This document shows, piece after piece, positions 1 to 64,000 of a stretch of DNA of 64,000 nt. The translations under genes and the position numbers were made by a program. Below the pieces are notes generated by a model. That model saw only the letters and a list, made by a program, of their open reading frames with translations, was not told the origin of the DNA and did no database searches. Source of the stretch: an uncultured Sphingomonadaceae bacterium. GTDB lineage: Bacteria > Pseudomonadota > Alphaproteobacteria > Sphingomonadales > Sphingomonadaceae. Position 1 is the first letter of the stretch. Each line of letters starts with the position of its first letter. The DNA is taken from positions 1,148,506 through 1,212,505 of the forward strand of contig CANMGU010000002.1 in NCBI GenBank assembly GCA_947497455.1. Direction: 5' to 3'.

Positions 1-80
1 GCTTGTATAAACAAGGCAAAGGGCGAAAATTCGCCAGATACTGCTTGGATGGGGAGACTGTCTAGCAAAGCTGTGTCCTC

Positions 81-569
81 TTATATTCTTTCAATATCAT
101 CGCCGGAACGGTCAATGACAGCCGCAAAGGCTTTCGTCCATGCCTCAGGTTGTCGCCTTGGCCGCCCTGCGGGCGTAAGGAAGGCTGCCTGAACGCTGGC
201 TGACGCTATTTTTTCGTCTCCACGCATAATGATTTGGTCGATTTCTACGCTGGCTTTTCGCAATCTGCTCACACTGCTGATGACGAGCAGATTATCCTGA
301 AATTTGGCTGGCGCAATATATTTGATGTGCATATCAACCACAGCATAAGCGCCATCATCGGCTTCAAATGCGGCGCGCTGGTCCATGCCCAACTGGTGGA
401 GCATGTCAGATCGTGCCCGTTCCATAAATTTCAGGTAGTTGGCGTGATAAACAATGCCCGAAAAGTCCGTGTCTTCATAATAGACACGGCAGGCGAAATA
501 GTGACGATAATCGCGAAATTCGCCTTCATGCGGGCCGATATCGGATGGAAGATTGCTGATGGCATCCAT
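81..569 (-). CDS. ybgC: Acyl-CoA thioesterase, YbgC family
   Basis: A hotdog-fold acyl-CoA thioesterase of 162 residues, somewhat longer than Escherichia coli YbgC (about 134) because of an N-terminal extension of about 25 residues. The family signature is visible at residues 30-55: YYEDTDFSGIVYHANYLKF, with the catalytic-type Asp in the TDFSGIVYH stretch. In proteobacteria ybgC usually heads the tol-pal cluster (ybgC-tolQRAB-pal). That cluster would lie to the left on this strand, beyond the window edge, so its presence is inferred. The ATG at 569 is the first in frame. Bases 1-80, downstream of the stop, contain no start codon for a leftward gene, only a small GGCGAA/TTCGCC hairpin at about 22-35. 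Confidence 0.9.
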   Translation of the reverse strand: MDAISNLPSDIGPHEGEFRDYRHYFACRVYYEDTDFSGIVYHANYLKFMERARSDMLHQLGMDQRAAFEADDGAYAVVDMHIKYIAPAKFQDNLLVISSVSRLRKASVEIDQIIMRGDEKIASASVQAAFLTPAGRPRRQPEAWTKAFAAVIDRSGDDIERI

Positions 570-663
570 CTTCGGGACATTAGTCGCCGGTTTTCAAAGG
601 GGAAAGTGTTTATGGATCCGTTCAGCGTAAATTTGAGTCAATTTGGCGGCTAACCATCGGAAA

Positions 664-1164
664 TCATTTCCAATCCTCTTCTGACATAGCTTTTCCGGTT
701 TCCATCATGCTCTTGAGGTTGCTCAGAACGGCAGACCAACCCTCACGAACGCCAATGTCCATCGAAGAACCAGGTTCCAATTCGCTATGGGTTACAGTGA
801 GTTTCGTATCAGGACCCAGCGCAACCAATTCATAAGTTACACGCGACAGCTTGGCTGGTTGATCTGCCTCGTCTGCAAAGGCCCAACTCCAGACCATTTT
901 TCGCGGTGGATCAATTTCGATAATCTGACCCCTTACGTCGACCTTGCCACTGTCGCTGCCAACATGCTCCCAGCGCGATCCCTGCTTCCAATCCGATTCA
1001 TTATAATGGCCCCAATAAGCCTTGGTCATCTCTCGATCGATTAGACCGTTCCAGACTTTCTCCGCGCTGGCGGCAATATAGATGGTGTAGACGAAATCCG
1101 GCGCGCATGGCTCTCCGGTCGAGGCACGGGTGGGGATAGTTTCGATAATGGAGGTGTCAGGCAC
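664..1164 (-). CDS. SRPBCC (AHSA1-type) domain protein
   Basis: A 166-residue single-domain START/Bet v 1-like protein related to the C-terminal domain of Aha1. The recognisable N-terminal motif is FVYTIYIAASAEKVWNGLID at residues 24-43, and the helix SVMETGK-type end is present near residue 150. Such proteins bind hydrophobic ligands in a cavity, but the ligand here is unknown. The start overlaps the end of the upstream ArsR gene by 8 bp, so the two are co-transcribed and probably translationally coupled. ArsR plus AHSA1/SRPBCC two-gene units are widespread, and the regulator normally controls the pair. No catalytic function can be assigned. Confidence 0.85.
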   Translation of the reverse strand: MPDTSIIETIPTRASTGEPCAPDFVYTIYIAASAEKVWNGLIDREMTKAYWGHYNESDWKQGSRWEHVGSDSGKVDVRGQIIEIDPPRKMVWSWAFADEADQPAKLSRVTYELVALGPDTKLTVTHSELEPGSSMDIGVREGWSAVLSNLKSMMETGKAMSEEDWK

Positions 1165-1495
1165 GGCGTTTCTCCTGTTTTGGCTTTTGGTCTTCTTCGA
1201 TTTGATCCTTGAAATCGGTCAGCGCAGCGATGCGGACATCTTCGAATTTGCCAACCCAGCGGTGGACAATGTCGCCCAGCGGAACCGGATTGAGATAATG
1301 AAGCTTACTTCGCCCCTGCCAGTGGACGGAGACCAGATTGGCTTTTTCCAATATCCCGAGATGTTTCGCCACGCCCTGACGAGACATAGGAAAGCCTTCG
1401 CAAAGGTCGTTCAGGCTCTGCCCGCCTTTTTCAAACAAGCGGTCGAGCAGCAGGCGGCGCGACTCATCGGCAAGGGCGTGGAATACGTCAGTCAT
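1157..1495 (-). CDS. ArsR-family transcriptional regulator
   Basis: A winged-helix repressor of about 112 residues. The N-terminus is typical of the family (MTDVFHALADESRRLLLDRL), followed by the recognition helix region SRQGVAKHLGILEKANLV at about residues 38-55. No CxCxxC metal site is seen, so metal sensing is unlikely. The open frame can be extended to 1525, but that part coincides with the promoter: TTGACA at 1525-1530, CATAAT at 1503-1508, and an inverted repeat between them. With a start point about 7 nt after the -10 element, the ATG at 1495 would be at or within one base of the transcript 5' end, so that start is chosen; the ATG at 1504 is the alternative. It overlaps the SRPBCC gene downstream and probably represses the pair. 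Confidence 0.85.
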   Translation of the reverse strand: MTDVFHALADESRRLLLDRLFEKGGQSLNDLCEGFPMSRQGVAKHLGILEKANLVSVHWQGRSKLHYLNPVPLGDIVHRWVGKFEDVRIAALTDFKDQIEEDQKPKQEKRRA

Positions 1496-1502
1496 GTTTG
1501 CC

Positions 1503-1530
1503 ATTATGCAACCAATTAGTTGCATGTCAA
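1503..1530 (-). promoter_or_regulatory. Sigma70-type promoter of the ArsR-SRPBCC pair
   Basis: Reading leftward, a perfect -35 TTGACA (1530-1525) is followed by a 16-bp spacer and a -10 CATAAT (1508-1503, five of six consensus bases). The predicted start of transcription, about 1495-1496, falls on the ATG of the ArsR gene, which suggests a leaderless transcript. Confidence 0.6.
1506..1525. promoter_or_regulatory. Palindromic operator between -35 and -10
   Basis: A 20-bp inverted repeat with half-site ATGCAAC and partner GTTGCAT; 18 of 20 positions are symmetric and only the pair flanking AATT is broken. It sits between the -35 and -10 elements of the ArsR gene. A dimeric ArsR repressor bound here would block RNA polymerase, so autoregulation is inferred. 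Confidence 0.6.
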
Positions 1531-1786
1531 GATATTTGTTCCGCGAGGTAGACGTCCATGCTGGATTCAGTGGTCACAGGCTTTCCTACATCGCCCGGAA
1601 AAGTTAGGGATATTGCGGCTCTTTCTCAGTTTTGAATATCAGTCCTGCACATTGCCATCGTCGGCAAAACTTACCTGTAAAAGGGGTGTGATATGTGTGA
1701 ACTTTGGCTTCGAATGACGCGGAGAAAATAGCTTAAAGGACCCTATAATAACGCAGCACGCAACAAAGACTCCTTTGGGCCAGTCT

Positions 1787-2380
1787 TTAGTGCTTTTCGA
1801 GGGGTTTGCGCCATTTGGCATAGAGCCGAATGATTAGCGCCACGAACAATAAGCCGGAACCAACTATGCCGACATGATTTAGTTCCGGATCGGCTAGTCG
1901 CCCGAAATAAGTAAAAACATAGATAAACCAGATATAATGGATTCCAAAAACATGAAGCCGTTTCCAGTTTTTGCCCAAAAGTTTCATTGACCAGTTGTTG
2001 GACGTCAATGCCATCACATAGATCATGAAATAGGCAAGTCCGCCGCCTAATATCGTAATTAGGTCTGGCGGGGTTTTCGCGATGACCAGATAATAGATCA
2101 GTGCCACCAGATGCACGCTATGTGTCCATGCAAAGGCCAGTCCCCATTGTCGTCTCCGCTGCATCAGGGTTTTTGTTAGAACATTTTTGGACAGTCGGAA
2201 AAGCGTCGAGGCGAGGTAGGCGGTCAGAAACACTGGCACACCCACCCGCGAAGTCCAGCGTGCGGAAAGCTGGGCGCCGTGGATATGCTCTGTGCCCGTG
2301 ATGAAGCCCGCTCCAACTGCACCGATGCTGAGAAGCAAGCCGATAAAAAGCGGTGTCCAGCGGGATGCTAATAAACTCAT
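1787..2380 (-). CDS. Ferric reductase-like transmembrane protein (MsrQ-like)
   Basis: An integral membrane protein of 197 residues with about six hydrophobic segments and paired histidines on helices (WTHSVHLVALIYYL around residue 90 and HVFGIHYIWFIYVF around 145). These match the b-type haem ligands of the ferric-reductase-like transmembrane domain family (MsrQ/YedZ and NOX relatives). No NAD- or FAD-binding domain is attached, as in MsrQ, but no msrP partner is next to it, so the redox partner is unknown. The start at 2380 gives an ATGA overlap with the stop of the DksA-type gene, which is preferred over the longer frame starting at 2398. It is the last gene of a leftward run. Confidence 0.75.
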   Translation of the reverse strand: MSLLASRWTPLFIGLLLSIGAVGAGFITGTEHIHGAQLSARWTSRVGVPVFLTAYLASTLFRLSKNVLTKTLMQRRRQWGLAFAWTHSVHLVALIYYLVIAKTPPDLITILGGGLAYFMIYVMALTSNNWSMKLLGKNWKRLHVFGIHYIWFIYVFTYFGRLADPELNHVGIVGSGLLFVALIIRLYAKWRKPLEKH

Positions 2381-2724
2381 GACGCGCAACCTATGCATAG
2401 CGCCGCGGCGGGATCAATTTCCAAGCGCTTATAGGCAATGGGCTCCCCACATTCGGCGCACCAGCCATATTCATCTTCATCCATGCGCTTGAGCGCGATA
2501 TCGATTCGTACCAGATCATTAGCCCGCCGACGCGCCTCGGCCTGTGCCATTTCTTGTTGCTGCATCGCGTCCATCCGTGACAGGCGGCCAACGCTTTGCT
2601 GGTCGAGCTCGACAGTATCGCTCCAGCCCGCAGCTTCTTCTTCTAGCGCTTTGAGCTCCGCCTGCCGTTCGAGCAACAGGACTTTCAGGGCCGCGATCTG
2701 GCTTTCGGAAAGATCGTCAGCCAC
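2377..2724 (-). CDS. DksA/TraR-family C4 zinc-finger protein
   Basis: A 115-residue protein with an N-terminal helical coiled-coil region (residues 1-75, rich in Glu, Ala and Gln) and a C-terminal C4 zinc finger: CAEC at about residues 91-94 and CIGC at about 111-114. DksA/TraR proteins enter the secondary channel of RNA polymerase; the acidic tip residues of true DksA (DxxDxA) are not obvious here. It is shorter than DksA (about 150) and belongs to the short YbiI/TraR-like group. The stop overlaps the next gene by ATGA, and the M20 gene ends 5 bp upstream of its start, so all three are probably co-transcribed. Confidence 0.8.
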   Translation of the reverse strand: MADDLSESQIAALKVLLLERQAELKALEEEAAGWSDTVELDQQSVGRLSRMDAMQQQEMAQAEARRRANDLVRIDIALKRMDEDEYGWCAECGEPIAYKRLEIDPAAALCIGCAS

Positions 2725-2729
2725 GGCGG

Positions 2730-4067
2730 TTACTCGGTATTTGGGGCAAGCAGATCCAGGGCTGCGGCGGTCATCGCTTCGGTTCCCAGGGTTACAGATT
2801 CTCTCGACGCCACCTTGAAGAAAGGAGAATGATGCGATGGCACTGGCGCGCCGCCAGCTTCTTCGCGATCAAAATCCGCCTGCGGAGTGCCACCGACATT
2901 GAAATAGACACCCGGCACATCAGTATTGGGCGCGACAAAATAGGCAAAATCTTCCGCGCCCATGCCTTCGCGTGGTTGATCGTCAAAGACATCCGCCCCG
3001 AAACGCTCAGCAAACAGGCTTCTGATCCGTCGTGACAATGTCGCGTCATTATAGGTGGCCGGCGTCCGCTCATGGGAGATCTTGACCTCTGGCAATTTGT
3101 CTTCGGGCAAACCATTCATCCGGCCCACATTTTCCGCGATGCGCTTTATGCCTTCGAGCAGTTTCTCACGGGTATCCTGATCATCAGACCGAACGGTAAG
3201 TTGCATGGTCGCTTTGTCGGAAATGATATTATGTTTAAACCCGCTGTTAAACGCACCGACCGTCACGACGGCGGGTTTCAGCGGGGCAATTTCCCGGCTG
3301 ACAATCGTTTGAAGATTCATGATGATTTGCGCGCCCATCACGATCGGATCCTTACCGCGATGCGGCGATGCACCATGGGCGCCGACCCCGTGCACGGTAA
3401 TGTCTACGCTGTCGGAGGAGGAGTAGGTAATGCCTTCCTTTAGCGCCATCTTACCAGTCGGAGTGTCGGCCGAAACGTGAAAAGCCATGGCAAAATCCGG
3501 TTTGGGAAAGCGGCTGTAAAGACCATCGTCCATCATCAGTTTGGCGCCACCGATGCGTTCCTCGGCTGGCTGTGCAATCAAGACAATGGTGCCGCGCCAC
3601 TGGTCTTTCATTGCCGACAAACGCCGTGCTGTTCCAATCAGAGACGTAATATGCACGTCATGGCCGCAAGCGTGCATGACCGGCTTCTCTTCGCCATCAA
3701 TGCTGACTTGCTTGACGGTGGACATATAGTCGAGCCCGCTATCCTCGACCAAGGGCAGGCCGTCCATATCTGCGCGCAGCATCAGGGTCGGTCCGTCGCC
3801 ATTTTTCATAACGGCAACGACGCCCGTGCCACCGACTTTTTCAGTGACATCCCATCCTACTGCACGCCATTCTTTGGCAATGATACCGGCGGTGCGGACT
3901 TCTTTGTAGGACAATTCGGGATTGCGATGAAAATCCTTGAACAGGGCTTCGAGCTTGGCATCATAATCCGCTGCTACCGCCTTTGCGAGATCGTTCGATT
4001 GGGCTGCTGCCGGCATACTGGAAAGAAGTGCGCCGCCTGCTGCCAAAGCCAGAATTATATGTTTCAA
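2730..4067 (-). CDS. Secreted M20-family amidohydrolase
   Basis: A 445-residue metallo-amidohydrolase/carboxypeptidase of the M20 (AmiH/HipO) family. The TTG at 4067 is chosen because GGGGAG lies 7 nt upstream and translation then opens directly with a signal peptide (residues 1-22, ending MPAAAQ). The longer frame to 4226 would run into the upstream VOC gene. Metal-ligand motifs are HACGHDVH at residues 132-139 and the Glu pair in QPAEERIGGAK; a dimerisation-domain segment with HGVGAHGASPHRGKDP follows. Substrates of this family are N-acyl or aminoacyl amides such as hippurate, and the actual substrate is unknown. Export suggests action on peptides or amides in the periplasm. Confidence 0.88.
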   Translation of the reverse strand: MKHIILALAAGGALLSSMPAAAQSNDLAKAVAADYDAKLEALFKDFHRNPELSYKEVRTAGIIAKEWRAVGWDVTEKVGGTGVVAVMKNGDGPTLMLRADMDGLPLVEDSGLDYMSTVKQVSIDGEEKPVMHACGHDVHITSLIGTARRLSAMKDQWRGTIVLIAQPAEERIGGAKLMMDDGLYSRFPKPDFAMAFHVSADTPTGKMALKEGITYSSSDSVDITVHGVGAHGASPHRGKDPIVMGAQIIMNLQTIVSREIAPLKPAVVTVGAFNSGFKHNIISDKATMQLTVRSDDQDTREKLLEGIKRIAENVGRMNGLPEDKLPEVKISHERTPATYNDATLSRRIRSLFAERFGADVFDDQPREGMGAEDFAYFVAPNTDVPGVYFNVGGTPQADFDREEAGGAPVPSHHSPFFKVASRESVTLGTEAMTAAALDLLAPNTE

Positions 4068-4095
4068 GATTTTTCTCCCCGTGGAATTATTCTCC

Positions 4096-4488
4096 TTATG
4101 CAGGCCCAACGCGGAAAGCGCAAAGCTTGTTGCCCTCCGGATCACGAAAATAGGCAGCATAAAATGCCTGCGGACCTTCTTCACCACGCACACCAGGCGC
4201 ACCTTCATCACTGCCGCCCAGCTCAATGGCCTTACTGTAGAAGCTGTCGATCTGGGAACGTTCTTCGAAAGGAATAGCGATCATGTTGCCATTACCCGGG
4301 ACAGCCGCTTCGCCATTATGAGGCTGGGTGATGGCAAGAGAGGGTGCGCCCATTTCGGCACCATAAAGCGTGAATCCACCCTCTTCGAGTTCCATCAGCC
4401 GTTTTGCTCCGAGTTCGCCTAGCAACGCGTCATAATAATTCTGCGCTTGCTCGATATTATTTACACCTAGTGTGACATATCCGATCAT
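4096..4488 (-). CDS. VOC-superfamily protein (glyoxalase-like), copy 1
   Basis: A 130-residue single-VOC-domain protein. It shows the paired beta-alpha-beta-beta-beta modules, with MIGYVTLGVNNIEQAQNYYD at the N-terminus and the ending AAYFRDPEGNKLCAFRV. The Glu of DPEGNK is the conserved last metal-ligand position of many VOC enzymes. It is a paralogue of the adjacent gene, 4 bp away: both carry the start MI.Y..LG.N and the end AYFRD..GNKLC. The function is not defined; members include glyoxalase I, dioxygenases and resistance proteins. It lies in a leftward cluster with the M20 hydrolase downstream. Confidence 0.85.
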   Translation of the reverse strand: MIGYVTLGVNNIEQAQNYYDALLGELGAKRLMELEEGGFTLYGAEMGAPSLAITQPHNGEAAVPGNGNMIAIPFEERSQIDSFYSKAIELGGSDEGAPGVRGEEGPQAFYAAYFRDPEGNKLCAFRVGPA

Positions 4489-4492
4489 GACC

Positions 4493-4876
4493 TCAACCTC
4501 CCATATTCATTTTGCAGACGCACAGCTTGTTGCCATCAAGATCGCGAAAATAGGCGCCATAAAAGACATCGGGCGCGCGCCAACCTGGTTCACCTTCATC
4601 GACCGCACCCAGCTCCAGTGCCTTGGCATGCAGAGCATCAATCTGGTCGGTGTCATCAAAAGACAGGGCGACCATAGTGCCATTGCCGAAACAGGCTTCA
4701 TTGCCGTCATAAGGATTGGTAATGCAGATCATCGGTTGCCCCGGTTTTTTGCCGTAAAACTGGCCGCCAAGCGGTGTCTGAAACAGCTTTTTGATATCGG
4801 TACCTTCGAAAAGCTTGTCGTAAAAGGCAACGGCTTTGTCTTTGTCGTTCGTGCCGAGCATGGTGTAAGCGATCAT
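4493..4876 (-). CDS. VOC-superfamily protein (glyoxalase-like), copy 2
   Basis: A 127-residue VOC-domain protein and tandem paralogue of the gene just downstream. The N-terminal pattern MIAYTMLGTNDKDKAVAFYD and the C-terminal GAYFRDLDGNKLCVCKM align with copy 1. Here the Glu in the last motif is replaced by Asp (DLDGNK against DPEGNK), so metal binding may differ. RBS-like AGGAGAAATACAG precedes the ATG. Both copies keep the Cys of GNKLC. The tandem pair probably arose by duplication. Confidence 0.85.
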   Translation of the reverse strand: MIAYTMLGTNDKDKAVAFYDKLFEGTDIKKLFQTPLGGQFYGKKPGQPMICITNPYDGNEACFGNGTMVALSFDDTDQIDALHAKALELGAVDEGEPGWRAPDVFYGAYFRDLDGNKLCVCKMNMGG

Positions 4877-4939
4877 CTGTATTTCTCCTGATTGAGAACC
4901 GATTGAGGGTTTGTTGATTCGGTTTCGGAGTGAAACCTA

Positions 4940-6151
4940 TCACTCACAGAAATAGATGCAATGACCTGACGGATCATTTTCCGGAACCTGCGTTCGGTAG
5001 AAAGCGGTGCCCTGTCCACGCACCGGATTGATCCACAGACCGGATTTGAGAGCATAGGCTTCACCGCTATGGCCAAAGCGTATTTCGCCATCGCCAAAAG
5101 GATCATCTTTGCAGGATGCCGGGCGTCCCGGCGCTGCGAGTATATGGACCGCCAGACCATAAGCGCAGAAATAGCCATCTTCGCTCTCGCCATTGGTGCC
5201 ATCATATTGCCAAGCGGGGCTGGTCATTGTGGTGATGCTCTGTGTGCTGAGAAAGCTGCCATCATTGCGCAGAAATATTTGTCCGACCTTCGCAAGATCT
5301 TTGGCGGAGATGCGTAAACCGCCCTGAGGGCTGAATATCGAGCCCGTGCCCCCGAGCTCATAGAATTGCAGATCACAATTGCCCTTTCGGGTGGGAACCA
5401 CGGAACAGGCCTCCCGGACGCCGCGCAGATCGTCCCGAGCAACCTCGCCATTGGTCCGATAAAGCGTTACGGCAGAGGTAATTTTCTTGTCGCTGCACAT
5501 TGTCCAGTTGAAACAGGCATCAAGCGCGAGCGGATCAAACAGCTCGTTCTTCATGATCTGGTCAAATCGCTTGCCAGTAGCCGCCTCCATCACCGCAGCA
5601 ACGACCGGGAAATTGAGATTGGCATAAGCGAAATACTGACCCGGCTGGTGATCATTGTCCCATGCCTTCGGATTTTGCAGCTCGTCTTGCAGCCGCGCGT
5701 CCATGGGCAGCGCATAGTTGATACCGTCACGCAAGCCGGATTGATGGGAAAGCAAGTGCCGCAAGGTGATCGGCACATTCGGATAGCCGGGATGCCGCAA
5801 GGACCAACCCAGATAATCAGAAATGTCACCATCCAACTGAAGCAGGCCTTGCTCGGCCAGACGCATGACCCCGAGACTGACAAAGAGCTTAGAAATCGAT
5901 GCGATGCGAACTGGGTCATCCGGCATCAGCGCGCGGCCTGTCGTACGATTCGACAGGCCCTGAATCGCGACTACGGACTGATCATCCGCATTGAAATCGA
6001 CCTTTACCGCTGCTGGTGGTCGGGCCGTCATCATGGGGTGAGCAGAAGTCGGTCCGGACATTCCAAAAAAAACGGAGCAAAAGCACAACGCCTTTGCTCC
6101 GTTCCTGATAATATTGAAAAGCAACGGTCTAGCCTGCTGGGCAGCTACCAA
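4940..6151 (-). CDS. Serine hydrolase, class C beta-lactamase family
   Basis: A penicillin-binding-protein/AmpC-like serine hydrolase of up to 403 residues. Active-site motifs are SISK (SxxK, about residue 85), YAN (YxN, in FAYANLN about residue 178) and HSGEA near residue 361 in the place of KTG. Such proteins are usually periplasmic esterases or D-aminopeptidases, not antibiotic-degrading enzymes. The start is uncertain. The frame opens with TTG at 6151, overlapping the stop of the DUF3617 gene, and the residues that follow look like a signal peptide (NIIRNGAKALCFC to SGPTSA). However, a strong terminator hairpin (6065-6103) lies inside this region. Alternatives are TTG at 6124, TTG at 6088, or ATG at 6061, which has no signal peptide. 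Confidence 0.8.
   Translation of the reverse strand: MVAAQQARPLLFNIIRNGAKALCFCSVFFGMSGPTSAHPMMTARPPAAVKVDFNADDQSVVAIQGLSNRTTGRALMPDDPVRIASISKLFVSLGVMRLAEQGLLQLDGDISDYLGWSLRHPGYPNVPITLRHLLSHQSGLRDGINYALPMDARLQDELQNPKAWDNDHQPGQYFAYANLNFPVVAAVMEAATGKRFDQIMKNELFDPLALDACFNWTMCSDKKITSAVTLYRTNGEVARDDLRGVREACSVVPTRKGNCDLQFYELGGTGSIFSPQGGLRISAKDLAKVGQIFLRNDGSFLSTQSITTMTSPAWQYDGTNGESEDGYFCAYGLAVHILAAPGRPASCKDDPFGDGEIRFGHSGEAYALKSGLWINPVRGQGTAFYRTQVPENDPSGHCIYFCE
6065..6103 (-). terminator. Intrinsic terminator inside the start of the next gene
   Basis: Reading leftward, an 11-bp perfect stem (AACGGAGCAAA with TTTGCTCCGTT) is followed by eight consecutive T including the stem end. This is a textbook rho-independent terminator placed 26 bp past the stop of the DUF3617 lipoprotein gene. 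It also lies within the predicted signal-peptide region of the serine hydrolase. Confidence 0.8.
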
Positions 6152-6668
6152 CCCGTTTGCCGTTATTCTTGGCGGTGATATTCATCTGCATGCCGCCAGC
6201 GCCACCATCCATGGTCATTGTCATCTCATAGCTGCTGGGACCATATTGGCCCTTCATGGCCATGTTCATCTCGCCAGGTGCGCCGACATTGGAACATGAC
6301 ATCTCAGAATCAATCGCGCCGCCGCTCATATCAAATTTCTTGATCTTGCAGTCCGTCTGTTCCTGAGCGGCAAAAAATTCAGCGCCCGGGTTTTTGGCCT
6401 GTTCTTCGGTGATGCAGGTTTTCGATACTGTCTTCTGGCCTTTCATGCCATCAACCATCCCGGCTGGGGCACCTTCAGGCAGACCTTCGATTTTCACATC
6501 GACAATCTCAACTGTGTTTTCCCATTCGCCGGGCTCCAGGGTGACTTCATTCATTTCCTTGGCAACTTCGTCTGCGGTGATTTCACCATCACCATCGGCA
6601 TCTGCGCCATTGCTCGAACAGCCCGCGATTAACGCCACGGCGGCCGCCGATATAAATATCTTCTTCAC
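6129..6668 (-). CDS. DUF3617-type lipoprotein with an EF-hand loop
   Basis: A 179-residue exported protein starting with GTG at 6668 (VKKIFISAAAVALIAGC); an upstream GAGGGAAA is a plausible RBS, and an alternative start at 6683 adds five residues. The lipobox LIAGC places the lipidated Cys at about residue 17, so it is a predicted lipoprotein. Next comes DADGDGEITADEV, which fits the canonical EF-hand loop D-x-D-x-D-G-x-I-x-x-x-E, and then a DUF3617-like body (PGEWENTVEIVDV, with cysteines in SKTCITEEQ and SEMSCSNVG). The function of DUF3617 is unknown. A strong terminator follows the gene. Confidence 0.75.
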   Translation of the reverse strand: MKKIFISAAAVALIAGCSSNGADADGDGEITADEVAKEMNEVTLEPGEWENTVEIVDVKIEGLPEGAPAGMVDGMKGQKTVSKTCITEEQAKNPGAEFFAAQEQTDCKIKKFDMSGGAIDSEMSCSNVGAPGEMNMAMKGQYGPSSYEMTMTMDGGAGGMQMNITAKNNGKRVGSCPAG

Positions 6669-6820
6669 TTGGATTTCCCTCATCTATTTACTGAACCCAG
6701 ATTTGCCATAACCGGATTGATCAGCGTTGTAAATTTGGGAAGTGTAACATCGTTAACAGGCCCATATTTAGGAACATATTGGGGGATGACAATGGACCCG
6801 TTTTGTTCCATATCGCTTGC

Positions 6821-8998
6821 ATGGCAAAACTGGTCATCAGAGAGGGTCTGGCGGAACCTGAAACGGATGAGAATTTCGTTCCGCATAAACCCGTGCGTCC
6901 CGATAAGTCCGAAGGTGGTAAAGCCTTTGAACTGGTTAGCGATTTTGAACCGTCCGGCGACCAACCCGAGGCGATTCAGGAGCTGGTGGGAGGTATAAAA
7001 GGCGATGAACTGGACCAGGTTCTGCTCGGCGTAACCGGGTCCGGTAAGACTTTCACAATGGCCAAGATTATCGAGAAAACTCAGCGCCCGGCGTTGATTT
7101 TGGCGCCCAATAAGATTCTCGCTGCACAGCTTTACGGGGAGTTTAAAAGCTTTTTCCCCAATAATGCCGTCGAATATTTCGTCAGCTATTATGACTATTA
7201 TCAGCCGGAAGCCTATGTCGCGCGGTCAGATACCTATATCGAGAAGGAAAGCTCGGTAAACGAGGCTATCGACAGGATGCGCCATAGTGCGACACGGTCG
7301 CTGCTGGAGCGGGATGATGTGATTATCGTCGCATCAGTATCCTGTCTCTATGGTATCGGCTCGGTTGAAACCTATTCGGCGATGATCTTTGATCTCAAAA
7401 AAGAGCAAGCCGTTGATCAGCGTGATATCATCCGCAAGCTGGTGTCGCTCCAATATAAACGCAATGATCAGGCTTTTGCGCGCGGCAATTTCCGGGTGCG
7501 CGGCGACAATCTGGAAATTTTTCCGTCGCATTATGAGGATATGGCGTGGCGGATTTCCTTTTTTGGTGACGAGATTGAGGAGATTGTCGAATTTGATCCG
7601 CTGACCGGCAAGAAAGGAGCGAGTCTCAATCAGGTCCGGATTTTCGCCAATTCCCACTATGTGACGCCAGGGCCGACGATGAAACAGGCGATGGAAGCGA
7701 TCAAGTTGGAACTGGGTGTGCGGCTAAAGGAGCTGGAGGCCGAAGGCAAACTGTTGGAGCATCAGCGACTGGAGCAGCGGACAAATTTCGATCTGGAAAT
7801 GATCGCGGCGACCGGCAGTTGCGCCGGTATCGAAAATTATTCCCGCTTTCTCACCGGCCGGCTGCCCGGCGAGCCACCACCGACCTTATTTGAGTATCTG
7901 CCTGACAATGCTTTGCTGTTTGTTGATGAGAGCCACCAGACGGTGCCGCAAATTGGCGCGATGTCCAAAGGCGATCACCGCCGCAAGATTACGCTAGCAG
8001 AATATGGCTTCCGGTTGCCGAGTTGTATCGATAACCGCCCGCTGCGCTTCAACGAATGGGACGCGATGCGACCGCAAACCGTCAGTGTATCGGCTACACC
8101 CGGCAAATGGGAGATGGAGCAAACCAGCGGCGTATTTGCCGAGCAGGTAATCCGGCCGACCGGACTGATTGACCCACCGGTGGAAATCAAACCAGTTGAA
8201 GATCAGGTCGATGATTTGATCAACGAATGCAAAAAGGTGGCGCAGCAAGGCTATCGCACCTTGGTCACGACATTGACCAAGCGCATGGCGGAAGATTTGA
8301 CCGAGTTCATGCATGAGGCGGGCTTGAAGGTTCGCTATATGCACAGCGATGTCGAGACGCTGGAGCGGATTGAGTTGATCCGGGATTTGCGGCTTGGCGT
8401 TTATGATGTTCTGGTCGGAATCAACTTGCTCCGTGAAGGGCTCGATATTCCCGAATGCGGACTGGTGGGGATACTGGACGCCGACAAGGAGGGCTTCCTG
8501 CGCTCCGAAACATCGCTAATCCAGACCATCGGGCGCGCAGCACGTAATGTCGAAGGTCGGGTGATCCTCTATGCGGACCGGATCACGGGCTCGATGGAGC
8601 GGGCGCTGAATGAAACCGGACGGCGGCGGGAGAAGCAAGAGGCTTATAACAAGTTGCACGGGATTACCCCGACGACGATCAAGAAAAATATCGGCGATAT
8701 TGTTGCCCATGTTGCGAGCAAGGACCAAGTCACTGTGCCGATTGATGACGAGACCGAGCATCTTGTCGGGCATAATTTGCGCAGCCATATCGAAAGCCTC
8801 GAAAAACGTATGCGCGATGCCGCGGCTGATCTTGAGTTTGAGGAAGCCGGACGATTACGCGATGAGATCCGCAAGCTTGAAGCTGATGAACTCGGCTTAC
8901 CTGCCGACCTGCAACTGGCTAAACCGAAAGGCCGCGCTACCGAAGGCAAGCCGGGCACGCGCAAGATGCGATACGGTAAAACGCAGCGAAAATTCTGA
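6821..8998 (+). CDS. uvrB: Excinuclease ABC subunit B
   Basis: UvrB of 725 residues, the damage-verifying helicase-like subunit of nucleotide excision repair, acting with UvrA and UvrC. Visible features are Walker A GVTGSGKT (residues 70-77), the beta-hairpin region [14 protein letters not shown] (about 120), DESHQTVPQ, the superfamily 2 motif QTIGRAARN (about 565), and a C-terminal UVR motif ([17 protein letters not shown], about 685) that contacts UvrC. The ATG at 6821 is preferred over the frame opening at 6779 because homologues begin close to this point, although the RBS is weak. The N-terminal extension of about 35 residues before the [14 protein letters not shown] motif is longer than in E. 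coli. No convincing LexA box (GTTC-N7-GTTC) lies upstream. Confidence 0.97.
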
Positions 8999-9139
8999 GC
9001 TGCAGCCAGTTGGGTGAGGAGCTGTGTAGGATCAGTATTCTCGACCAACGACACTCGCTGATAGATCAACGACCAGTAATCAGCTTGAACACCAGGCGGG
9101 TAAGGTTCATTCTGCGGCAATAGCGATCTGGGGAGAGAT

Positions 9140-9940
9140 ATGATGCAAACAACTATATTTATGGCCTTGGCGAGTTCCGCTCTTGCATTTGGCGCGACCG
9201 CTTATGATGATCAGCCATCCACTATTGCAATACAGGCGACCGGACAAAACGCGCCTGACCTGGCCGCAGCCGTTGCAGCGGCCGGACGGCATGAATCTGA
9301 TGTGAAACTGGATGCCAGCCGCAAACCTTCTGAAACATTGGCTTTTATGGGCCTCGAAGCCGGTGATGCGGTCCTCGATATCTTTGCCGGTGGCGGCTAT
9401 TATAGCGAACTCATGGGTGCAGCAGTTGGAGCAAACGGGTCCGTAACTGCTGTAAACCCGCCACAATTTGTATCGAGCGACGCGGCGAAAGCGAAATGGA
9501 CGGGAATTACCACACGGCAAACTGGCGTGTCTCTGGTACCATCGCAATTGGGCGATTTTACGCCAGAACCGAACAGTTATGATTTTGCGATGATGCACCT
9601 CATCTACCATGATCTCTATTGGGAAAGCGAAAGATTTAAAATCCCGCGGATGGACCCTGCGGCATTTCTGACCAAGCTTTATGCAGGCATGAAGCCGGGC
9701 GGCATCGTCGCTGTGATCGATCATGTTGGCAGCGCCGGAGACACAAGAACCGTCGTGGAGAAGACCCACCGGATTGATCCTGCCACCACCAAGGCTGATT
9801 TTGAAAAAGCCGGTTTTGTGCTGGAAGCGGAAAGCGATATGTTCGCCAACCCGGATGACGATCTGGAGAAGAACGTCTTTGATCCATCGGTGCGCGGAAA
9901 AACCAACCGCTTTGCGATGAAGTTTCGCAAGCCGACCTGA
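9140..9940 (+). CDS. Exported class I SAM methyltransferase-like protein (COG4798 type)
   Basis: A 266-residue protein with an N-terminal signal peptide (MMQTTIFMALASSALAFGATA, about residues 1-21) followed by a Rossmann methyltransferase fold. Motif I is VLDIFAGGGYYSELMG at about residues 78-93; DFAMMHLIYHD and MKPGGIVAVIDH are later strands. It fits the family annotated as predicted methyltransferase (COG4798), found in many proteobacteria and often exported. SAM is not known to be abundant in the periplasm, so the activity is unclear. A GGGGAG RBS allows ATG 9140 or 9143; 9143 has the better spacing. A terminator follows at 9991-10021, so it is a single-gene unit. Confidence 0.8.
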   Translation: MMQTTIFMALASSALAFGATAYDDQPSTIAIQATGQNAPDLAAAVAAAGRHESDVKLDASRKPSETLAFMGLEAGDAVLDIFAGGGYYSELMGAAVGANGSVTAVNPPQFVSSDAAKAKWTGITTRQTGVSLVPSQLGDFTPEPNSYDFAMMHLIYHDLYWESERFKIPRMDPAAFLTKLYAGMKPGGIVAVIDHVGSAGDTRTVVEKTHRIDPATTKADFEKAGFVLEAESDMFANPDDDLEKNVFDPSVRGKTNRFAMKFRKPT

Positions 9941-9990
9941 ACGCTTCCGCGAACACCGGATTGACGGTGCAACAGATCAGCAAAAAAGAC

Positions 9991-10021
9991 AGTCAGGGCG
10001 AATCGATTCGCCCTGATTTTT
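9991..10021 (+). terminator. Rho-independent terminator after the methyltransferase gene
   Basis: A 24-bp perfect palindrome at 9993-10016 (half-site TCAGGGCGAATC) is followed by TTTTTG. It lies 52 bp past the stop and is symmetric, so it may also act on the opposite strand, where the A-rich run CAAAAAAGAC precedes it. Confidence 0.8.
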
Positions 10022-10181
10022 GTGCAGCGCAGCATTTTCTGAGATGGCCAATGAGCCTTTGCCGATTAAATTGCACATAATTGTAATATAATTTCAAAGT
10101 GTTACGAGCAGTTACAATAGTTTACAAGACGGTTCATGCTCTGTTGGGCTAAAGAGTCCTACATAAGTTGCGTAGTTACGA

Positions 10182-10230
10182 GCTGACACGAAAAGTGAAA
10201 GAGCGGCCAAAAAGATGAGCCGCGGTCAGC
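10182..10230 (+). promoter_or_regulatory. Structured leader upstream of the unknown gene
   Basis: A nested stem: outer arms GCTGAC (10182-10187) and GTCAGC (10225-10230), inner arms GCGGC (10203-10207) and GCCGC (10219-10223). It ends 27 bp before the ATG at 10258. The sequence upstream is AT-rich and carries the 9-mer GTTACGAGC twice (10101 and 10175). It could be a 5' UTR regulatory structure. No known riboswitch class is recognised. Confidence 0.35.
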
Positions 10231-10257
10231 ATCTCGGTTTTGGACAGAGAGGTTCTT

Positions 10258-10662
10258 ATGGAGCTTGTTGTGAACAACGATGAACAGATGAGAGCGGGTA
10301 AAGTTTCCGCGCAGGCACAGTATAGCCGCGTGAATATTGCCGAATTCGACTCTGCCGAACTGCGGGCTGGTCCAACTTTGGGTCAGGGCCTTTACCTGAT
10401 TGTTTCGGGTCCAACACCAAGGCCAGATGCGAATATAAAATTACTTCCGGTACTGGGCGATCCTACGCCTGAATATCGGCAAATCGAGTTAGCGTGGGAA
10501 GCGCGCGCGGCACATGATCATGACGTTTCAATAGACCGGGGTGGGTCTCTTGGGGCGGAACGTTATGAGAAATCAATGCCGCTTTCTGGCCTGTCAGGTA
10601 CGAAGGGCATTGAACTTGTTGGCGCCAATGGCACCAAAAAGTTTAACCTGACGGGTCACTAG
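10258..10662 (+). CDS. Unknown protein, 134 residues
   Basis: I do not recognise this protein. The start is ATG 10258, preceded by AGAGAGG at a spacing of 5; the longer frame from 10240 has no RBS. It has no signal peptide, no membrane segment and no cysteine. It is rich in small and charged residues and has the hydrophobic stretch GLYLIVSGPTPRPDANIKLL near residues 44-63. The C-terminus SGTKGIELVGANGTKKFNLT looks beta-rich. It is isolated between two terminators (9991-10021 and 10707-10750), has about 240 bp of its own 5' region with a structured leader, and is therefore a self-contained transcription unit. Codon usage resembles its neighbours. Confidence 0.7.
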   Translation: MELVVNNDEQMRAGKVSAQAQYSRVNIAEFDSAELRAGPTLGQGLYLIVSGPTPRPDANIKLLPVLGDPTPEYRQIELAWEARAAHDHDVSIDRGGSLGAERYEKSMPLSGLSGTKGIELVGANGTKKFNLTGH

Positions 10663-10706
10663 TTTGGCCGGCGGCGGCTTAGGGTCGCTTGCCGTCGGAA
10701 CAAAGG

Positions 10707-10750
10707 CGGAGGACAGGTTTGTGTTGTGTATTAAACCTGTCCTCCGATCC
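10707..10750 (+). terminator. Terminator after the unknown gene
   Basis: A perfect 14-bp stem (CGGAGGACAGGTTT, loop of 12, AAACCTGTCCTCCG) at 10707-10746 is followed by ATCCTTTG. The T run is short, but the stem is strong and extends outward through AAAG/CTTT. Confidence 0.7.
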
Positions 10751-10848
10751 TTTGACGAAGATTTGGAAATTTTGATTATCGTTTAGGTCCGGCTATCCGT
10801 ATTACGGGGGCTTTCAGGGGGTTTGTAAGCCGCCGGACTTTTGGGGAA

Positions 10849-10894
10849 GTAGGGCTGGCGCGCTGGTTGTGTATCGCGCGACGGCCCTACTTTT
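10849..10894. terminator. Bidirectional terminator between convergent genes
   Basis: Arms GTAGGGC..CGCGC (10849-10863) and GCGCG..GCCCTAC (10876-10890) form an interrupted 12-bp stem followed by TTTT on the plus strand. On the minus strand it lies 22 bp past the stop of the PRX-like gene. Confidence 0.65.
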
Positions 10895-10916
10895 CTCTCC
10901 ATATCAACTGACCGTA

Positions 10917-11534
10917 TCAACTCCCATATTTGACAGAACAGCCATAGGGTCGCGACTGGGCGATGCTGACGCTTTTGCCCGCCTTAATTTCCTTCAAAGC
11001 AGCTGCGACGTGATTGCGGGCACCTTTGATATCGGCTTTGTTCGCTGTGGGCTTGTCATCAATACCGCCTTGATAAACCAGTGTTCCAGACCCATCGACA
11101 ATATACATATGCGGTGTTGTCTTGGCTGCATAAGCCTTGCCCACCACACCTTTGACATCGAGCAGATAATGGTCTGCGTTCAAGCCCTGCTCTTTGACAA
11201 GCTTTTGCGCCTCTGGGCCTTTCATGTGCCCCTGTTTGCCAGCAGCACCACTGTTGATAGTCAGCCAGATGGCTCCCTGCTTGCGGGCGGCGGTCTGGGT
11301 GGCCTGCATATTGCCGCTATCATAATGTTTCATGACGAACGGACAGCCGGGATTGTGCCATTCGATGACTACGGTCTTGCCGCGGAAGCTCGACAGCTGA
11401 ACGGTTTTTCCATGCATATCGGTCAGTTTGAAATCTTGGGCGATTGCACCATTTTTCTGTGCGGCGGCCAAGGGCATAGCCATGCCGATGGCGGCCACTG
11501 TGGTTATGGAAGTGATGGCAGATTTATAAAACAT
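10917..11534 (-). CDS. Periplasmic peroxiredoxin-like protein (PRX-like 1 type)
   Basis: A 205-residue thioredoxin-fold protein with a signal peptide (residues 1-25, ending MPLAAA). The redoxin core follows: FKLTDMHGKTVQLSSFRGKTVV and the active-site stretch HNPGCPFVMKHY, with a single Cys at 64, no second Cys of a CxxC, and Phe two residues on. The C-terminus RPYGCSVKY has Cys199 and matches the conserved tail (GCSIKW-like) of the PRX-like 1 family, so Cys64 and Cys199 may form a resolving pair. It is co-directional with the dsbD gene, whose ATG lies upstream with an 18-bp gap between the genes. Reduction by DsbD in the periplasm is inferred from this neighbourhood. Confidence 0.85.
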   Translation of the reverse strand: MFYKSAITSITTVAAIGMAMPLAAAQKNGAIAQDFKLTDMHGKTVQLSSFRGKTVVIEWHNPGCPFVMKHYDSGNMQATQTAARKQGAIWLTINSGAAGKQGHMKGPEAQKLVKEQGLNADHYLLDVKGVVGKAYAAKTTPHMYIVDGSGTLVYQGGIDDKPTANKADIKGARNHVAAALKEIKAGKSVSIAQSRPYGCSVKYGS

Positions 11535-11552
11535 GATGATTTCCTTCTTTGA

Positions 11553-13724
11553 TCAACCAACATTGGCGGCTTGCGCCGGCTGGGTGACCAAATCTGTCAA
11601 CGTGCCGACGGTCAAAATTTGTGGTAATATGACAGGATCCTTGCCCGGCGCATAGTAGAGATAAAGCGGAACACCGGCGCGGCCGTGTTTCTCAAGGAAT
11701 TTGCTGATCACCGGGTCGGGACGAGTCCAGTCTCCCATCAACACAGCAACATTGGCTGCAGCAAAGGCATCCGCGGTTTCCTGACGCTGTACCGCTGCGG
11801 CCTCATTGGCTTTGCAGGTAATACACCAGTCGGCCGTAAAATAGGCGAAGACCGGTTGATTGGCAGCTCGCAACTCGGATAATCTAGCCTCGCTAAACGG
11901 TTCACTCGGCAACGTGGCGGAGGACGCGGTTGCCACCCGTTGACTGTCCATAGCGTCATCACCGGGCAAGAACATCACGCCGCCGATAATGGCCGCAATA
12001 ATCGCTCCGCTGGTAAGAAAACCGCCTGATTGCCCCTTCAATTGCTTGCCGCCGAACCACCAGAGGATCAATACCACAAGCAGCAGGAAGATCAGCGATA
12101 GCGCCAGTGCATCCTCGCCAATTTGCCTTCCCAGCAACCAGATAAGGCCAATGGAGGTCAGGAACATCGGGATCGCCATGGCTTTGCGGAAGCTGTCCAG
12201 CCACGCGCCCGGTTTCGGCAGGCGATTACGGATCGCAGGTACAAAGGCAATGAGCAGGAAGGGCAAGGCCAGCCCGACGCCAAGACCGGCAAAGATGATC
12301 AAGGCCGCGATCGGAGGCAAGATGATTGTCGCACCCAGCGCCGCGGCCATGAAGGGCCCGGTGCAGGGGGTTGCAACAAAGGCCGCCAAAGCGCCGGTCC
12401 AGAAAGAACCAGCGGCCCCATCCTTGTCGGCCAGCTTGTTGCCGAAATTGACATTGGGCAGTTCGAACAGTCCGGCGAGGTTAAAACCGATGGCAGTGAC
12501 CAGGGCCAGCAGCCCGAATATTATTCGCGGATCCTGTAGTTGGAACGCCCAACCGACCGCTGCTCCACTGGCCCGCAGCGCCAGCAATAACGCACCCAAG
12601 GCCGTTGCAACCAAGACGACACCGGCGGTATAGGCCAAAGCATCACGTCGCACGATACTTTGATCACCGCCGGCTTTGGCGAGGCTGATCGCTTTCAGAC
12701 TGAGAATAGGGAATACGCAGGGCATCAGATTGAGCAGCAGACCGCCGACAATAGCGCCGCCCAATGCGATCAATAGCAGAGACGTTTTAGACTGGTCGCC
12801 ACCACCAAGAAAATTTCCTTCATCTCCTCCGCTGCCGATCGGAACGCCGGACATTGTGACATCGCCAGCAGAGGCTTTCAGCGAAAGACCCATGCTCGGA
12901 CCGATTTTGAGGACGCCGGAGATGGCTTGTAGTGCATCGCCGCGCGCGGCGGTTTCAATGATCAGCCGGTCGCCGTCACGATTGACCTTTTGCGGTGCGC
13001 CATAGTCCACAATCCCATCTTCCTTGATAAAGAAATAGGGCTGTTCAATGTCGAGATTGGCGGGAAAAGGGATGGATAAACGAAACAGGTCATCCTTGAC
13101 GGTGAAGGTTGCAGCACTGCCAAGCTGGCGCGGAAGAGCGTCGCGATAGCCATTAAACGCATTGTCGAGTGACACCGCAGCATCCGGGCCAACAACCTGC
13201 AAGTTGATGGACAGTTCATCCTGTTCGGGAACACAGACTTCATCGGTACAGGCCAGCCACTCGGATTTGACAGAGATTGGCAATGGTCCCGGCTTGACCC
13301 TTTCTGAAACGACCAAATTGACAAGGACCGCATAATCGCCCTTGTAAATATAGTTCATGATCCCGGAAATCAGGAGCGTGTCGGGCACCGGATATTGGGC
13401 TTTGCCAGCGGTCACGCCATCGGGGAGGTTCCAGTCAAAACTCATGCCGATTCCAGCATCACCGGGATTTTCCCAATATCCGTGCCAGGTTGGTTTGGGA
13501 GTCATGACAAAGGCCAGCGTTACGCTTTGTCCTGCCTGCACCTGCTGTGATTCCGCGACCAGTGTGGCTGGCACGTTGAGCTCACGCTTGTTGAGGTCAA
13601 CCTGCGCGCGGGCCGGACTCAGGCCGAGCAATATTGCAAACAAAAGCGCCGCAAGCACTGTCTGAACGATCGTCTGGATATTCTGCGCTGACCAGATTGT
13701 CTGCGAAGAGCAGTTAGATGTCAT
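11553..13724 (-). CDS. dsbD: Thiol:disulfide interchange protein DsbD-type
   Basis: A 723-residue three-domain transmembrane reductant conveyor that passes electrons from cytoplasmic thioredoxin to periplasmic proteins. A signal peptide ends near residue 40 (SPARA). The periplasmic N-terminal domain has CTDEVC (Cys159 and Cys164). The membrane domain, about residues 305-590, has the two hallmark Cys-Pro motifs LMPCVFPILS and ATPCTGPFMA. The C-terminal thioredoxin domain has WCITC (Cys634, Cys637). This is longer than E. coli DsbD (565) because the N-terminal domain is larger, as in ScsB-type relatives. Gene order suggests the downstream PRX-like protein is one client. Confidence 0.92.
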   Translation of the reverse strand: MTSNCSSQTIWSAQNIQTIVQTVLAALLFAILLGLSPARAQVDLNKRELNVPATLVAESQQVQAGQSVTLAFVMTPKPTWHGYWENPGDAGIGMSFDWNLPDGVTAGKAQYPVPDTLLISGIMNYIYKGDYAVLVNLVVSERVKPGPLPISVKSEWLACTDEVCVPEQDELSINLQVVGPDAAVSLDNAFNGYRDALPRQLGSAATFTVKDDLFRLSIPFPANLDIEQPYFFIKEDGIVDYGAPQKVNRDGDRLIIETAARGDALQAISGVLKIGPSMGLSLKASAGDVTMSGVPIGSGGDEGNFLGGGDQSKTSLLLIALGGAIVGGLLLNLMPCVFPILSLKAISLAKAGGDQSIVRRDALAYTAGVVLVATALGALLLALRASGAAVGWAFQLQDPRIIFGLLALVTAIGFNLAGLFELPNVNFGNKLADKDGAAGSFWTGALAAFVATPCTGPFMAAALGATIILPPIAALIIFAGLGVGLALPFLLIAFVPAIRNRLPKPGAWLDSFRKAMAIPMFLTSIGLIWLLGRQIGEDALALSLIFLLLVVLILWWFGGKQLKGQSGGFLTSGAIIAAIIGGVMFLPGDDAMDSQRVATASSATLPSEPFSEARLSELRAANQPVFAYFTADWCITCKANEAAAVQRQETADAFAAANVAVLMGDWTRPDPVISKFLEKHGRAGVPLYLYYAPGKDPVILPQILTVGTLTDLVTQPAQAANVG

Positions 13725-13802
13725 AAAAACTCACCATTTCGTATTTAACTAGGCTAATAGCAGCTCACTGGCCATAGCGGCTTTATATCATGGGGATTAT
13801 TC

Positions 13803-15503
13803 GTGCGCTTCATCAAATTTGTTACAAGTTTCATAGCTTTTACTGCAATTTCCAGCGCCGCCAATGCCGAACATCACAGCGAAGCGCAATCTGGTAAACC
13901 GAAACTGATTGTCGCCATCTCGGTCGACCAGCTTTCCGCCGATCTGTTCAGCGAATATCGCAGCACATTCGTTGGTGGTCTAAAGCGGCTTTCCAATGGT
14001 GCGGTATTCCCGGCAGGATATCAGGGCCATGCCGCGACCGAAACCTGTCCTGGCCACGCCACGATAATGACCGGTGTTCACCCGGGAAGGGCAGGGATCA
14101 TCGCCAATAACTGGATTGACTTGAGCGTGAAGCGTGACGACAAGACCATCTATTGCGCTGAAGATCCACGGATTGAGGGCACAAGCTTTGGAAGCATCAC
14201 GGCTGCGACACAGGGCGATTATGTCGCCTCGGCATGGCATTTGCTGGTTCCGACTTTGGGAGAGCGCCTGAAGAAAGTCTCACCAAGGTCCCGCAATATG
14301 GCAGTGTCCGGCAAAGATCGTTCGGCCTTGATGATGGGGGGCAACACGCCCGACATGGTGTTCTGGTGGCGGGGTGAAGGTTTTGAAACCAAGCAAGACG
14401 GTTTGTTGCTGCCGGCATTGCCGAAATATAATGCAGAAATAAGAGCGATGTTGGCCAAACCGCGCCCGCCCATCGCCGTCCCCGCCCATTGCGAAATCCG
14501 CAACCGTGCGATCCCTGTTGGCGCAGATAGGGACGTTGGGACGTACCAGTTCCAGCGTCCCGAAAATGGTGTGAGCATATTCCGTGCTTCTCCCGATTTC
14601 GATGCGGCCATATTGACGCTGGCAGAAAAAATGGTGAAGAATGAACGGCTGGGCACGTTTGATTTTACAGATGTCCTCAGTATCGGTTTGTCTGCGACCG
14701 ACTATGTCGGTCATGCTTTTGGTACCGGCGGGGTCGAAATGTGTATCAACCTGTCTGAGTTGGACAGGAATTTGGGCCATTTCTTCGAGAGTCTGGATAA
14801 GATGGATCGCGACTATTTGGTCGTGCTCACTGCCGACCATGGTGGCCATGATTTACCAGAACGATTGATACAACAAAGCGTATCCGAAGCGCAGCGGATT
14901 GATCCAAAGCTGACCGCTAAAGAAATTGGAGAGCAGGTGAAAACAGAGTTGAATATTGAGATGGACGAACCGCTACTCTATGCAGACAGTCCGTTTGGTG
15001 ACGTTTATATCAGCAAAAAGCTGACTGAGGCTCAACGAGATGACGTCAAGTTGGCCGCAATGCGTATCTATTGGGAACACCCTCAGGTCCACAAAGTAAT
15101 TGATGGCGAAGTTCTCATGCCAAACGCTGAACCTGTTCTTCCCGGATTCGACGAGTCGTCAAGAAAACCGGTGGAAGAATGGACCATGACTGAGCGGGCG
15201 CGGGCGTCTTATCACCCTGATCGGTCGGGCGATTTCATCGTGCTGCTGAAAAAATCCGTGACGCCAATTTCAGAAGCCATGCGCGGTTATGTCGCGACCC
15301 ATGGCAGTCCTTGGGATTATGACCGTCGTGTACCGATCTTATTTTGGCGCAAGGGGATGGAGCATTTTGAGCAGCCACTATCCGTGCAAACCGTAGATAT
15401 TGCGCCAACCTTGGCGGCGGCTATCGGTCTTGAGGTGTCAGAGGGCGAATTTGACGGTCGCTGTTTGGATCTGGATGGCGGGCCGGAAGATAGCTGCCAG
15501 TAG
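13803..15503 (+). CDS. Periplasmic alkaline phosphatase, PafA/NPP type
   Basis: A 566-residue alkaline-phosphatase-superfamily enzyme with a signal peptide (ending SSAANA, about residue 22). Metal-binding motifs in order are VAISVDQLSADL (Asp near 42), ATETCPGHATIMTG (nucleophile Thr near 80, as in PafA), LSATDYVGHAFG (Asp/His near 300), LTADHGGHD (near 345) and ATHGSPWDYDRRVP (His near 500). This set corresponds to the zinc ligands of PafA phosphomonoesterases. It starts at GTG 13803 with GGGG upstream. It is transcribed alone and diverges from dsbD. No Pho box was identified. Confidence 0.9.
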   Translation: MRFIKFVTSFIAFTAISSAANAEHHSEAQSGKPKLIVAISVDQLSADLFSEYRSTFVGGLKRLSNGAVFPAGYQGHAATETCPGHATIMTGVHPGRAGIIANNWIDLSVKRDDKTIYCAEDPRIEGTSFGSITAATQGDYVASAWHLLVPTLGERLKKVSPRSRNMAVSGKDRSALMMGGNTPDMVFWWRGEGFETKQDGLLLPALPKYNAEIRAMLAKPRPPIAVPAHCEIRNRAIPVGADRDVGTYQFQRPENGVSIFRASPDFDAAILTLAEKMVKNERLGTFDFTDVLSIGLSATDYVGHAFGTGGVEMCINLSELDRNLGHFFESLDKMDRDYLVVLTADHGGHDLPERLIQQSVSEAQRIDPKLTAKEIGEQVKTELNIEMDEPLLYADSPFGDVYISKKLTEAQRDDVKLAAMRIYWEHPQVHKVIDGEVLMPNAEPVLPGFDESSRKPVEEWTMTERARASYHPDRSGDFIVLLKKSVTPISEAMRGYVATHGSPWDYDRRVPILFWRKGMEHFEQPLSVQTVDIAPTLAAAIGLEVSEGEFDGRCLDLDGGPEDSCQ

Positions 15504-15510
15504 CTTTGCC

Positions 15511-16455
15511 CTACCGCCGTTCGTAACGAGTTAGTCCCCGGCCCAGGCTATTATTCGCAATCCGCATCTGGTCCCCGCTCCAGTCGGCGACAAACCACGT
15601 GTTGCGTTCGACCCCCTGAGCGAGAGAAGCGCTGTTCGAATGGATATTCAGACCCGCAGAGCTGTGCTTCTTGCCCTCGGCCGCAACCGCAACGAAAGCG
15701 CTCCAGTTTTCCTTATTCTGACCCTGCACAAAGACATTGCCACTAATCACGCCGGACGCGCCTGCGGGCAGGTCGATCATATAGTTGGTCGAGCGCCCTT
15801 GCGTGTCGTCAAAACTGCTGTTGGTCACCGTGATGCGCGGTGCGCGGCTTTTGACATAATGGCCACCACTGCCTTTTTCAAAACGGCTGTTAGTCACGCT
15901 GAGCGAGCCGTAATCGCCAATATAGATGCTGTGCGCACAGGAAAGCCCGCGGTCGCAGCGGCCCAGTCTTTGGAATGTCGAACGGTCAATGACAATGCTG
16001 CCACTGGCATCATCGGCGGTGAGAAGGCCTTGTTCGCTGTTGCGGAACAGTGCGTTGGTGATTGTCAGGTTGCCGCGTTCCAGCCTAATGCCGGCGCCAT
16101 TGCCGTCGGGCACGCGCTGGTTTTGAAAAATGATGCCATCCACCACCGCCGATTTGCCGCGCAACACCAATGATGCTTTGCCTTCGCAAATCCCGCCATC
16201 GAGAATGGCTTGTCCCGCAATGGCCGCGCGATAGGTAATCTGACCTGCGGTCTGGACTGCACAATCGCCATAAGCGCCCGGTGCGATGACGATCGTCCCG
16301 CGACGCGCTCCAATAGCCTCGACCGCATCTGACAGGCTGTAGAAACCTTGTCCGTTTTCGGCGACCGTAAAGGGTGCGCTATCCTGAGCGTGCACCACCA
16401 CACTATTGGCCAGGGCCAAAACGCCTGCAATCAAAGTCGGGACCGAAAATTTCAC
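15511..16455 (-). CDS. Exported right-handed parallel beta-helix protein
   Basis: A 314-residue secreted protein. GTG at 16455 is chosen because AGGAG lies 8 nt upstream and a signal peptide follows directly (VKFSVPTLIAGVLALANSVVVHAQ). The body is made of short repeats of the type G-I-x-F/N-S-x-F (GIIFQNQRV, NALFRNSEQG, STFQRLGR, SRFEKGSGG, SSFDDTQGR), typical of pectate-lyase-like or NosD-like beta-helices. No catalytic Asp/Arg set was recognised. Four cysteines (DCAVQ, GICEG, RCDRGLSCAH) may form disulfides. Its stop lies 7 bp from the convergent phosphatase stop. Confidence 0.8.
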   Translation of the reverse strand: MKFSVPTLIAGVLALANSVVVHAQDSAPFTVAENGQGFYSLSDAVEAIGARRGTIVIAPGAYGDCAVQTAGQITYRAAIAGQAILDGGICEGKASLVLRGKSAVVDGIIFQNQRVPDGNGAGIRLERGNLTITNALFRNSEQGLLTADDASGSIVIDRSTFQRLGRCDRGLSCAHSIYIGDYGSLSVTNSRFEKGSGGHYVKSRAPRITVTNSSFDDTQGRSTNYMIDLPAGASGVISGNVFVQGQNKENWSAFVAVAAEGKKHSSAGLNIHSNSASLAQGVERNTWFVADWSGDQMRIANNSLGRGLTRYERR

Positions 16456-16600
16456 GTTCGAAGCTCCTGAAAAACGGGGGAAATATAGCTTTTCATAAAG
16501 CGGAACGCATTTCAAAACAATAACAGGGATCATGCTGTCCCAGAGTGCGTCATCGCGGAATTTAAAAGTTAACGGCCAGGGTTTGTCCGCAATCCCGTCT

Positions 16601-19231
16601 TTATTCGTTCAAATTTGGCCTGAGCCACTGGCGCGCCCGATCCAGCGAGACACCGCGCCGCTCGGCATAATCCTCCACCTGATCTTCACTTATGCGCGCC
16701 ACGCCGAAATAATCGGCTTGCGGGTGCCCGAAATAAAAGCCGGAAACAGCGGCTGTCGGTGTCATCGCAAAGCTGCTGGTAAGCTCAATACCGGTATGTT
16801 CGGTCGCGTTCAGCATCTCGAATAATATTGGTTTCAGGCTGTGGTCCGGACAGGCGGGATAACCGGGCGCAGGCCGGATACCTTGATATTGTTCCTGGAT
16901 CAGCGCCTTATTGTCGAGGTTCTCATCTTCGGCATAACCCCAAAGATCTTTGCGGACATGTTCATGCATCCGTTCTGCAAAGGCTTCGGCCAGCCGGTCG
17001 GCCAGCGCCTTGATCAGGATGCTGTTATAGTCATCCTTGTCCGCCTCAAACCGTGCGACATGTTCGTCAATGCCGTGCCCTGCCGTAATCGCAAAGCCGC
17101 CCATCCAGTCATCGGATGTGTCGATAAAGTCGGCGAGGCAATTGTTCGATTTACCCGCTCGCTTGCTCACCTGTTGGCGGAGCATGGGGAGGGCGATTTC
17201 GTCATTTTCTGGCGATACCATGATATCGTCGCCATCTCGCCGCGCTCGCCACAGGCCAGCAACGCCTTTGGCTGTTAGCCATTTTTCCTCGATAATGGTG
17301 TCCAGCATCACCTGTGCGTCTTTGAACAGATCGCTCGCGCTTTCGCCGACCACTTCATCGGTGAGGATCGCGGGATAGGTACCGGCCAGTTCCCACGCGC
17401 GGAAAAACGGCGTCCAGTCGATATAGTCGCGCAGCTCCGCAAGATCCCAATCTTCATAAATATGCAGGCCAGGTTTTATCGGAGCTGGTGCTTTCTGGCT
17501 CATGTCGATCGCCGCACCATTGGCGCGCGCTTCGTTCAGCGATGCGAGCTTCTTGGCGGTTTTTCCAGCGCGGGCGATACGCACCTGCTCATAGTCTTCG
17601 CGGGTGCTGGCGATAAAGCCTTCAGCCTGCGTATCGCTGACCAGTTGCGAGGCAACACCAACGGCGCGGCTGGCATCGAGCACGTAGACGGTCGGGCCGG
17701 AATAAGCGGGTTCGATGCGCAGCGCCGTGTGGGTTTTGGATGTCGTCGCCCCGCCAATGAGTAGCGGCATCGTCATCTTGGCACGCTCCATCTCCTCGGA
17801 GACGGTAACCATTTCGTCGAGTGATGGCGTGATCAGGCCGGATAATCCGATCATGTCGGCATCGTTTTCGTTGGCGGCCTTCAGGATGTCGGTCCACGGC
17901 ACCATGACGCCGAGATCAATCACCTCAAAGCCATTACACTGCAGGACGACTCCGACAATATTTTTGCCGATATCATGCACATCGCCCTTGACGGTCGCCA
18001 TGATGATTTTGCCTTTGCCCTTAGCGCCTTCTTCTTTTTCCTCTTCGATAAAGGGGAAGAGATGGGCGACGGCTTTTTTCATCACGCGCGCGGATTTCAC
18101 CACCTGCGGCAGGAACATTTTTCCCGACCCGAACAGATCACCGACCACGTTCATGCCATCCATCAGAGGGCCTTCGATGACCTCAATGGGCCGCCCACCC
18201 GCATCCTTGACGGAAACGCGCATTTCTTCGGTATCTTCGATAATATGGGCATCAATGCCTTTGACCAGCGCATGCTCGAGCCGTTTGACAACATTATAGC
18301 TGCGCCATTCGGCAGCGGCTTTCTCCGCCGCCTTGTCGGTGCCGCGAAATTTTTCGGCCAGCGTGATCAGCCGGTCTGTCGCGTCACCGCCCTCCTTGGG
18401 GTCGCGGTCGAGAATGACATCTTCACAATGCTCGCGCAGGACCGGATCGATATCATCATAGATATCCAGCTGGCCAGCATTGACAATCGCCATGTCGAGC
18501 CCGGCGGGGATGGCATGATAGAGAAAAACGCTGTGCATTGCCCGGCGCACCGGCTCGTTGCCGCGAAAGCTGAAAGACAGGTTCGACAGGCCGCCGGAAA
18601 AATGGACATGTGGGCAGCGCGCCTTAATTTCGGCCACCGCTTCGATGAAATCCAGTCCGTACCGACGATGCTCGTCTATCCCGGTCGCCACCGCAAATAC
18701 ATTGGGATCAAAAATAATATCTTCCGGCGGAAAGCCGATGCCGGTGAGCAATTTATAGGCCCGCTCACAAATTTCGACCTTGCGCTGCTTGGTATCCGCT
18801 TGTCCGGTCTCGTCAAAAGCCATGACCACAACAGCTGCGCCATAGGCCATGCATTTACGGGCATGGGCGAGGAACTCCTCTTCGCCTTCCTTCATCGAGA
18901 TGGAGTTCACGATCGGTTTGCCAGACACGCATTTCAACCCCGCTTCGATGACCGACCATTTGGAGCTGTCGATCATTACTGGCACGCGGGCAATATCGGG
19001 CTCTGCCGCGATCAGCTTGAGGAAGGTTGTCATCGCATGTTCAGCGTCGAGCAGACCCTCATCCATGTTCACGTCGATAATTTGCGCGCCATTTTCGACC
19101 TGTTGGCGCGCGACTTCCACGGCGGCTTCATAGTCATCATTCAGGATGAGTTTTTTAAACCGCGCGGAACCTGTAACATTGGTGCGTTCGCCGATATTGA
19201 CGAATTGCGCGGAAGAGGGAGCTGTGGTCAT
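16601..19231 (-). CDS. metH: Methionine synthase, C-terminal modules (folate, B12, reactivation)
   Basis: An 876-residue protein equivalent to the last three modules of cobalamin-dependent methionine synthase. Residues 1-300 are the pterin-binding domain ([24 protein letters not shown]). Residues 320-560 are the cap and B12-binding domain, with [11 protein letters not shown] at 417-427 (His419 is the cobalt ligand). The C-terminus is the SAM-dependent reactivation domain ([13 protein letters not shown], near 800). The homocysteine-binding module is encoded by the separate upstream gene, so MetH is a two-subunit enzyme here. The REPIN-like element lies in the 91-bp gap before this gene. Confidence 0.95.
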
Positions 19232-19242
19232 TTAAAGCACTC

Positions 19243-19310
19243 GTCACCCTGAACTTGTTTCAGGGTCTTGTGGAGATAAGGGAGAGATCCTGAAGCAAGT
19301 TCAGGATGAC
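19243..19310. repeat. REPIN-like paired palindromes
   Basis: Two inverted 25-nt arms (19243-19267 and 19286-19310) separated by 18 bp match at 22 of 25 positions. Each arm is itself a hairpin: ACCCTGAA/TTCAGGGT in the first, ATCCTGAA/TTCAGGAT in the second. The two arms differ by a compensatory C-G to T-A pair in the stem plus one loop base, so each small hairpin is preserved. This is the architecture of REP/REPIN elements. It lies between the two metH genes. Confidence 0.75.
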
Positions 19311-19322
19311 TATAGGTGGAAA

Positions 19323-20372
19323 TCATGCGGCCATCGTGAAGGGCTCAAGGCCGGACAGGCGGGTTTGGACCGCTGGTGAAGCCGCCGCGCGTGGTTGGGC
19401 ACTCTCGACCGCTTTGGCAATGGCGGCGATATGTTCGGGCGTGGTACCACAGCAACCGCCAACAATATTGACCAGGCCGTCATCCAACCACTCGCCAATC
19501 AGCGCAGCGGTTTGATCCGGCAACTCGTCATATTCGCCCAGTTCGTTGGGCAGGCCGGCATTGGGATAGGCCATGATCAGTGTATCGACCTCTTTCGCCA
19601 ACATGGCCAGATGCGGACGCAGTTGGTCAGCGCCGAAGGAACAATTGAGACCAATGGTCAGCGGTTTCAGATGGCGTACTGCGTGCCAGAAAGCCTCTAC
19701 GGTGTGGCCTGACAGGTTGCGGCCCGACAGGTCTGTCAGCGTCATGGAAATCATCAACGGTACGTCACGGTCACAGGCCTCGGCGGCTTCCTGTGCTGCC
19801 ATGCCTGCGCATTTCGCGTTGAGGGTATCAAAGATCGTCTCGATCAGCAGAAAATCGACACCGCCTTCGATCAGGGCATCGCATTGCTCGCGGTACACGC
19901 CTTTGAGATAGTCAAAATCTATCTCGCGAAAACCGGGGTCGTTGACGTCGGGTGACAGCGACAAAGTTTTGTTGGTTGGGCCGATTGAGCCGGCCACAAA
20001 TCGCTTCTTGCCATCTTTCGTTTCAGCCTTGTCGCAGGCCCGGCGCGCGATTTCGGCGGATTTGATGTTGATATCTTTGACCAGATGTTCGCAGCCATAA
20101 TCGGCCTGACTGATTTCGGTCGAGCTGAACGTATTGGTTTCGACAATATCCGCGCCGGCGTCGAGATAGGCGGTATGAATGCCTTCAATAATATCCGGCC
20201 GAGTCAGACTAAGCAGGTCATTGTTTCCCTTCTGATCATCGGTCAGCTCCAACGTGCCGCGATAATCGCGCTCGCCAAGGCCATGGTCTTGGATTGCGGT
20301 GCCATAGCCGCCATCAAAGACCAATATGCGCTTCGCCGCCAGCGCCCGGAGTTGTTCGCCGGGACCCGTCAT
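19323..20372 (-). CDS. metH: Homocysteine S-methyltransferase subunit of split MetH
   Basis: A 349-residue homocysteine-binding TIM barrel, the N-terminal module of methionine synthase as a free-standing protein. The zinc ligands are Cys244 (GLNCSFG) and Cys307-Cys308 (GGCCGT). The N-terminal motif [13 protein letters not shown] and [10 protein letters not shown] near residue 80 are family hallmarks. It passes the activated homocysteine to the B12 subunit encoded downstream. Its ATG overlaps the metF stop by ATGA, so translation is coupled. An in-frame junction with the downstream metH part is absent, so this is a genuine split and not a frameshift: each part has its own start and stop, with 91 bp between. 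Confidence 0.95.
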
Positions 20373-21325
20373 GCCGCTTTCTCCTGTGCTGCGCCGGAGG
20401 GGCGTTTGCCGAGCAAGTGACAGATTGCATAGCTGAGCTCAGCGCGGTTGAGCGTATAGAAATGGAACTGCCGGACGCCGCCGGCGTAAAGTTTGCGGCA
20501 CAGTTCCGCAGCGACAGTTGCCGCGATGAGCTGGCGGGCCGACGGGTGGTCATCCAGGCCTTCAAATAGATCATTCATCCACACTGGAATCTCGGCACCG
20601 CACATACCTGCAAACTTCCGCGTTTGGGCAACATTCGATACTGGCAAGATACCCGGTACCAGTTCGGCATCAATCCCGGCCGCACCGGCCGCGTCGCGGA
20701 AGCGGAAAAAGGCTTCTGCGGTAAAGAAAAACTGGGAAATAGCACGACTTGCACCGGCATCCAGCTTGCGCTTCAGATTGTCGAGATCGCTCTGCGGGCA
20801 ATTGGCCTCCGGATGCGTTTCCGGATAGGCCGCCACCGAAATCTCGAAGGGGGCAATGTCCTTCAAACCTTTAACAAGCTCTGCCGCACTGTTGTAGCCT
20901 TCCGGATGCGGTTCAAACGCCTGCCCTTCCGACGGTGGATCTCCGCGCAAGGCAACAATATGACGCACACCGGCTTCCCAGTAAGACTGCGCAACTTCTG
21001 TAATCTCTGCTTTGCTCGCTCCCACACAGGTCAAATGTGCAGCCGCCGGAATATTCGTTTCCTTGGCAATGCGCGCAACCGTCGCATGTGTCCGTTCCCG
21101 CGTTGAACCACCAGCACCATATGTCACGGATACAAAGCGCGGATTAAGGGGTTCTAATGTAACAACACTATCCCATAAGGTTTGTTCCATCTTCTCGGTT
21201 TTCGGAGGAAAAAACTCAAAGGAAACGTCGGCATCACCGCTCAATCCGGCAAATAACGGAACGTCAAGCGCTCGCTTTGCTTCTTCCAGTTCATTCAGGC
21301 CCAATGGCCGTGGCTGTTGGTTCAT
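20369..21325 (-). CDS. metF: Methylenetetrahydrofolate reductase
   Basis: A 318-residue FAD-dependent TIM-barrel enzyme that reduces 5,10-methylene-THF to 5-methyl-THF, the methyl donor for MetH. Diagnostic motifs are VSFEFFPPKTEKM (residues 34-46, with the catalytic-type Glu), VSVTYGAGGSTRERT near 67, VALRGDPP near 125 and FHFYTLNRAE near 293. It overlaps the regulator upstream (ATGA) and the homocysteine subunit downstream (ATGA), showing a tight operon. Confidence 0.96.
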   Translation of the reverse strand: MNQQPRPLGLNELEEAKRALDVPLFAGLSGDADVSFEFFPPKTEKMEQTLWDSVVTLEPLNPRFVSVTYGAGGSTRERTHATVARIAKETNIPAAAHLTCVGASKAEITEVAQSYWEAGVRHIVALRGDPPSEGQAFEPHPEGYNSAAELVKGLKDIAPFEISVAAYPETHPEANCPQSDLDNLKRKLDAGASRAISQFFFTAEAFFRFRDAAGAAGIDAELVPGILPVSNVAQTRKFAGMCGAEIPVWMNDLFEGLDDHPSARQLIAATVAAELCRKLYAGGVRQFHFYTLNRAELSYAICHLLGKRPSGAAQEKAA

Positions 21326-22347
21326 AAGGATGCTCTTTTTGGGGACAGGGGTGTAGAGGGGGTGATGCCGCTACCAGCTTGAATACGCGATAGTCCTGAC
21401 TTGCGGCCAACCCATATCTTTACGGTGAGTTCACCGCCGTCCAGCGTCCGGCTTTGCACCATATCAATGTGAGAAGCTGCGAACCAACTCTTCATACTAT
21501 CATCGGAAAATCCAAGTCGCGCATGGGCATGAGCCGTACGCAGCTCTTCGCGATCATGTGCTGCAAAATCGGCTATCATCACTGTTCCGCCATCACCCAA
21601 TACCCTTGAAACTTCGGTTAGAACGGCCTCGGGGTGTTGGGCATAATGCAGAACTTGATGGAGAAGGACACTATCAACCTGACCATCGTCAATTGGCAAA
21701 TGATTGAAATCACCAAGCCTAAGCTCAGTCTTTCGCGCCAAGGCTGCCTGTTCGGTTTTGTCACTCTCATTGCCCAAAATCTTGGCCCTTGCGAGCCGGA
21801 GCATTTCGGGACTTTTGTCGAGTGCCGTTACCTTTTCGGAATTCGGTCCAAACAGTTCCACCATCCGGCCGGTTCCTGTCCCAATATCCAGCATATGGCC
21901 AAGATTGACGTCTTTTAACAATGCGAGCATTGCCTGTTCGACATCGTCTTCGGGAAGATGCAACGAGCGAATGGCATCCCATTCCGCAGCATGAGCTTCG
22001 AAATAGCGTTCTGCTGTTTCGGCCCGTGCTTGACGGACCAGGGCGAGCTTGGCCTCATCATCGATGGCCTGCTGCGAAGAAACCACATTGTCAGAACGGA
22101 AAAGTCGCCGCAAAATATCGAGCTCGGCGGATTGTCCCGGACGCAGAAATACCCAACTACCTTCCTTGCGACGCTCAGCCAGACCAGCCTCATCCAATAT
22201 TCTTATGTGACGAGAGATGCGTGGTTGGCTTTGTTCCAATATCTGCGCAAGCTCACCAACGGCAAGCTCCATTTTGAGCAGAAGCAGCATGATTCGTATC
22301 CGCGTGGGATCGGCTAGCGCTCGAAATATGTCCAATATGGTGTCCAT
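21322..22347 (-). CDS. ArsR-type regulator fused to a SAM methyltransferase domain (SahR-like)
   Basis: A 341-residue fusion. Residues 1-80 are a winged-helix ArsR domain (LADPTRIRIMLLLL, recognition helix QPRISRHIRILDEAGL). Residues about 110-300 are a class I SAM-dependent methyltransferase fold with motif I MLDIGTGTGRMVELFG at 152-167. ArsR-family SahR regulators, which sense S-adenosylhomocysteine, are known to control methionine-cycle genes in Proteobacteria. A SAM/SAH-binding domain fused to the regulator and located first in a metF-metH operon fits that role. The ATG at 22347 is chosen; the upstream extension of the frame is the promoter itself. It is predicted to bind the palindrome at 22357-22380. 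Confidence 0.88.
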   Translation of the reverse strand: MDTILDIFRALADPTRIRIMLLLLKMELAVGELAQILEQSQPRISRHIRILDEAGLAERRKEGSWVFLRPGQSAELDILRRLFRSDNVVSSQQAIDDEAKLALVRQARAETAERYFEAHAAEWDAIRSLHLPEDDVEQAMLALLKDVNLGHMLDIGTGTGRMVELFGPNSEKVTALDKSPEMLRLARAKILGNESDKTEQAALARKTELRLGDFNHLPIDDGQVDSVLLHQVLHYAQHPEAVLTEVSRVLGDGGTVMIADFAAHDREELRTAHAHARLGFSDDSMKSWFAASHIDMVQSRTLDGGELTVKIWVGRKSGLSRIQAGSGITPSTPLSPKRASL

Positions 22348-22356
22348 GAAGGAAAA

Positions 22357-22380
22357 GCATATAAAGAATTCTTTATATGC
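22357..22380. promoter_or_regulatory. Perfect 24-bp palindromic operator of the methionine operon
   Basis: Half-site GCATATAAAGAA is repeated in inverted form without a single mismatch. It fills the interval from directly after the -35 box through the -10 box of the promoter that drives the ArsR-methyltransferase fusion, metF and both metH genes. The likely ligand is the dimeric fusion regulator. Confidence 0.8.
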
Positions 22381-22386
22381 TGTCAA
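22358..22386 (-). promoter_or_regulatory. Promoter of the regulator-metF-metH operon
   Basis: Reading leftward, -35 TTGACA (22386-22381), a 17-bp spacer and -10 TATATG (22363-22358). The predicted transcription start is near 22351, only about four bases before the ATG at 22347. No Shine-Dalgarno sequence is present, so the mRNA is probably almost leaderless. Confidence 0.65.
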
Positions 22387-22579
22387 TCTGCTAGATTTGC
22401 TGGACTTGAATCAGATTTGTTATGAATTGTGGCGAAAAAAAGTCCAACGTAAGCATAGGCTAAGGATGTTCGCCATTGCTATCCGATTTTCAAGCGTTTA
22501 TTGAGCGCGGCGCGTTGGCAAATTGAGGGAGTAAATCATTTGTCGCGTAGTTTTGAGGAAAAAGTAAAGGGTTTACCCA

Positions 22580-22951
22580 ATGAAAAAAGTTACAACATCA
22601 ATCGCTCTTGCTGCCGCTCTTGGGCTGGCTGCATGTTCCGGTGCTGCTGATAATGCAGAAGCGGGTGCAGAAGAAGCCGTAGAAGGCACGGAAGCAACAG
22701 CTGAAGAAGCTGCTGAAGACGCAATGGATGCTGCTGAAGGTTCTGCAGATGCTATGGGCGAAGCTGCTGCTGAAGCAACAGAAGAAGCTGGTGCTGCTGC
22801 AGAAGCCGCTGGTGATGCTGCTGAAGAAGCTGCTGACGAAGCGACCGACGCTGCTGGCGAAGCTGCAGATACAGCAAAAGACGCTGCTTCAGACGCTGCA
22901 AGCAAATTGATCGATAAAGGTGCTGAAGCTGCCAAAAAAGCAGTTGAATAG
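22580..22951 (+). CDS. Ala/Glu-rich LEA-like lipoprotein
   Basis: A 123-residue predicted lipoprotein: signal MKKVTTSIALAAALGLAAC with lipobox LAAC (Cys19). The mature part is almost entirely Ala, Glu, Asp and Gly in irregular repeats (EEAAEDA, EATEEAG, EAADTA), predicted as a long amphipathic helix. The last 15 residues turn basic (KLIDKGAEAAKKAVE). The pattern resembles LEA or apolipoprotein-type helical proteins; the function is unknown. A clear terminator follows at 22971-23003, so it is monocistronic. The high count of short Ala/Glu repeats makes similarity searches unreliable. Confidence 0.8.
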   Translation: MKKVTTSIALAAALGLAACSGAADNAEAGAEEAVEGTEATAEEAAEDAMDAAEGSADAMGEAAAEATEEAGAAAEAAGDAAEEAADEATDAAGEAADTAKDAASDAASKLIDKGAEAAKKAVE

Positions 22952-22970
22952 TCCTTTTGACATATGACGA

Positions 22971-23003
22971 AAAAAAGGGCCGTCCGTTGGGCGGCCCTTT
23001 TTT
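22971..23003 (+). terminator. Rho-independent terminator after the LEA-like gene
   Basis: GGGCCG and CGGCCC form the stem around a 9-base loop, preceded by seven A and followed by TTTTTT. The A-tract makes it effective in both directions. Confidence 0.9.
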
Positions 23004-23062
23004 CTGCGTAACGGCTTTTATCATGCTATCACGGCATCTATCGACAAGAAAAGGCTGGCTTT

Positions 23063-23254
23063 ATGAAAAAGCGTTTTTCTATCTGCATATTCTCAATATC
23101 ACTGGCAGCTTGCGGACCGGCACAGAATGATCCTGGACCTGGCGGAGTCACCGTGGGAGAGGCGCAAGCCCTTGATGAAGCGGCCGAGATGCTGGACGAA
23201 CGCAATATTTCTTCGGAAGACGGATCTGTAGATCAGGTTCCGGCTGCAGAATAG
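23063..23254 (+). CDS. Small putative lipoprotein
   Basis: A 63-residue peptide: signal MKKRFSICIFSISLAAC with lipobox SLAAC (Cys17), then a short Pro/Gly and acidic tail of 46 residues (VGEAQALDEAAEMLDERNI). AAGGCTGGCTTT provides a weak RBS. It is probably a small outer-membrane lipoprotein of unknown function. It ends 8 bp from the convergent beta-lactamase-family gene. Confidence 0.65.
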   Translation: MKKRFSICIFSISLAACGPAQNDPGPGGVTVGEAQALDEAAEMLDERNISSEDGSVDQVPAAE

Positions 23255-23262
23255 GTAAAATG

Positions 23263-24366
23263 CTATCGCTGGTGATAACGTGCCACGGCACGGGTCACCG
23301 ACTGCATCATCCGCATCCGTTCGGGAACTGAGGCGGTGGTGTCTCCTAACATGACCGCTACAGCATATCGACTGCCATCAGGTGCGGTCATGATACCAAC
23401 ATCATTATAGCCGGTGGCAACCCCTCCTAATACCTGGCCAGTGCCTGTTTTGTGCAGAAATTCCCAACCCGCTGGCACGCCTGCTTTTAAGCGCTTGGGG
23501 CCGCTTCGTGTCCGTTTCAAAATCGACTGTAGTAACCGGGTGGAGTTTTCAGACAACAGGTCGCCGCGTGCCAGTCGATCCAAGGCGTTGACTATCGCAC
23601 CAGGGCTAGCACCATCTATCGGATCCGCGAGGTAAGCCGCCAGTGCCTGACGGCGTCTTTCGATTGGCAGATTGGCTCTGGCGGTGTAAAATTTACGCCC
23701 TTCGGATAGGTTCTGGTTCCACTTGAGTCCCGCAATCTGGCTCTGCATTAACCGTTCACCCGGACCAAATTTGATTTTACCAAGTCGGCTTCGCCTTATG
23801 AAATCATTGACGGCATCGGGTCCTCCAGCATGACGGAGTAGCGCGTCATTGGCGGTGTTGTCACTGAAAGCGAGGGACTTTTCCAGCAGAGTAAATACAC
23901 TTTTGACGACACCGCCTTCGCGTTTCACTTCCGCCGCGAGGGGTTGATAAAAGAGCGTCAGATCATCGGGGCCAATGCGTATGGAATCCGACAATGAGAT
24001 CCGTCCCTGATCAACTTTGTCGAGGAGCGCCATCGCCACCCATAGTTTCGACACGCTTTGTTGCGGGAAGTTTTGATCCTCGCGATGGCCAATGCTCCAG
24101 CCGTTGTCGATACTCTTGATCGCGATGCCGGTTTTCCCGGGGAAACTGCGCCATAAATCAGCTATCTCGCGTTCCAGAACAGGATCGGGGCGGTTTTGAG
24201 ATCTGGTGGGTGTAGAAGTTGCTTGGGTTGATTGTGGATTTTCGTAACGCGTTTGTGGTGCTTCCGTTCGTGGATTGGCCGTTACAGGTCGTCCCTCTGA
24301 CGGAGCGACACAGGCCGTGACAAGACTAAACAGAACAGCAACGGTAAGCGCACGAAAATAACTCAT
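23263..24366 (-). CDS. Class A beta-lactamase-related lipoprotein
   Basis: A 367-residue serine hydrolase with a lipobox (LVTAC, Cys19) and a Ser/Thr/Gln-rich linker to about residue 60. Motifs of class A beta-lactamases are SVSK (104-107), SDN (168-170) and KTG (306-308). Glu204 lies 36 residues after the SDN serine in GERLMQ, the spacing expected for Glu166 of the omega loop (consensus ExxLN), although the following Asn is replaced by Gln. It is much longer than a normal class A enzyme (about 290). Antibiotic hydrolysis is possible but cannot be inferred; a penicillin-binding role is equally possible. Confidence 0.85.
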   Translation of the reverse strand: MSYFRALTVAVLFSLVTACVAPSEGRPVTANPRTEAPQTRYENPQSTQATSTPTRSQNRPDPVLEREIADLWRSFPGKTGIAIKSIDNGWSIGHREDQNFPQQSVSKLWVAMALLDKVDQGRISLSDSIRIGPDDLTLFYQPLAAEVKREGGVVKSVFTLLEKSLAFSDNTANDALLRHAGGPDAVNDFIRRSRLGKIKFGPGERLMQSQIAGLKWNQNLSEGRKFYTARANLPIERRRQALAAYLADPIDGASPGAIVNALDRLARGDLLSENSTRLLQSILKRTRSGPKRLKAGVPAGWEFLHKTGTGQVLGGVATGYNDVGIMTAPDGSRYAVAVMLGDTTASVPERMRMMQSVTRAVARYHQR

Positions 24367-24523
24367 AAATATACTTCATTCCCTGTTTCGGATGGCCCCG
24401 CATGCGGAACATATGCCGTGCCATTGAACATAAGCTTCTTCTGTACGTAACCCGACTCGCCTGAACAGAGCCAAAACCGGTCTTTGCGGTGAACGATTCT
24501 CAGTGTGCGACAAACGGCAGCGA

Positions 24524-25750
24524 TTATTTCTTCACTCCGAAGTTCAGTCGCCGAGTAACCGTGTAGTCCAGTGTGTTCACGACGAAGTAAGACAGGGCCC
24601 AGCGCAGCCGGTTGAGCAAGCCCTTTCTTGTTTTGTGCAGTTCCTTTGAAATTGGCAGGGCGTCCTTGCACATTTCATCAATGATCAGACGGGCATGATC
24701 AGCAAAGGCCTGATCTTCAACCCGGACCATCATTTCCACATTGATGAAGAGGCTACGAATATCGAAATTGGCCGAACCTGCATAAACGGCGTTATCGATG
24801 ACCACAAATTTGGTATGGAGCCGCTTACGTTGATATTCGTAAATCCGAGCACCACGCTTCAGCAGATAGCCGTAAAGCAGTCGACTGGCGCCGATAGTTG
24901 CAGCATTGTCGGTTTTGCCCGCCAGAATGAGCCGGTTTCGGCCTCCGCGTTTGGACAATCGCGCAATCCGCCGCAAAAGTCCCTGGCCGGGCGAAAAATA
25001 GGCGCTGACCAGATCAAGCTGCTTGCCGCGTTCGAGGTCTTTCTTAATTGCCCAGGCCCAGCGGCTGAGGCGATTGCTAGGCCCACCAAGCAACCAACGA
25101 AATGGGCCATTCCCTGAATCCCAAAGTCGTACCATCTTGCGTAACGATCGCATGTTACCATTGTCATTTTTGACCCAGCGCGCCAGCAGTTGATAATAGT
25201 CATTGAGTTTGGCTACTTCCGGGCCGTGAATGACAAGTCCCAAATCCTCCCAGCTGGTTTCGTTGTCCTCCACATCTTCATCGTCGGAATGTCGATCAAA
25301 ATATTGATTGGCAATATTGAAACCGCCCACCATCGCCTTGCAATCGTCAGCGATCAGGATTTTTTGATGGTTGCGGACGAAATAGCTCGTGGAAAACCGT
25401 GGGCTAAACGTAGCGAAGCTTCCGCCCGCTTGTTGTAGTGGTTCGAAAAATCCATTTGGCGCGCCATTTGACCCAAAGCTGTCGACCATCAATTCGACAG
25501 CAACACCACGTTTGCAGGCAGCAATCAGGGAATCGAGCACCATCTGCCCGATTTCATCGCCCTCGAACATATAATAGAACAACTTCAACGAGTGTTCCGA
25601 TCGTTCGATAAGATCCATCATTATTTTCAAACGGTCAGACGGGGCGAGCACCAGTTTCAATCGGTTACCAGCAACATCGAACCAGAGATTGTGGTCTACC
25701 CCTTGAGATTGTTGATCATCTGATGGTGGCCGTGAAACAGAGCTGTCCAT
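24524..25750 (-). CDS. Phospholipase D / cardiolipin synthase-like protein
   Basis: A 408-residue protein of the phospholipase D superfamily with two HKD motifs: HQKILIADD (His128, Lys130, Asp135) followed by VGGFN, and HTKFVVID (His312) followed by AGSANFD. The two-motif layout and the GGxN/GSxN signatures match bacterial cardiolipin synthases (ClsB type, without N-terminal membrane helices). The likely role is transphosphatidylation between phospholipids at the inner membrane. The 157 bp to the beta-lactamase-related gene show no terminator or recognisable gene. Confidence 0.88.
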   Translation of the reverse strand: MDSSVSRPPSDDQQSQGVDHNLWFDVAGNRLKLVLAPSDRLKIMMDLIERSEHSLKLFYYMFEGDEIGQMVLDSLIAACKRGVAVELMVDSFGSNGAPNGFFEPLQQAGGSFATFSPRFSTSYFVRNHQKILIADDCKAMVGGFNIANQYFDRHSDDEDVEDNETSWEDLGLVIHGPEVAKLNDYYQLLARWVKNDNGNMRSLRKMVRLWDSGNGPFRWLLGGPSNRLSRWAWAIKKDLERGKQLDLVSAYFSPGQGLLRRIARLSKRGGRNRLILAGKTDNAATIGASRLLYGYLLKRGARIYEYQRKRLHTKFVVIDNAVYAGSANFDIRSLFINVEMMVRVEDQAFADHARLIIDEMCKDALPISKELHKTRKGLLNRLRWALSYFVVNTLDYTVTRRLNFGVKK

Positions 25751-25825
25751 TTTTTCTGCATAAATTATTCGCCCTGAACCGACAATTGCTTAAAGTCGCG
25801 TGCGGTTCACAATCGATCCAATTTG

Positions 25826-25854
25826 TTGACAAAAGCGGGCGCAAACCCTAGATG
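25826..25854 (+). promoter_or_regulatory. Promoter of rpoZ
   Basis: TTGACA at 25826-25831 with a 17-bp spacer to TAGATG at 25849-25854, which matches only three of six -10 positions. This would give a leader of about 35 nt before the rpoZ ATG at 25896. Confidence 0.45.
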
Positions 25855-25895
25855 CAGGCCTCTTTTCATGAATTTTAGAGAATCAGGAGCGCCTT

Positions 25896-26243
25896 ATGGC
25901 TCGCGTTACCGTTGAAGATTGCGTTGATAAAGTCACCAATCGGTTTGATTTGGTCCTATTTGCGGCGCAGCGTGCTCGCGAGATATCCGGTGGCGCGGAA
26001 CTTACGATTGATCGCGACCGCGATAAAAATCCGGTGGTTTCACTGCGTGAAATTGCAGAAGAAACGATCAAACCAAAAGATCTTGAGGAAAGCCTCGTTC
26101 AATCGTTGCAGAAAGTGCAGATTGACGATGATGATACGCCAGATGAAATTGGTTCGATCAGCCAGTCTGCCGAGGCGTTACGCCTGACGGCTGCTGCTCC
26201 GCCACGCAGTGCGGGTGTATCAAACGAATATGGCCGCCGCTAA
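25896..26243 (+). CDS. rpoZ: RNA polymerase omega subunit
   Basis: Omega of 115 residues, which folds around the beta-prime C-terminus and aids polymerase assembly. The conserved start [30 protein letters not shown] and [10 protein letters not shown] near residue 50 are characteristic. The C-terminal 50 residues are an acidic then Ala/Ser-rich extension, as in other alphaproteobacteria. AGGAGCG lies 5 nt before the ATG. In many alphaproteobacteria rpoZ is near spoT (relA/spoT); none is seen here. Confidence 0.96.
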
Positions 26244-26254
26244 TAGGTCGGTCT

Positions 26255-27121
26255 TCAGTCTGATTTTAAAACCGGGCGGGGCTCTTCGATAGAGTTGCTG
26301 CCCGTTTTTGTTTCTGCGCCCCTATTGCGGGTAAATGGTACCAGCAGACTCCAGATCAGATTGGCAGGTTTATTGTCCTGATATTCCGATAGGCCGATCG
26401 TCATGCCATCATGACCTTTTTCCGGTTGCGCAGTATAGGTGCGAAACATGCGATCCCAGATGGTCAGGAAAAAACTATAATTGCTGTTCGTTTCCCGAAC
26501 GATGACCGAATGATGTACGCGGTGCATATCGGGGGTCACGATGAATAGACGCAACACCCGATCCAGTCCAAGCGGCAGGCGCACATTGGCATGGTTGAAC
26601 ATGGCTGCGGCATTGAGCACGACCTCAAACAGGAAAACGGCGAATGCGGCTGGCCCGATGAGCATAATGCAGATCAGCTTATAAGCCATGGACAATATGC
26701 TTTCCACGGGATGAAAGCGGGCACCGCTGGTGACATCAAGATCGCGGTCAGCATGATGAACCTTGTGAAAGCGCCACAGGATCGGAATTTTGTGGAACGC
26801 GATATGCTGGGCGTAAATGAGCATGTCGAGCAATAGGAAAGCGATAATGATCTCTATCCAAAAGGGAAGCGCGATCATGGCTAGCAAACCCCAACCGTGA
26901 AGAGCCGCATAGTCGGCCATCCCTACTGCCAATATAGGCATGACCAGGCGCAAAGCGAGCGTATCAACAATGACCAGGGATATATTGGTGAACCAGCGTG
27001 CGCCCTTGGCAAGGACACGCTGTTTTCGCGGCATTGCAATCTCAAGTAGCGCCATCAGCAGAAATATACCTGCGAATGCACTCAGCCTGATCATGGCTTC
27101 ATATTGCTCGAGGAAGGACAT
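26255..27121 (-). CDS. Sterol desaturase / fatty acid hydroxylase family protein
   Basis: A 288-residue polytopic membrane protein with the diiron histidine boxes HIAFH (near 106), HKVHH (near 119) and HRVHH (near 200) of the fatty-acid-hydroxylase superfamily. About four to five hydrophobic helices are visible. Bacterial members hydroxylate or desaturate lipids such as carotenoids, ornithine lipids or sterol-like substrates; the substrate here is unknown. It is convergent with rpoZ, with 11 bp between the stops. Confidence 0.88.
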   Translation of the reverse strand: MSFLEQYEAMIRLSAFAGIFLLMALLEIAMPRKQRVLAKGARWFTNISLVIVDTLALRLVMPILAVGMADYAALHGWGLLAMIALPFWIEIIIAFLLLDMLIYAQHIAFHKIPILWRFHKVHHADRDLDVTSGARFHPVESILSMAYKLICIMLIGPAAFAVFLFEVVLNAAAMFNHANVRLPLGLDRVLRLFIVTPDMHRVHHSVIVRETNSNYSFFLTIWDRMFRTYTAQPEKGHDGMTIGLSEYQDNKPANLIWSLLVPFTRNRGAETKTGSNSIEEPRPVLKSD

Positions 27122-27202
27122 GTGCTTTTGTCGCAGTTAAGCGGTGCGGAAGCAAGGGGATCTGGTGTGAATGCAGGAACTGAATCCCAAGGTCGGTAGT
27201 CG

Positions 27203-27574
27203 CTAGCAGGGATATTTCTTCTTCATAAAACCGTGAAATGCGGCCTTGACCTCCATATCACGCTGAGCGACCGGAATGGTTTTGAGATGGGCGATGAATT
27301 CTTTGCCATTCAACTTGCCTTTGCCCTTCGCTGGTGGGCAACTAGGAGGCGTTTTGCCAGCGGCACGCGCGGCCTGGATATCGCTGCGATAAGCGTTCGT
27401 CACCGTCTTCATTTCACTCATGACGGGCTTACGATGTTTGGAAAACATGGCGCCCATTCCAGCATTCATCAATTTGTCGGCTTTGGGGAGAAATTCGGAT
27501 ACGGGCATGGCTGATGCCGGGACTGCAATCGACAGCGACAAGATCATCGCAAGGCTCCGAATGGTTAGCGTCAT
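27203..27574 (-). CDS. Small exported protein of unknown function
   Basis: A 123-residue protein with a signal peptide (MTLTIRSLAMILSLSIAVPASA). The mature part is Lys/Ala-rich and carries two cysteines (SCPPAK and the C-terminal KKYPC), which may form a disulfide. The ATG at 27574 is chosen, preceded by GAAGGAGG at a spacing of about 7. That SD is buried in the descending arm of a terminator-like hairpin that ends within a few bases of the start codon (27571-27611). No family recognised. Confidence 0.7.
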   Translation of the reverse strand: MTLTIRSLAMILSLSIAVPASAMPVSEFLPKADKLMNAGMGAMFSKHRKPVMSEMKTVTNAYRSDIQAARAAGKTPPSCPPAKGKGKLNGKEFIAHLKTIPVAQRDMEVKAAFHGFMKKKYPC

Positions 27575-27611
27575 AAAAAAGGCCTCCTTCAATTTCTGAA
27601 GGAGGCCTTTT
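27571..27611 (-). terminator. Terminator hairpin overlapping an RBS and start codon
   Basis: Reading leftward, AAAAGGCCTCCTTC, a 7-base loop and GAAGGAGGCCTTTT form a perfect 14-bp stem (27611-27577), followed by TT and then the ATG of the next gene at 27574. It terminates the PEP-CTERM gene, and its 3' arm contains the Shine-Dalgarno GAAGGAGG of the gene at 27203-27574. It may act as attenuator and RBS sequestrator. Confidence 0.75.
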
Positions 27612-27702
27612 GTGATATTTTTTGTGAATATTAGGTGAATTACCTACCCAATACACTCATGATCTATTTGTTCTGCTAGTCGAGCAAACAATATCTGTTA
27701 AA

Positions 27703-28263
27703 TCAGGCGAAAGCGACTTTGACATTCGCTTTGCGACGACGGCGCATCGCACCACCGACCAATCCGAATCCACCGATCATCATTGCCCAGCTTGCTGGTT
27801 CGGGCACAGCACCAACGGATTCCAAGGTAATCCCAACTGATGTAAATGCAGTGTCTGGGTTGAACAGATTAACGCCGTCCGAAAGGTCCAATGTTACGTC
27901 GATAACACCATCAGCAGTCAGGGTTTGAAAATCGGCAAGGGTCAGAGCGAATGTTGACGAGAACTGATTGTCATCGAATGAGAATGCCGTCGTTGTATCC
28001 GCAGATTCAAGAGAAAGATTCCCGGTAAGCAAGCCCTCTATATCATAGTCCAAAGACTCAATTTGGGGGAAACCAAATGAATAGTCTCCACGTGCGGTAA
28101 TAGTAATTGACCCCGGTCCGGTAGGTGTACCCAATCCAGCAAAGCTATAGCTAAACAGTTGGCCAGCGCTGGTTTGTGCCTGGGTTTCCAGAACTGTGGT
28201 TGCATTTGCACTTGCAGGTAATGCAGCAGCTGTCAAAGCCGCCGCCATAATATATTTTTTCAT
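27703..28263 (-). CDS. PEP-CTERM sorting domain protein
   Basis: A 186-residue secreted protein. ATG 28263 (MKKYIMAAALTAAALPASANA) starts a signal peptide; the frame upstream has no RBS. The mature part is beta-rich (FSYSFAGLGTPTGPGSITIT) and lacks cysteines. The C-terminal anchor is VPEPASWAMMIGGFGLVGGAMRRRRK: the PEP motif, a hydrophobic helix and a basic cluster, the sorting signal recognised by exosortase. No exosortase is encoded in this window. The role is likely in surface or extracellular polymer-associated structures. Confidence 0.88.
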   Translation of the reverse strand: MKKYIMAAALTAAALPASANATTVLETQAQTSAGQLFSYSFAGLGTPTGPGSITITARGDYSFGFPQIESLDYDIEGLLTGNLSLESADTTTAFSFDDNQFSSTFALTLADFQTLTADGVIDVTLDLSDGVNLFNPDTAFTSVGITLESVGAVPEPASWAMMIGGFGLVGGAMRRRRKANVKVAFA

Positions 28264-28416
28264 GGACTTCTTTCCGGTTATCAATGACCCGGATGCTGCA
28301 TTGCACAACACTGAGCAAAGATAAACGAAAAATTAACAATCTCTGCTAGTTGTAACAAATTGAAACATTTGCATTTGTATCGGAATCAAAATTTCCCAAT
28401 AAGTCCGATATGGCTG

Positions 28417-30369
28417 TCAAGCGCCTTGGGGCTTGGGATCGCCAAATGGCCCTTTTCGCTTCTTGCCCGCTTTCGGTATCGATGTACCAATTGTCGGAAC
28501 CGAAGAGGGTTTGACGACATCGCCATCGGGGCGCTCGAACTTCCCATTTTCGACCAGCGAGTCAATTTCGTCGCCGGACAGGGTTTCATATTCAAGAAGC
28601 GCATTGGCAAGTAAATGCAACTGATCCTCATGTTTGGTCAGCACATCCTTCGCCCGATCATAGCCTGCGTCGACAATACCGCGAATTTCGCTGTCGATTT
28701 TCTTGGCGGTTTCATCTGACATATGAACGCGCTGGGACTGCGAATAGCCGAGGAAGGTTTCGCCTTGTTCCTCTTCATATTGCAATGGCCCCATTTCGTC
28801 CGACATGCCCCATTGCGTGACCATGTCACGTGCCAGCTTGGTCGCATATTGGATGTCGCCTGACGCACCGGAAGATACTTTGTCATAGCCGAAGATGATT
28901 TCCTCGGCGACACGGCCGCCCATCGATACCGCCATATTCGCGTGCATCTTGTCACGGTGATAGCTGTAACTGTCCCGCTCGGGTAGGCGCATGACCATGC
29001 CCAGTGCACGGCCGCGCGGAATGATGGTCGCCTTGTGGATCGGATCAGAGGCTGGCTCGTGCACCGCAACAATCGCATGACCGGCTTCGTGATAAGCGGT
29101 CATTTTCTTCTCATCCTCGGTCATCACCATGGATTTGCGCTCTGTACCCATCATGACCTTGTCTTTGGCGGTTTCAAACTCGTCCATAGCGACAAGACGC
29201 TTGCCGCGACGGGCAGCCATCAGCGCAGCTTCGTTGACAAGGTTTGCAAGGTCAGCACCAGAGAAACCCGGTGTGCCGCGCGCAATGGTGCGTGCGTTGA
29301 CATCAGGTGCCAATGGCACTTTCTTCATGTGCACTTCGAGAATCTTCTCACGGCCTTCAATATCGGGACGCGGAACGACAACTTGTCGGTCAAAGCGACC
29401 AGGACGCAAGAGCGCCGGGTCAAGAACGTCAGGACGGTTGGTCGCGGCGATGATGATGATACCTTCATTGGCCTCAAAACCATCCATCTCGACAAGAAGC
29501 TGGTTCAATGTCTGCTCACGCTCGTCATTGCCGTTGCCAAGGCCGGCACCACGATGGCGGCCGACTGCGTCAATTTCGTCGATGAATACGATACAAGGTG
29601 CGCTTTTCTTGGCTTGTTCAAACATATCGCGGACGCGGCTAGCACCGACACCTACGAACATTTCCACAAAGTCAGAACCTGAAATGGTGAAGAATGGCAC
29701 ACCGGCTTCACCCGCAATGGCCCGCGCCAAAAGCGTTTTACCGGTACCAGGTGAACCGACAAGCAGGGCGCCTTTCGGTATCTGTCCACCGAGTTTCGAA
29801 AAGCGGCTAGGGTTTTTCAGAAACTCAACGATTTCCTCAAGCTCTTCACGCGCTTCATCAATTCCGGCGACATCTTCGAACGTGACCTTGCCTTGCTTTT
29901 CGGTCAGCATTTTGGCCTTGGACTTGCCAAAGCCCATCGCACCGGAACCGCTACCCTTTTGCATCTGGCGCAGCACAAAGAATGCGATACCCAGAATGAG
30001 CAGGAAGGGCAGGGATTGGATCAGCAGATATTGCCAGATGCTCGGGCTTTCTTCGGCCTGACCGCTATATTCGACGCCTTTTTCGTCAAGCAGTTTGACC
30101 AGGCTTGGATCATTGCCAACAGGCGTAGTCGCGAACTTGTCACCATTGGTCAGCTCGCCGGTGATTTTATCAGGTGCAATTGCAACCGTCTTGACACTGC
30201 CCTCAGCAACTTTTGCACGGAAAGACGAATAGCTGATCGCATCACCAGAGTCCGCGCCCGCGCCTGCTCCAAACATGGAAACAGTCAGCAGGAGTGCGAC
30301 GATGACGCCGGCCCATATGAGCATGCTTTTCATCCACGGATTTTCCTTGGGATCCTGTTCGTCGTTCAT
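28417..30369 (-). CDS. ftsH: ATP-dependent zinc metalloprotease FtsH
   Basis: A 650-residue membrane-anchored AAA+ protease for quality control and regulated proteolysis at the inner membrane. It has two N-terminal transmembrane segments (about 12-30 and 110-130), Walker A GSPGTGKT, Walker [12 protein letters not shown], the second region of homology [20 protein letters not shown] and the zinc site HEAGH in [11 protein letters not shown] near residue 425. The C-terminus ends with a coiled-coil and lysine-rich tail. It follows tilS on the same strand, the usual tilS-ftsH arrangement, with a 156-bp gap that has a weak promoter. Confidence 0.97.
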
Positions 30370-30427
30370 GATGCTTTACGTCCTGTGTTGGTGTCGCCGG
30401 TGTGTTTTCCGTCGAATCTATCCTCTA

Positions 30428-30455
30428 AAGATAGGGGTTTTGCTCCGGATGACAA
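30428..30455 (-). promoter_or_regulatory. Candidate promoter of ftsH
   Basis: Reading leftward, TTGTCA (30455-30450), 16 bp, TATCTT (30433-30428). The segment also contains CCTATCT, similar to the -10 of alphaproteobacterial sigma32 promoters, but no CTTG -35 box sits at the right distance. Confidence 0.3.
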
Positions 30456-30525
30456 TATAAGCGGCAATGTTTTTACGGATCAGTCTGATCGTATATCTTG
30501 ATTTGTCACCAAAACGTTGAAATAT

Positions 30526-31473
30526 TTAACTATTGTTCCGTTTTGGCGCAGGAGCAAAGGTCCAGGTTAACCCACCTTTGCACAATATATTGCCGATGGT
30601 CAGCGTCTCACCCTGTATGAGACCTCTGATCAACGGTTCCAGTTGGCTGCCGCGTGGCGATAAAGCCGGATCGCAGATATGCAGGCATTTCAACAGCAGT
30701 CGTCTGACAATTTCGTGCGGAAAATCATATTTGTCGAGCGTACATCCGTCATGTGTTTTCCGGATATGGGCCATTGCCAATTCATCAACCATCCAATGGA
30801 TTGCTGTACGTGCATCGTCCAACGCCGCTGCGCTTTGACTGGCGAGACCTACATCAAAGCCGGATAAGTTCGACAACGCCTCCCGCACCCGGACGCGATC
30901 AAAACTCTGGTCCTTATTGGAGGGATCATCAATCGGAGTGATGCCTTGCGCCGAGACGAACTGAATCAACATTTCCTTTGAAAAGGGGAGCAATGGCCGG
31001 ATAATATGACCACGTCTGGCGCGGATCGCTGACATGCCGTCAATACCGCTGCCGCGCAATATCCGCATGATCAGTGTTTCGAGCTGATCATCGGCATGAT
31101 GGGCCGTTGCGAGCAGGGCAATGTTATGGTGTTCCAGCCAACCATTGAGCAAAGAGTATCGGGCCTTGCGCGCTTCAACCTGAATGCTGCCGCGAATGGG
31201 AGTGGAAGGTTTCAGAATATGGTGGGGAATGTTGCGCGCTGCGCAAAGGCTGGCGACAAATTTGCATTCTTCGTGGGCTTCAGGGCGCAGCCCGTGATCG
31301 ACCGTCGCAGCGGCGATCCGGCCGGGAAAATTGTCATGAGCCAAGAGCAGTAGCGCAAGACTATCGGGGCCGCCGGAGACGGCAAGACCCATTATGTCAT
31401 CAGTCTTCTCAAAATCCGGGACAAGCGCCAGCACCGCTTTACGAAAGCGGTTGGCAGGCGCATTGCCCGTCAT
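30526..31473 (-). CDS. tilS: tRNA(Ile)-lysidine synthase
   Basis: A 315-residue PP-loop ATPase that converts C34 of tRNA-Ile2 to lysidine, so that it reads AUA. The PP-loop is SGGPDS (residues 33-38 in LAVSGGPDSLALLL), followed by VDHGLRPEA and ATAHHADDQLETLIMRILRGSG near residue 120. It is shorter than E. coli TilS (432), which is common for alphaproteobacterial versions lacking a full C-terminal domain. It lies in the cpoB-tilS-ftsH order, with 25 bp to cpoB. Confidence 0.95.
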   Translation of the reverse strand: MTGNAPANRFRKAVLALVPDFEKTDDIMGLAVSGGPDSLALLLLAHDNFPGRIAAATVDHGLRPEAHEECKFVASLCAARNIPHHILKPSTPIRGSIQVEARKARYSLLNGWLEHHNIALLATAHHADDQLETLIMRILRGSGIDGMSAIRARRGHIIRPLLPFSKEMLIQFVSAQGITPIDDPSNKDQSFDRVRVREALSNLSGFDVGLASQSAAALDDARTAIHWMVDELAMAHIRKTHDGCTLDKYDFPHEIVRRLLLKCLHICDPALSPRGSQLEPLIRGLIQGETLTIGNILCKGGLTWTFAPAPKRNNS

Positions 31474-31498
31474 GCTGTTTTACAGGCCGCTTCGAGGA

Positions 31499-32392
31499 TC
31501 AGCTGCAATCTGCTGCTGCCTTTCCGGACGCAACGCGGGCGTTCAGGCGGCCCGATGCTTCGCTCGGATAAACGTCTTGCAACTCAGAAAGTACCCGGCA
31601 TGCATCGGCTTTTTTGTCCAGTTGTACCAAGGCGGTGCTCAAGAAGTACAGGCTGTCAGGCGCACGTTCGCCGCGTGGCAATTCCTGATAGTTTTCGTAA
31701 AGCGCAACGGAAGCCAGTGCTGGTTTGCCATCGTCCAGATAGGCGCGACCGAGCAGGTTTTTGGCAAAGCTGGCGCGGCGGTGATTGGGATGCTCTTCGG
31801 CAGCCTTCTTAAGCTGTGCCTGTGCTTCGGGGTAATATTTGGCCGCCCACAACCGATATCCGTAAATGTAGGAATCTTCACCAGCATCGCCAGTGTCGGG
31901 CATCACAATCGAAGCCACCCCGCTTACACGCTCGGGATCAGGAGTTTCTGTTGCAGATGTTTCACTTCCGGTTGCTGCTGAACTGGGATCACCAGACGGG
32001 GTGGTCGACAATGCACCTGGGTTGGTACTGACCGGTGGCACAGCTGCTGCTGCCATCTTGTCTTCAATCTGTTTCAATCGGAAGCCATTTTGCTCGACCT
32101 GATCGGTGAGCGATGCCAGACTGCGTTCCAATGTATCAACCCGCGCAATAAGATCGGATACCGCAGATGTTGTCGTCGATGGCGTTACAGGGCTTGCCGC
32201 ATCTGGGGTGATCTCTGGTTCAAAAAATCTTGAAGAACCCCCCGGAAATACCTTGCGCTGAACGGCCCGCATTTCGCTTTCCAACCGGTCGACACGCTTG
32301 CCAACATTGCTATCCTGTGCCGCAACCGGGCTGGCAACCAACAGGCTGGCGGATAGCGTTGCGCCTAAAGTGGATAATATCACGGACTTCAT
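31499..32392 (-). CDS. ybgF: Tol-Pal associated periplasmic protein YbgF/CpoB
   Basis: A 297-residue exported protein: signal peptide ending SPVAAQ, a coiled-coil segment (RVDRLESEMRAVQRKVFPG and RVDTLERSLASLTDQVEQN) and a C-terminal TPR region (DAGEDSYIYGYRLWAAKYYPEAQAQ onward). In E. coli CpoB links TolA to peptidoglycan synthesis during division. Here it is separated from the tol-pal cluster, which is inferred to be next to ybgC. A Ser/Thr/Pro-rich linker lies at about residues 110-160. Confidence 0.9.
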   Translation of the reverse strand: MKSVILSTLGATLSASLLVASPVAAQDSNVGKRVDRLESEMRAVQRKVFPGGSSRFFEPEITPDAASPVTPSTTTSAVSDLIARVDTLERSLASLTDQVEQNGFRLKQIEDKMAAAAVPPVSTNPGALSTTPSGDPSSAATGSETSATETPDPERVSGVASIVMPDTGDAGEDSYIYGYRLWAAKYYPEAQAQLKKAAEEHPNHRRASFAKNLLGRAYLDDGKPALASVALYENYQELPRGERAPDSLYFLSTALVQLDKKADACRVLSELQDVYPSEASGRLNARVASGKAAADCS

Positions 32393-32494
32393 AGGGAACC
32401 TCCAAATAATAGCACCGTGTTAACCATAGATACCTTGGGAAAGTAAATAGATTTACAGTGAATAATCGCGACAAAAGACGTTCGGATCGGTCCG

Positions 32495-33373
32495 CTATTG
32501 CGAGTTGGTCTGATTGCCTGCAGCCTCATCACCAGTGCCGGTCGCTGATCCGCCGGGATCGCTGCGTCCAAGTAGCGCGGCGGCGCTGATGCCGACATCC
32601 TTGATTGTCCGATCAGCGGTTCCGAGAGGAGGGACAACTGCACCATCAATAGTGACCGTTAAGGCGTCGGGCCGTCCGGTCAGGATTTGCGGGCCCCTGG
32701 CGTCAGCAGGAACCGCATATTGTTCGCCTGCGGTCATCTCCTTTTCAAATAGCCGTTCGCCATCTTCGTCATATATTTTCAACCAGACGGTTTCAGTTGC
32801 TGTCAACACGACCGCGCCGGTTGCAGAAGGCGTTGGGCCGACAGGTTCAATTGTTCCATCCAGACCGCTCTCGAGCTCGCCACCCCCTTCGACAAATTCT
32901 GGATCAGAACTGCCGTCCATAAAATCACCTGGTTCGAGAAACAGGGTCCGCCAAACCAGAAATCCGACAAGCAGGATGGCCGCGATGCTTGCGGCTGTCC
33001 ATGCGAGATATTTGGGTGGAATACTGCTGGGATTGGCCGGTGAGTAGCCGCTTGTTTCCGGTTCATAGGCGCTGTGCCCCTGATCATCCATTTCTTCACG
33101 GAGTTGGCTGCCAATCGTCACTTCACTCAAACCAACGGTTCGGGCGTAGGATTTTGCGAAACCGATCGCATAAGTGCGCCCCGGCAGAGCTGCAAAATCG
33201 CCAGATTCTATTGATTCCAGATGGCGCTGAGGAATGCGTGTCGTCTTGGCAATGTCCTCGACACCCAGATTTTTCTGTTCCCGCGCATGGCGCAGCATTT
33301 CGCCAACGCTGTGCAAGTTCAGCTCGGCATTATCCTGGTCCAATTCTTCTGCATCATTCTCTTCGGCCATCAT
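32495..33373 (-). CDS. RodZ-like helix-turn-helix membrane protein
   Basis: A 292-residue protein with an N-terminal HTH_25 domain (VGEMLRHAREQKNLGVEDIAKTTRIPQRHLESIE, residues 22-56), one transmembrane helix (YLAWTAASIAAILLVGFLVW, about 125-145) and a C-terminal periplasmic DUF4115-type beta domain (ETVWLKIYDEDGERLFEKEM). This is the RodZ layout: a cytoplasmic HTH that contacts MreB and a periplasmic domain. It lies between ptsP and cpoB on the same strand, suggesting linkage with cell-shape functions. The name RodZ is inferred from architecture. Confidence 0.82.
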   Translation of the reverse strand: MMAEENDAEELDQDNAELNLHSVGEMLRHAREQKNLGVEDIAKTTRIPQRHLESIESGDFAALPGRTYAIGFAKSYARTVGLSEVTIGSQLREEMDDQGHSAYEPETSGYSPANPSSIPPKYLAWTAASIAAILLVGFLVWRTLFLEPGDFMDGSSDPEFVEGGGELESGLDGTIEPVGPTPSATGAVVLTATETVWLKIYDEDGERLFEKEMTAGEQYAVPADARGPQILTGRPDALTVTIDGAVVPPLGTADRTIKDVGISAAALLGRSDPGGSATGTGDEAAGNQTNSQ

Positions 33374-33560
33374 ACTCTCCTTCGGCCGGTTCGCGGTGCG
33401 ACCCCGATTAATACTATCCGCAAGAAGAAGCCACTAGAGCAATGAAAAGTCAATGATTATCACGATCCCTGGGCTTTCGGATATTTGTCCCGCCAAGGAC
33501 CGACGCCCACGGCGGATTATGCCGATACAACTTATTACATCTTCTCCAGACGACCGGCTA

Positions 33561-35843
33561 TCAGCCCAAGTCTATCGCTTGCTCTTCAGCCCATTGTCGG
33601 AACGCCGCTCTCAAGTCGCTTGGCGGATTAGACAAAATCTCTTGCAGCTGTTCTTGCGCCGCGCTCAAATCAAGCGAACGCACCATCGCCTTGATCGGTC
33701 CAACCGATGCGGGCGTAATGGACAAGCGCCTAATACCCAAACACAGGAGCGCCAAAGCCTCCAATGGGCGCCCGCCCATTTCACCGCATACGCCCAACTC
33801 AATACCGAGATCATCGGATTGTCTTGCGACACGGCCAATGAAGCGTAACACAGCGGGGCTCAACCAATCGAACCTTTCCGCCAATTTTGGATTGCTGCGA
33901 TCGGCGGCAAATAGAAACTGAGTGAGATCATTGGTTCCGATTGAGAGGAAGTCGAGCCGGGTCGCCATCTGGTCAAGACATTCGGCCAACGCTGGCACTT
34001 CTAGCATTGCGCCATAGCGGATCGACAGCGGCAATTGCTTTTTTCGGCTGCGCAGAAATTCGATCTGCTTTTCGAACACCGCTTTGGCTTCATCAAACTC
34101 CCAGGGTTCGGCTATCATCGGGAACATCACGTTGAGCTTTCGGCCGGCCGCAGCCTCGATAAGCGCGCGGGCCTGCACTTTCATCAACGCATCGCGCTCC
34201 AGCCCGATGCGCAGAGCCCGCCAACCCATAGCCGGATTTTCCTCTTTCACTTCGCTCGCCTGAAAATAGGGGAGGGGTTTGTCTCCGCCAATGTCGACGG
34301 TGCGAAAGACTACGGGTTTATTGCCCGCAGCATCGAGCACATCGCGGTAAAAGCGCAACTGTCCGGCACGGCCCGGCATATTGGCAGCAACGAGAAACTG
34401 AAACTCTGTGCGAAACAGGCCGATACCATCGGCGCCCGTCAGATTGAGCATTGCCATGTCATCGCGCAAGCCGGCATTGATGTTCAAGGTGATCCGCGTG
34501 CCGTCTTTTGTGACCGATTCCTTGTCCTTTAATTCTGTGTAGGCGGCGCGCTTTTTCTGGGTCAGTTCAATCTGGGTCTCAAATGCATCCTCCATCGATG
34601 GGCTTGGCCGGACAAACAGAGCATTGTCATCGACATTAAGAAGCAGATGATCATTCTCGCGGACGATCTGCCGAACATTTTTCACCTGACCCAGGATTGG
34701 AATATCCATGGCGCGGGCGATAATCGTCACATGCGCGGTCAGCGATCCTTCTTCCAGCACCACGCCCTTGAGTCGCCGACGATCATATTCCAGCAATTCT
34801 GCAGGCCCCAAATTGCGAGCGACCAATATCGTGTCCTGTCGCAAGCCCATGGTCGCCGCCGTACCCATCTGGCCAGAGACGATACGCAGTAGACGGTTAG
34901 CTAGATCTTCCAGATCATGCATCCGTTCGGCGAGTAAGGCATCGTCAATCTGCCGCATCCGCATGCGGGTATGTTGCTGCACGCGTTCAATAGCTGCTTC
35001 TGCGGTCAGGCCGCTATCGATCGCTTCGTTGATCCGGCGGCTCCAGCCTTCGTCATAGGCAAACATCTTGTAGGTTTGCAAAACCTCTTCATGCTCGCCG
35101 CCAACGCCAAATTCAGCCTGATTGGTCATGTGATCAATCTGGTCGCGCATCTTGTCAAAGGCGGAGTAGACGCGGTGGCGTTCAGCTTCGGTGTCCTCGG
35201 CGACGGTATGTTCGATTTTCACGCGCGGCTGATGGAAGACCGCATATCCGCTCGCCTTGCCCTTAACCAATTGCAGTCCAGCCAACCGGTCTGCGCCGTC
35301 ATGGTGGGCTTGGGGGGCATCGACTGAATCCTCATCGATCAATTCCGCATTGGCGATCAGTTCCGAAAGCACCATGGCTGCTGTCTGGAAGGATTCAATT
35401 TCTTCCTCGGAATATTTGCGTGGTTCCATATGCTGGGCACATAAAACGCCGACCGCCTGTTTATTACGAATGATCGGAACGCCGGCAAAGCTGTGGAATT
35501 TTTCCTCACCGGTTTCCGGGCGATATTGGAAGTCAGGATGGCTAGCCGCCTCATCGAGGTTCAGCGTTTCGACATTTTTGGCAATGTAACCAGTCAACCC
35601 CTCCCCAAAGGCCAATTTGGTAACGTGAACCGCTTCCTGATTCAGACCGCGCGTTGCATAGAGTTCGAGCACGCCTTCGCGGCGCAAATATATCGAACAG
35701 ACCTCGCTGCTGACCGCATCGGCAATGGTTTCCACGACATGATTGAGTTTTGTCTGTGCGTTGCCAGGGGAAGCCATGATCGACCGGAGCCCGGTTAGAA
35801 TGTTACGAGCGGTTACAGGGCTGGACGTATGTTTGGTGGCCAT
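33561..35843 (-). CDS. ptsP: Phosphoenolpyruvate-protein phosphotransferase PtsP (EI-Ntr)
   Basis: A 760-residue enzyme I of the nitrogen PTS. It has an N-terminal GAF domain (about residues 15-165), an HPr-binding and phosphohistidine domain with SLTAHVTIIARAMDIP (the phosphorylated His lies in LTAH, near 360), and a C-terminal PEP-binding TIM barrel with GIGLFRTEF, KPLPYFQ, SIGTNDLTQ and a GVCGEMGG motif. It transfers phosphate from PEP to NPr, which then phosphorylates EIIA-Ntr. A 187-bp gap without genes separates it from the RodZ-like gene. Confidence 0.95.
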   Translation of the reverse strand: MATKHTSSPVTARNILTGLRSIMASPGNAQTKLNHVVETIADAVSSEVCSIYLRREGVLELYATRGLNQEAVHVTKLAFGEGLTGYIAKNVETLNLDEAASHPDFQYRPETGEEKFHSFAGVPIIRNKQAVGVLCAQHMEPRKYSEEEIESFQTAAMVLSELIANAELIDEDSVDAPQAHHDGADRLAGLQLVKGKASGYAVFHQPRVKIEHTVAEDTEAERHRVYSAFDKMRDQIDHMTNQAEFGVGGEHEEVLQTYKMFAYDEGWSRRINEAIDSGLTAEAAIERVQQHTRMRMRQIDDALLAERMHDLEDLANRLLRIVSGQMGTAATMGLRQDTILVARNLGPAELLEYDRRRLKGVVLEEGSLTAHVTIIARAMDIPILGQVKNVRQIVRENDHLLLNVDDNALFVRPSPSMEDAFETQIELTQKKRAAYTELKDKESVTKDGTRITLNINAGLRDDMAMLNLTGADGIGLFRTEFQFLVAANMPGRAGQLRFYRDVLDAAGNKPVVFRTVDIGGDKPLPYFQASEVKEENPAMGWRALRIGLERDALMKVQARALIEAAAGRKLNVMFPMIAEPWEFDEAKAVFEKQIEFLRSRKKQLPLSIRYGAMLEVPALAECLDQMATRLDFLSIGTNDLTQFLFAADRSNPKLAERFDWLSPAVLRFIGRVARQSDDLGIELGVCGEMGGRPLEALALLCLGIRRLSITPASVGPIKAMVRSLDLSAAQEQLQEILSNPPSDLRAAFRQWAEEQAIDLG

Positions 35844-35945
35844 GATGGTGATCTAGCAGAGATCAGCCAATGGTGCGATATGCAAAACAGGTTAACGTCG
35901 AAAAAGTGCATGTCACCATAGGCTTTTTTCAGATTTATGCTGGCT

Positions 35946-36965
35946 TTAGTCGGGCTCCGGCCCGAGTTGCACAGCAAGCTTACCCAAATTGGCACCTGTA
36001 AACAGTCGGTCCAGCGACGCCGGGGCATTTTCAATCCCTTGCACAACATCCGTCTCGAACTTGATGCGTCCTTCCATCAGCCACCCGGCCATGGCCTGCG
36101 CTCCTTCTGGGAAGCGATCAAAATAATCGAGAATGATGAAGCCGCGTAAAGTGGTGCGCCGCATCAACAGGTTAGCGAAATTGGATGGACCGGGTGATCC
36201 GTCCTTGTCGTTGTAGGTCGAAATCAAACCACATAAGGGCATGCGAGAAAAGTCATTCAATCTTGCGATGACGGCATCCATGATCTCGCCGCCAACATTT
36301 TCAAAGTTGATATCAATTCCGCTGGGACAATGCTTGTCGAGCGCCGCCCCGACATCATCTGTCTTATAGTTGATCGCGGCATCAAAGCCGGCTTCTTCGG
36401 TAAGCCATTGGCATTTGTCGTCAGAGCCTGCAATGCCCACGACATGGCATCCGTGTATCTTTCCGATTTGCCCAACCATGGAGCCAACCGCTCCGGCCGC
36501 CGCCGAGACGACGAGTGTGTCCCCCTCTTTTGGTTTGCCTATGTCAGTCAACCCGAAATAGGCTGTCATTCCAGTTGCGCCCAAGGGCCCCATATAGGCT
36601 GTAAGAGGAACACCGGGGATAGCGGGTAGCACGTTCGCCATGCCGCCGGGAATATCATTGTATAAAGCCCATGTGGAAAGACCGGTATTGACGAGCGAGC
36701 CAACTGGTACCGCATCAAAATTGCTTTCTTCGACAACCCCAATACCACCGCCGCGCATCGGGTCATCAATCGGGACCGGTGGCAGATAGCCGTCCATGTC
36801 GCTCATCCAAATCCGGTTTGTCGGATCAAGCGATAGATAGATGGTCCGCACCCGCACCATATCAGGCCCCAGGTCCGCCATTTCTTCCGTGACGAGCTCA
36901 AGATCACCGTCCGCAATCTTGCCGACAGGACGTTTGCGTAGGTACCATATCTGGTTTGTGGTCAT
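35946..36965 (-). CDS. NADP-dependent medium-chain dehydrogenase/reductase
   Basis: A 339-residue zinc-independent MDR oxidoreductase of the YncB/CurA/prostaglandin-reductase type. The N-terminal GroES-like part has SLDPTNRIWMSD, and the cofactor domain has GATGMTAYFGL and VVSAAAGAVGSMVGQIGKIHGCHVVGIAGSDDK near residues 150-180 (the AAxGxxGS nucleotide motif). Zinc-ligand cysteines are absent. Typical activity is reduction of alpha,beta-unsaturated carbonyls with NADPH. AGAGG precedes the ATG. Confidence 0.9.
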   Translation of the reverse strand: MTTNQIWYLRKRPVGKIADGDLELVTEEMADLGPDMVRVRTIYLSLDPTNRIWMSDMDGYLPPVPIDDPMRGGGIGVVEESNFDAVPVGSLVNTGLSTWALYNDIPGGMANVLPAIPGVPLTAYMGPLGATGMTAYFGLTDIGKPKEGDTLVVSAAAGAVGSMVGQIGKIHGCHVVGIAGSDDKCQWLTEEAGFDAAINYKTDDVGAALDKHCPSGIDINFENVGGEIMDAVIARLNDFSRMPLCGLISTYNDKDGSPGPSNFANLLMRRTTLRGFIILDYFDRFPEGAQAMAGWLMEGRIKFETDVVQGIENAPASLDRLFTGANLGKLAVQLGPEPD

Positions 36966-37126
36966 GGGGGATGCCTCTCTGTTGCTGCTTTTACAGCTTT
37001 GTAGAAAGACAAGTGCAAGTCAAGGGCCTGAAAAAATTAGCTTATTTCAAAAGCCCGTAGCCCCGCGATGTCGCGAGTATGTTTTGGCCACGATGCAGCG
37101 CATATTTCGCTATTGAAAAAGAGAGG

Positions 37127-37285
37127 TCAGGCTTCTGCCAGCAATTCGTCTTTCAGCCGCAATTTTTGCTTTTTCAGGTCGTGGATTCGAATCGTATCTG
37201 GAACCGGGCGGGCCTCTTCTTCGCTGATTTTGCGGTCGAGGGCTTCGTGTTTTCCGCGCAGGGCTGACACATGATTCTGATCCAT
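37127..37285 (-). CDS. DUF465 (YdcH) family small protein
   Basis: A 52-residue helical protein. ATG 37285 (MDQNHVSALRGKHEALDRKISEEEA) has AGGAGAATATT just upstream, so it is preferred over the longer frame. The conserved DUF465 end IHDLKKQKLRLKDEL is present. YdcH-like proteins form short alpha-helical hairpins of unknown function. It lies divergent to a second DUF465 gene 189 bp away. Confidence 0.82.
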   Translation of the reverse strand: MDQNHVSALRGKHEALDRKISEEEARPVPDTIRIHDLKKQKLRLKDELLAEA

Positions 37286-37474
37286 AATATTCTCCTGATT
37301 ATTATATAGTTGCTGGTTGAAAGTGGTTGCGGGTGTCCCTTTCATTCTGCCGTGCGCTTACCATTAAGCTGCCGACGATCATCATGGTATAATTGTCTTG
37401 GTTTCGACTTGATCCATGAATAGGGTAAAGATTACAAATTTATTGCAGGCATGCAAGGGGCGATTGGATCCATT

Positions 37475-37678
37475 ATGGCGATAAGCGATCAGGAGTTGCG
37501 GCAGCGGCTCGAAATGCTGAAGATTGAGCATCGTGATCTGGACGATGCGATCACGGCCCTGCTGGATTCTGGCGGCCATGATCAGCTGAGGGCTGCGCGT
37601 TTAAAAAAACGGAAATTGCATCTGCGTGACCGGATCATTCAGATCGAGAACCAGTTAATTCCTGATATTATCGCCTAA
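37475..37678 (+). CDS. DUF465 (YdcH) family small protein, second copy
   Basis: A 67-residue helical protein starting at ATG 37475 (MAISDQELRQRLEMLKIEHRDLDDAI). The conserved part ARLKKRKLHLRDRIIQIE matches the tail of the divergent neighbour (DLKKQKLRLKDEL), so the two are paralogues. A longer frame to 37451 lacks an RBS. The function of the family is unknown. Confidence 0.8.
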   Translation: MAISDQELRQRLEMLKIEHRDLDDAITALLDSGGHDQLRAARLKKRKLHLRDRIIQIENQLIPDIIA

Positions 37679-37836
37679 TCATAGAGCTTTCGGGTGGATT
37701 GAGCCCGTTAACCGTTTCTATCCATCAATTAACCGGTTGATCTGTGGCGTATCACATTGAAACAGGTAACATATTAACCCTGTGAGGTGCGAAATTTAAC
37801 TGTCATTTCACCTGAAAATCTTGCTAGAGAAGCGGG

Positions 37837-38292
37837 ATGGTTGAAACCGAAGCATTGATTACGCCCAAATTACTGGATGCGCTCTACACCGAAGCAATGG
37901 TGCTTGCGGACGAAGCGCGCTCCTATTTCGAGTCCGGACGGTTCAGCGAGCAATGCCAGGACGAAGCGACACTATCGGTTTCGTTTTCTTGCGAGTCGCT
38001 GAAAGTCACAACACGTTTGATGCATTGTATTGCATGGTTGCTAAATCAGCGCGCACTACATGGTGAAGATCTTACCGACGGAGAAGCCTGGCACCACAAT
38101 CGAGAGCTTGGCTATGCCGCGGCAAGCGATGGCCCAATGGTTGAGCTGTTTCCGGAAGAGGCTCGTCAGATTATTGATGCCAGCGAAGAGCTTTTCCAGC
38201 GTCTACAGCGCTTGTCGGCGCGGCTGGAATATCAAGAAATCGTGGAGCCGCCAGTACATGATATGTTCCGGCGGCTTCAAAGTTCATTCTGA
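37837..38292 (+). CDS. rcdA: DUF1465 / RcdA-family regulator of CtrA degradation
   Basis: A 151-residue helical protein of the DUF1465 family, whose studied member is Caulobacter RcdA. RcdA is a pole-localised adaptor working with CpdR and PopA to present CtrA to ClpXP. Matching features are the start LLDALYTEAMVLADEARSYFE, ESLKVTTRLMHCIAWLLNQRA near residue 55 and ARQIIDASEELFQRLQRLS near 110. It is shorter than Caulobacter RcdA (about 176), lacking much of the disordered C-terminal tail. Upstream (37700-37800) are four TTAA half-sites. It is a single gene, followed by the convergent OYE gene. Confidence 0.85.
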   Translation: MVETEALITPKLLDALYTEAMVLADEARSYFESGRFSEQCQDEATLSVSFSCESLKVTTRLMHCIAWLLNQRALHGEDLTDGEAWHHNRELGYAAASDGPMVELFPEEARQIIDASEELFQRLQRLSARLEYQEIVEPPVHDMFRRLQSSF

Positions 38293-38310
38293 TTTTTTCA
38301 GGCTATCGTG

Positions 38311-39408
38311 TCAGGCTGTTGCTTTGGCCTGTTCCATCGTTGGATAATCCACATAACCTTCGGCACTCTGGCTATACCATGATGGCGTAAAGTCGATCGG
38401 GTTCAGTTCCGCACCTGCTCGGAAGCGCTCAGGCAGATCGGGATTGGTCATGAAAGTCCGGCCAAAGCTGATTGCGTCGGCCTTGTCGTTTGCCAAAGCC
38501 TCTGTCGCATTATCATAGAAATAATCGCTGTTCAGCACCAGCGGTTTGCTGAACACCGGACGGATATCCGGGCTAACCGGCGGTACATCGGTATTGCCAT
38601 ATGTACCATGTGCCGGTGGTTCACGCAGTTCCAGAAATGCAATGCCAATGCTGTCGAGCAGTTTGGCAGCTGCCGTAAAGGTTTCTATCGGTGTGGCGTC
38701 ATCCGCGCCCTGTGAATCACCATTGGGAGATAGCCGAACGGAAACCCGGTCACCGCCCCAGACATCGACCAGTCGCTGCGTAACTTCACCCAGCAGTCGG
38801 ATTCGGTTTTCGATCGATCCGCCATATTGATCGGTCCGGAAATTGGTGCCAGAGCGGATGAACTGGTCGATCAGATAGCCATTGGCGCTGTGCAATTGTA
38901 CCCCGTCAAAGCCCGCCTTTTTGGCGTTTTCTGCTGCATTGGCATAATCATCGAGCAAGCTGGGAATTTCGTCCGGTTCCAACGGACGCGCTTCGACATA
39001 TTCGCGCTTTCCCTGGTAAGTGCGGACGTTCCCCGGTGCAGTGGTAGCTGATGAAGAAACCGGCTTTTCGCCACCAAGAAAATCTGGGTGCACGATCCGC
39101 CCCATGTGCCAGAGCTGGCAGATGATCCGCCCGCCCGCTTGGTGAACCTGCTCAACAACCGGCTTCCATGCTTCGGTTTGTTCATCGTTCCAGATGCCAG
39201 GTGCGAAGGGTGTGCCAAGACCCTGTTGGCTGATCCCGGTGGCCTCGGAAATGATAAGTCCGGCACCGGCGCGCTGAGCATAATATTCGCCCATGATTGG
39301 CGTCGGTACATGCTCCATTGTCGAACGGCACCGGGTCAGCGGAGCCATCAACATGCGGTTGGGGGCTTCAATTGCACCAAGGGTGATGGGGTCAAATAAT
39401 GTGCTCAT
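38311..39408 (-). CDS. Alkene reductase, Old Yellow Enzyme family
   Basis: A 365-residue FMN-dependent TIM-barrel reductase of the NemA/OYE type. It has APLTRCRS (residues 22-29), the substrate-binding His/Asn pair in FDGVQLHSANGYLIDQFIRSGTNFRTDQYGGSIENR (near 180), QLWHMGRIVHPDF (near 100) and FGRTFMTNPDLPERF near the end. It reduces activated alkenes, enones and nitro compounds using NADPH. It stands alone, with no linked repressor of the nemR kind. Confidence 0.93.
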   Translation of the reverse strand: MSTLFDPITLGAIEAPNRMLMAPLTRCRSTMEHVPTPIMGEYYAQRAGAGLIISEATGISQQGLGTPFAPGIWNDEQTEAWKPVVEQVHQAGGRIICQLWHMGRIVHPDFLGGEKPVSSSATTAPGNVRTYQGKREYVEARPLEPDEIPSLLDDYANAAENAKKAGFDGVQLHSANGYLIDQFIRSGTNFRTDQYGGSIENRIRLLGEVTQRLVDVWGGDRVSVRLSPNGDSQGADDATPIETFTAAAKLLDSIGIAFLELREPPAHGTYGNTDVPPVSPDIRPVFSKPLVLNSDYFYDNATEALANDKADAISFGRTFMTNPDLPERFRAGAELNPIDFTPSWYSQSAEGYVDYPTMEQAKATA

Positions 39409-39548
39409 AAATTTGCTCTTTCGCGTTTTTAACTGCTTGATGAATAGCTACTGAGGCCAGGGGTGTTTTGCAATGCAGTGCTTTGAAAATCTTTTCTTTC
39501 AGCCTATATCGGATTTATTGGCCTCCGTAGGCGCAAGGAACACAAGAC

Positions 39549-40226
39549 ATGCACCCAAAAAAGCGAGAACCATTGCGAGACGACCCGACGCTGGATGAGG
39601 TGCGGGCTTATCTTGCTCCTCTATTGGCTTCGCAAGCAGCCTTTGACGGCTGGAATGAAAAGGCGGTTGCCGCCGCTGCCGAGATGGCCGGTGTTGATAC
39701 CGAGATGGCGGAATTGGCCTTTAACGCTGGAACTGTGGATATGATTGACGCTTGGTTCCAGTCGGTTGACGAAGCCATGGCAACGAGATTTACCGATGCA
39801 GAATTGGGTGCGATGAAGATTCGGGAACGGATTACGGCTCTGGTGGTGGCCCGTTTGGAAATCTTGGAAGCCGATCGCGAAGGATTGCGCCGAGCGCTCG
39901 CGATACTTGCGGCGCCGCCAAACCTTCCAATTGCAGCCAAGTTTGGCTGGCGTGCCGCAGACAAGATGTGGCGGCTCGCTGGGGACACCGCAACCGACTA
40001 TAATCATTATACAAAGCGGACGTTGCTGTCGGCAGTCTATGGCAGCACAATCAGCGTCTTTCTTGATGACGAAAGCGACGACTATGCAGAGACCAGGGCA
40101 TTTCTTGATCGGCGCATTGAAAATGTCATGCAGTTTGAAAAGGTGAAGGCCAAGATCACTCGGCCTGCTGGCGATCGGTTCAGCATGGCCCGTTTCATTG
40201 GACGGCTGCGTTATCGCGGAGCTTGA
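39549..40226 (+). CDS. COQ9-family protein
   Basis: A 225-residue protein related to COQ9, a TetR-fold lipid-binding protein required for ubiquinone biosynthesis in mitochondria and many alphaproteobacteria. The N-terminal helices (PTLDEVRAYLAPLLASQAAFDGWNEKAV) and the later signature WRAADKMWRLAGDTATDYNHYTKRTLLSAVYG near residue 140 are characteristic. AAGGAACACAAGAC provides the RBS. A short terminator-like hairpin follows. The bacterial function is inferred from the family. Confidence 0.9.
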   Translation: MHPKKREPLRDDPTLDEVRAYLAPLLASQAAFDGWNEKAVAAAAEMAGVDTEMAELAFNAGTVDMIDAWFQSVDEAMATRFTDAELGAMKIRERITALVVARLEILEADREGLRRALAILAAPPNLPIAAKFGWRAADKMWRLAGDTATDYNHYTKRTLLSAVYGSTISVFLDDESDDYAETRAFLDRRIENVMQFEKVKAKITRPAGDRFSMARFIGRLRYRGA

Positions 40227-40228
40227 AT

Positions 40229-40261
40229 TGTCAGACCTGCCTGCGGAAATCTGACAGTTTT
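40229..40261 (+). terminator. Terminator after the COQ9-family gene
   Basis: TGTCAGA (40229-40235) and TCTGACA (40250-40256) form a 7-bp stem with a 14-base loop, followed by GTTTT. Moderate strength, directly after the stop. Confidence 0.5.
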
Positions 40262-40305
40262 ACCAACGCAACAGGGATATTGACGAACAAAAGACTCGCC
40301 ACAGC

Positions 40306-40331
40306 TAATCAATATTGATAATCAATCGCAA
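40306..40331. promoter_or_regulatory. Candidate Fur box upstream of feoAB
   Basis: The element contains overlapping palindromes ATCAATATTGAT and ATTGATAATCAAT. On the minus strand it begins TTGCGATTGATTATCAA, the usual form of proteobacterial Fur boxes. It lies just before the feoA start, so iron-dependent repression is inferred. Confidence 0.6.
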
Positions 40332-40340
40332 CTGAGATTG

Positions 40341-40619
40341 ATGAGCCCCTCTATGAACGCACCCGTCAAATTGGCGATTACTCTTGACCGCCTTGCGTTG
40401 CGCCAGCGCGCTGAGATTTCCTCCATTGATTGGACCGCCATGTCCGATAATGAAGGCGCGCGGCTTCGCGCTCTGGGCCTGGATGAGGGTGTTAGTGTGG
40501 AGAAGCTGCACAAAGGTATGTTTGGCTTCAACGATCCCATTGCTTTGCGGATCGGTCGAATGATGATTGCTATTCGCAAATCTCATGCTTCAGCAATATC
40601 GGTGGTTCTGCCAGCTTAG
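40341..40619 (+). CDS. feoA: Ferrous iron transport protein A
   Basis: A 92-residue SH3-like protein of the FeoA family that assists the FeoB channel. The recognisable core is GARLRALGLDEGVSVEKLHKG.. with PIALRIGRMMIAIR near the end. ATG 40341 or 40353 (MNAPVKL) can serve as start; the frame also opens with TTG at 40338. It is separated from feoB by 3 bp and lies under a Fur-box candidate. Confidence 0.88.
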   Translation: MSPSMNAPVKLAITLDRLALRQRAEISSIDWTAMSDNEGARLRALGLDEGVSVEKLHKGMFGFNDPIALRIGRMMIAIRKSHASAISVVLPA

Positions 40620-40622
40620 AAC

Positions 40623-42482
40623 ATGAGCGAAGCGTCACCTTTAATTGTCCTGGCGGGCAACCCCAATGCCGGTAAAAGCGCGTTGTTCAACGCGCTGACC
40701 GGCGCGCGTCAGAAAATAGCCAATTATCCCGGTGTTACCGTCGAACGCAAATCCGGTCATTTCCAGTTAGCCAATGGTCATCCGGTGGAGCTGGTAGACT
40801 TGCCTGGCAGTTACAGCCTTGATCCGACCAGCCCCGATGAAGCGGTTACCCGCAGCGTTATTTTTGGTGAACAGCAAGGGGAGCGCAAACCGGATGCCGT
40901 GATAATCGTGCTCGATGCCGCCAATCTCGATAATCACCTGCGTTTCGCACTGGAAATTATCGCGCTGGGCCAGCCTGTCGTGATTGCACTCAATATGATG
41001 GATCTGGCAGAGCGGGACGGATTGACGCTGGATCCAGCGAAGCTGGAAGCCGCGTTGGGTGTACCGGTTATTCCCACTGTGGCGGTCCGCGGTCGTGGGC
41101 TTGAAAAATTGTCCGCCGCCATCGATAAGCGGCTGACGGACAAATCAGAAAAACGGGACCTTGTGGTCTCCGAAGAACGCGGTCGCGGACTGCGCAAACA
41201 AGCCAAGACAATCGCCGCTCAAACAATTGTCGCTGAAACCGCCGGTCGGCGATGGTCTGAGCGTGCGGATGCCTTGTTCTTGCATCCGATAGCGGGTCCG
41301 ATCATCTTGCTCGCAATTATGTTTGTGATGTTTCAGGCTGTCTTCGCCTGGTCAGAAGCACCCATCGGTTGGATTGAGGGGGCAAGCGAGTGGGCCGCGG
41401 CCGCGGTGGAGGCTAATCTGGCTGATGGCTTCTTGCGTGACTTTATCATTGAGGGTGCAATTGGCGGCGTCGGCTCAGTTGTCGTCTTCTTGCCGCAAAT
41501 TTTGATCTTGTTTCTGTTCATTCTTCTGCTTGAAGCAAGTGGCTATATGACCCGTGCGGCCTTTATCATGGATCGGCTTATGGCTAGTGTCGGTCTGTCC
41601 GGACGCAGCTTCATTCCGCTATTGTCATCCTTTGCCTGTGCGATCCCCGGGATCATGGCAACGCGCAGCATTGCTGATCCGAAAGACCGTTTGACAACCA
41701 TATTGGTCGCGCCGTTGATGACCTGCGCTGCGCGGCTGCCGGTTTATGCGATTATCATTGGCGCCTTCATTCCGGCCCGTGACGTGGGTGGTGGGGTTGG
41801 CTTGCAGGGCTTGGTTTTATTCGGTCTCTACATATTCGGGATTATAGGCGCGATGCTGGTTGCTCTGGTCCTTCGCAGCACCGTTGCAAAAGGTCCGAAC
41901 AGCGGCTTCCTGATGGAGATGCCGAAATATCAGATGCCCCGTATTCGCGACATGTTGTTGGGGTTATGGCAGCGCGCATGGATTTTTCTGCGCCGGGCAG
42001 GAACAATCATCTTCGCAGCTACAATAGTGCTTTGGTTGATGCTGACCTATCCCAAGGTACCGGTTGATAGCCCAGTGAGCCAGGTGGATTATTCGGCTGC
42101 TGGACGAATAGCTAATGTTATTGAACCAGCTGTCGCGCCTATCGGCTTTAATCGCGATATCGCACTTGCCTTGATACCTGCTATGGCGGCCCGCGAGGTT
42201 GCGGTAGCCGCTCTGGCGACCACTTATGCGATCGATGCGCCGAATGAGGAAGCCGAAGCCAAATCGCTGACGGAGCGTCTGCAAAGCCGCTGGTCCCTGC
42301 CAACCGCGCTGGCCTTTCTGGCATGGTTCGTCTTTGCGCCCCAATGTATCTCGACCATTGCAGTGACCCGCCGCGAAACCAATAGCTGGAAATGGCCAAT
42401 GTTCATGCTCGGCTATCTTTTTGCACTGGCTTATGTCGCTGCGGGCATAACCTATTGGACGGCCATCGCCCTCGGTCTATAG
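40623..42482 (+). CDS. feoB: Ferrous iron transporter B
   Basis: A 619-residue Fe(II) permease with an N-terminal GTPase domain: G1 GNPNAGKS (residues 12-19), G3 DLPG, and G4 NMMD near 127. Helices follow with the two gate motifs [15 protein letters not shown] and [15 protein letters not shown] near residues 345-385. It is shorter than E. coli FeoB (773), with a reduced spacer domain. The C-terminal part ([24 protein letters not shown]) closes the membrane domain. FeoC is absent. Confidence 0.96.
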
Positions 42483-42532
42483 AGCCACCAGAGACTCGAA
42501 AAACATCAAATAGATTCCAAGGGGAAATGCAA

Positions 42533-43060
42533 ATGGCTGGCGGCATCAACAAAGTAATTATCGTAGGAAACCTGGGTGCCGACCCTGAAGTGCGTACGTT
42601 TAATAACGGTGGTAAAGTCTGCAACCTGCGCATCGCGACATCCGAAAGCTGGAAAGATCGCAATACTGGAGAACGCAAAGAGAAGACCGAGTGGCACAGC
42701 GTCGCAATCTTCTCCGAAGGGCTGGCCGGTGTTGCAGAGAAATATCTGCGTAAGGGAAGCAAAGTCTATATCGAGGGAAAACTGCAAACCCGTAAATGGC
42801 AGGATCAGTCCGGCAATGACCGCTATTCGACCGAGATTGTCTTGCAGGGTTTTGATGGCAAACTGGAAATGCTCGATTCCCGTCAAGGTGGCGGTATGGG
42901 CGGCCAAGGCGGCGGCAATGATGGCTGGAGCGGCGGCGGTTCCGGTGGTGGCTCAGGCGGCGGTTCCAACGACGGCTGGGGTAATACAGGTGGTGGTTCT
43001 TCCGGTGGCCAAGGTGGTGGCGCGTTTGACAGCGACCTGGATGACGACGTACCATTCTAG
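42533..43060 (+). CDS. ssb: Single-stranded DNA-binding protein
   Basis: A 175-residue SSB: OB fold at residues 1-112 ([45 protein letters not shown]), then a Gly/Ser-rich linker of about 50 residues, then the acidic tip DLDDDVPF that recruits SSB partners. ATG 42533 is chosen because GGGG lies 8 nt upstream and homologues begin MAGG; an in-frame ATG at 42527 is the alternative. Confidence 0.96.
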
Positions 43061-43177
43061 AAATTACCATTCAGCTTCGCACCGGCGGGGGTGACGAAAC
43101 TGATAGACAATATCGGTCATAACAAGCGGGGAAAAGGCTGGGCAAGTGCCCTATTACTCGACGAGGTTTACTGATTC

Positions 43178-43885
43178 ATGATGAACAATTGCGAACAATG
43201 TGTTGTCAAAAACAAAGCCATTTGTTCGGCATTGGACTCAGATGAACTCATTGCGATCAACCGCCTTTCCCGAAAAGTTTCGATCAAGGCCGGACAAGCC
43301 CTGATTTGGGAAGGTGATGATAGCCTGATTGTCGCAAATGTTGTGGAAGGGGCCTTCAAGCTAACCTCGTCGCTGGAAGATGGCCGAGAACAGATTATCG
43401 GTTTGCTCTACCCGTCCGATTTCGTGGGACGCCCGTTTGGTGACAAGAATGAATATACGGTGACAGCTCTGGCGGATTCGAAAGTCTGTGTTTTCTCACG
43501 CGCTGATTTTGACCAGTTTGTCCGTGACCATCCTGACCTTGAACACAAGCTCCTGCAACGCACCTTAACGGAGCTCGATCGTGTTCGTCGGTCCATGCTA
43601 TTGCTGGGCCGGAAAACAGCGGCTGAGCGGGTCGCCTCTTTCCTGCTTGAAATGTCCGAGCGATTGGCTGATTCAAGTTGTAGTGTGGTTGGCGGCCAGC
43701 TTCAATTATTTGCCTTGCCATTCGGGCGGCAGCAAGTGGCGGATATTTTGGGCCTGACCATTGAAACGGTCAGTCGGCAAATGACGCAGCTCAAGAAAAA
43801 TGATGTGATCGCTTTGCCCGATCATCGCAATGTCCAGATTCTGGATGCTGGCCGATTACAGGATATTGCGGATGCGGGCGCCTAA
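43178..43885 (+). CDS. Crp/FNR-family oxygen-sensing regulator (FnrL type)
   Basis: A 235-residue regulator with an N-terminal cysteine cluster CEQC..C (Cys5, Cys8, Cys16) and a further Cys104, the ligands expected for an oxygen-labile [4Fe-4S] cluster. A cyclic-nucleotide-like sensor domain follows, then a helix-turn-helix QQVADILGLTIETVSRQMTQL near residue 188 whose E-x2-SR is the FNR specificity pattern. It lies immediately upstream of ccoN, whose promoter has a perfect FNR box. It very likely activates the cbb3 genes at low oxygen. No FNR site is seen in front of the regulator itself. Confidence 0.92.
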   Translation: MMNNCEQCVVKNKAICSALDSDELIAINRLSRKVSIKAGQALIWEGDDSLIVANVVEGAFKLTSSLEDGREQIIGLLYPSDFVGRPFGDKNEYTVTALADSKVCVFSRADFDQFVRDHPDLEHKLLQRTLTELDRVRRSMLLLGRKTAAERVASFLLEMSERLADSSCSVVGGQLQLFALPFGRQQVADILGLTIETVSRQMTQLKKNDVIALPDHRNVQILDAGRLQDIADAGA

Positions 43886-43951
43886 GCGCTGTTGGAATAG
43901 GCCAGAGTTTAACGATAGAATTCATGACATTGCGCTGAGATGAGATCCTCT

Positions 43952-43965
43952 TTGATCTAGATCAA
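43952..43965. promoter_or_regulatory. FNR box upstream of ccoN
   Basis: A perfect TTGAT-N4-ATCAA at 43952-43965, centred 85 bp before the ccoN ATG. This site is the expected binding site of the adjacent FNR-family regulator. Confidence 0.85.
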
Positions 43966-44043
43966 TGAGGATCGGTACGCGGCCTGCCATGCCCTCTCGT
44001 GTTGAAGACGGTTTTTGCGACTGTCGACACAGGGAAGGACATT

Positions 44044-45714
44044 ATGGATACGCTCTTATTGAAGGCTGGCGGCTGGCTGGCTGTGGTATTTATCGCATTC
44101 ATCGCAATGGTTTTGGCAGCAGATGCTGGCTTTGCCGTGCATATGGCGATCATCGCCTTGGCCGCAGGAATTACCCTTTGGGTGACGATCAACAAGGCCG
44201 ACTATGCTGCCATTGGGCGCGGCATATTAAAGGCTCCTACTGATCCTGGTATCTATGATGACGATCCGATCCGCTGGGGTGTGATCGCGACCATTTTCTG
44301 GGGTATTGCGGGTTTGACCGTCGGCCTTATCATCGCCCTGCAGCTGGCGTTTCCGGTGCTCAATCTCAATAATGAGTTCACTACATTTGGCCGCCTGCGA
44401 CCGCTACATACTTCTGCCGTTATCTTTGCTTTCGGAGGCAACGCGCTGATCGCGACGAGCTATTACGTCGTGCAGCGTACTTGCAGGGCGAGGTTGGCCT
44501 TCCCTGACCTCGCCCGTTTTGTGTTCTGGGGATATCAGCTATTCATTGTCCTGGCCGCCACCGGTTATCTGATGGGCGTTACTCAATCCAAGGAATATGC
44601 AGAGCCAGAATGGTATGTCGATCTGTGGCTGACCATTGTTTGGCTTTGCTATGCGGCGGTGTTCATTGGTACCATTGTGCGACGGTCGGAACCGCATATC
44701 TATGTCGCCAACTGGTTCTATCTTTCCTTCATTCTGACCATTGCGATGCTGCATGTCGTCAACGGCCTGTCGATGCCGGTTAGCTTGCTGGGTTCAAAAA
44801 GCTATGCTGCTTTCGCCGGGGTTCAGGATGCCCTGACCCAGTGGTGGTATGGTCATAACGCGGTTGGCTTCTTCCTGACCGCCGGCTTCCTTGCCATGAT
44901 GTACTATTTTGTACCGAAACAGGCCGAGCGTCCGGTTTACAGCTATCGTCTGTCGATCATCCACTTCTGGTCTTTGATCTTTCTCTACATTTGGGCCGGT
45001 CCGCATCATCTGCACTATACAGCGCTACCGGATTGGGCACAGACGCTGGGCATGGTCTTTTCGGTCGTGCTGTGGATGCCGAGCTGGGGCGGCATGATCA
45101 ATGGCCTGATGACACTGAACGGAGCGTGGGACAAAATCCGCACGGATCCGATCATCCGGATGATGGTTCTGGCGCTCGCCTTTTACGGTATGAGCACCTT
45201 TGAAGGACCGATGATGTCGATCAAGGCTGTGAATAGCTTGTCGCACTATACCGACTGGACGGTTGGTCATGTGCATAGTGGGGCGCTCGGCTGGAATGGC
45301 ATGATCACCTTTGCCTGCCTCTATTATCTTGTTCCACGCCTCTGGGGCAAGCAACGGCTATATTCGTTGCGGATGGTGAACTGGCACTTCTGGCTCGCGA
45401 CGCTGGGTATCGTTCTCTACGCGGCGTCCATGTGGGTTGCTGGCATCATGCAGGGCCTGATGTGGCGCGAATATGGAGACGACGGCTATCTGGTCTACGC
45501 TTTCTCCGAAGTCGTAACTGCGATGCTGCCTATGTATCTCATTCGCGCGACTGGTGGATTGCTCTATCTCGCTGGCGCCATTGTGCTGGTCTACAATGTC
45601 TGGATGACGATTGCTGGTAGACAGCGCGATGAAAAACCCATGACCGAAACGCCTCATAACGAGGCACTCGACAAGCCGATTGTGGGTAAGCCCGCCGTCG
45701 CGCCTGCTGAATAG
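44044..45714 (+). CDS. ccoN: Cytochrome cbb3 oxidase subunit I
   Basis: A 556-residue catalytic subunit with at least 12 transmembrane helices, carrying haem b, haem b3 and CuB. Visible ligand motifs include [10 protein letters not shown] (haem b His), [36 protein letters not shown] (CuB histidines) and [19 protein letters not shown] (haem ligands). ATG 44044 is chosen with AAGGA 6 nt upstream. It is followed by ccoO with 13 bp between; high-affinity respiration at low oxygen is the role. Confidence 0.97.
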
Positions 45715-45727
45715 AGGAGGCAAGAAT

Positions 45728-46462
45728 ATGTCCGGTTTTGCTCAAAAGCATAAGAAACTTGAACGCAATGTCACCCTGCTCAGTGTGGCTGCCTTTGTCA
45801 CCGTTGCGATCGGTGGGATTGTTGAGATTGCGCCGCTATTCTGGATCGATAACACCATCGAAAAGGTGGAGGGGATGCGGCCTTATACGCCGCTCGAACT
45901 CGCCGGGCGCAACATCTATATCCGCGAAGGTTGCTATAGCTGTCACAGCCAGATGGTGCGGCCTTTCCGTGATGAAGTGGAGCGCTATGGCCATTACAGC
46001 CTTGCTGCGGAAAGCATGTATGATCATCCGTTCCAATGGGGATCCAAAAGAACCGGTCCCGATCTGGCTCGGGTTGGTGGGCGCTATTCAGACGAATGGC
46101 ATGTCCAGCATCTGATCGATCCGCGGTCGGTGGTGCCAGAATCCATCATGCCGCCCTATGCCTTTCTGGCGGAAAAGGATTTGAATGCAGGCGATATGGT
46201 CAAGCATCTCACGGCCCAGCGGCGCGTGGGTGTGCCTTATACTGCAGAAGCCATAGCCGCCGCCAATGAAGACCTTAAGGCGCAAGCCGATCCCGAAGCG
46301 GTGACCACTGATCTGGTCGAGCGCTATCCCAAGGCGCAGGTGCGAGACTTTGACGGTGATCCCGACCGGTTGACCGAAATGGATGCGCTAGTGGCCTATT
46401 TGCAGATGATCGGCACGTTGGTCGATTTCGAAGCGGCTGAAGCGCAGGAGGAGCCGCGATGA
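45728..46462 (+). CDS. ccoO: Cytochrome cbb3 oxidase subunit II, mono-haem c
   Basis: A 244-residue membrane-anchored cytochrome c: one N-terminal membrane helix ([25 protein letters not shown]) and the haem-attachment motif CYSCH (Cys69, Cys72, His73). AGAGGAGGCAAGA is a strong RBS. Its stop overlaps the ccoQ start (ATGA). Confidence 0.97.
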
Positions 46463-46620
46463 ACTATGAAGACCTAAGGCATTTTGCGGATAGCTGGGGC
46501 CTGTTGTTTCTCGGCATGATATTTCTCACGATGATCGGCTGGACCTTCCGGCCCGGATCAAATCGCAAACATGATGAAGCTGCGCATATGATCTTTGAAG
46601 AGGATCACGACGATGGTTGA
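46459..46620 (+). CDS. ccoQ: Cytochrome cbb3 oxidase small subunit
   Basis: A 53-residue single-helix protein ([20 protein letters not shown], then [12 protein letters not shown]). CcoQ stabilises the cbb3 complex. It begins within the ccoO stop (ATGA overlap) and ends 8 bp into ccoP. GGAG lies at the expected RBS distance in the upstream gene. Confidence 0.9.
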
Positions 46621-47554
46621 TAAACAGAGAGTAGACGAGGCAACCGGAACCAAAACGGTTGGCCATGAATGGGACGGTATCGAGGAACTCGACACACCGA
46701 TGCCGCGCTGGTGGCTGTGGACGCTCTATGCAACCATCTTCTGGGCGTTGATCTATGTCGTGCTCTATCCTGCATGGCCTATGGTCAACAGCGCCACAGA
46801 AGGCGTTTTGGGCTGGTCCAGTCGTGGCGACTATGAAAAAGCCGTGGCGATGCGGGAGACCGAACTGGAGCCGATCCGGCAAGCATTGGTCAACACGGAT
46901 ATTCACGATCTGCCCAATGATCCTGAACTGCTTAACAACGCGATTCAAGGCGGCCGCTCAGCTTTCAAGGTACATTGTGTTCAATGTCATGGTTCAGGCG
47001 CCGCTGGCTCCAAAGGCTATCCCAATCTGAATGATGATGAATGGCTTTGGGGCGGAGACATGGCCGCCATCGAATATACGCTGGTTCATGGCATTCGAAA
47101 TCCTGATCATCCCGAAACCCGATTTTCCCTGATGCCGGCCTTTGGTCGTGACGGGATATTGCAACCAAGCGAAATTGAGGATCTTGTGTCCTATGTCCGC
47201 GTGATCAGCGGACGGGAGAAGGAAAGTGGGTCTGCCACGCGCGGCGCCGGACTTTTCGAAACCAATTGTGCGGTCTGTCATGGCAGCGATGCCAAGGGTG
47301 ATCGGACACAAGGTGCGCCTGATTTGACCGACGCAATCAATCTCTATGGTCTAGATCGCGCCTCGATCAATGACACGATCACCAATAGCCGCAATGGTGT
47401 AATGCCGCGCTGGGGTCACCGGCTCGATGCGGCCACGATCCGGATGCTGGCAGCATATGTCCATTCGCTGGGTGGCGGAGAAGACGCACCGGGGGAGCAG
47501 GAAGTCGCTTCAGAAGAAGCCGCAACGGAGACTTCGGAAGATGAGCAATCCTGA
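46613..47554 (+). CDS. ccoP: Cytochrome cbb3 oxidase subunit III, di-haem c
   Basis: A 313-residue membrane-anchored di-haem cytochrome: a helix at about 31-57 (WWLWTLYATIFWALIYVVLY), haem motifs CVQCH (Cys122, Cys125, His126) and CAVCH (Cys219, Cys222, His223), and a C-terminal acidic tail. It passes electrons from cytochrome c to CcoO/CcoN. It overlaps ccoQ by 8 bp and ccoG by 14 bp. Confidence 0.97.
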   Translation: MVDKQRVDEATGTKTVGHEWDGIEELDTPMPRWWLWTLYATIFWALIYVVLYPAWPMVNSATEGVLGWSSRGDYEKAVAMRETELEPIRQALVNTDIHDLPNDPELLNNAIQGGRSAFKVHCVQCHGSGAAGSKGYPNLNDDEWLWGGDMAAIEYTLVHGIRNPDHPETRFSLMPAFGRDGILQPSEIEDLVSYVRVISGREKESGSATRGAGLFETNCAVCHGSDAKGDRTQGAPDLTDAINLYGLDRASINDTITNSRNGVMPRWGHRLDAATIRMLAAYVHSLGGGEDAPGEQEVASEEAATETSEDEQS

Positions 47555-48998
47555 CGAGATACTCGATCCAGAGCTGAAGCTCTACGAGAAGCGCAAAGGT
47601 GTCTATCCCAAGGCTGTCGACGGGACATTCCGGCGACTGAAATGGGTGATCATGGCGGTGACGCTGGGCATCTATTACGTCACACCATGGATCCGTTGGG
47701 ATCGCGGACCCTATGCTCCAGATCAGGCGGTACTGGTCGATTTGGCGAACCGTCGGTTTTACATGTTCGGTATCGAAATCTGGCCACATGAATTTTACTA
47801 TGTCGCCGGAATGCTGGTGATGGCTGGAATCGGACTGTTTCTGGTGACTTCTGCTGTTGGCCGGGCATGGTGCGGCTATTCCTGTCCGCAAACCGTGTGG
47901 ACCGATCTGTTCCAGCATATCGAACGCGCGATCGATGGTGATCGCAACGCCCAATTCCGCTTGCAGGATGCACCATGGGGCCCAAAGAAAATCGCCAAAC
48001 GGTTTGGCAAATGGACGATCTGGCTATTGGTCGCGATGGCCACCGGCGGTGCATGGATATTCTATTTTGCCGATGCCCCGACTCTGGCGCGGGATTTTTT
48101 TACCGGTGAAGCGGCCTTTGTGGCTTATGCTACGGTCGGAGTGCTGACCGCGACGACATTTATCTTTGGTGGTTTCATGCGCGAGCAGGTCTGCATTTAC
48201 ATGTGCCCTTGGCCGCGGATTCAGGCTGCAATGATGGACGAAAAGTCATTGACGGTAACTTATAAGGACTGGCGCGGAGAACCGCGTGGCAGTGTCAAGA
48301 AAGCCGAAGCTCAGCCCGGCAGTTTTGGGGACTGCATAGACTGCAACCAATGTGTTGCGGTCTGTCCAACTGGCATTGATATTCGCGAAGGGCCGCAAAT
48401 CGGTTGTATCACCTGCGCCCTGTGTATTGATGCCTGTGACAAGGTCATGGATCAGGTCGGCCGGCCGCGGGGTCTGATCGATTATGTAACCGCCGAAGAC
48501 GCTGAACTGGAAAAAGCGGGACAGCAGCATACGCCCGTTTTGAAAACGTTGCTTCGTCCGCGAACTCTCCTCTACTTCTCGGTTTGGGGTGCAATAGGCC
48601 TGGCGATGCTATTTGCCGTGGGTAATCGCACTCGTATCGATATCAGCGCCAACCACGACCGCAATCCGCTCTATGTCCAGCTTGCGGATGGTGGCGTGCG
48701 TAACGCTTATACTGCCAATCTACGCAATATGGAAAACCGGCCGCGGACGATGGAGATTTCGATGTCGGGATTGGCGGAAGCTGTGCTATGGTCCAACCAG
48801 GGATCACGGGAAACGGCCGGTCAGACCATCATGGTCGAGGTTCCGGCTGATAGCGTAGGCAGGGTAAGATTGTTCGTTGCAGCTCCAGGGGAGGGGCCTG
48901 CAAGGGAAGAATTTACGCTTACTGTCCGGGCCAAAGACGACCGAACAGCACAAGATACGCATGACGTCTTTTTTGAGCGCCCGGAGGCCGAAGAATGA
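47541..48998 (+). CDS. ccoG: Cytochrome oxidase assembly ferredoxin CcoG
   Basis: A 485-residue membrane protein with ferredoxin-type cluster motifs. The N-terminal part has membrane helices and CGYSCPQTVW near 112; the cluster region has CIDCNQCVAVCP and CITCALCIDAC near residues 265-305. The C-terminal 100 residues are a soluble domain. CcoG is described as a Cu(II)-to-Cu(I) reductase supporting CuB insertion. ATG 47541 (MSNPDEILDPELKL) overlaps the ccoP end by 14 bp. Confidence 0.95.
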   Translation: MSNPDEILDPELKLYEKRKGVYPKAVDGTFRRLKWVIMAVTLGIYYVTPWIRWDRGPYAPDQAVLVDLANRRFYMFGIEIWPHEFYYVAGMLVMAGIGLFLVTSAVGRAWCGYSCPQTVWTDLFQHIERAIDGDRNAQFRLQDAPWGPKKIAKRFGKWTIWLLVAMATGGAWIFYFADAPTLARDFFTGEAAFVAYATVGVLTATTFIFGGFMREQVCIYMCPWPRIQAAMMDEKSLTVTYKDWRGEPRGSVKKAEAQPGSFGDCIDCNQCVAVCPTGIDIREGPQIGCITCALCIDACDKVMDQVGRPRGLIDYVTAEDAELEKAGQQHTPVLKTLLRPRTLLYFSVWGAIGLAMLFAVGNRTRIDISANHDRNPLYVQLADGGVRNAYTANLRNMENRPRTMEISMSGLAEAVLWSNQGSRETAGQTIMVEVPADSVGRVRLFVAAPGEGPAREEFTLTVRAKDDRTAQDTHDVFFERPEAEE

Positions 48999-49471
48999 AA
49001 CCCGAAACTGGAAACCCCAAGAGATTCACCGGCTATCATGCGACGGCGATGATAGTTACTTTTTTTGCTGTGGTGGTCTCGGTCAATATGGTGATGGCTC
49101 GCTTTGCGGTCTCGACATTTGGCGGCACGGTGGTCGACAACAGTTATGTGGCCAGCCAAAAATATAATCTATGGCTGGAAGAAGCCCGTAAACAGCAGGC
49201 ATATGGCTGGAAAACATCACGGCTCATTCGTGTGCAGGACAAACTGACCATGACTGTGCTGAGTGCCAATGATAGCGCGCTGGAAGACGCTGAAATCACG
49301 GCCATAGCGGAACATCCTGTGGGACGCGCTGATCCGGTTGTTTTGCAGTTTGTTGAAGATGGCGCGGGGACCTATGTCAGTCGAGACGAGTTGCCTGAAG
49401 GTCGCTGGAAACTTCGGATTACGATCAATCATCGCGGCAATAAAATGGCTCTCGCGCAGGAAGTCCTTTGA
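48995..49471 (+). CDS. ccoH: FixH/CcoH assembly protein
   Basis: A 158-residue protein with an N-terminal membrane anchor (YHATAMIVTFFAVVVSVNMVMARF) and a periplasmic beta domain, matching FixH. FixH/CcoH is needed for cbb3 maturation. ATGA overlap with ccoG, TTGA overlap with ccoI. Confidence 0.92.
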   Translation: MKPETGNPKRFTGYHATAMIVTFFAVVVSVNMVMARFAVSTFGGTVVDNSYVASQKYNLWLEEARKQQAYGWKTSRLIRVQDKLTMTVLSANDSALEDAEITAIAEHPVGRADPVVLQFVEDGAGTYVSRDELPEGRWKLRITINHRGNKMALAQEVL

Positions 49472-51600
49472 ACGCTGTTACCGATCTTGCTGCCGTCAAG
49501 GCCGACAGCGTGGACCATGTCGTTTCGCGATTTGCTGTCCCTGCGATCCGCTGTGCTGGTTGTATTTCCAAGATAGAGAATGGCTTGGCGGTCGAACGTG
49601 ACATACTCTCGGCCCGCGTCAATTTTTCGACCAAACAGGTCGCAGTTTCCCATCTTCCCGATCTTGGCGAAGACCAGATCAAGGACCAGATCGAGAAGCT
49701 CGGCTTTGATGCGCAAATTTTGGCCGATAATCCATTGGCAGAGGAAAAGGGAGGGACGGATCGGTTGATCCGCGCGCTTGCGGTCGCTGGATTCGGTATG
49801 ATGAATATCATGCTGTTGTCCGTCAGTGTCTGGTCCGGTGCGATGGGCGCAACCCGTGATTTGTTTCACTGGATATCGGCGCTGATCGCGATACCGGTCA
49901 TCCTTTATTCCGGACGACCGTTTTTCAGTTCCGCTTTCATGGCTCTGCGTTACGGCCGGACCAATATGGATGTACCTATTACCGTTGGTATCATTCTGGC
50001 GACGGGGCTTAGCATTTTTGAAACGATGACCAGCGGCGTGCACGCCTATTTCGAGAGTGTCGTTATGCTGATCTTCTTCCTGCTTGCCGGTCGGGTACTC
50101 GACGGGATGATGCGAGACCGGGCCCGTGAAGGAATTTCCGCCTTGCTCAAACAAACTGCACCTGGCGCCATGATCTTAAACGAGGATGGCACAACTGAAT
50201 GGGTGATGGCCAAGGAATTGCGCCCCAAGATGCGCATGGTTGTCGCCGCTGGCGACAATCTGGCGGCTGACGGAATCATTGAAGATGGTATCAGCAATTT
50301 CGATCTTTCTCTGATGACTGGCGAAAGCGAACCGCAGCCGAAAGTCGCTGGCGATCAGGTGCTGGCCGGAACGTTGAACCTGTCCGCGCCGGTTACGGTA
50401 CGCATCACCGCTGCCGGAGAAGATACCGGCCTTTCCGATATTGCACGGTTGATGGATGAAGCCGGTCAGCAAAGATCCTTTTATGTGCGCGTTGCTGACA
50501 AGGCTGCGCGTTTCTACGCACCGGCTGTGCATAGTCTGGCACTACTGGCCTTTATTTTCTGGATGTTTGCCGGCGTTGGCTGGCATCAGTCTTTGCTGAT
50601 TTCGGTTGCGGTGCTGATCATCACTTGTCCTTGCGCGTTGGGCTTGGCGGTGCCGGCTGCTCAGGTTGTGGCATCGGGTGCTCTCTTGCGCAAAGGCGTA
50701 ATGATCAAGGATGGCAGTGCGCTGGAACGGCTCGCCGAGGCCGATATCGCCTTGTTTGACAAAACCGGAACTCTGACCTTGGGGCGCCCGGTACCGCTAG
50801 ATGTCAGCCATCTGACGGTATCGCAAAAACAAGTTGCATTGGCGCTGGCACAAGCCAGCAACCATCCCGTCAGTAAAGGTATACGCGCCGCCTTGGTCGC
50901 CGAGAATATAACGCCTGCAACACTAGACAATGTCGAGGAAATTGCCGGCAAAGGCATGTCGGCCTCATGGGGCAGGGTCAATGTGGCGCTGGGTAAACCG
51001 GTCAAGTCAGCGGATCATCTGTCCTGTCAACTGACTGTCGGTGAGGATCATCTCGCCATGGAATTGCAGGATGATATTCGCCCCGACGCCATGGAAGCGA
51101 TTGACCGGCTCAGGCGGCTGGGTCTGTCGGCCACAATTATCTCTGGTGATAATGCGGCATCGGTTACCAAAATTTCAAATGCGATAGGTTTGGATGCACA
51201 GGCAGGTGCCAGTCCGCAGGACAAACTGCAGGCGATTTCCCGGCTGAGCAATGATGGTCACAAGGTCCTCATGGTCGGTGACGGATTGAACGATGGCCCC
51301 GCTTTGGCCGCAGCACATGTTTCGATTGCGCCCGGTTCCGCTAGTGATGTCGGGCAACAGGCTGCCGACGCAGTGTTTACGAGCGATTCCTTCCTGCCGG
51401 TTGCGCTCGCTGTTCAAACCGCACAGCGGACAATGCAGATCGTCCGGCAGAATTTTGCACTGGCCATAGGCTATAATATTTTGGCAGTTCCGCTGGCTCT
51501 GACCGGAATGGTGACGCCCCTGATTGCCGCGATAGCAATGTCGCTCTCATCTCTGATCGTGGTTGGCAATGCCTTGCGGCTCAATGGTGCAGCGAAATGA
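49468..51600 (+). CDS. ccoI: Copper-transporting P-type ATPase CcoI/FixI
   Basis: A 710-residue P1B ATPase delivering copper for cbb3 assembly. It has an N-terminal heavy-metal domain with CAGC in IRCAGCISKIENG (near residue 27), the transport CPC in ITCPCALGLAVPAA (near 393), the phosphorylation motif DKTGTLT (near 430) and the hinge GDGLNDGPALAAA (near 605). The start is TTG at 49468, forming a TTGA overlap with ccoH; AGGAAG lies about 5 nt upstream. Confidence 0.95.
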   Translation: MNAVTDLAAVKADSVDHVVSRFAVPAIRCAGCISKIENGLAVERDILSARVNFSTKQVAVSHLPDLGEDQIKDQIEKLGFDAQILADNPLAEEKGGTDRLIRALAVAGFGMMNIMLLSVSVWSGAMGATRDLFHWISALIAIPVILYSGRPFFSSAFMALRYGRTNMDVPITVGIILATGLSIFETMTSGVHAYFESVVMLIFFLLAGRVLDGMMRDRAREGISALLKQTAPGAMILNEDGTTEWVMAKELRPKMRMVVAAGDNLAADGIIEDGISNFDLSLMTGESEPQPKVAGDQVLAGTLNLSAPVTVRITAAGEDTGLSDIARLMDEAGQQRSFYVRVADKAARFYAPAVHSLALLAFIFWMFAGVGWHQSLLISVAVLIITCPCALGLAVPAAQVVASGALLRKGVMIKDGSALERLAEADIALFDKTGTLTLGRPVPLDVSHLTVSQKQVALALAQASNHPVSKGIRAALVAENITPATLDNVEEIAGKGMSASWGRVNVALGKPVKSADHLSCQLTVGEDHLAMELQDDIRPDAMEAIDRLRRLGLSATIISGDNAASVTKISNAIGLDAQAGASPQDKLQAISRLSNDGHKVLMVGDGLNDGPALAAAHVSIAPGSASDVGQQAADAVFTSDSFLPVALAVQTAQRTMQIVRQNFALAIGYNILAVPLALTGMVTPLIAAIAMSLSSLIVVGNALRLNGAAK

Positions 51601-51797
51601 GCGGGTTGGCGATCTTGATCCCTGTTGCCCTGCTCATGGGATTGGCGGGCCTGGCGTTTTTCTTCTGGGCGATGCGTAACGGCCAGTTTGATGATCTGGA
51701 CGGCGCCGCACAACGGGTGCTGATTGATGAAGAAGCACCGCCGTGCGTTGGCAAAAGCGATGACAATGAAGCGGATGATCATGATACAAAAGCATAG
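51597..51797 (+). CDS. ccoS: CcoS-type cbb3 assembly protein
   Basis: A 66-residue single-helix protein: helix LIPVALLMGLAGLAFFFWAMRNGQFDDLDGAA at residues 6-38, where FFWAMRNGQFDDL is the CcoS signature. CcoS is needed for haem b and CuB insertion. ATGA overlap with ccoI, and the final 17 bp overlap the next small gene. Confidence 0.93.
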   Translation: MSGLAILIPVALLMGLAGLAFFFWAMRNGQFDDLDGAAQRVLIDEEAPPCVGKSDDNEADDHDTKA

Positions 51798-52032
51798 ACC
51801 TTTCGGCGCTCTCCCTCTTTCCATTCTTGCTGTTGCAATGTTGGCCATTATTCCGCTTGCTCCTGCCAGTGGCATGATGAGCCTTTCGGTTTGCGGCGCG
51901 GATGGTGTGACCAGAACAATCAATGTCCCGCTCGATCGCGAAGGTGATGATCGGGACGATTGTGTCAAAGCCTGTCACGGCTTTTGCTCGCGCAAGCAAA
52001 TGCCGCAAGAAGGTGATGATCTCGACGAGTAA
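51781..52032 (+). CDS. Small cysteine-rich exported protein appended to the cbb3 cluster
   Basis: An 83-residue product starting at ATG 51781 (MIQKHRPFGALPLSILAVAML), with a hydrophobic signal sequence to about residue 30 and then an acidic, Cys-rich mature part: SVCGADGVTRTINVPLD, CVKACHGFCSRK (Cys38, Cys61, Cys65, His66, Cys69). It overlaps ccoS by 17 bp, so it is translationally coupled to the oxidase assembly genes. The Cys/His cluster could bind copper or haem; it resembles small DUF2946-like proteins, but I cannot assign a family. Confidence 0.65.
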   Translation: MIQKHRPFGALPLSILAVAMLAIIPLAPASGMMSLSVCGADGVTRTINVPLDREGDDRDDCVKACHGFCSRKQMPQEGDDLDE

Positions 52033-52125
52033 ACCCTTCCGGTAACCAGTGTTAGTTGCCGAGAAGATGTGGGACTGTTCAGTTTGCTCAGGAATGAACT
52101 CAGCGGAAAAAGATCAGAAAATTGG

Positions 52126-52938
52126 TCAATGCCCCATTAGCAAGGGGATCCTTGTGTCATTGAGCAAGTGCTTGGTCACACCTCCGAAAAGTGTTTCACG
52201 CAAGCGGCTATGGCCATAAGCGCCCATGACTAAAGCAGCGGCATTTTTTTCAACCGCGAAATCGGCGATAATATCAGAGGCTTCATTGCCCTTGCCTTTG
52301 AGCTCATGGAGAACGGTTGGAACGCCGTGCCGGGCAAGATAAGTTGACGCGGCGATATGCGGGAAGTCACCGCTATCATCACCGACGGTCACCAGATGGA
52401 CGTCACTAGCCATGTTCAGCATGGATAGAGACATGCGCACGGCTTTGGCTGCTTCTGCTGACCCGTTCCAGCCCACAACTATTGGCGCCTGACAGTCAAA
52501 AGATGTTTTCTCCGTGGGCACAACCAAGATGGCGCAATGGCTGTAGATGGCGACATCACCAGCAATTGGCAGGGGTTCGTCACCCGCATTGCGCTTGCCA
52601 TAGGACTGGCTGACAATCACCAGATCGGCAAGGCGACTGCGTTCGGTCAATAAGGTTGCCGGGTCACCGAGGCCAGTTTGCCAGTCCCAGGACACGTCTT
52701 CTTCCTTCAGCCGCATTTCGACACGCTCACGATGGGCCCGCTCTGCAGCGTCCATATCTTCAAAATTGATGCCGGTTACGAAATCGCCGCCCAGCGGTCC
52801 AAACGACATTGGTGCAAACTGGGTGGTTGGCTGTACGCAGGTCAGATGCGCGGCGTGACTGCGGGCGATATCCAGAGCGACCTGTAGTCGCGAGTCAAAG
52901 CCATTATCTTCAAACACGTGCAATAATATCGTTTTCAA
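52126..52938 (-). CDS. Universal stress protein, tandem UspA domains
   Basis: A 270-residue protein made of two UspA-type modules (residues 1-140 and 145-270). The second carries the ATP-loop motif MGAYGHSRLRETLFGGVTKHLL, where GxxGHSRL(R)ExxxG is the UspA-type signature; the first has VIVSQSYGKRNAG in the same place. Such double Usp proteins respond to energy and redox stress. It is transcribed towards the cbb3 cluster, and an FNR-like site lies 66 bp upstream of its start. Confidence 0.88.
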   Translation of the reverse strand: MKTILLHVFEDNGFDSRLQVALDIARSHAAHLTCVQPTTQFAPMSFGPLGGDFVTGINFEDMDAAERAHRERVEMRLKEEDVSWDWQTGLGDPATLLTERSRLADLVIVSQSYGKRNAGDEPLPIAGDVAIYSHCAILVVPTEKTSFDCQAPIVVGWNGSAEAAKAVRMSLSMLNMASDVHLVTVGDDSGDFPHIAASTYLARHGVPTVLHELKGKGNEASDIIADFAVEKNAAALVMGAYGHSRLRETLFGGVTKHLLNDTRIPLLMGH

Positions 52939-53004
52939 GGCACTTCTCCCGTTGATCCCCGTTTCGACAAGGAGGGATTATTGCTTTACCGACCAGTCTT
53001 GGCA

Positions 53005-53018
53005 TTGATCTGGCTCAA
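53005..53018. promoter_or_regulatory. FNR-like site upstream of the universal stress gene
   Basis: TTGAT-CTGG-CTCAA matches the FNR consensus TTGAT-N4-ATCAA at nine of ten positions, about 67 bp upstream of the leftward usp start. It suggests low-oxygen control together with ccoNOQP. Confidence 0.55.
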
Positions 53019-53059
53019 AATATCCGGGTCCATCCCATTTAACCGGTGTGGTGGTTAAA

Positions 53060-53566
53060 TCAGACAATTTCCATCACATCGCCGGGTTCCAGTTTTGGAA
53101 GCAGGGCATCCATATTTGGACGTGTGATTGCCACGCAGCCTTCGGTATCTCTGTTCTCATAGCAGATATGGAAGAAAATCGCACTGCCCTTGTCTGAAAC
53201 CGGCGGGTCATCATTGTGGCCAAGGATGATGATGATGTCATATAGTGGATCCTCGCGGATCAGAGATTCGGCGCTAAACGGATGCGGCAAGCATACCGGC
53301 TGGTTGTAGGATGGATCAGACGGATCATCTGACCAACCATCTTGCGCACCGATCCATCGCCAGGGCAATTTCAACCGGCGAGGGAGCGTGCTGCGACCGG
53401 GACGGAATAGCACAGTTCGGATCGGCCATTTTCCCCGCGGCGTGCAGCCATCGCCTTCTCGCTTTTGATCAGCCGGGCAAGAGCCGGAACGACCAATGGT
53501 GCATGGGATTACCTGATCTTCAAAATTGAGTGTCCGCGCCTTCGCATCAACCCGCAATATATTCAA
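53060..53566 (-). CDS. L,D-transpeptidase-family protein without a signal peptide
   Basis: A 168-residue YkuD-type domain. Catalytic residues are visible as His133 in IFFHICYENRD and Cys144 in TEGCVAI (His-x10-Cys). The N-terminus begins directly with the fold (LRVDAKARTLNFEDQVIPCTIGRSG) and has no signal peptide or membrane segment, unusual for enzymes that cross-link peptidoglycan. The TTG start overlaps the ribA stop (TTGA), so expression depends on ribA translation. It may act in the cytoplasm on precursors, or be exported by another route. Confidence 0.8.
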   Translation of the reverse strand: MNILRVDAKARTLNFEDQVIPCTIGRSGSCPADQKREGDGCTPRGKWPIRTVLFRPGRSTLPRRLKLPWRWIGAQDGWSDDPSDPSYNQPVCLPHPFSAESLIREDPLYDIIIILGHNDDPPVSDKGSAIFFHICYENRDTEGCVAITRPNMDALLPKLEPGDVMEIV

Positions 53567-54639
53567 AGCTTGTGACCCGTGCGGTCCCTCTTGGTATCGA
53601 GGTAGAATTCATTATGCGGATTGGCGGTAATCTTGACCGGCAGGCGGTCAGCGACGGCAATGCCGCAGTCTTCTAGTCCTTCAACCTTTTCCGGATTGTT
53701 GGTCATCAATTTGATCTTACCGATACCAAGCCGTTGCAGCATCTGTGCTGCAATGGAAAAGTCCCGTGCATCAATAGCAAAACCAAGCCGCTGGTTGGCG
53801 TCAACTGTGTCAAAGCCCTGATCCTGCAAGGCGTAAGCGCGCAGCTTGTTGATCAGCCCGATCCCGCGACCCTCTTGTCGCAGATAGAGCAATACGCCCC
53901 AGTTTGCCTCGCTCATTTGGGCGAGGGCGGCATGAAGCTGCGGACCACAGTCGCATTTCAGACTACCGAGGACATCACCGGTCAGGCATTCGCTGTGCAA
54001 CCGCACGACCGGAGTGGTGTCATCGCGCTCTCCGACGACCAGCGCAATGTGATCGGTGGAATCGGCTTCGCTGCGAAACCCGTATATATGCGCATGTGTA
54101 TTGGCGGCGACCGGTAGCTTCGCATGGGCACTAACGACCAACGCGTTGGAATCGGCATAAGCTGCTACATCCTCTGTTTGTAGCCGGTCTTCTGCCGGCT
54201 CGTCGATGATCAGAAATGCTGGAAGTAATCCTCCGTGTCGTGCCAGTTCCATCGCCGCCTTGGCTGCTTCCGGATGACCCAGTTCCTCGCTCCGAAAGGG
54301 GCCTTTCATCGGATGTCGCATGTCCAGTACCGGATCAACAATTGCGATAATCTCTGCAGAAGTGACGGGGCCAGCCAGACTAATCTGGACCGGTAACGCC
54401 GGGTCGGCGGAGGCACGCTGGTTTAACAGTTTCAACGTATCCGCACGGCTAGACGATATCAGAAGTCTGATTTGCGACTGCCCAGACAGATGCTGATCCA
54501 GATTGGTCGTTTCGACAGGCAGCAGGTTCAACGCCTCGCCATCTGTTTCCAACGCTATCGACCAACCGCGCCGCAAAGCATCAATAGCCCTCGCCGCGCG
54601 CCGCGCCGCTTTGGAGTCAAGGGCAACTGGCGCTGTCAT
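53563..54639 (-). CDS. ribA: GTP cyclohydrolase II with a degenerate RibB-like N-domain
   Basis: A 358-residue protein. The C-terminal 190 residues are GTP cyclohydrolase II, the first step of riboflavin synthesis: zinc ligands Cys218, Cys229 and Cys231 (HSECLTGDVLGSLKCDCG) and YLRQEGRGIGL near 262. Residues 1-165 align in outline with 3,4-dihydroxybutanone-phosphate synthase (DALRRGWSIAL at the RRG position), but the acidic DREnEGDL active-site motif is absent, so that half is probably not catalytic. The ATG follows the xth stop directly, and the L,D-transpeptidase-like gene overlaps its stop. Confidence 0.9.
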   Translation of the reverse strand: MTAPVALDSKAARRAARAIDALRRGWSIALETDGEALNLLPVETTNLDQHLSGQSQIRLLISSSRADTLKLLNQRASADPALPVQISLAGPVTSAEIIAIVDPVLDMRHPMKGPFRSEELGHPEAAKAAMELARHGGLLPAFLIIDEPAEDRLQTEDVAAYADSNALVVSAHAKLPVAANTHAHIYGFRSEADSTDHIALVVGERDDTTPVVRLHSECLTGDVLGSLKCDCGPQLHAALAQMSEANWGVLLYLRQEGRGIGLINKLRAYALQDQGFDTVDANQRLGFAIDARDFSIAAQMLQRLGIGKIKLMTNNPEKVEGLEDCGIAVADRLPVKITANPHNEFYLDTKRDRTGHKL

Positions 54640-55434
54640 TCAAAATTTGAATTCCGTGATCAGTGGGGCGTGATCCGATGGCTTGGTCCAGCCGCGGGCG
54701 TCTTCATGAACAACATGACTCACGGCTTTGCTTTCCAGTTCCGGGCTGACCCAGACATGATCCAGTCGCCGCCCTTTGTCCGATTCACGCCAGTCGCGAG
54801 CCCGATAGCTCCACCATGTATACAGACGTTCAGGATCAGGAATAAACTTACGGCCAATATCGACCCAGTCATGCGCGGCCTGCAATTTGGCCATGGTATC
54901 GATCTCGACTTGTGTGTGGCTAACCACGTTGATGAGCTGTTTATGGCTCCAGACATCAGACTCGAGCGGCGCGACATTAAAGTCACCCAGCAATATCGTT
55001 GGTGTATCCAAAGCGGCTGACCAGTCTGTCATGCGCTGATAGAAATCCAGCTTTTGGCCGAATTTCGGGTTTTGCTCCCGGTCCGGAATTTCTCCACCGG
55101 CCGGAATATAGACATTCTCGATGCGTACACCGTTTTCCAGTCGGGCACCAACATGACGGGCTTCGCCATTGGCCTGCCAGTCAAAGCGTTCGTCTTTATG
55201 GAGCGGAACGCGGCTGATCATTGCAACGCCATGATGCATGGGCTGCCCGTTCAATATGAGATGATTATAGCCCAATTGCCGGAACACCCCTTCGGGAAAC
55301 TGATCATCACGAACCTTCGTTTCCTGCAGGCAGAGCACATCCGGCGCTTCTTCCTTCAAAAATCGCTCGACAATTTCGATTCGAGCACGGACGCTGTTAA
55401 TATTCCAGCTAACGACTTTCAGACTATCACTCAT
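54640..55434 (-). CDS. xth: Exodeoxyribonuclease III
   Basis: A 264-residue AP endonuclease/exonuclease III. Motifs are VVSWNINSVRAR (residues 7-18), LQETKV (near 36), GDFNVAP (near 157), GRRLDHVWVS and SDHAPL near 255. It excises abasic sites and 3' blocks in base excision repair. ATG 55434 (MSDSLKVVSWN) has GGAG at -8; the longer frame is not needed. The stop TGA is immediately followed by the ribA ATG. Confidence 0.95.
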   Translation of the reverse strand: MSDSLKVVSWNINSVRARIEIVERFLKEEAPDVLCLQETKVRDDQFPEGVFRQLGYNHLILNGQPMHHGVAMISRVPLHKDERFDWQANGEARHVGARLENGVRIENVYIPAGGEIPDREQNPKFGQKLDFYQRMTDWSAALDTPTILLGDFNVAPLESDVWSHKQLINVVSHTQVEIDTMAKLQAAHDWVDIGRKFIPDPERLYTWWSYRARDWRESDKGRRLDHVWVSPELESKAVSHVVHEDARGWTKPSDHAPLITEFKF

Positions 55435-55517
55435 CGCTAAACTCCTAGCCATGATAGCGAAAAAAAGCCAAGCCAAAAGCCACGCAAAATCCTATATTTT
55501 TTGATGGTTTAAAGACG

Positions 55518-55555
55518 AAAAACCCTCACCTCCGGGGGCATTTAGGAGGTGAGGG
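55518..55555 (-). terminator. Rho-independent terminator of lolA
   Basis: Reading leftward, CCCTCACCTCC and GGAGGTGAGGG form a perfect 11-bp stem, followed by TTTTT. It lies about 170 bp past the lolA stop; the bases between (55560-55723) hold no gene I can support. Confidence 0.8.
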
Positions 55556-55723
55556 CTAACTCGCGTTCGTCACGCATAGGATGGTCCGAAGTTTGTATAA
55601 TCAGGTAACAGGGGGAAAACCTGATCGCCTCATCTCATCCTGTAACCCTTATAGAACCGCGTTTCTGTCGCTTAGATGAACGAAACCTGTCAGCGCTTCC
55701 GCTTGTCGAAGCCGCGCCTCCGT

Positions 55724-56353
55724 TCATCGTCCACGGCGCCCTTTTCTTCGGGGATCGGTCCAATTGAACGCATTTTTGGCCACCGGAACGCCAAATTTTT
55801 GGTCAGAAAGCCGGATTGATGTCCGATTATTCTTCGAATCGAGTGATACCCAGCCATCAAGCCGCAAACCGGCAGGCGCGCCTGCTACCTTAGTGAAGAC
55901 CATGGTAATCACGCCATATTCCGGGCGTTTTGGATCCCGAACTTCGACGCTCAGCACATCTGGATTGCGAGTCGGGATGATTTTTCCATATTTGGACAAG
56001 TCGCGTTCGGGATTAAGCAGTGCACCCAAGGGACTGTTCCTGATCGGCCAGCGCTGAACCTGATTCACGTCATAATCGATCATCGTCAGGGCCTTGCCAT
56101 CACCAACAATCAGCAAATTGGCTTCCTTGCCATATTGAAAACGTATCCGGCCAGGCTGCTTTAACGTCAGTTTTCCGGGTAAAAGTTGTCCACTACGGTC
56201 GGTCTGCGTGAAATTGGCCGTCATGGTGGTCATTGCACGCAAGTGGGCGGAGATCGCATTTATATCATCCGTTGGGCTTTGTTGGGCCGTTGCCGGAATG
56301 CTGGCCGTCAGTGCCAAAGGCGCAGCGGCGAGCAGAAAAGCAAATCTCAACAT
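55724..56353 (-). CDS. lolA: Outer-membrane lipoprotein carrier protein LolA
   Basis: A 209-residue exported protein (signal peptide ending PATAQQ, about residue 24) with the LolA-type half-barrel: LRAMTTMTANFTQTDRSGQLLPGKLTLKQPGRIRFQY and VGDGKALTMIDYDVNQVQRWPI. It ferries lipoproteins from the inner to the outer membrane. The following ftsK gene is on the same strand but upstream, with a 71-bp gap. Confidence 0.9.
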   Translation of the reverse strand: MLRFAFLLAAAPLALTASIPATAQQSPTDDINAISAHLRAMTTMTANFTQTDRSGQLLPGKLTLKQPGRIRFQYGKEANLLIVGDGKALTMIDYDVNQVQRWPIRNSPLGALLNPERDLSKYGKIIPTRNPDVLSVEVRDPKRPEYGVITMVFTKVAGAPAGLRLDGWVSLDSKNNRTSIRLSDQKFGVPVAKNAFNWTDPRRKGRRGR

Positions 56354-56424
56354 ATTGAAAACTCCTGAAAAATTTTCTTGATAGCTAGCGCAGAGCGATT
56401 GAACATGACCTGAATTGCGGCTTC

Positions 56425-58728
56425 CTAGATCACTTCACCATTTTGATCGCGCAGCACTTCGCGGCGGCCAATATGGTTGGGCGGGCTGATAAACTGATCA
56501 TCTTCCATCCGGTCGATGATCCGCGCAGCTGTATTATAGCCAATTCTGAGCTGCCGCTGGAGCCAGCTCGTCGATACTTTCTGACTTTCAAAGACAATCT
56601 GGCAAGCCTGGGCATATTGCCGATCTTCCTTGCTATCGGAAAGATCCGCGCCATCCAAGGCGTAGCTGCCGTCTTCCGGTTCCTCGGTCACTGCCTGAAT
56701 ATATTCAGGCGACCCTTGAGCTCGCCAATGATCGGCGATCAGACGGACTTCGTCGTCGGACACGAAGGGACCATGGACCCGGGTCAGCTGCTTGCCGCCA
56801 GGCATATAAAGCATGTCCCCCTTACCAAGCAGCTGCTCGGCACCTTGCTCGCCAAGGATAGTGCGCGAATCAATCTTCGACGTCACATGGAAACTGATCC
56901 GTGTCGGCAGGTTGGCCTTGATCACCCCGGTAATAACATCAACCGATGGGCGCTGGGTAGCCATGATCAGATGGATACCGGCTGCTCGCGCCTTTTGTGC
57001 AAGACGCTGGATGAGAAACTCTACTTCCTTACCGGCCGTCATCATCAGGTCGGCCAGTTCGTCCACGATGATCACGATTTGCGGCAGCACTTCATAGTCC
57101 AGCTGCTCTTCTTCATATATAGGACGCGAGGTTTCGGGGTCATAGCCTGTTTGAACCTTGCGACCGAGCGGTTCGCCCTTGGCTTTGGCGGCTTTGACCT
57201 TTTCATTATAATTGGCAAGATTGCGTACCGAGATGGAAGACATCATCCGATAGCGTTCTTCCATTTGCTCGACGGCCCACTTAAGTGCTCTTACTGCTTT
57301 CGTGGGTTCGGTAACCACCGGCGATAACAGATGCGGAATGTCATCATAGGTGCTGAGTTCCAGCATCTTGGGATCGATCATGATCATTTTGCACTGGTCC
57401 GGGGTCAATCGGTAAAGCAGTGATACAATCATACAGTTCAAGCCAACCGACTTACCCGAACCGGTGGTACCAGCAATCAACAGATGCGGCATTGGCGCGA
57501 GATCGGCAATTACCGGATCGCCGGAGATATTCTTGCCGAGGATGATCGGAAGTTGTCCGGTCTGGTCCTGAAAACTGTCGCTGCCGATCATTTCGTGGAG
57601 AACCACGGACTCCCGCTGTGCGTTGGGCAGTTCAATACCCATCACCGTACGACCAGGTATCGCTGCAACACGGGCCGAGAGCGCGGACATATTCCGCGCA
57701 ATATCTTCGGCAAGTTGAATGACCCGGCTGGCCTTGATCCCCGGTGCGGGTTCCAGTTCATACATGGTCACCACCGGACCTGGACGCACGGCATTGATCG
57801 TGCCTTTAACGTGAAAATCGTCAAGCACAGATTCCAGCAAGCGTGCGTTACGCTCCAAACCCGCCTTATCAATTACGTTGTTGGCTTCTTCCGGTCGCGG
57901 GGTCAGTAGATCAATTGACGGAAGGGAGTAGGGGCCAAAGAAATCACCCTGTTTACCGCTGGATAAGCTGGCTTTTTTCGGAGGTAGAGCACGGTCGCTA
58001 ATTTCCGGCGGCGGACGGTTGTCCGGCTTGACCTCTTTGCGAGGTGCCGGTGCTTTCTTTGGTTTTGCGGCAGCATTATTATCAGGCTCGATGACGAGAC
58101 CGCTATCTTCTTCATTCGATCCGAGTCGCGGCAATTTGAGTTGCGGCATCGAAAATAGCGGTTTGTCGAGCCGCAAGCTGAAATAGCCGAGTACCAGCCC
58201 GCCGGTGACGGTGATTGCCGTGAGTACGCCAGAAATGATTCCGCTCCAGCTTGTTGAAATGGCGTTCAGAACCGCACTAATACCCTTGGCAGAAAGCATC
58301 CCGGCAAGCCCACCCCATCCCGATGGCAGATTAACTTGACTGTCTGGAAGCCATAGCGACAAACCCGTGCCGATCAGAAAGGCGGCAATCAGGCACCACA
58401 GCAACTGTTTTTTCCAGTCTGTCTGTGGAATGTCGCGCCACAAGCGATGGGCAAAAACCAATAGTAGCGGCAGAAACATAACCACTGGCGCTCCGAGCAT
58501 CGATAGAAGCAGATCAGAGCTGTAAGAACCAAAGGAACCCATCCAATTATGTTCGACACTGCCCGCTGCCGTGTTCAAGGAAGGATCACTGGGTGAATAA
58601 CTCCACAGCGCAAGAACCAGGAAGGCAGTCAAAATGCCAAGCACCACGGCGCCAATCAGTGCCCCACTGCGCAGCAGGCTAACCCGCATAACTTCGCGCC
58701 AATTGGCTTCTTTCGCTTTTCCCGCCAT
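56425..58728 (-). CDS. ftsK: DNA translocase FtsK
   Basis: A 767-residue division-septum DNA pump. It has an N-terminal membrane domain with about four helices (20-180), a basic Pro/Lys linker, a RecA-like motor domain with Walker A GTTGSGKS and Walker B IVIIVDELADLMM, and a C-terminal winged-helix gamma domain (VSTSWLQRQLRIGYNTAARIIDRME) that reads KOPS-like sites. It is shorter than E. coli FtsK because the linker is short. A CGGGC/GCCCG hairpin lies 27 bp upstream of the ATG. Confidence 0.97.
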   Translation of the reverse strand: MAGKAKEANWREVMRVSLLRSGALIGAVVLGILTAFLVLALWSYSPSDPSLNTAAGSVEHNWMGSFGSYSSDLLLSMLGAPVVMFLPLLLVFAHRLWRDIPQTDWKKQLLWCLIAAFLIGTGLSLWLPDSQVNLPSGWGGLAGMLSAKGISAVLNAISTSWSGIISGVLTAITVTGGLVLGYFSLRLDKPLFSMPQLKLPRLGSNEEDSGLVIEPDNNAAAKPKKAPAPRKEVKPDNRPPPEISDRALPPKKASLSSGKQGDFFGPYSLPSIDLLTPRPEEANNVIDKAGLERNARLLESVLDDFHVKGTINAVRPGPVVTMYELEPAPGIKASRVIQLAEDIARNMSALSARVAAIPGRTVMGIELPNAQRESVVLHEMIGSDSFQDQTGQLPIILGKNISGDPVIADLAPMPHLLIAGTTGSGKSVGLNCMIVSLLYRLTPDQCKMIMIDPKMLELSTYDDIPHLLSPVVTEPTKAVRALKWAVEQMEERYRMMSSISVRNLANYNEKVKAAKAKGEPLGRKVQTGYDPETSRPIYEEEQLDYEVLPQIVIIVDELADLMMTAGKEVEFLIQRLAQKARAAGIHLIMATQRPSVDVITGVIKANLPTRISFHVTSKIDSRTILGEQGAEQLLGKGDMLYMPGGKQLTRVHGPFVSDDEVRLIADHWRAQGSPEYIQAVTEEPEDGSYALDGADLSDSKEDRQYAQACQIVFESQKVSTSWLQRQLRIGYNTAARIIDRMEDDQFISPPNHIGRREVLRDQNGEVI

Positions 58729-58925
58729 AATCTACTCTCGGTACCCGTTTGTTTCCGGGCAAAAGCCCGAACCCATATTAACTATCCTTTCCTTTGCGCG
58801 AATCGGTGACTCCGCGTCAAGTTTTGCCGACAAGTTTGTTGTCTATTCTTTGATGGAACATGCTTTCCTTTCACCCCGGTGAAGCCTATCTTGTGATCAC
58901 GGAACCGCAAGAAAGAGGCTCGTTC

Positions 58926-60158
58926 ATGACCAATTTTGGAAACGAAAGCGATATTGTCATATTGGGCGCTGGTCTGATTGGCCTTACGCAGGCCCTGACC
59001 CTCGCCGAACATGGCCTTCGGGTCACGGTCATTGATCGCGCCGAACTTGCCGATTTGCGAGATTCAAAAAGCGATGGCCGAGTGTCATCGATAAATAGCG
59101 CGAGCTGGAACATGTTTGAGGCGATTGGTCTATCTGAAAAGCTGGAGCCGCATGGTTGCAATATCGATCGCATCCTCATCAATGACGGCCTCAAACCGGG
59201 AAAGCTTGACTTTAAGCCTGACGAAAATGACGGCCCGCTTGGCGTGATGATCGAAAATGCGTTGCTTCAGCAGGTGTTGTTTGACGCGGTTCAGGCCCAT
59301 GACCTGATCAACCTACAGATGCCAAAGCATGTGCGGGAGGTGGATTATGGCGACCATCAAGTCTCCGTGACTATAGAGAGCGGAGAGAAATTTGGCGCGC
59401 CTTTGCTGATCGCCGCTGATGGCCGAGGGAGTGCAGTTCGCGATGCAGCAGGTATCGTGATGGCGAAATGGCAATATGATCATAGCGCGATTGTCTGTTC
59501 CGTCACGCATGAGCAGCCGCATGGGAATACAGCATATGAGATATTTTACCCTGCGGGACCATTTGCGATTCTGCCGATGGGTGACGATGATCGAGGGCGG
59601 CATCGTTCTGCGATAGTCTGGACGGTGGCGCGCAAAGATGGTCCTGCACTCGCCAAGATTAACGCGAGAGCGTTTCATGCAGAGTTGATGAAGAAAACCG
59701 GGGGGTTTCTCGGCCAGATGGAATTGCTGTCCGAACGCACAACCTATCCGCTTGGTTTTCATCATAGCGCAAGTTTGACATCGGAGCGGCTCGCTCTTGT
59801 CGGGGATGCCGGGCACGGGATACATCCGATTGCTGGGCAAGGGCTCAATCTTGGCTTGCGCGATGTGGCAGCACTGACCGAATGTGTGGTGGATGGCGCA
59901 CGCACTGGCCTTGATCTTGCCGATGCACAGATATTGGCACGTTATGATCGCTGGCGAGGACTCGATAATCTGATGATGTCTGCGGCCACTGATATATTGA
60001 CGCGGCTTTTTGGATTGCCCGGAGACACCTCCTCCGCGATCAGGCGTTTTGGCATTGGTATCATCCAGCGCATTCCGCCATTGAAGGATCAGTTCATGAC
60101 TGAAGCGCGCGGAGAAAGCGGCGATTTGCCCAAATTACTGATGGGTGATCTGGTTTAA
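58926..60158 (+). CDS. UbiH/UbiF-family FAD monooxygenase
   Basis: A 410-residue flavoprotein hydroxylase of the UbiH/Coq6 family: N-terminal Rossmann motif VILGAGLIGLTQALTLAEHG, DG motif LLIAADGRGSAVRD near residue 160 and GD motif LVGDAGHGIHPIAGQGLNLGLRD near 290. ATG 58926 is chosen with AAGAGG-type RBS about 9 nt upstream. It likely hydroxylates a ubiquinone precursor; which ring position cannot be told from sequence. It ends 5 bp from the convergent SDR. Confidence 0.9.
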   Translation: MTNFGNESDIVILGAGLIGLTQALTLAEHGLRVTVIDRAELADLRDSKSDGRVSSINSASWNMFEAIGLSEKLEPHGCNIDRILINDGLKPGKLDFKPDENDGPLGVMIENALLQQVLFDAVQAHDLINLQMPKHVREVDYGDHQVSVTIESGEKFGAPLLIAADGRGSAVRDAAGIVMAKWQYDHSAIVCSVTHEQPHGNTAYEIFYPAGPFAILPMGDDDRGRHRSAIVWTVARKDGPALAKINARAFHAELMKKTGGFLGQMELLSERTTYPLGFHHSASLTSERLALVGDAGHGIHPIAGQGLNLGLRDVAALTECVVDGARTGLDLADAQILARYDRWRGLDNLMMSAATDILTRLFGLPGDTSSAIRRFGIGIIQRIPPLKDQFMTEARGESGDLPKLLMGDLV

Positions 60159-60163
60159 GGCTT

Positions 60164-60931
60164 TTATCGCGGCCCTTGGCCGTCATCGACCTTGATGATT
60201 GTCCCGGTCACACATTCTGACGCAGGGGATAGCAGGTATAGCAAACTACTATCCATCTGATTTGGTTGGCATATACGTTTGCGGGGGAATTGTTCATAGA
60301 AATTTCCCATCCGGCTGGTCATTCCATCAGACATGTCGGTGGCAAAAAGCCCTGGTGCAATCGCGTTAACGTTGATGAAGAATCTCGACCATTCAACCGC
60401 CAGTGCTTCGGTTATTCTTGATATTCCGGCCTTGGTGGTCGAGTAAAGTGCTGCGCCTCCGCCGTCATAATGCGTGGCAGCTATCGAAGAAATATTCACG
60501 ATCCGCCCCGGCGCCTTCTGTTCGATCAAAGGGCGCGCAAACTCACACGACAATATATAAGCGGCCCGCATATTGGTATCGAGAACATCATCGATCAGCT
60601 CGGTCGACATTTTAACGGCACGTGCCGCGTCGACAATTCCGGCATTATTGATCAAAATATCGGGTTGGCCCAACGCTTCCGCTACAGCCGGTACAATCGC
60701 TTTCAATTGCTCCGCATCGCGCACGTCAAGATCAAAAGCCTGTGCTGCACCTCCATTTTGAACAATTTCGTCGACCAGCTCGTCAAGCTTTTCCCGTCTC
60801 CGAGCGGTGCAAGCAACCTTTGCCCCGCAAGCCGCCAGAACGTTGGCAAAACGGCGGCCCAAACCAGCAGAAGCGCCGGTTATAATCGCGGTACGTCCGG
60901 TCAGGTCAATCGAGAAATTGGGGGTCGTCAT
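60164..60931 (-). CDS. SDR-family oxidoreductase
   Basis: A 255-residue classical short-chain dehydrogenase: GxxxGxG-type TGASAGLG (residues 19-26), NNAG (near 96), catalytic Tyr/Lys in YSTTK (near 160) and Ser in NISSIA. ATG 60931 has AAGGA 7 nt upstream, which favours it over ATG 60940. The substrate is unknown. It converges with the monooxygenase gene. Confidence 0.9.
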   Translation of the reverse strand: MTTPNFSIDLTGRTAIITGASAGLGRRFANVLAACGAKVACTARRREKLDELVDEIVQNGGAAQAFDLDVRDAEQLKAIVPAVAEALGQPDILINNAGIVDAARAVKMSTELIDDVLDTNMRAAYILSCEFARPLIEQKAPGRIVNISSIAATHYDGGGAALYSTTKAGISRITEALAVEWSRFFINVNAIAPGLFATDMSDGMTSRMGNFYEQFPRKRICQPNQMDSSLLYLLSPASECVTGTIIKVDDGQGPR

Positions 60932-61008
60932 ATGGGGCATCCTTATCCTGTTGTCAGGACAGGGATGCCCGAATGATCATCCGTAAGGCAAGAGGATAGT
61001 GTGCCGGC

Positions 61009-61683
61009 TTACAGATCCTGTTCGCGGATCGGTACAATCTTCAGCTCGACCCGGCGATTGGCAGAGCGACCTTCTTCGGTACTGTTGCTCGCGATCGGCT
61101 GGCTTTCACCAAAACCGCGTGTTTCGATACGCGCAAGCTGCACGCCGCTGTTGCCCAGATAATTGGCTACCGATGACGCACGCCGTTCGGACAGTGACTG
61201 GTTATAAGAGTCTGATCCGGTGCTGTCGGTATGGCCATAAACATCGATATAGCTTTTTTCATATTGCGATAGTGTGTTGGCAACGCTTCCCAGAGTTTCC
61301 TGAAATTCCGGTTGGATAGCGGCGCTGTTTACTGGAAAGGTCACATTGGATGGCATGTTGAGAATCAGATTGTCACCCTCACGTGTCACATCAATGCCTG
61401 TCCCGGCGGTTTGTTCGCGGAGTTTTTTCTCCTGCTCGTCCATGTAATAGCCGACACCAGCTCCGGCGAGACCGCCAAGCCCCGCTCCGACGATTTTTGC
61501 AGTCCTGTCATTGCGACCACCGATAATGTCGCCGAGCAGATAGCCGCCCAACGCGCCGCCGATGCCGCCAATGGCAGCTTTGGAAAGGACCCGGTTTCCG
61601 GTTTCTGGATTGGTCGTGCAACCACTTGCGAGCGTCAGCGCACTTAATGAAATTGCTGCAATAAATGCTTGTTTGATACGCAT
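61009..61683 (-). CDS. OmpA-family lipoprotein with glycine zipper
   Basis: A 224-residue protein: lipobox LASGC (Cys22), a Gly-rich zipper segment (AIGGIGGALGGYLLGDIIGG and AGAGVGYYM) and a C-terminal OmpA domain with VYGHTDSTGSDSYNQSLSERRASSV near 150, which binds peptidoglycan. The layout matches the YiaD/Pal-like group. It is probably an outer-membrane to cell-wall tether. Confidence 0.9.
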   Translation of the reverse strand: MRIKQAFIAAISLSALTLASGCTTNPETGNRVLSKAAIGGIGGALGGYLLGDIIGGRNDRTAKIVGAGLGGLAGAGVGYYMDEQEKKLREQTAGTGIDVTREGDNLILNMPSNVTFPVNSAAIQPEFQETLGSVANTLSQYEKSYIDVYGHTDSTGSDSYNQSLSERRASSVANYLGNSGVQLARIETRGFGESQPIASNSTEEGRSANRRVELKIVPIREQDL

Positions 61684-61865
61684 ATGTTCATTCCCTCATA
61701 AAGGCGTTGCTGGGATATATTTATCTTTTGCAGCGCGATAGCCGTAATTAACCATAGACAAGATGAACATAAAATTATGAACCGACACTGACAGCAAATT
61801 TGATATTTTGTAAAACATGTGGCTATAGAGAATCTTTCGGGCTTATTCCCTTTCTATTGGACAAT

Positions 61866-63173
61866 ATGACAGCTTTTCCTTGGTTTGATGTCGCAATCAT
61901 CGTTATTCTGATTCTGATCAATGGCGTCTTCGCCATGTCAGAGCTGGCGATTGTTTCAGCGCGCAAAGCGCACCTCCATTCCGCTGCCGATCGCGGGAGC
62001 AGGGGGGCGAGGATTGCCCTGCGTCTGGCGAGCGACCCCGGTAAATTTCTCTCGACCGTTCAAATCGGCATTACCCTGATTAGTATCGTCGCCGGTGCTT
62101 TCTCCGGAGCAAGTCTGGGCGGCCCGGTGGCGGAGCGCTTGCAAGCTTTGGGGATGGACGCGGATCTTTCGGTAACAGTCGGATTTGCTCTCGCCATAGG
62201 TGTGACGACCTATGCAACTTTGGTCATTGGTGAACTGGTACCCAAACAATTTGCCCTGCGATCGGCTGAAAAAATCGCCGTTATCATGGCACCGCCTATG
62301 GATCTTCTGGCCCGGCTGGCGGCCCCTCTTGTCTGGTTGCTCGATGGCACCAGCGCGTTGATCTTTCGGATGCTTGGCCTGAAGCGGGATCAGGCGAGCC
62401 ATGTGACAGCAGAAGAGCTGCAAATGGTCTTTGCTGAAGCTACACGATCGGGCGTGATTGAAGAACATGAACGCGCGGTGATCGCAGGTGTTGTGCGCAT
62501 GGCTGATCGGCCGATCCGTGAAGTGATGACGCCACGTACCGAGGTTGATTGGCTGGATATCAGTGCGACGACAGAAGAGATTCACGCCATGCTGATAGGA
62601 TCGCCGCATAGTCGATTGCCGGTGGCGGAGGGTTCTGTCGATGAAATTAAAGGTGTGGTGCAGGCCCGCGACATAGCCGCTGTTCAGTTTAGTGGAGAGC
62701 CCCTTGACCTGCACGAGTTGGTGCGGCCACTAGAGAAGGTACCCGACCAGCTGGACGCGCTGGATGCCCTCGATATTTTGCGCGAGGCTGAGGTGCCTAT
62801 GGTCCTGGTTCATGACGAATATGGCCATTTCGAGGGCATAGTTACCCCCAATGATTTGCTAAGCTCCATTGCCGGTGAGTTTGTCTCGGATCAGGATGAG
62901 AAAACCCAACGCAGCCTGATCGAGCGCGCAGACGGCAGCTTTCTCGTTTCGGGCGCTATGTCGATGGATGCGCTGGCGGATCGCCTTGGCATTAAACTGC
63001 CGGATGATCGGGACTATGCCACGGTTGCTGGCCATGCCTTAAGTCAGCTGCGCCGCCTTCCCGAAGAGGGTGAGAGTTTCGAGGATCAGGGCTGGTTGTT
63101 CGAGATTATCGATATGGATGGCCGCAAAATCGATAAGCTGATCGTCCGTGCTTCCAGTCCAGATGCAGAATAA
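61866..63173 (+). CDS. CNNM/CorC-family transporter-associated protein
   Basis: A 435-residue membrane protein of the HlyC/CorC (CNNM) family. It has an N-terminal DUF21 domain with about four helices (FDVAIIVILILINGVFAMSELAIVSARKAHL), two CBS domains (MTPRTEVDWLDI and HDEYGHFEGIVTPNDLLSSI) and a C-terminal CorC_HlyC domain (DGSFLVSGAMSMDALADRL). Members mediate Mg2+ efflux. ATG 61866 is chosen because the DUF21 domain starts there. Confidence 0.9.
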   Translation: MTAFPWFDVAIIVILILINGVFAMSELAIVSARKAHLHSAADRGSRGARIALRLASDPGKFLSTVQIGITLISIVAGAFSGASLGGPVAERLQALGMDADLSVTVGFALAIGVTTYATLVIGELVPKQFALRSAEKIAVIMAPPMDLLARLAAPLVWLLDGTSALIFRMLGLKRDQASHVTAEELQMVFAEATRSGVIEEHERAVIAGVVRMADRPIREVMTPRTEVDWLDISATTEEIHAMLIGSPHSRLPVAEGSVDEIKGVVQARDIAAVQFSGEPLDLHELVRPLEKVPDQLDALDALDILREAEVPMVLVHDEYGHFEGIVTPNDLLSSIAGEFVSDQDEKTQRSLIERADGSFLVSGAMSMDALADRLGIKLPDDRDYATVAGHALSQLRRLPEEGESFEDQGWLFEIIDMDGRKIDKLIVRASSPDAE

Positions 63174-63311
63174 GCCTTTGTCAAAAAACTGATATCACCG
63201 GCCTTCGGAACGAAGTGGGGAACCAGAATCACTTTGGATCAGAAGGGCTGGCATATTGCGTCATCCGCATCTGATCATCACGCGGTTGACAAAAACGAAA
63301 GGGAATGTCCG

Positions 63312-64000
63312 ATGAAGAAAAGAACAATTGCGGGGACAATTGCGGCCATAATTCTCATAGGCGGTGCCTCCGCCGCTTACGTGGCTTCCCCTACGATTCA
63401 TGCAGGTCAGACCGGGGAAGCGCCGGAGCTTGGCCGATTGGGCGAATATAGCATCGGAACAGGTGTCAGAACATTTGCGCTGAAAGATCGCACAGAAATT
63501 ACGGCCTGGGGCGCTATTTCCGGAAATCTTACCGATGTGAACCGGCAATTGTCAGTGCGGTTCTGGTATCCTGCTACGGCTGGTGACGGGAAAGCAGCCA
63601 AATATTCGCATGTCATGCGACCACCCGGAAAGGAGCCCGTGACCATTTCCGCACAGGGTGTCGCTGTGCCTGACGCCAAAGCAATCACCGATCAGAAATT
63701 TCCGCTGGTGCTGATGTCTCATGGCTTTGGTGGATGGAGTACCCAGTTTAGCAATCTGGCAGAACAAATCGCCTCGCAGGGCTATATTGTCGCTTCGATT
63801 GATCATGCCGATATGCCCATTGATGGAGTCACATCCTTCTTGCTGTCCTTTGGTAATGTGCTTGTCGACCGGACTTTGGACCAGCGCCAGATTCTGACGC
63901 AGATATTGGAGGATGCATCGTCTGGGGCGCAGGCTTATGCTGCGCAAATCGACGCTGAAAATGTGGGGCTGATTGGCTATTCGATGGGCGGATATGGCGC
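63312..64000 (+). CDS. Exported alpha/beta hydrolase, truncated by the window edge
   Basis: The first 229 codons of a gene that continues past 64000. ATG 63312 (MKKRTIAGTIAAIILIGGASAAYVA) starts a signal peptide or anchor. The alpha/beta hydrolase fold follows: PLVLMSHGFGGWSTQF (oxyanion-type HGFGG) and the nucleophile elbow GYSMGGYG at the edge. It resembles dienelactone-hydrolase or PAF-acetylhydrolase-like enzymes. AAAGGGAATGTCC precedes the ATG. Confidence 0.85.
   Translation, partial: MKKRTIAGTIAAIILIGGASAAYVASPTIHAGQTGEAPELGRLGEYSIGTGVRTFALKDRTEITAWGAISGNLTDVNRQLSVRFWYPATAGDGKAAKYSHVMRPPGKEPVTISAQGVAVPDAKAITDQKFPLVLMSHGFGGWSTQFSNLAEQIASQGYIVASIDHADMPIDGVTSFLLSFGNVLVDRTLDQRQILTQILEDASSGAQAYAAQIDAENVGLIGYSMGGYG

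Follow-up and report, generated by a model that had tools for sequence, protein, structure and literature searches.

How is a gene translated when its only Shine-Dalgarno (SD) sequence lies inside the terminator hairpin of the gene before it? The question is raised by the gene for a small exported protein in the window, by which we mean the whole 64,000-nucleotide stretch of DNA analysed here, from an uncultured Sphingomonadaceae bacterium (Table 1). On the minus strand, the hairpin consists of the 5' arm AAAAGGCCTCCTTCA (27611-27597), the loop GAAAT (27596-27592) and the 3' arm TGAAGGAGGCCTTTT (27591-27577), after which come two more T and then the ATG at 27574; the sequence across the element reads ...TTCACCTAATATTCACAAAAAATATCACAAAAGGCCTCCTTCAGAAATTGAAGGAGGCCTTTTTTATGACG... 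An earlier note on this DNA had described a perfect 14-bp stem. The pairing is indeed perfect, but we count 15 pairs. Its observations that the T run passes straight into an ATG and that the descending arm holds the only ribosome-binding site of the gene both hold: the U-run of the stem abuts the start codon, and GAAGGAGG, in the 3' arm and 8 nt 5' of the ATG, is the sole SD. With its stable GC-rich stem, a U-run directly after it and a position behind a gene, the hairpin has the makeup of an intrinsic (Rho-independent) terminator. Folding of its 96-nt context yields -28.3 kcal/mol, where shuffled sequences average -13.96 (z = -4.7), and none of 200 shuffles equalled this value.

Table 1. Features of the hairpin locus and of the lolA operator in the window
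Feature	Position	Strand	Details
Intrinsic terminator hairpin and following U-run	27577..27611	-	15 bp stem, 5-nt loop
SD GAAGGAGG within the 3' arm	27583..27590	-	anti-SD duplex -12.4 kcal/mol
Gene for 123-aa exported Rap1a/Tai4-like protein, linked to ftsH across Sphingomonadaceae	27203..27574	-	
Predicted +1 of downstream gene, in 5' arm near loop	27597..27600	-	inferred: 11 nt from -11A (27600, usual spread to 27597)
Predicted -10 element CAAAAG	27607..27612	-	inferred -11A is the A at 27611, 17 nt after second TTCA
Operator, direct repeat TTCACCTAATATTCA (TTCA-N7-TTCA, 11-nt period)	27625..27639	-	second TTCA starts at 27628
PEP-CTERM gene between ftsH and operator	27703..28263	-	PF07589 E=9.7e-8
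ftsH	28417..30369	-	transcript ancestrally ended by the hairpin
Operator ATTCAGGTCATGTTCA upstream of lolA (55724-56353)	56400..56415	-	independent case of the same promoter geometry

The earlier note would have counted a true start of the downstream gene further in as a refutation, which is not the case. The signal peptides of 11 orthologues in the genus begin at the ATG or GTG directly after the U-run. Selection on the gene is strongly purifying: dN/dS is approximately 0.02-0.1 in most computable orthologue pairs, where dS is close to saturated, and reaches 0.35 with the divergent G023. From these two observations, we take the ATG at 27574 as the true start. An in-frame TTG at 27592, in the 3' arm, was ruled out as an alternative since it is out of frame in several relatives. 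The protein has a signal peptide, a helical body and conserved Cys. Its AlphaFold2 model has a mean pLDDT of 82, and every one of the best seven Foldseek matches is a Rap1a/Tai4 type VI amidase immunity protein, although these matches are weak (E >= 0.08). The corresponding Pfam match, PF18602, falls below the cut-off for this protein (E 0.14) and reaches 2e-4 in the best family member. Genus g2 has the Rap1a/Tai4-like gene in two tandem copies.

A protein profile search found homologues in 93 of 401 genomes of the family, in 30 of its 91 genera, and mostly immediately behind ftsH. The earlier note had suggested looking for the overlap of terminator and SD in relatives, and there it is found: a terminator-like hairpin with the SD in its 3' arm abuts the start codon in at least eight Sphingomonadaceae genera (g1, g3, g25, g66, g83, g106, g107 and g118), with stems that are unrelated in sequence (for example TCGGGGAGGGTTTTTCGTATG, ATCGGGAGGGCGTTTTTTATG and CAGGGACGGAGCCTTTTTTTATG). 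Our own-genome analyses drew on a 400-kb sample, and the control set of 423 genes came from 20 stretches of the same genome together with the window. Within this set, an SD inside a terminator-like 3' arm occurs only here and at one doubtful TTG start. Since at least eight genera have the overlap in unrelated stems, and at most one doubtful case occurs among the 422 other genes, the overlap is not a chance event. Nor is it essential for the gene, because many family members carry the gene without the hairpin, either fused into an operon with ftsH or, as in genus g71, behind a leader that is very short.

Within the genus, the 3' arm has undergone 4 changes and the 5' arm 11; the lower rate of change in the 3' arm is marginal (binomial p ~0.05 for 13 against 4), and C-to-U changes in the 5' arm are tolerated anyway as G-U pairs. 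In genera whose leaders have no terminator-like U-run (L083, L105, L119, L124 and L130), the SD seems to be stem-paired too, and this could possibly represent a purely translational version of the arrangement.

Which message the hairpin ends is answered by the relatives. According to the earlier note, one structure could both end the PEP-CTERM transcript and mask the SD. Conservation across genera supports the dual use, but the ancestral target is ftsH instead of the PEP-CTERM gene. In gene-bearing relatives within the genus, ftsH lies directly upstream, with the hairpin at most ~100 nt past its stop codon, and the PEP-CTERM gene is missing between the two. Judging by this gene order, the PEP-CTERM gene is an insertion peculiar to this genome, and the hairpin is ancestrally the ftsH terminator. 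Gene-less genomes G015, G024 and G027 keep the same hairpin behind ftsH, and in G010 (L046) an intact hairpin is followed by a decayed remnant of the gene, with a degraded operator. Other gene-less species have different ftsH terminators, facing a convergent gene. A related PEP-CTERM gene (L037) follows ftsH in G014, a genome without the Rap1a-like gene.

Upstream of the stem lies a direct repeat, the operator, which is held in a fixed register with the hairpin and the start codon. The spacing is exactly 11 nt in 24 of the 33 TTCA pairs of family leaders. In 23 hairpin leaders, the start codon comes 47-56 nt (mean 53, sd 2) after the second TTCA, and the apex of the hairpin falls at approximately index 29-37, counted from the second TTCA, in nearly all hairpin leaders. 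The operator-to-start register is unchanged in the present genome although the PEP-CTERM gene has been inserted. Index 17 is an A in 23 of 26 family leaders, those without a hairpin included. Reading this A as the -11A of a -10 element would put the +1 at index 28. In genus g71 (L095, L096, L098, L099, L101 and L106) and at own-genome locus L209, the ATG stands exactly at index 28; this fits a +1 at that base, and we regard these mRNAs as candidate leaderless messages. The -10 hexamers are weak outside the -11A, with T rare at index 21. A pyrimidine occupies index 28 in many species, and the actual +1 may therefore be 1-3 nt further downstream; a start 5-6 nt upstream would leave the SD partly paired. 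A sigma-70 consensus scan gave no match near the start, as expected of a promoter that is presumed to be activator-dependent, and our literature search found no start-site map for Sphingomonadales.

Presence of the operator follows presence of the gene. Within the genus, it occurs in 12 of 12 gene-bearing and 0 of 18 gene-less genomes, counts that are not phylogenetically independent. In G015, G024 and G027, CTCA-N7-CTCA stands in the place of the operator, with the lolA operators intact. The operator decays after gene loss and the terminator stays, which indicates that the two functions are separable.

To account for these features, we propose that the element is a composite of terminator, promoter and ribosome-binding site, a reading to which we give a probability of roughly 0.66. 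RNA polymerase that has transcribed ftsH, or the inserted PEP-CTERM gene, would run into the intrinsic terminator. A transcript that reads through would fold the same hairpin and hide the SD, so that leaked mRNA would be silent twice over. The downstream gene would be served by its own promoter, probably activated rather than repressed through the OmpR-class-like repeat TTCA-N7-TTCA shortly before the stem. The -10 element of this promoter would cover the foot of the 5' arm, with transcription beginning near the apex. In the mRNA made in this way, the 3' arm would serve as 5' UTR, its SD accessible, and the U-run would form the spacer between SD and start codon. As this mRNA would lack most of the 5' arm, neither the terminator nor the SD mask could form. 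The predicted mean probability that the SD is unpaired is 0.018 in read-through RNA (SD ~98% paired), as opposed to 0.35 in RNA beginning at index 28. The earlier note had left two routes to expression, either read-through mRNA with the hairpin opened or a promoter inside the stem; the second is favoured by the operator upstream, by the -10 element at the foot of the 5' arm and by a predicted +1 near the apex. A constitutive promoter wholly within the stem was rejected, given that loop and arm sequences are not conserved and the operator lies upstream of the stem.

The read-through route would make the hairpin a double lock, with expression only from ftsH/PEP-CTERM mRNA once some factor or condition opens it. 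The conserved overlap of hairpin and SD is compatible with this, and repC of pT181 offers a precedent (PMC5435934). We nevertheless hold it to be improbable: the perfect stem is highly stable (-24 to -28 kcal/mol), there is a conserved promoter besides, and unsystematic inspection of the ~50-nt leaders brought no conserved antiterminator pairing to notice. An RNA thermometer is not favoured either, the stem being perfect and GC-rich.

It is also conceivable that the arrangement has no regulatory meaning, and that a gene abutting an ordinary ftsH terminator has simply borrowed its purine-rich arm as an SD. Arms of the GGAGGCC type are frequent in terminators, and the hairpin persists in the three gene-less genomes and beside the G010 pseudogene remnant. 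Such neutral compaction seems unlikely to us, however, when the overlap recurs in at least eight genera with differing stems, the register of operator, hairpin and start is fixed, and the control set holds just one other candidate start, the doubtful TTG. Even less probable, to the point of being remote, is processing, whereby an RNase would cut the read-through mRNA in the loop and the 3' half, with its SD freed, would be translated. The loop is A/U-rich in several species, but neither its length nor its sequence is conserved, and the geometry of operator and -11A favours a primary start.

The promoter on which the composite reading depends has a counterpart upstream of lolA. Among 30 lolA leaders, 22 have the TTCA repeat, every one of them with A at index 17; the other eight, as judged by eye, have TTAA-N7-TTCA. 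CtrA is a conceivable regulator: its motif is TTAA-N7-TTAA, whose spacing the repeat shares, and some first half-sites of the repeat are likewise TTAA. In the own genome, a signal-peptide or lipoprotein gene follows 12 of 17 sites that have a pyrimidine and A (YA) at 16-17, compared with 0 of 30 unselected TTCA-N7-TTCA sites (Fisher p ~2e-7). We rely on this comparison and do not count the 17 matches against 1 reversed control as enrichment, because the parent pattern is itself commoner than its reverse (146 against 31). The exported or envelope genes after YA sites (56400-56415 and own-genome L204, L205, L207-L211, L213, L217 and L218) include lolA, DegP-like and M48-like proteases, lipoproteins, a SIMPL-like protein and others, the names at own-genome sites being read from N-terminal sequences and not database assignments. 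Because this promoter is found in front of lolA and of some ten further genes for exported proteins, TTCA-N7-TTCA with pyrimidine-A at 16-17 probably marks an undescribed envelope regulon of Sphingomonadaceae.

The nearest described regulon is that of CenKR in Rhodobacter sphaeroides, where a repeat of 11-bp period, TGA-N8-TGA, precedes envelope genes (PMC9275681). The period and the envelope genes are common to both systems, but the operator here matches the CenR consensus in reverse complement. Read in the direction of the gene it is TCA-N8-TCA, with no TGA-N8-TGA co-directional with transcription, and most CenR sites are oriented the opposite way relative to the gene. Given this opposite orientation, and as CenKR is reported absent from Sphingomonadales (PMC9275681), we do not accept CenR as the regulator.

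Parts of the arrangement have precedents. In T4, a hairpin hides the ribosome-binding sites of I-TevI, I-TevII, I-TevIII, segB, e and soc in transcripts from upstream promoters, and for I-TevI and its relatives transcription from an own promoter starts within the structure, leaving the site free (PMC2988022). As in the I-TevI and e leaders, the SD studied here is predicted to be paired in upstream-initiated RNA. Three things set the present case apart from T4: the hairpin doubles as the intrinsic terminator of the preceding gene, the gene sits on a chromosome, and its promoter has a two-component-like direct repeat where T4 has a late promoter. For pT181 repC, the downstream ribosome-binding site lies in the 3' half of an intrinsic terminator, and one hairpin controls both transcription and translation (PMC5435934). 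Our SD likewise sits in the 3' half of a terminator that precedes its gene, but this terminator belongs to the upstream gene, control appears to lie in the choice of promoter, and unsystematic inspection of the ~50-nt leaders brought neither antisense RNA nor antiterminator to notice. In Tn10 and IS200, 5' terminators or RNA structures block expression from impinging external transcripts (cited in PMC2965389); the present gene is not part of a mobile element, and the upstream transcript is that of a conserved neighbour, ftsH. The joining of SD masking, an SD in a terminator arm and protection from outside transcription in one operator-tied chromosomal element appears new.

On balance, we lean towards seeing here a conserved three-in-one element of ~35 bp that stops the message coming from upstream, insulates the gene in transcription as well as in translation and provides its 5' UTR, together with a TTCA-N7-TTCA envelope regulon. 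If true, this would be a compact insulator on the chromosome: one set of bases would act as terminator, as promoter start site and as ribosome-binding site, and would be kept across genera despite turnover of the stem sequence. The model predicts that the downstream protein is never made from ftsH read-through. It would also expose a promoter with TTCA-N7-TTCA that had gone unnoticed, and with it a probable regulon of the cell envelope (lolA, lipoproteins and two proteases, one DegP-like and one M48-like) in a group reported to be without CenKR.
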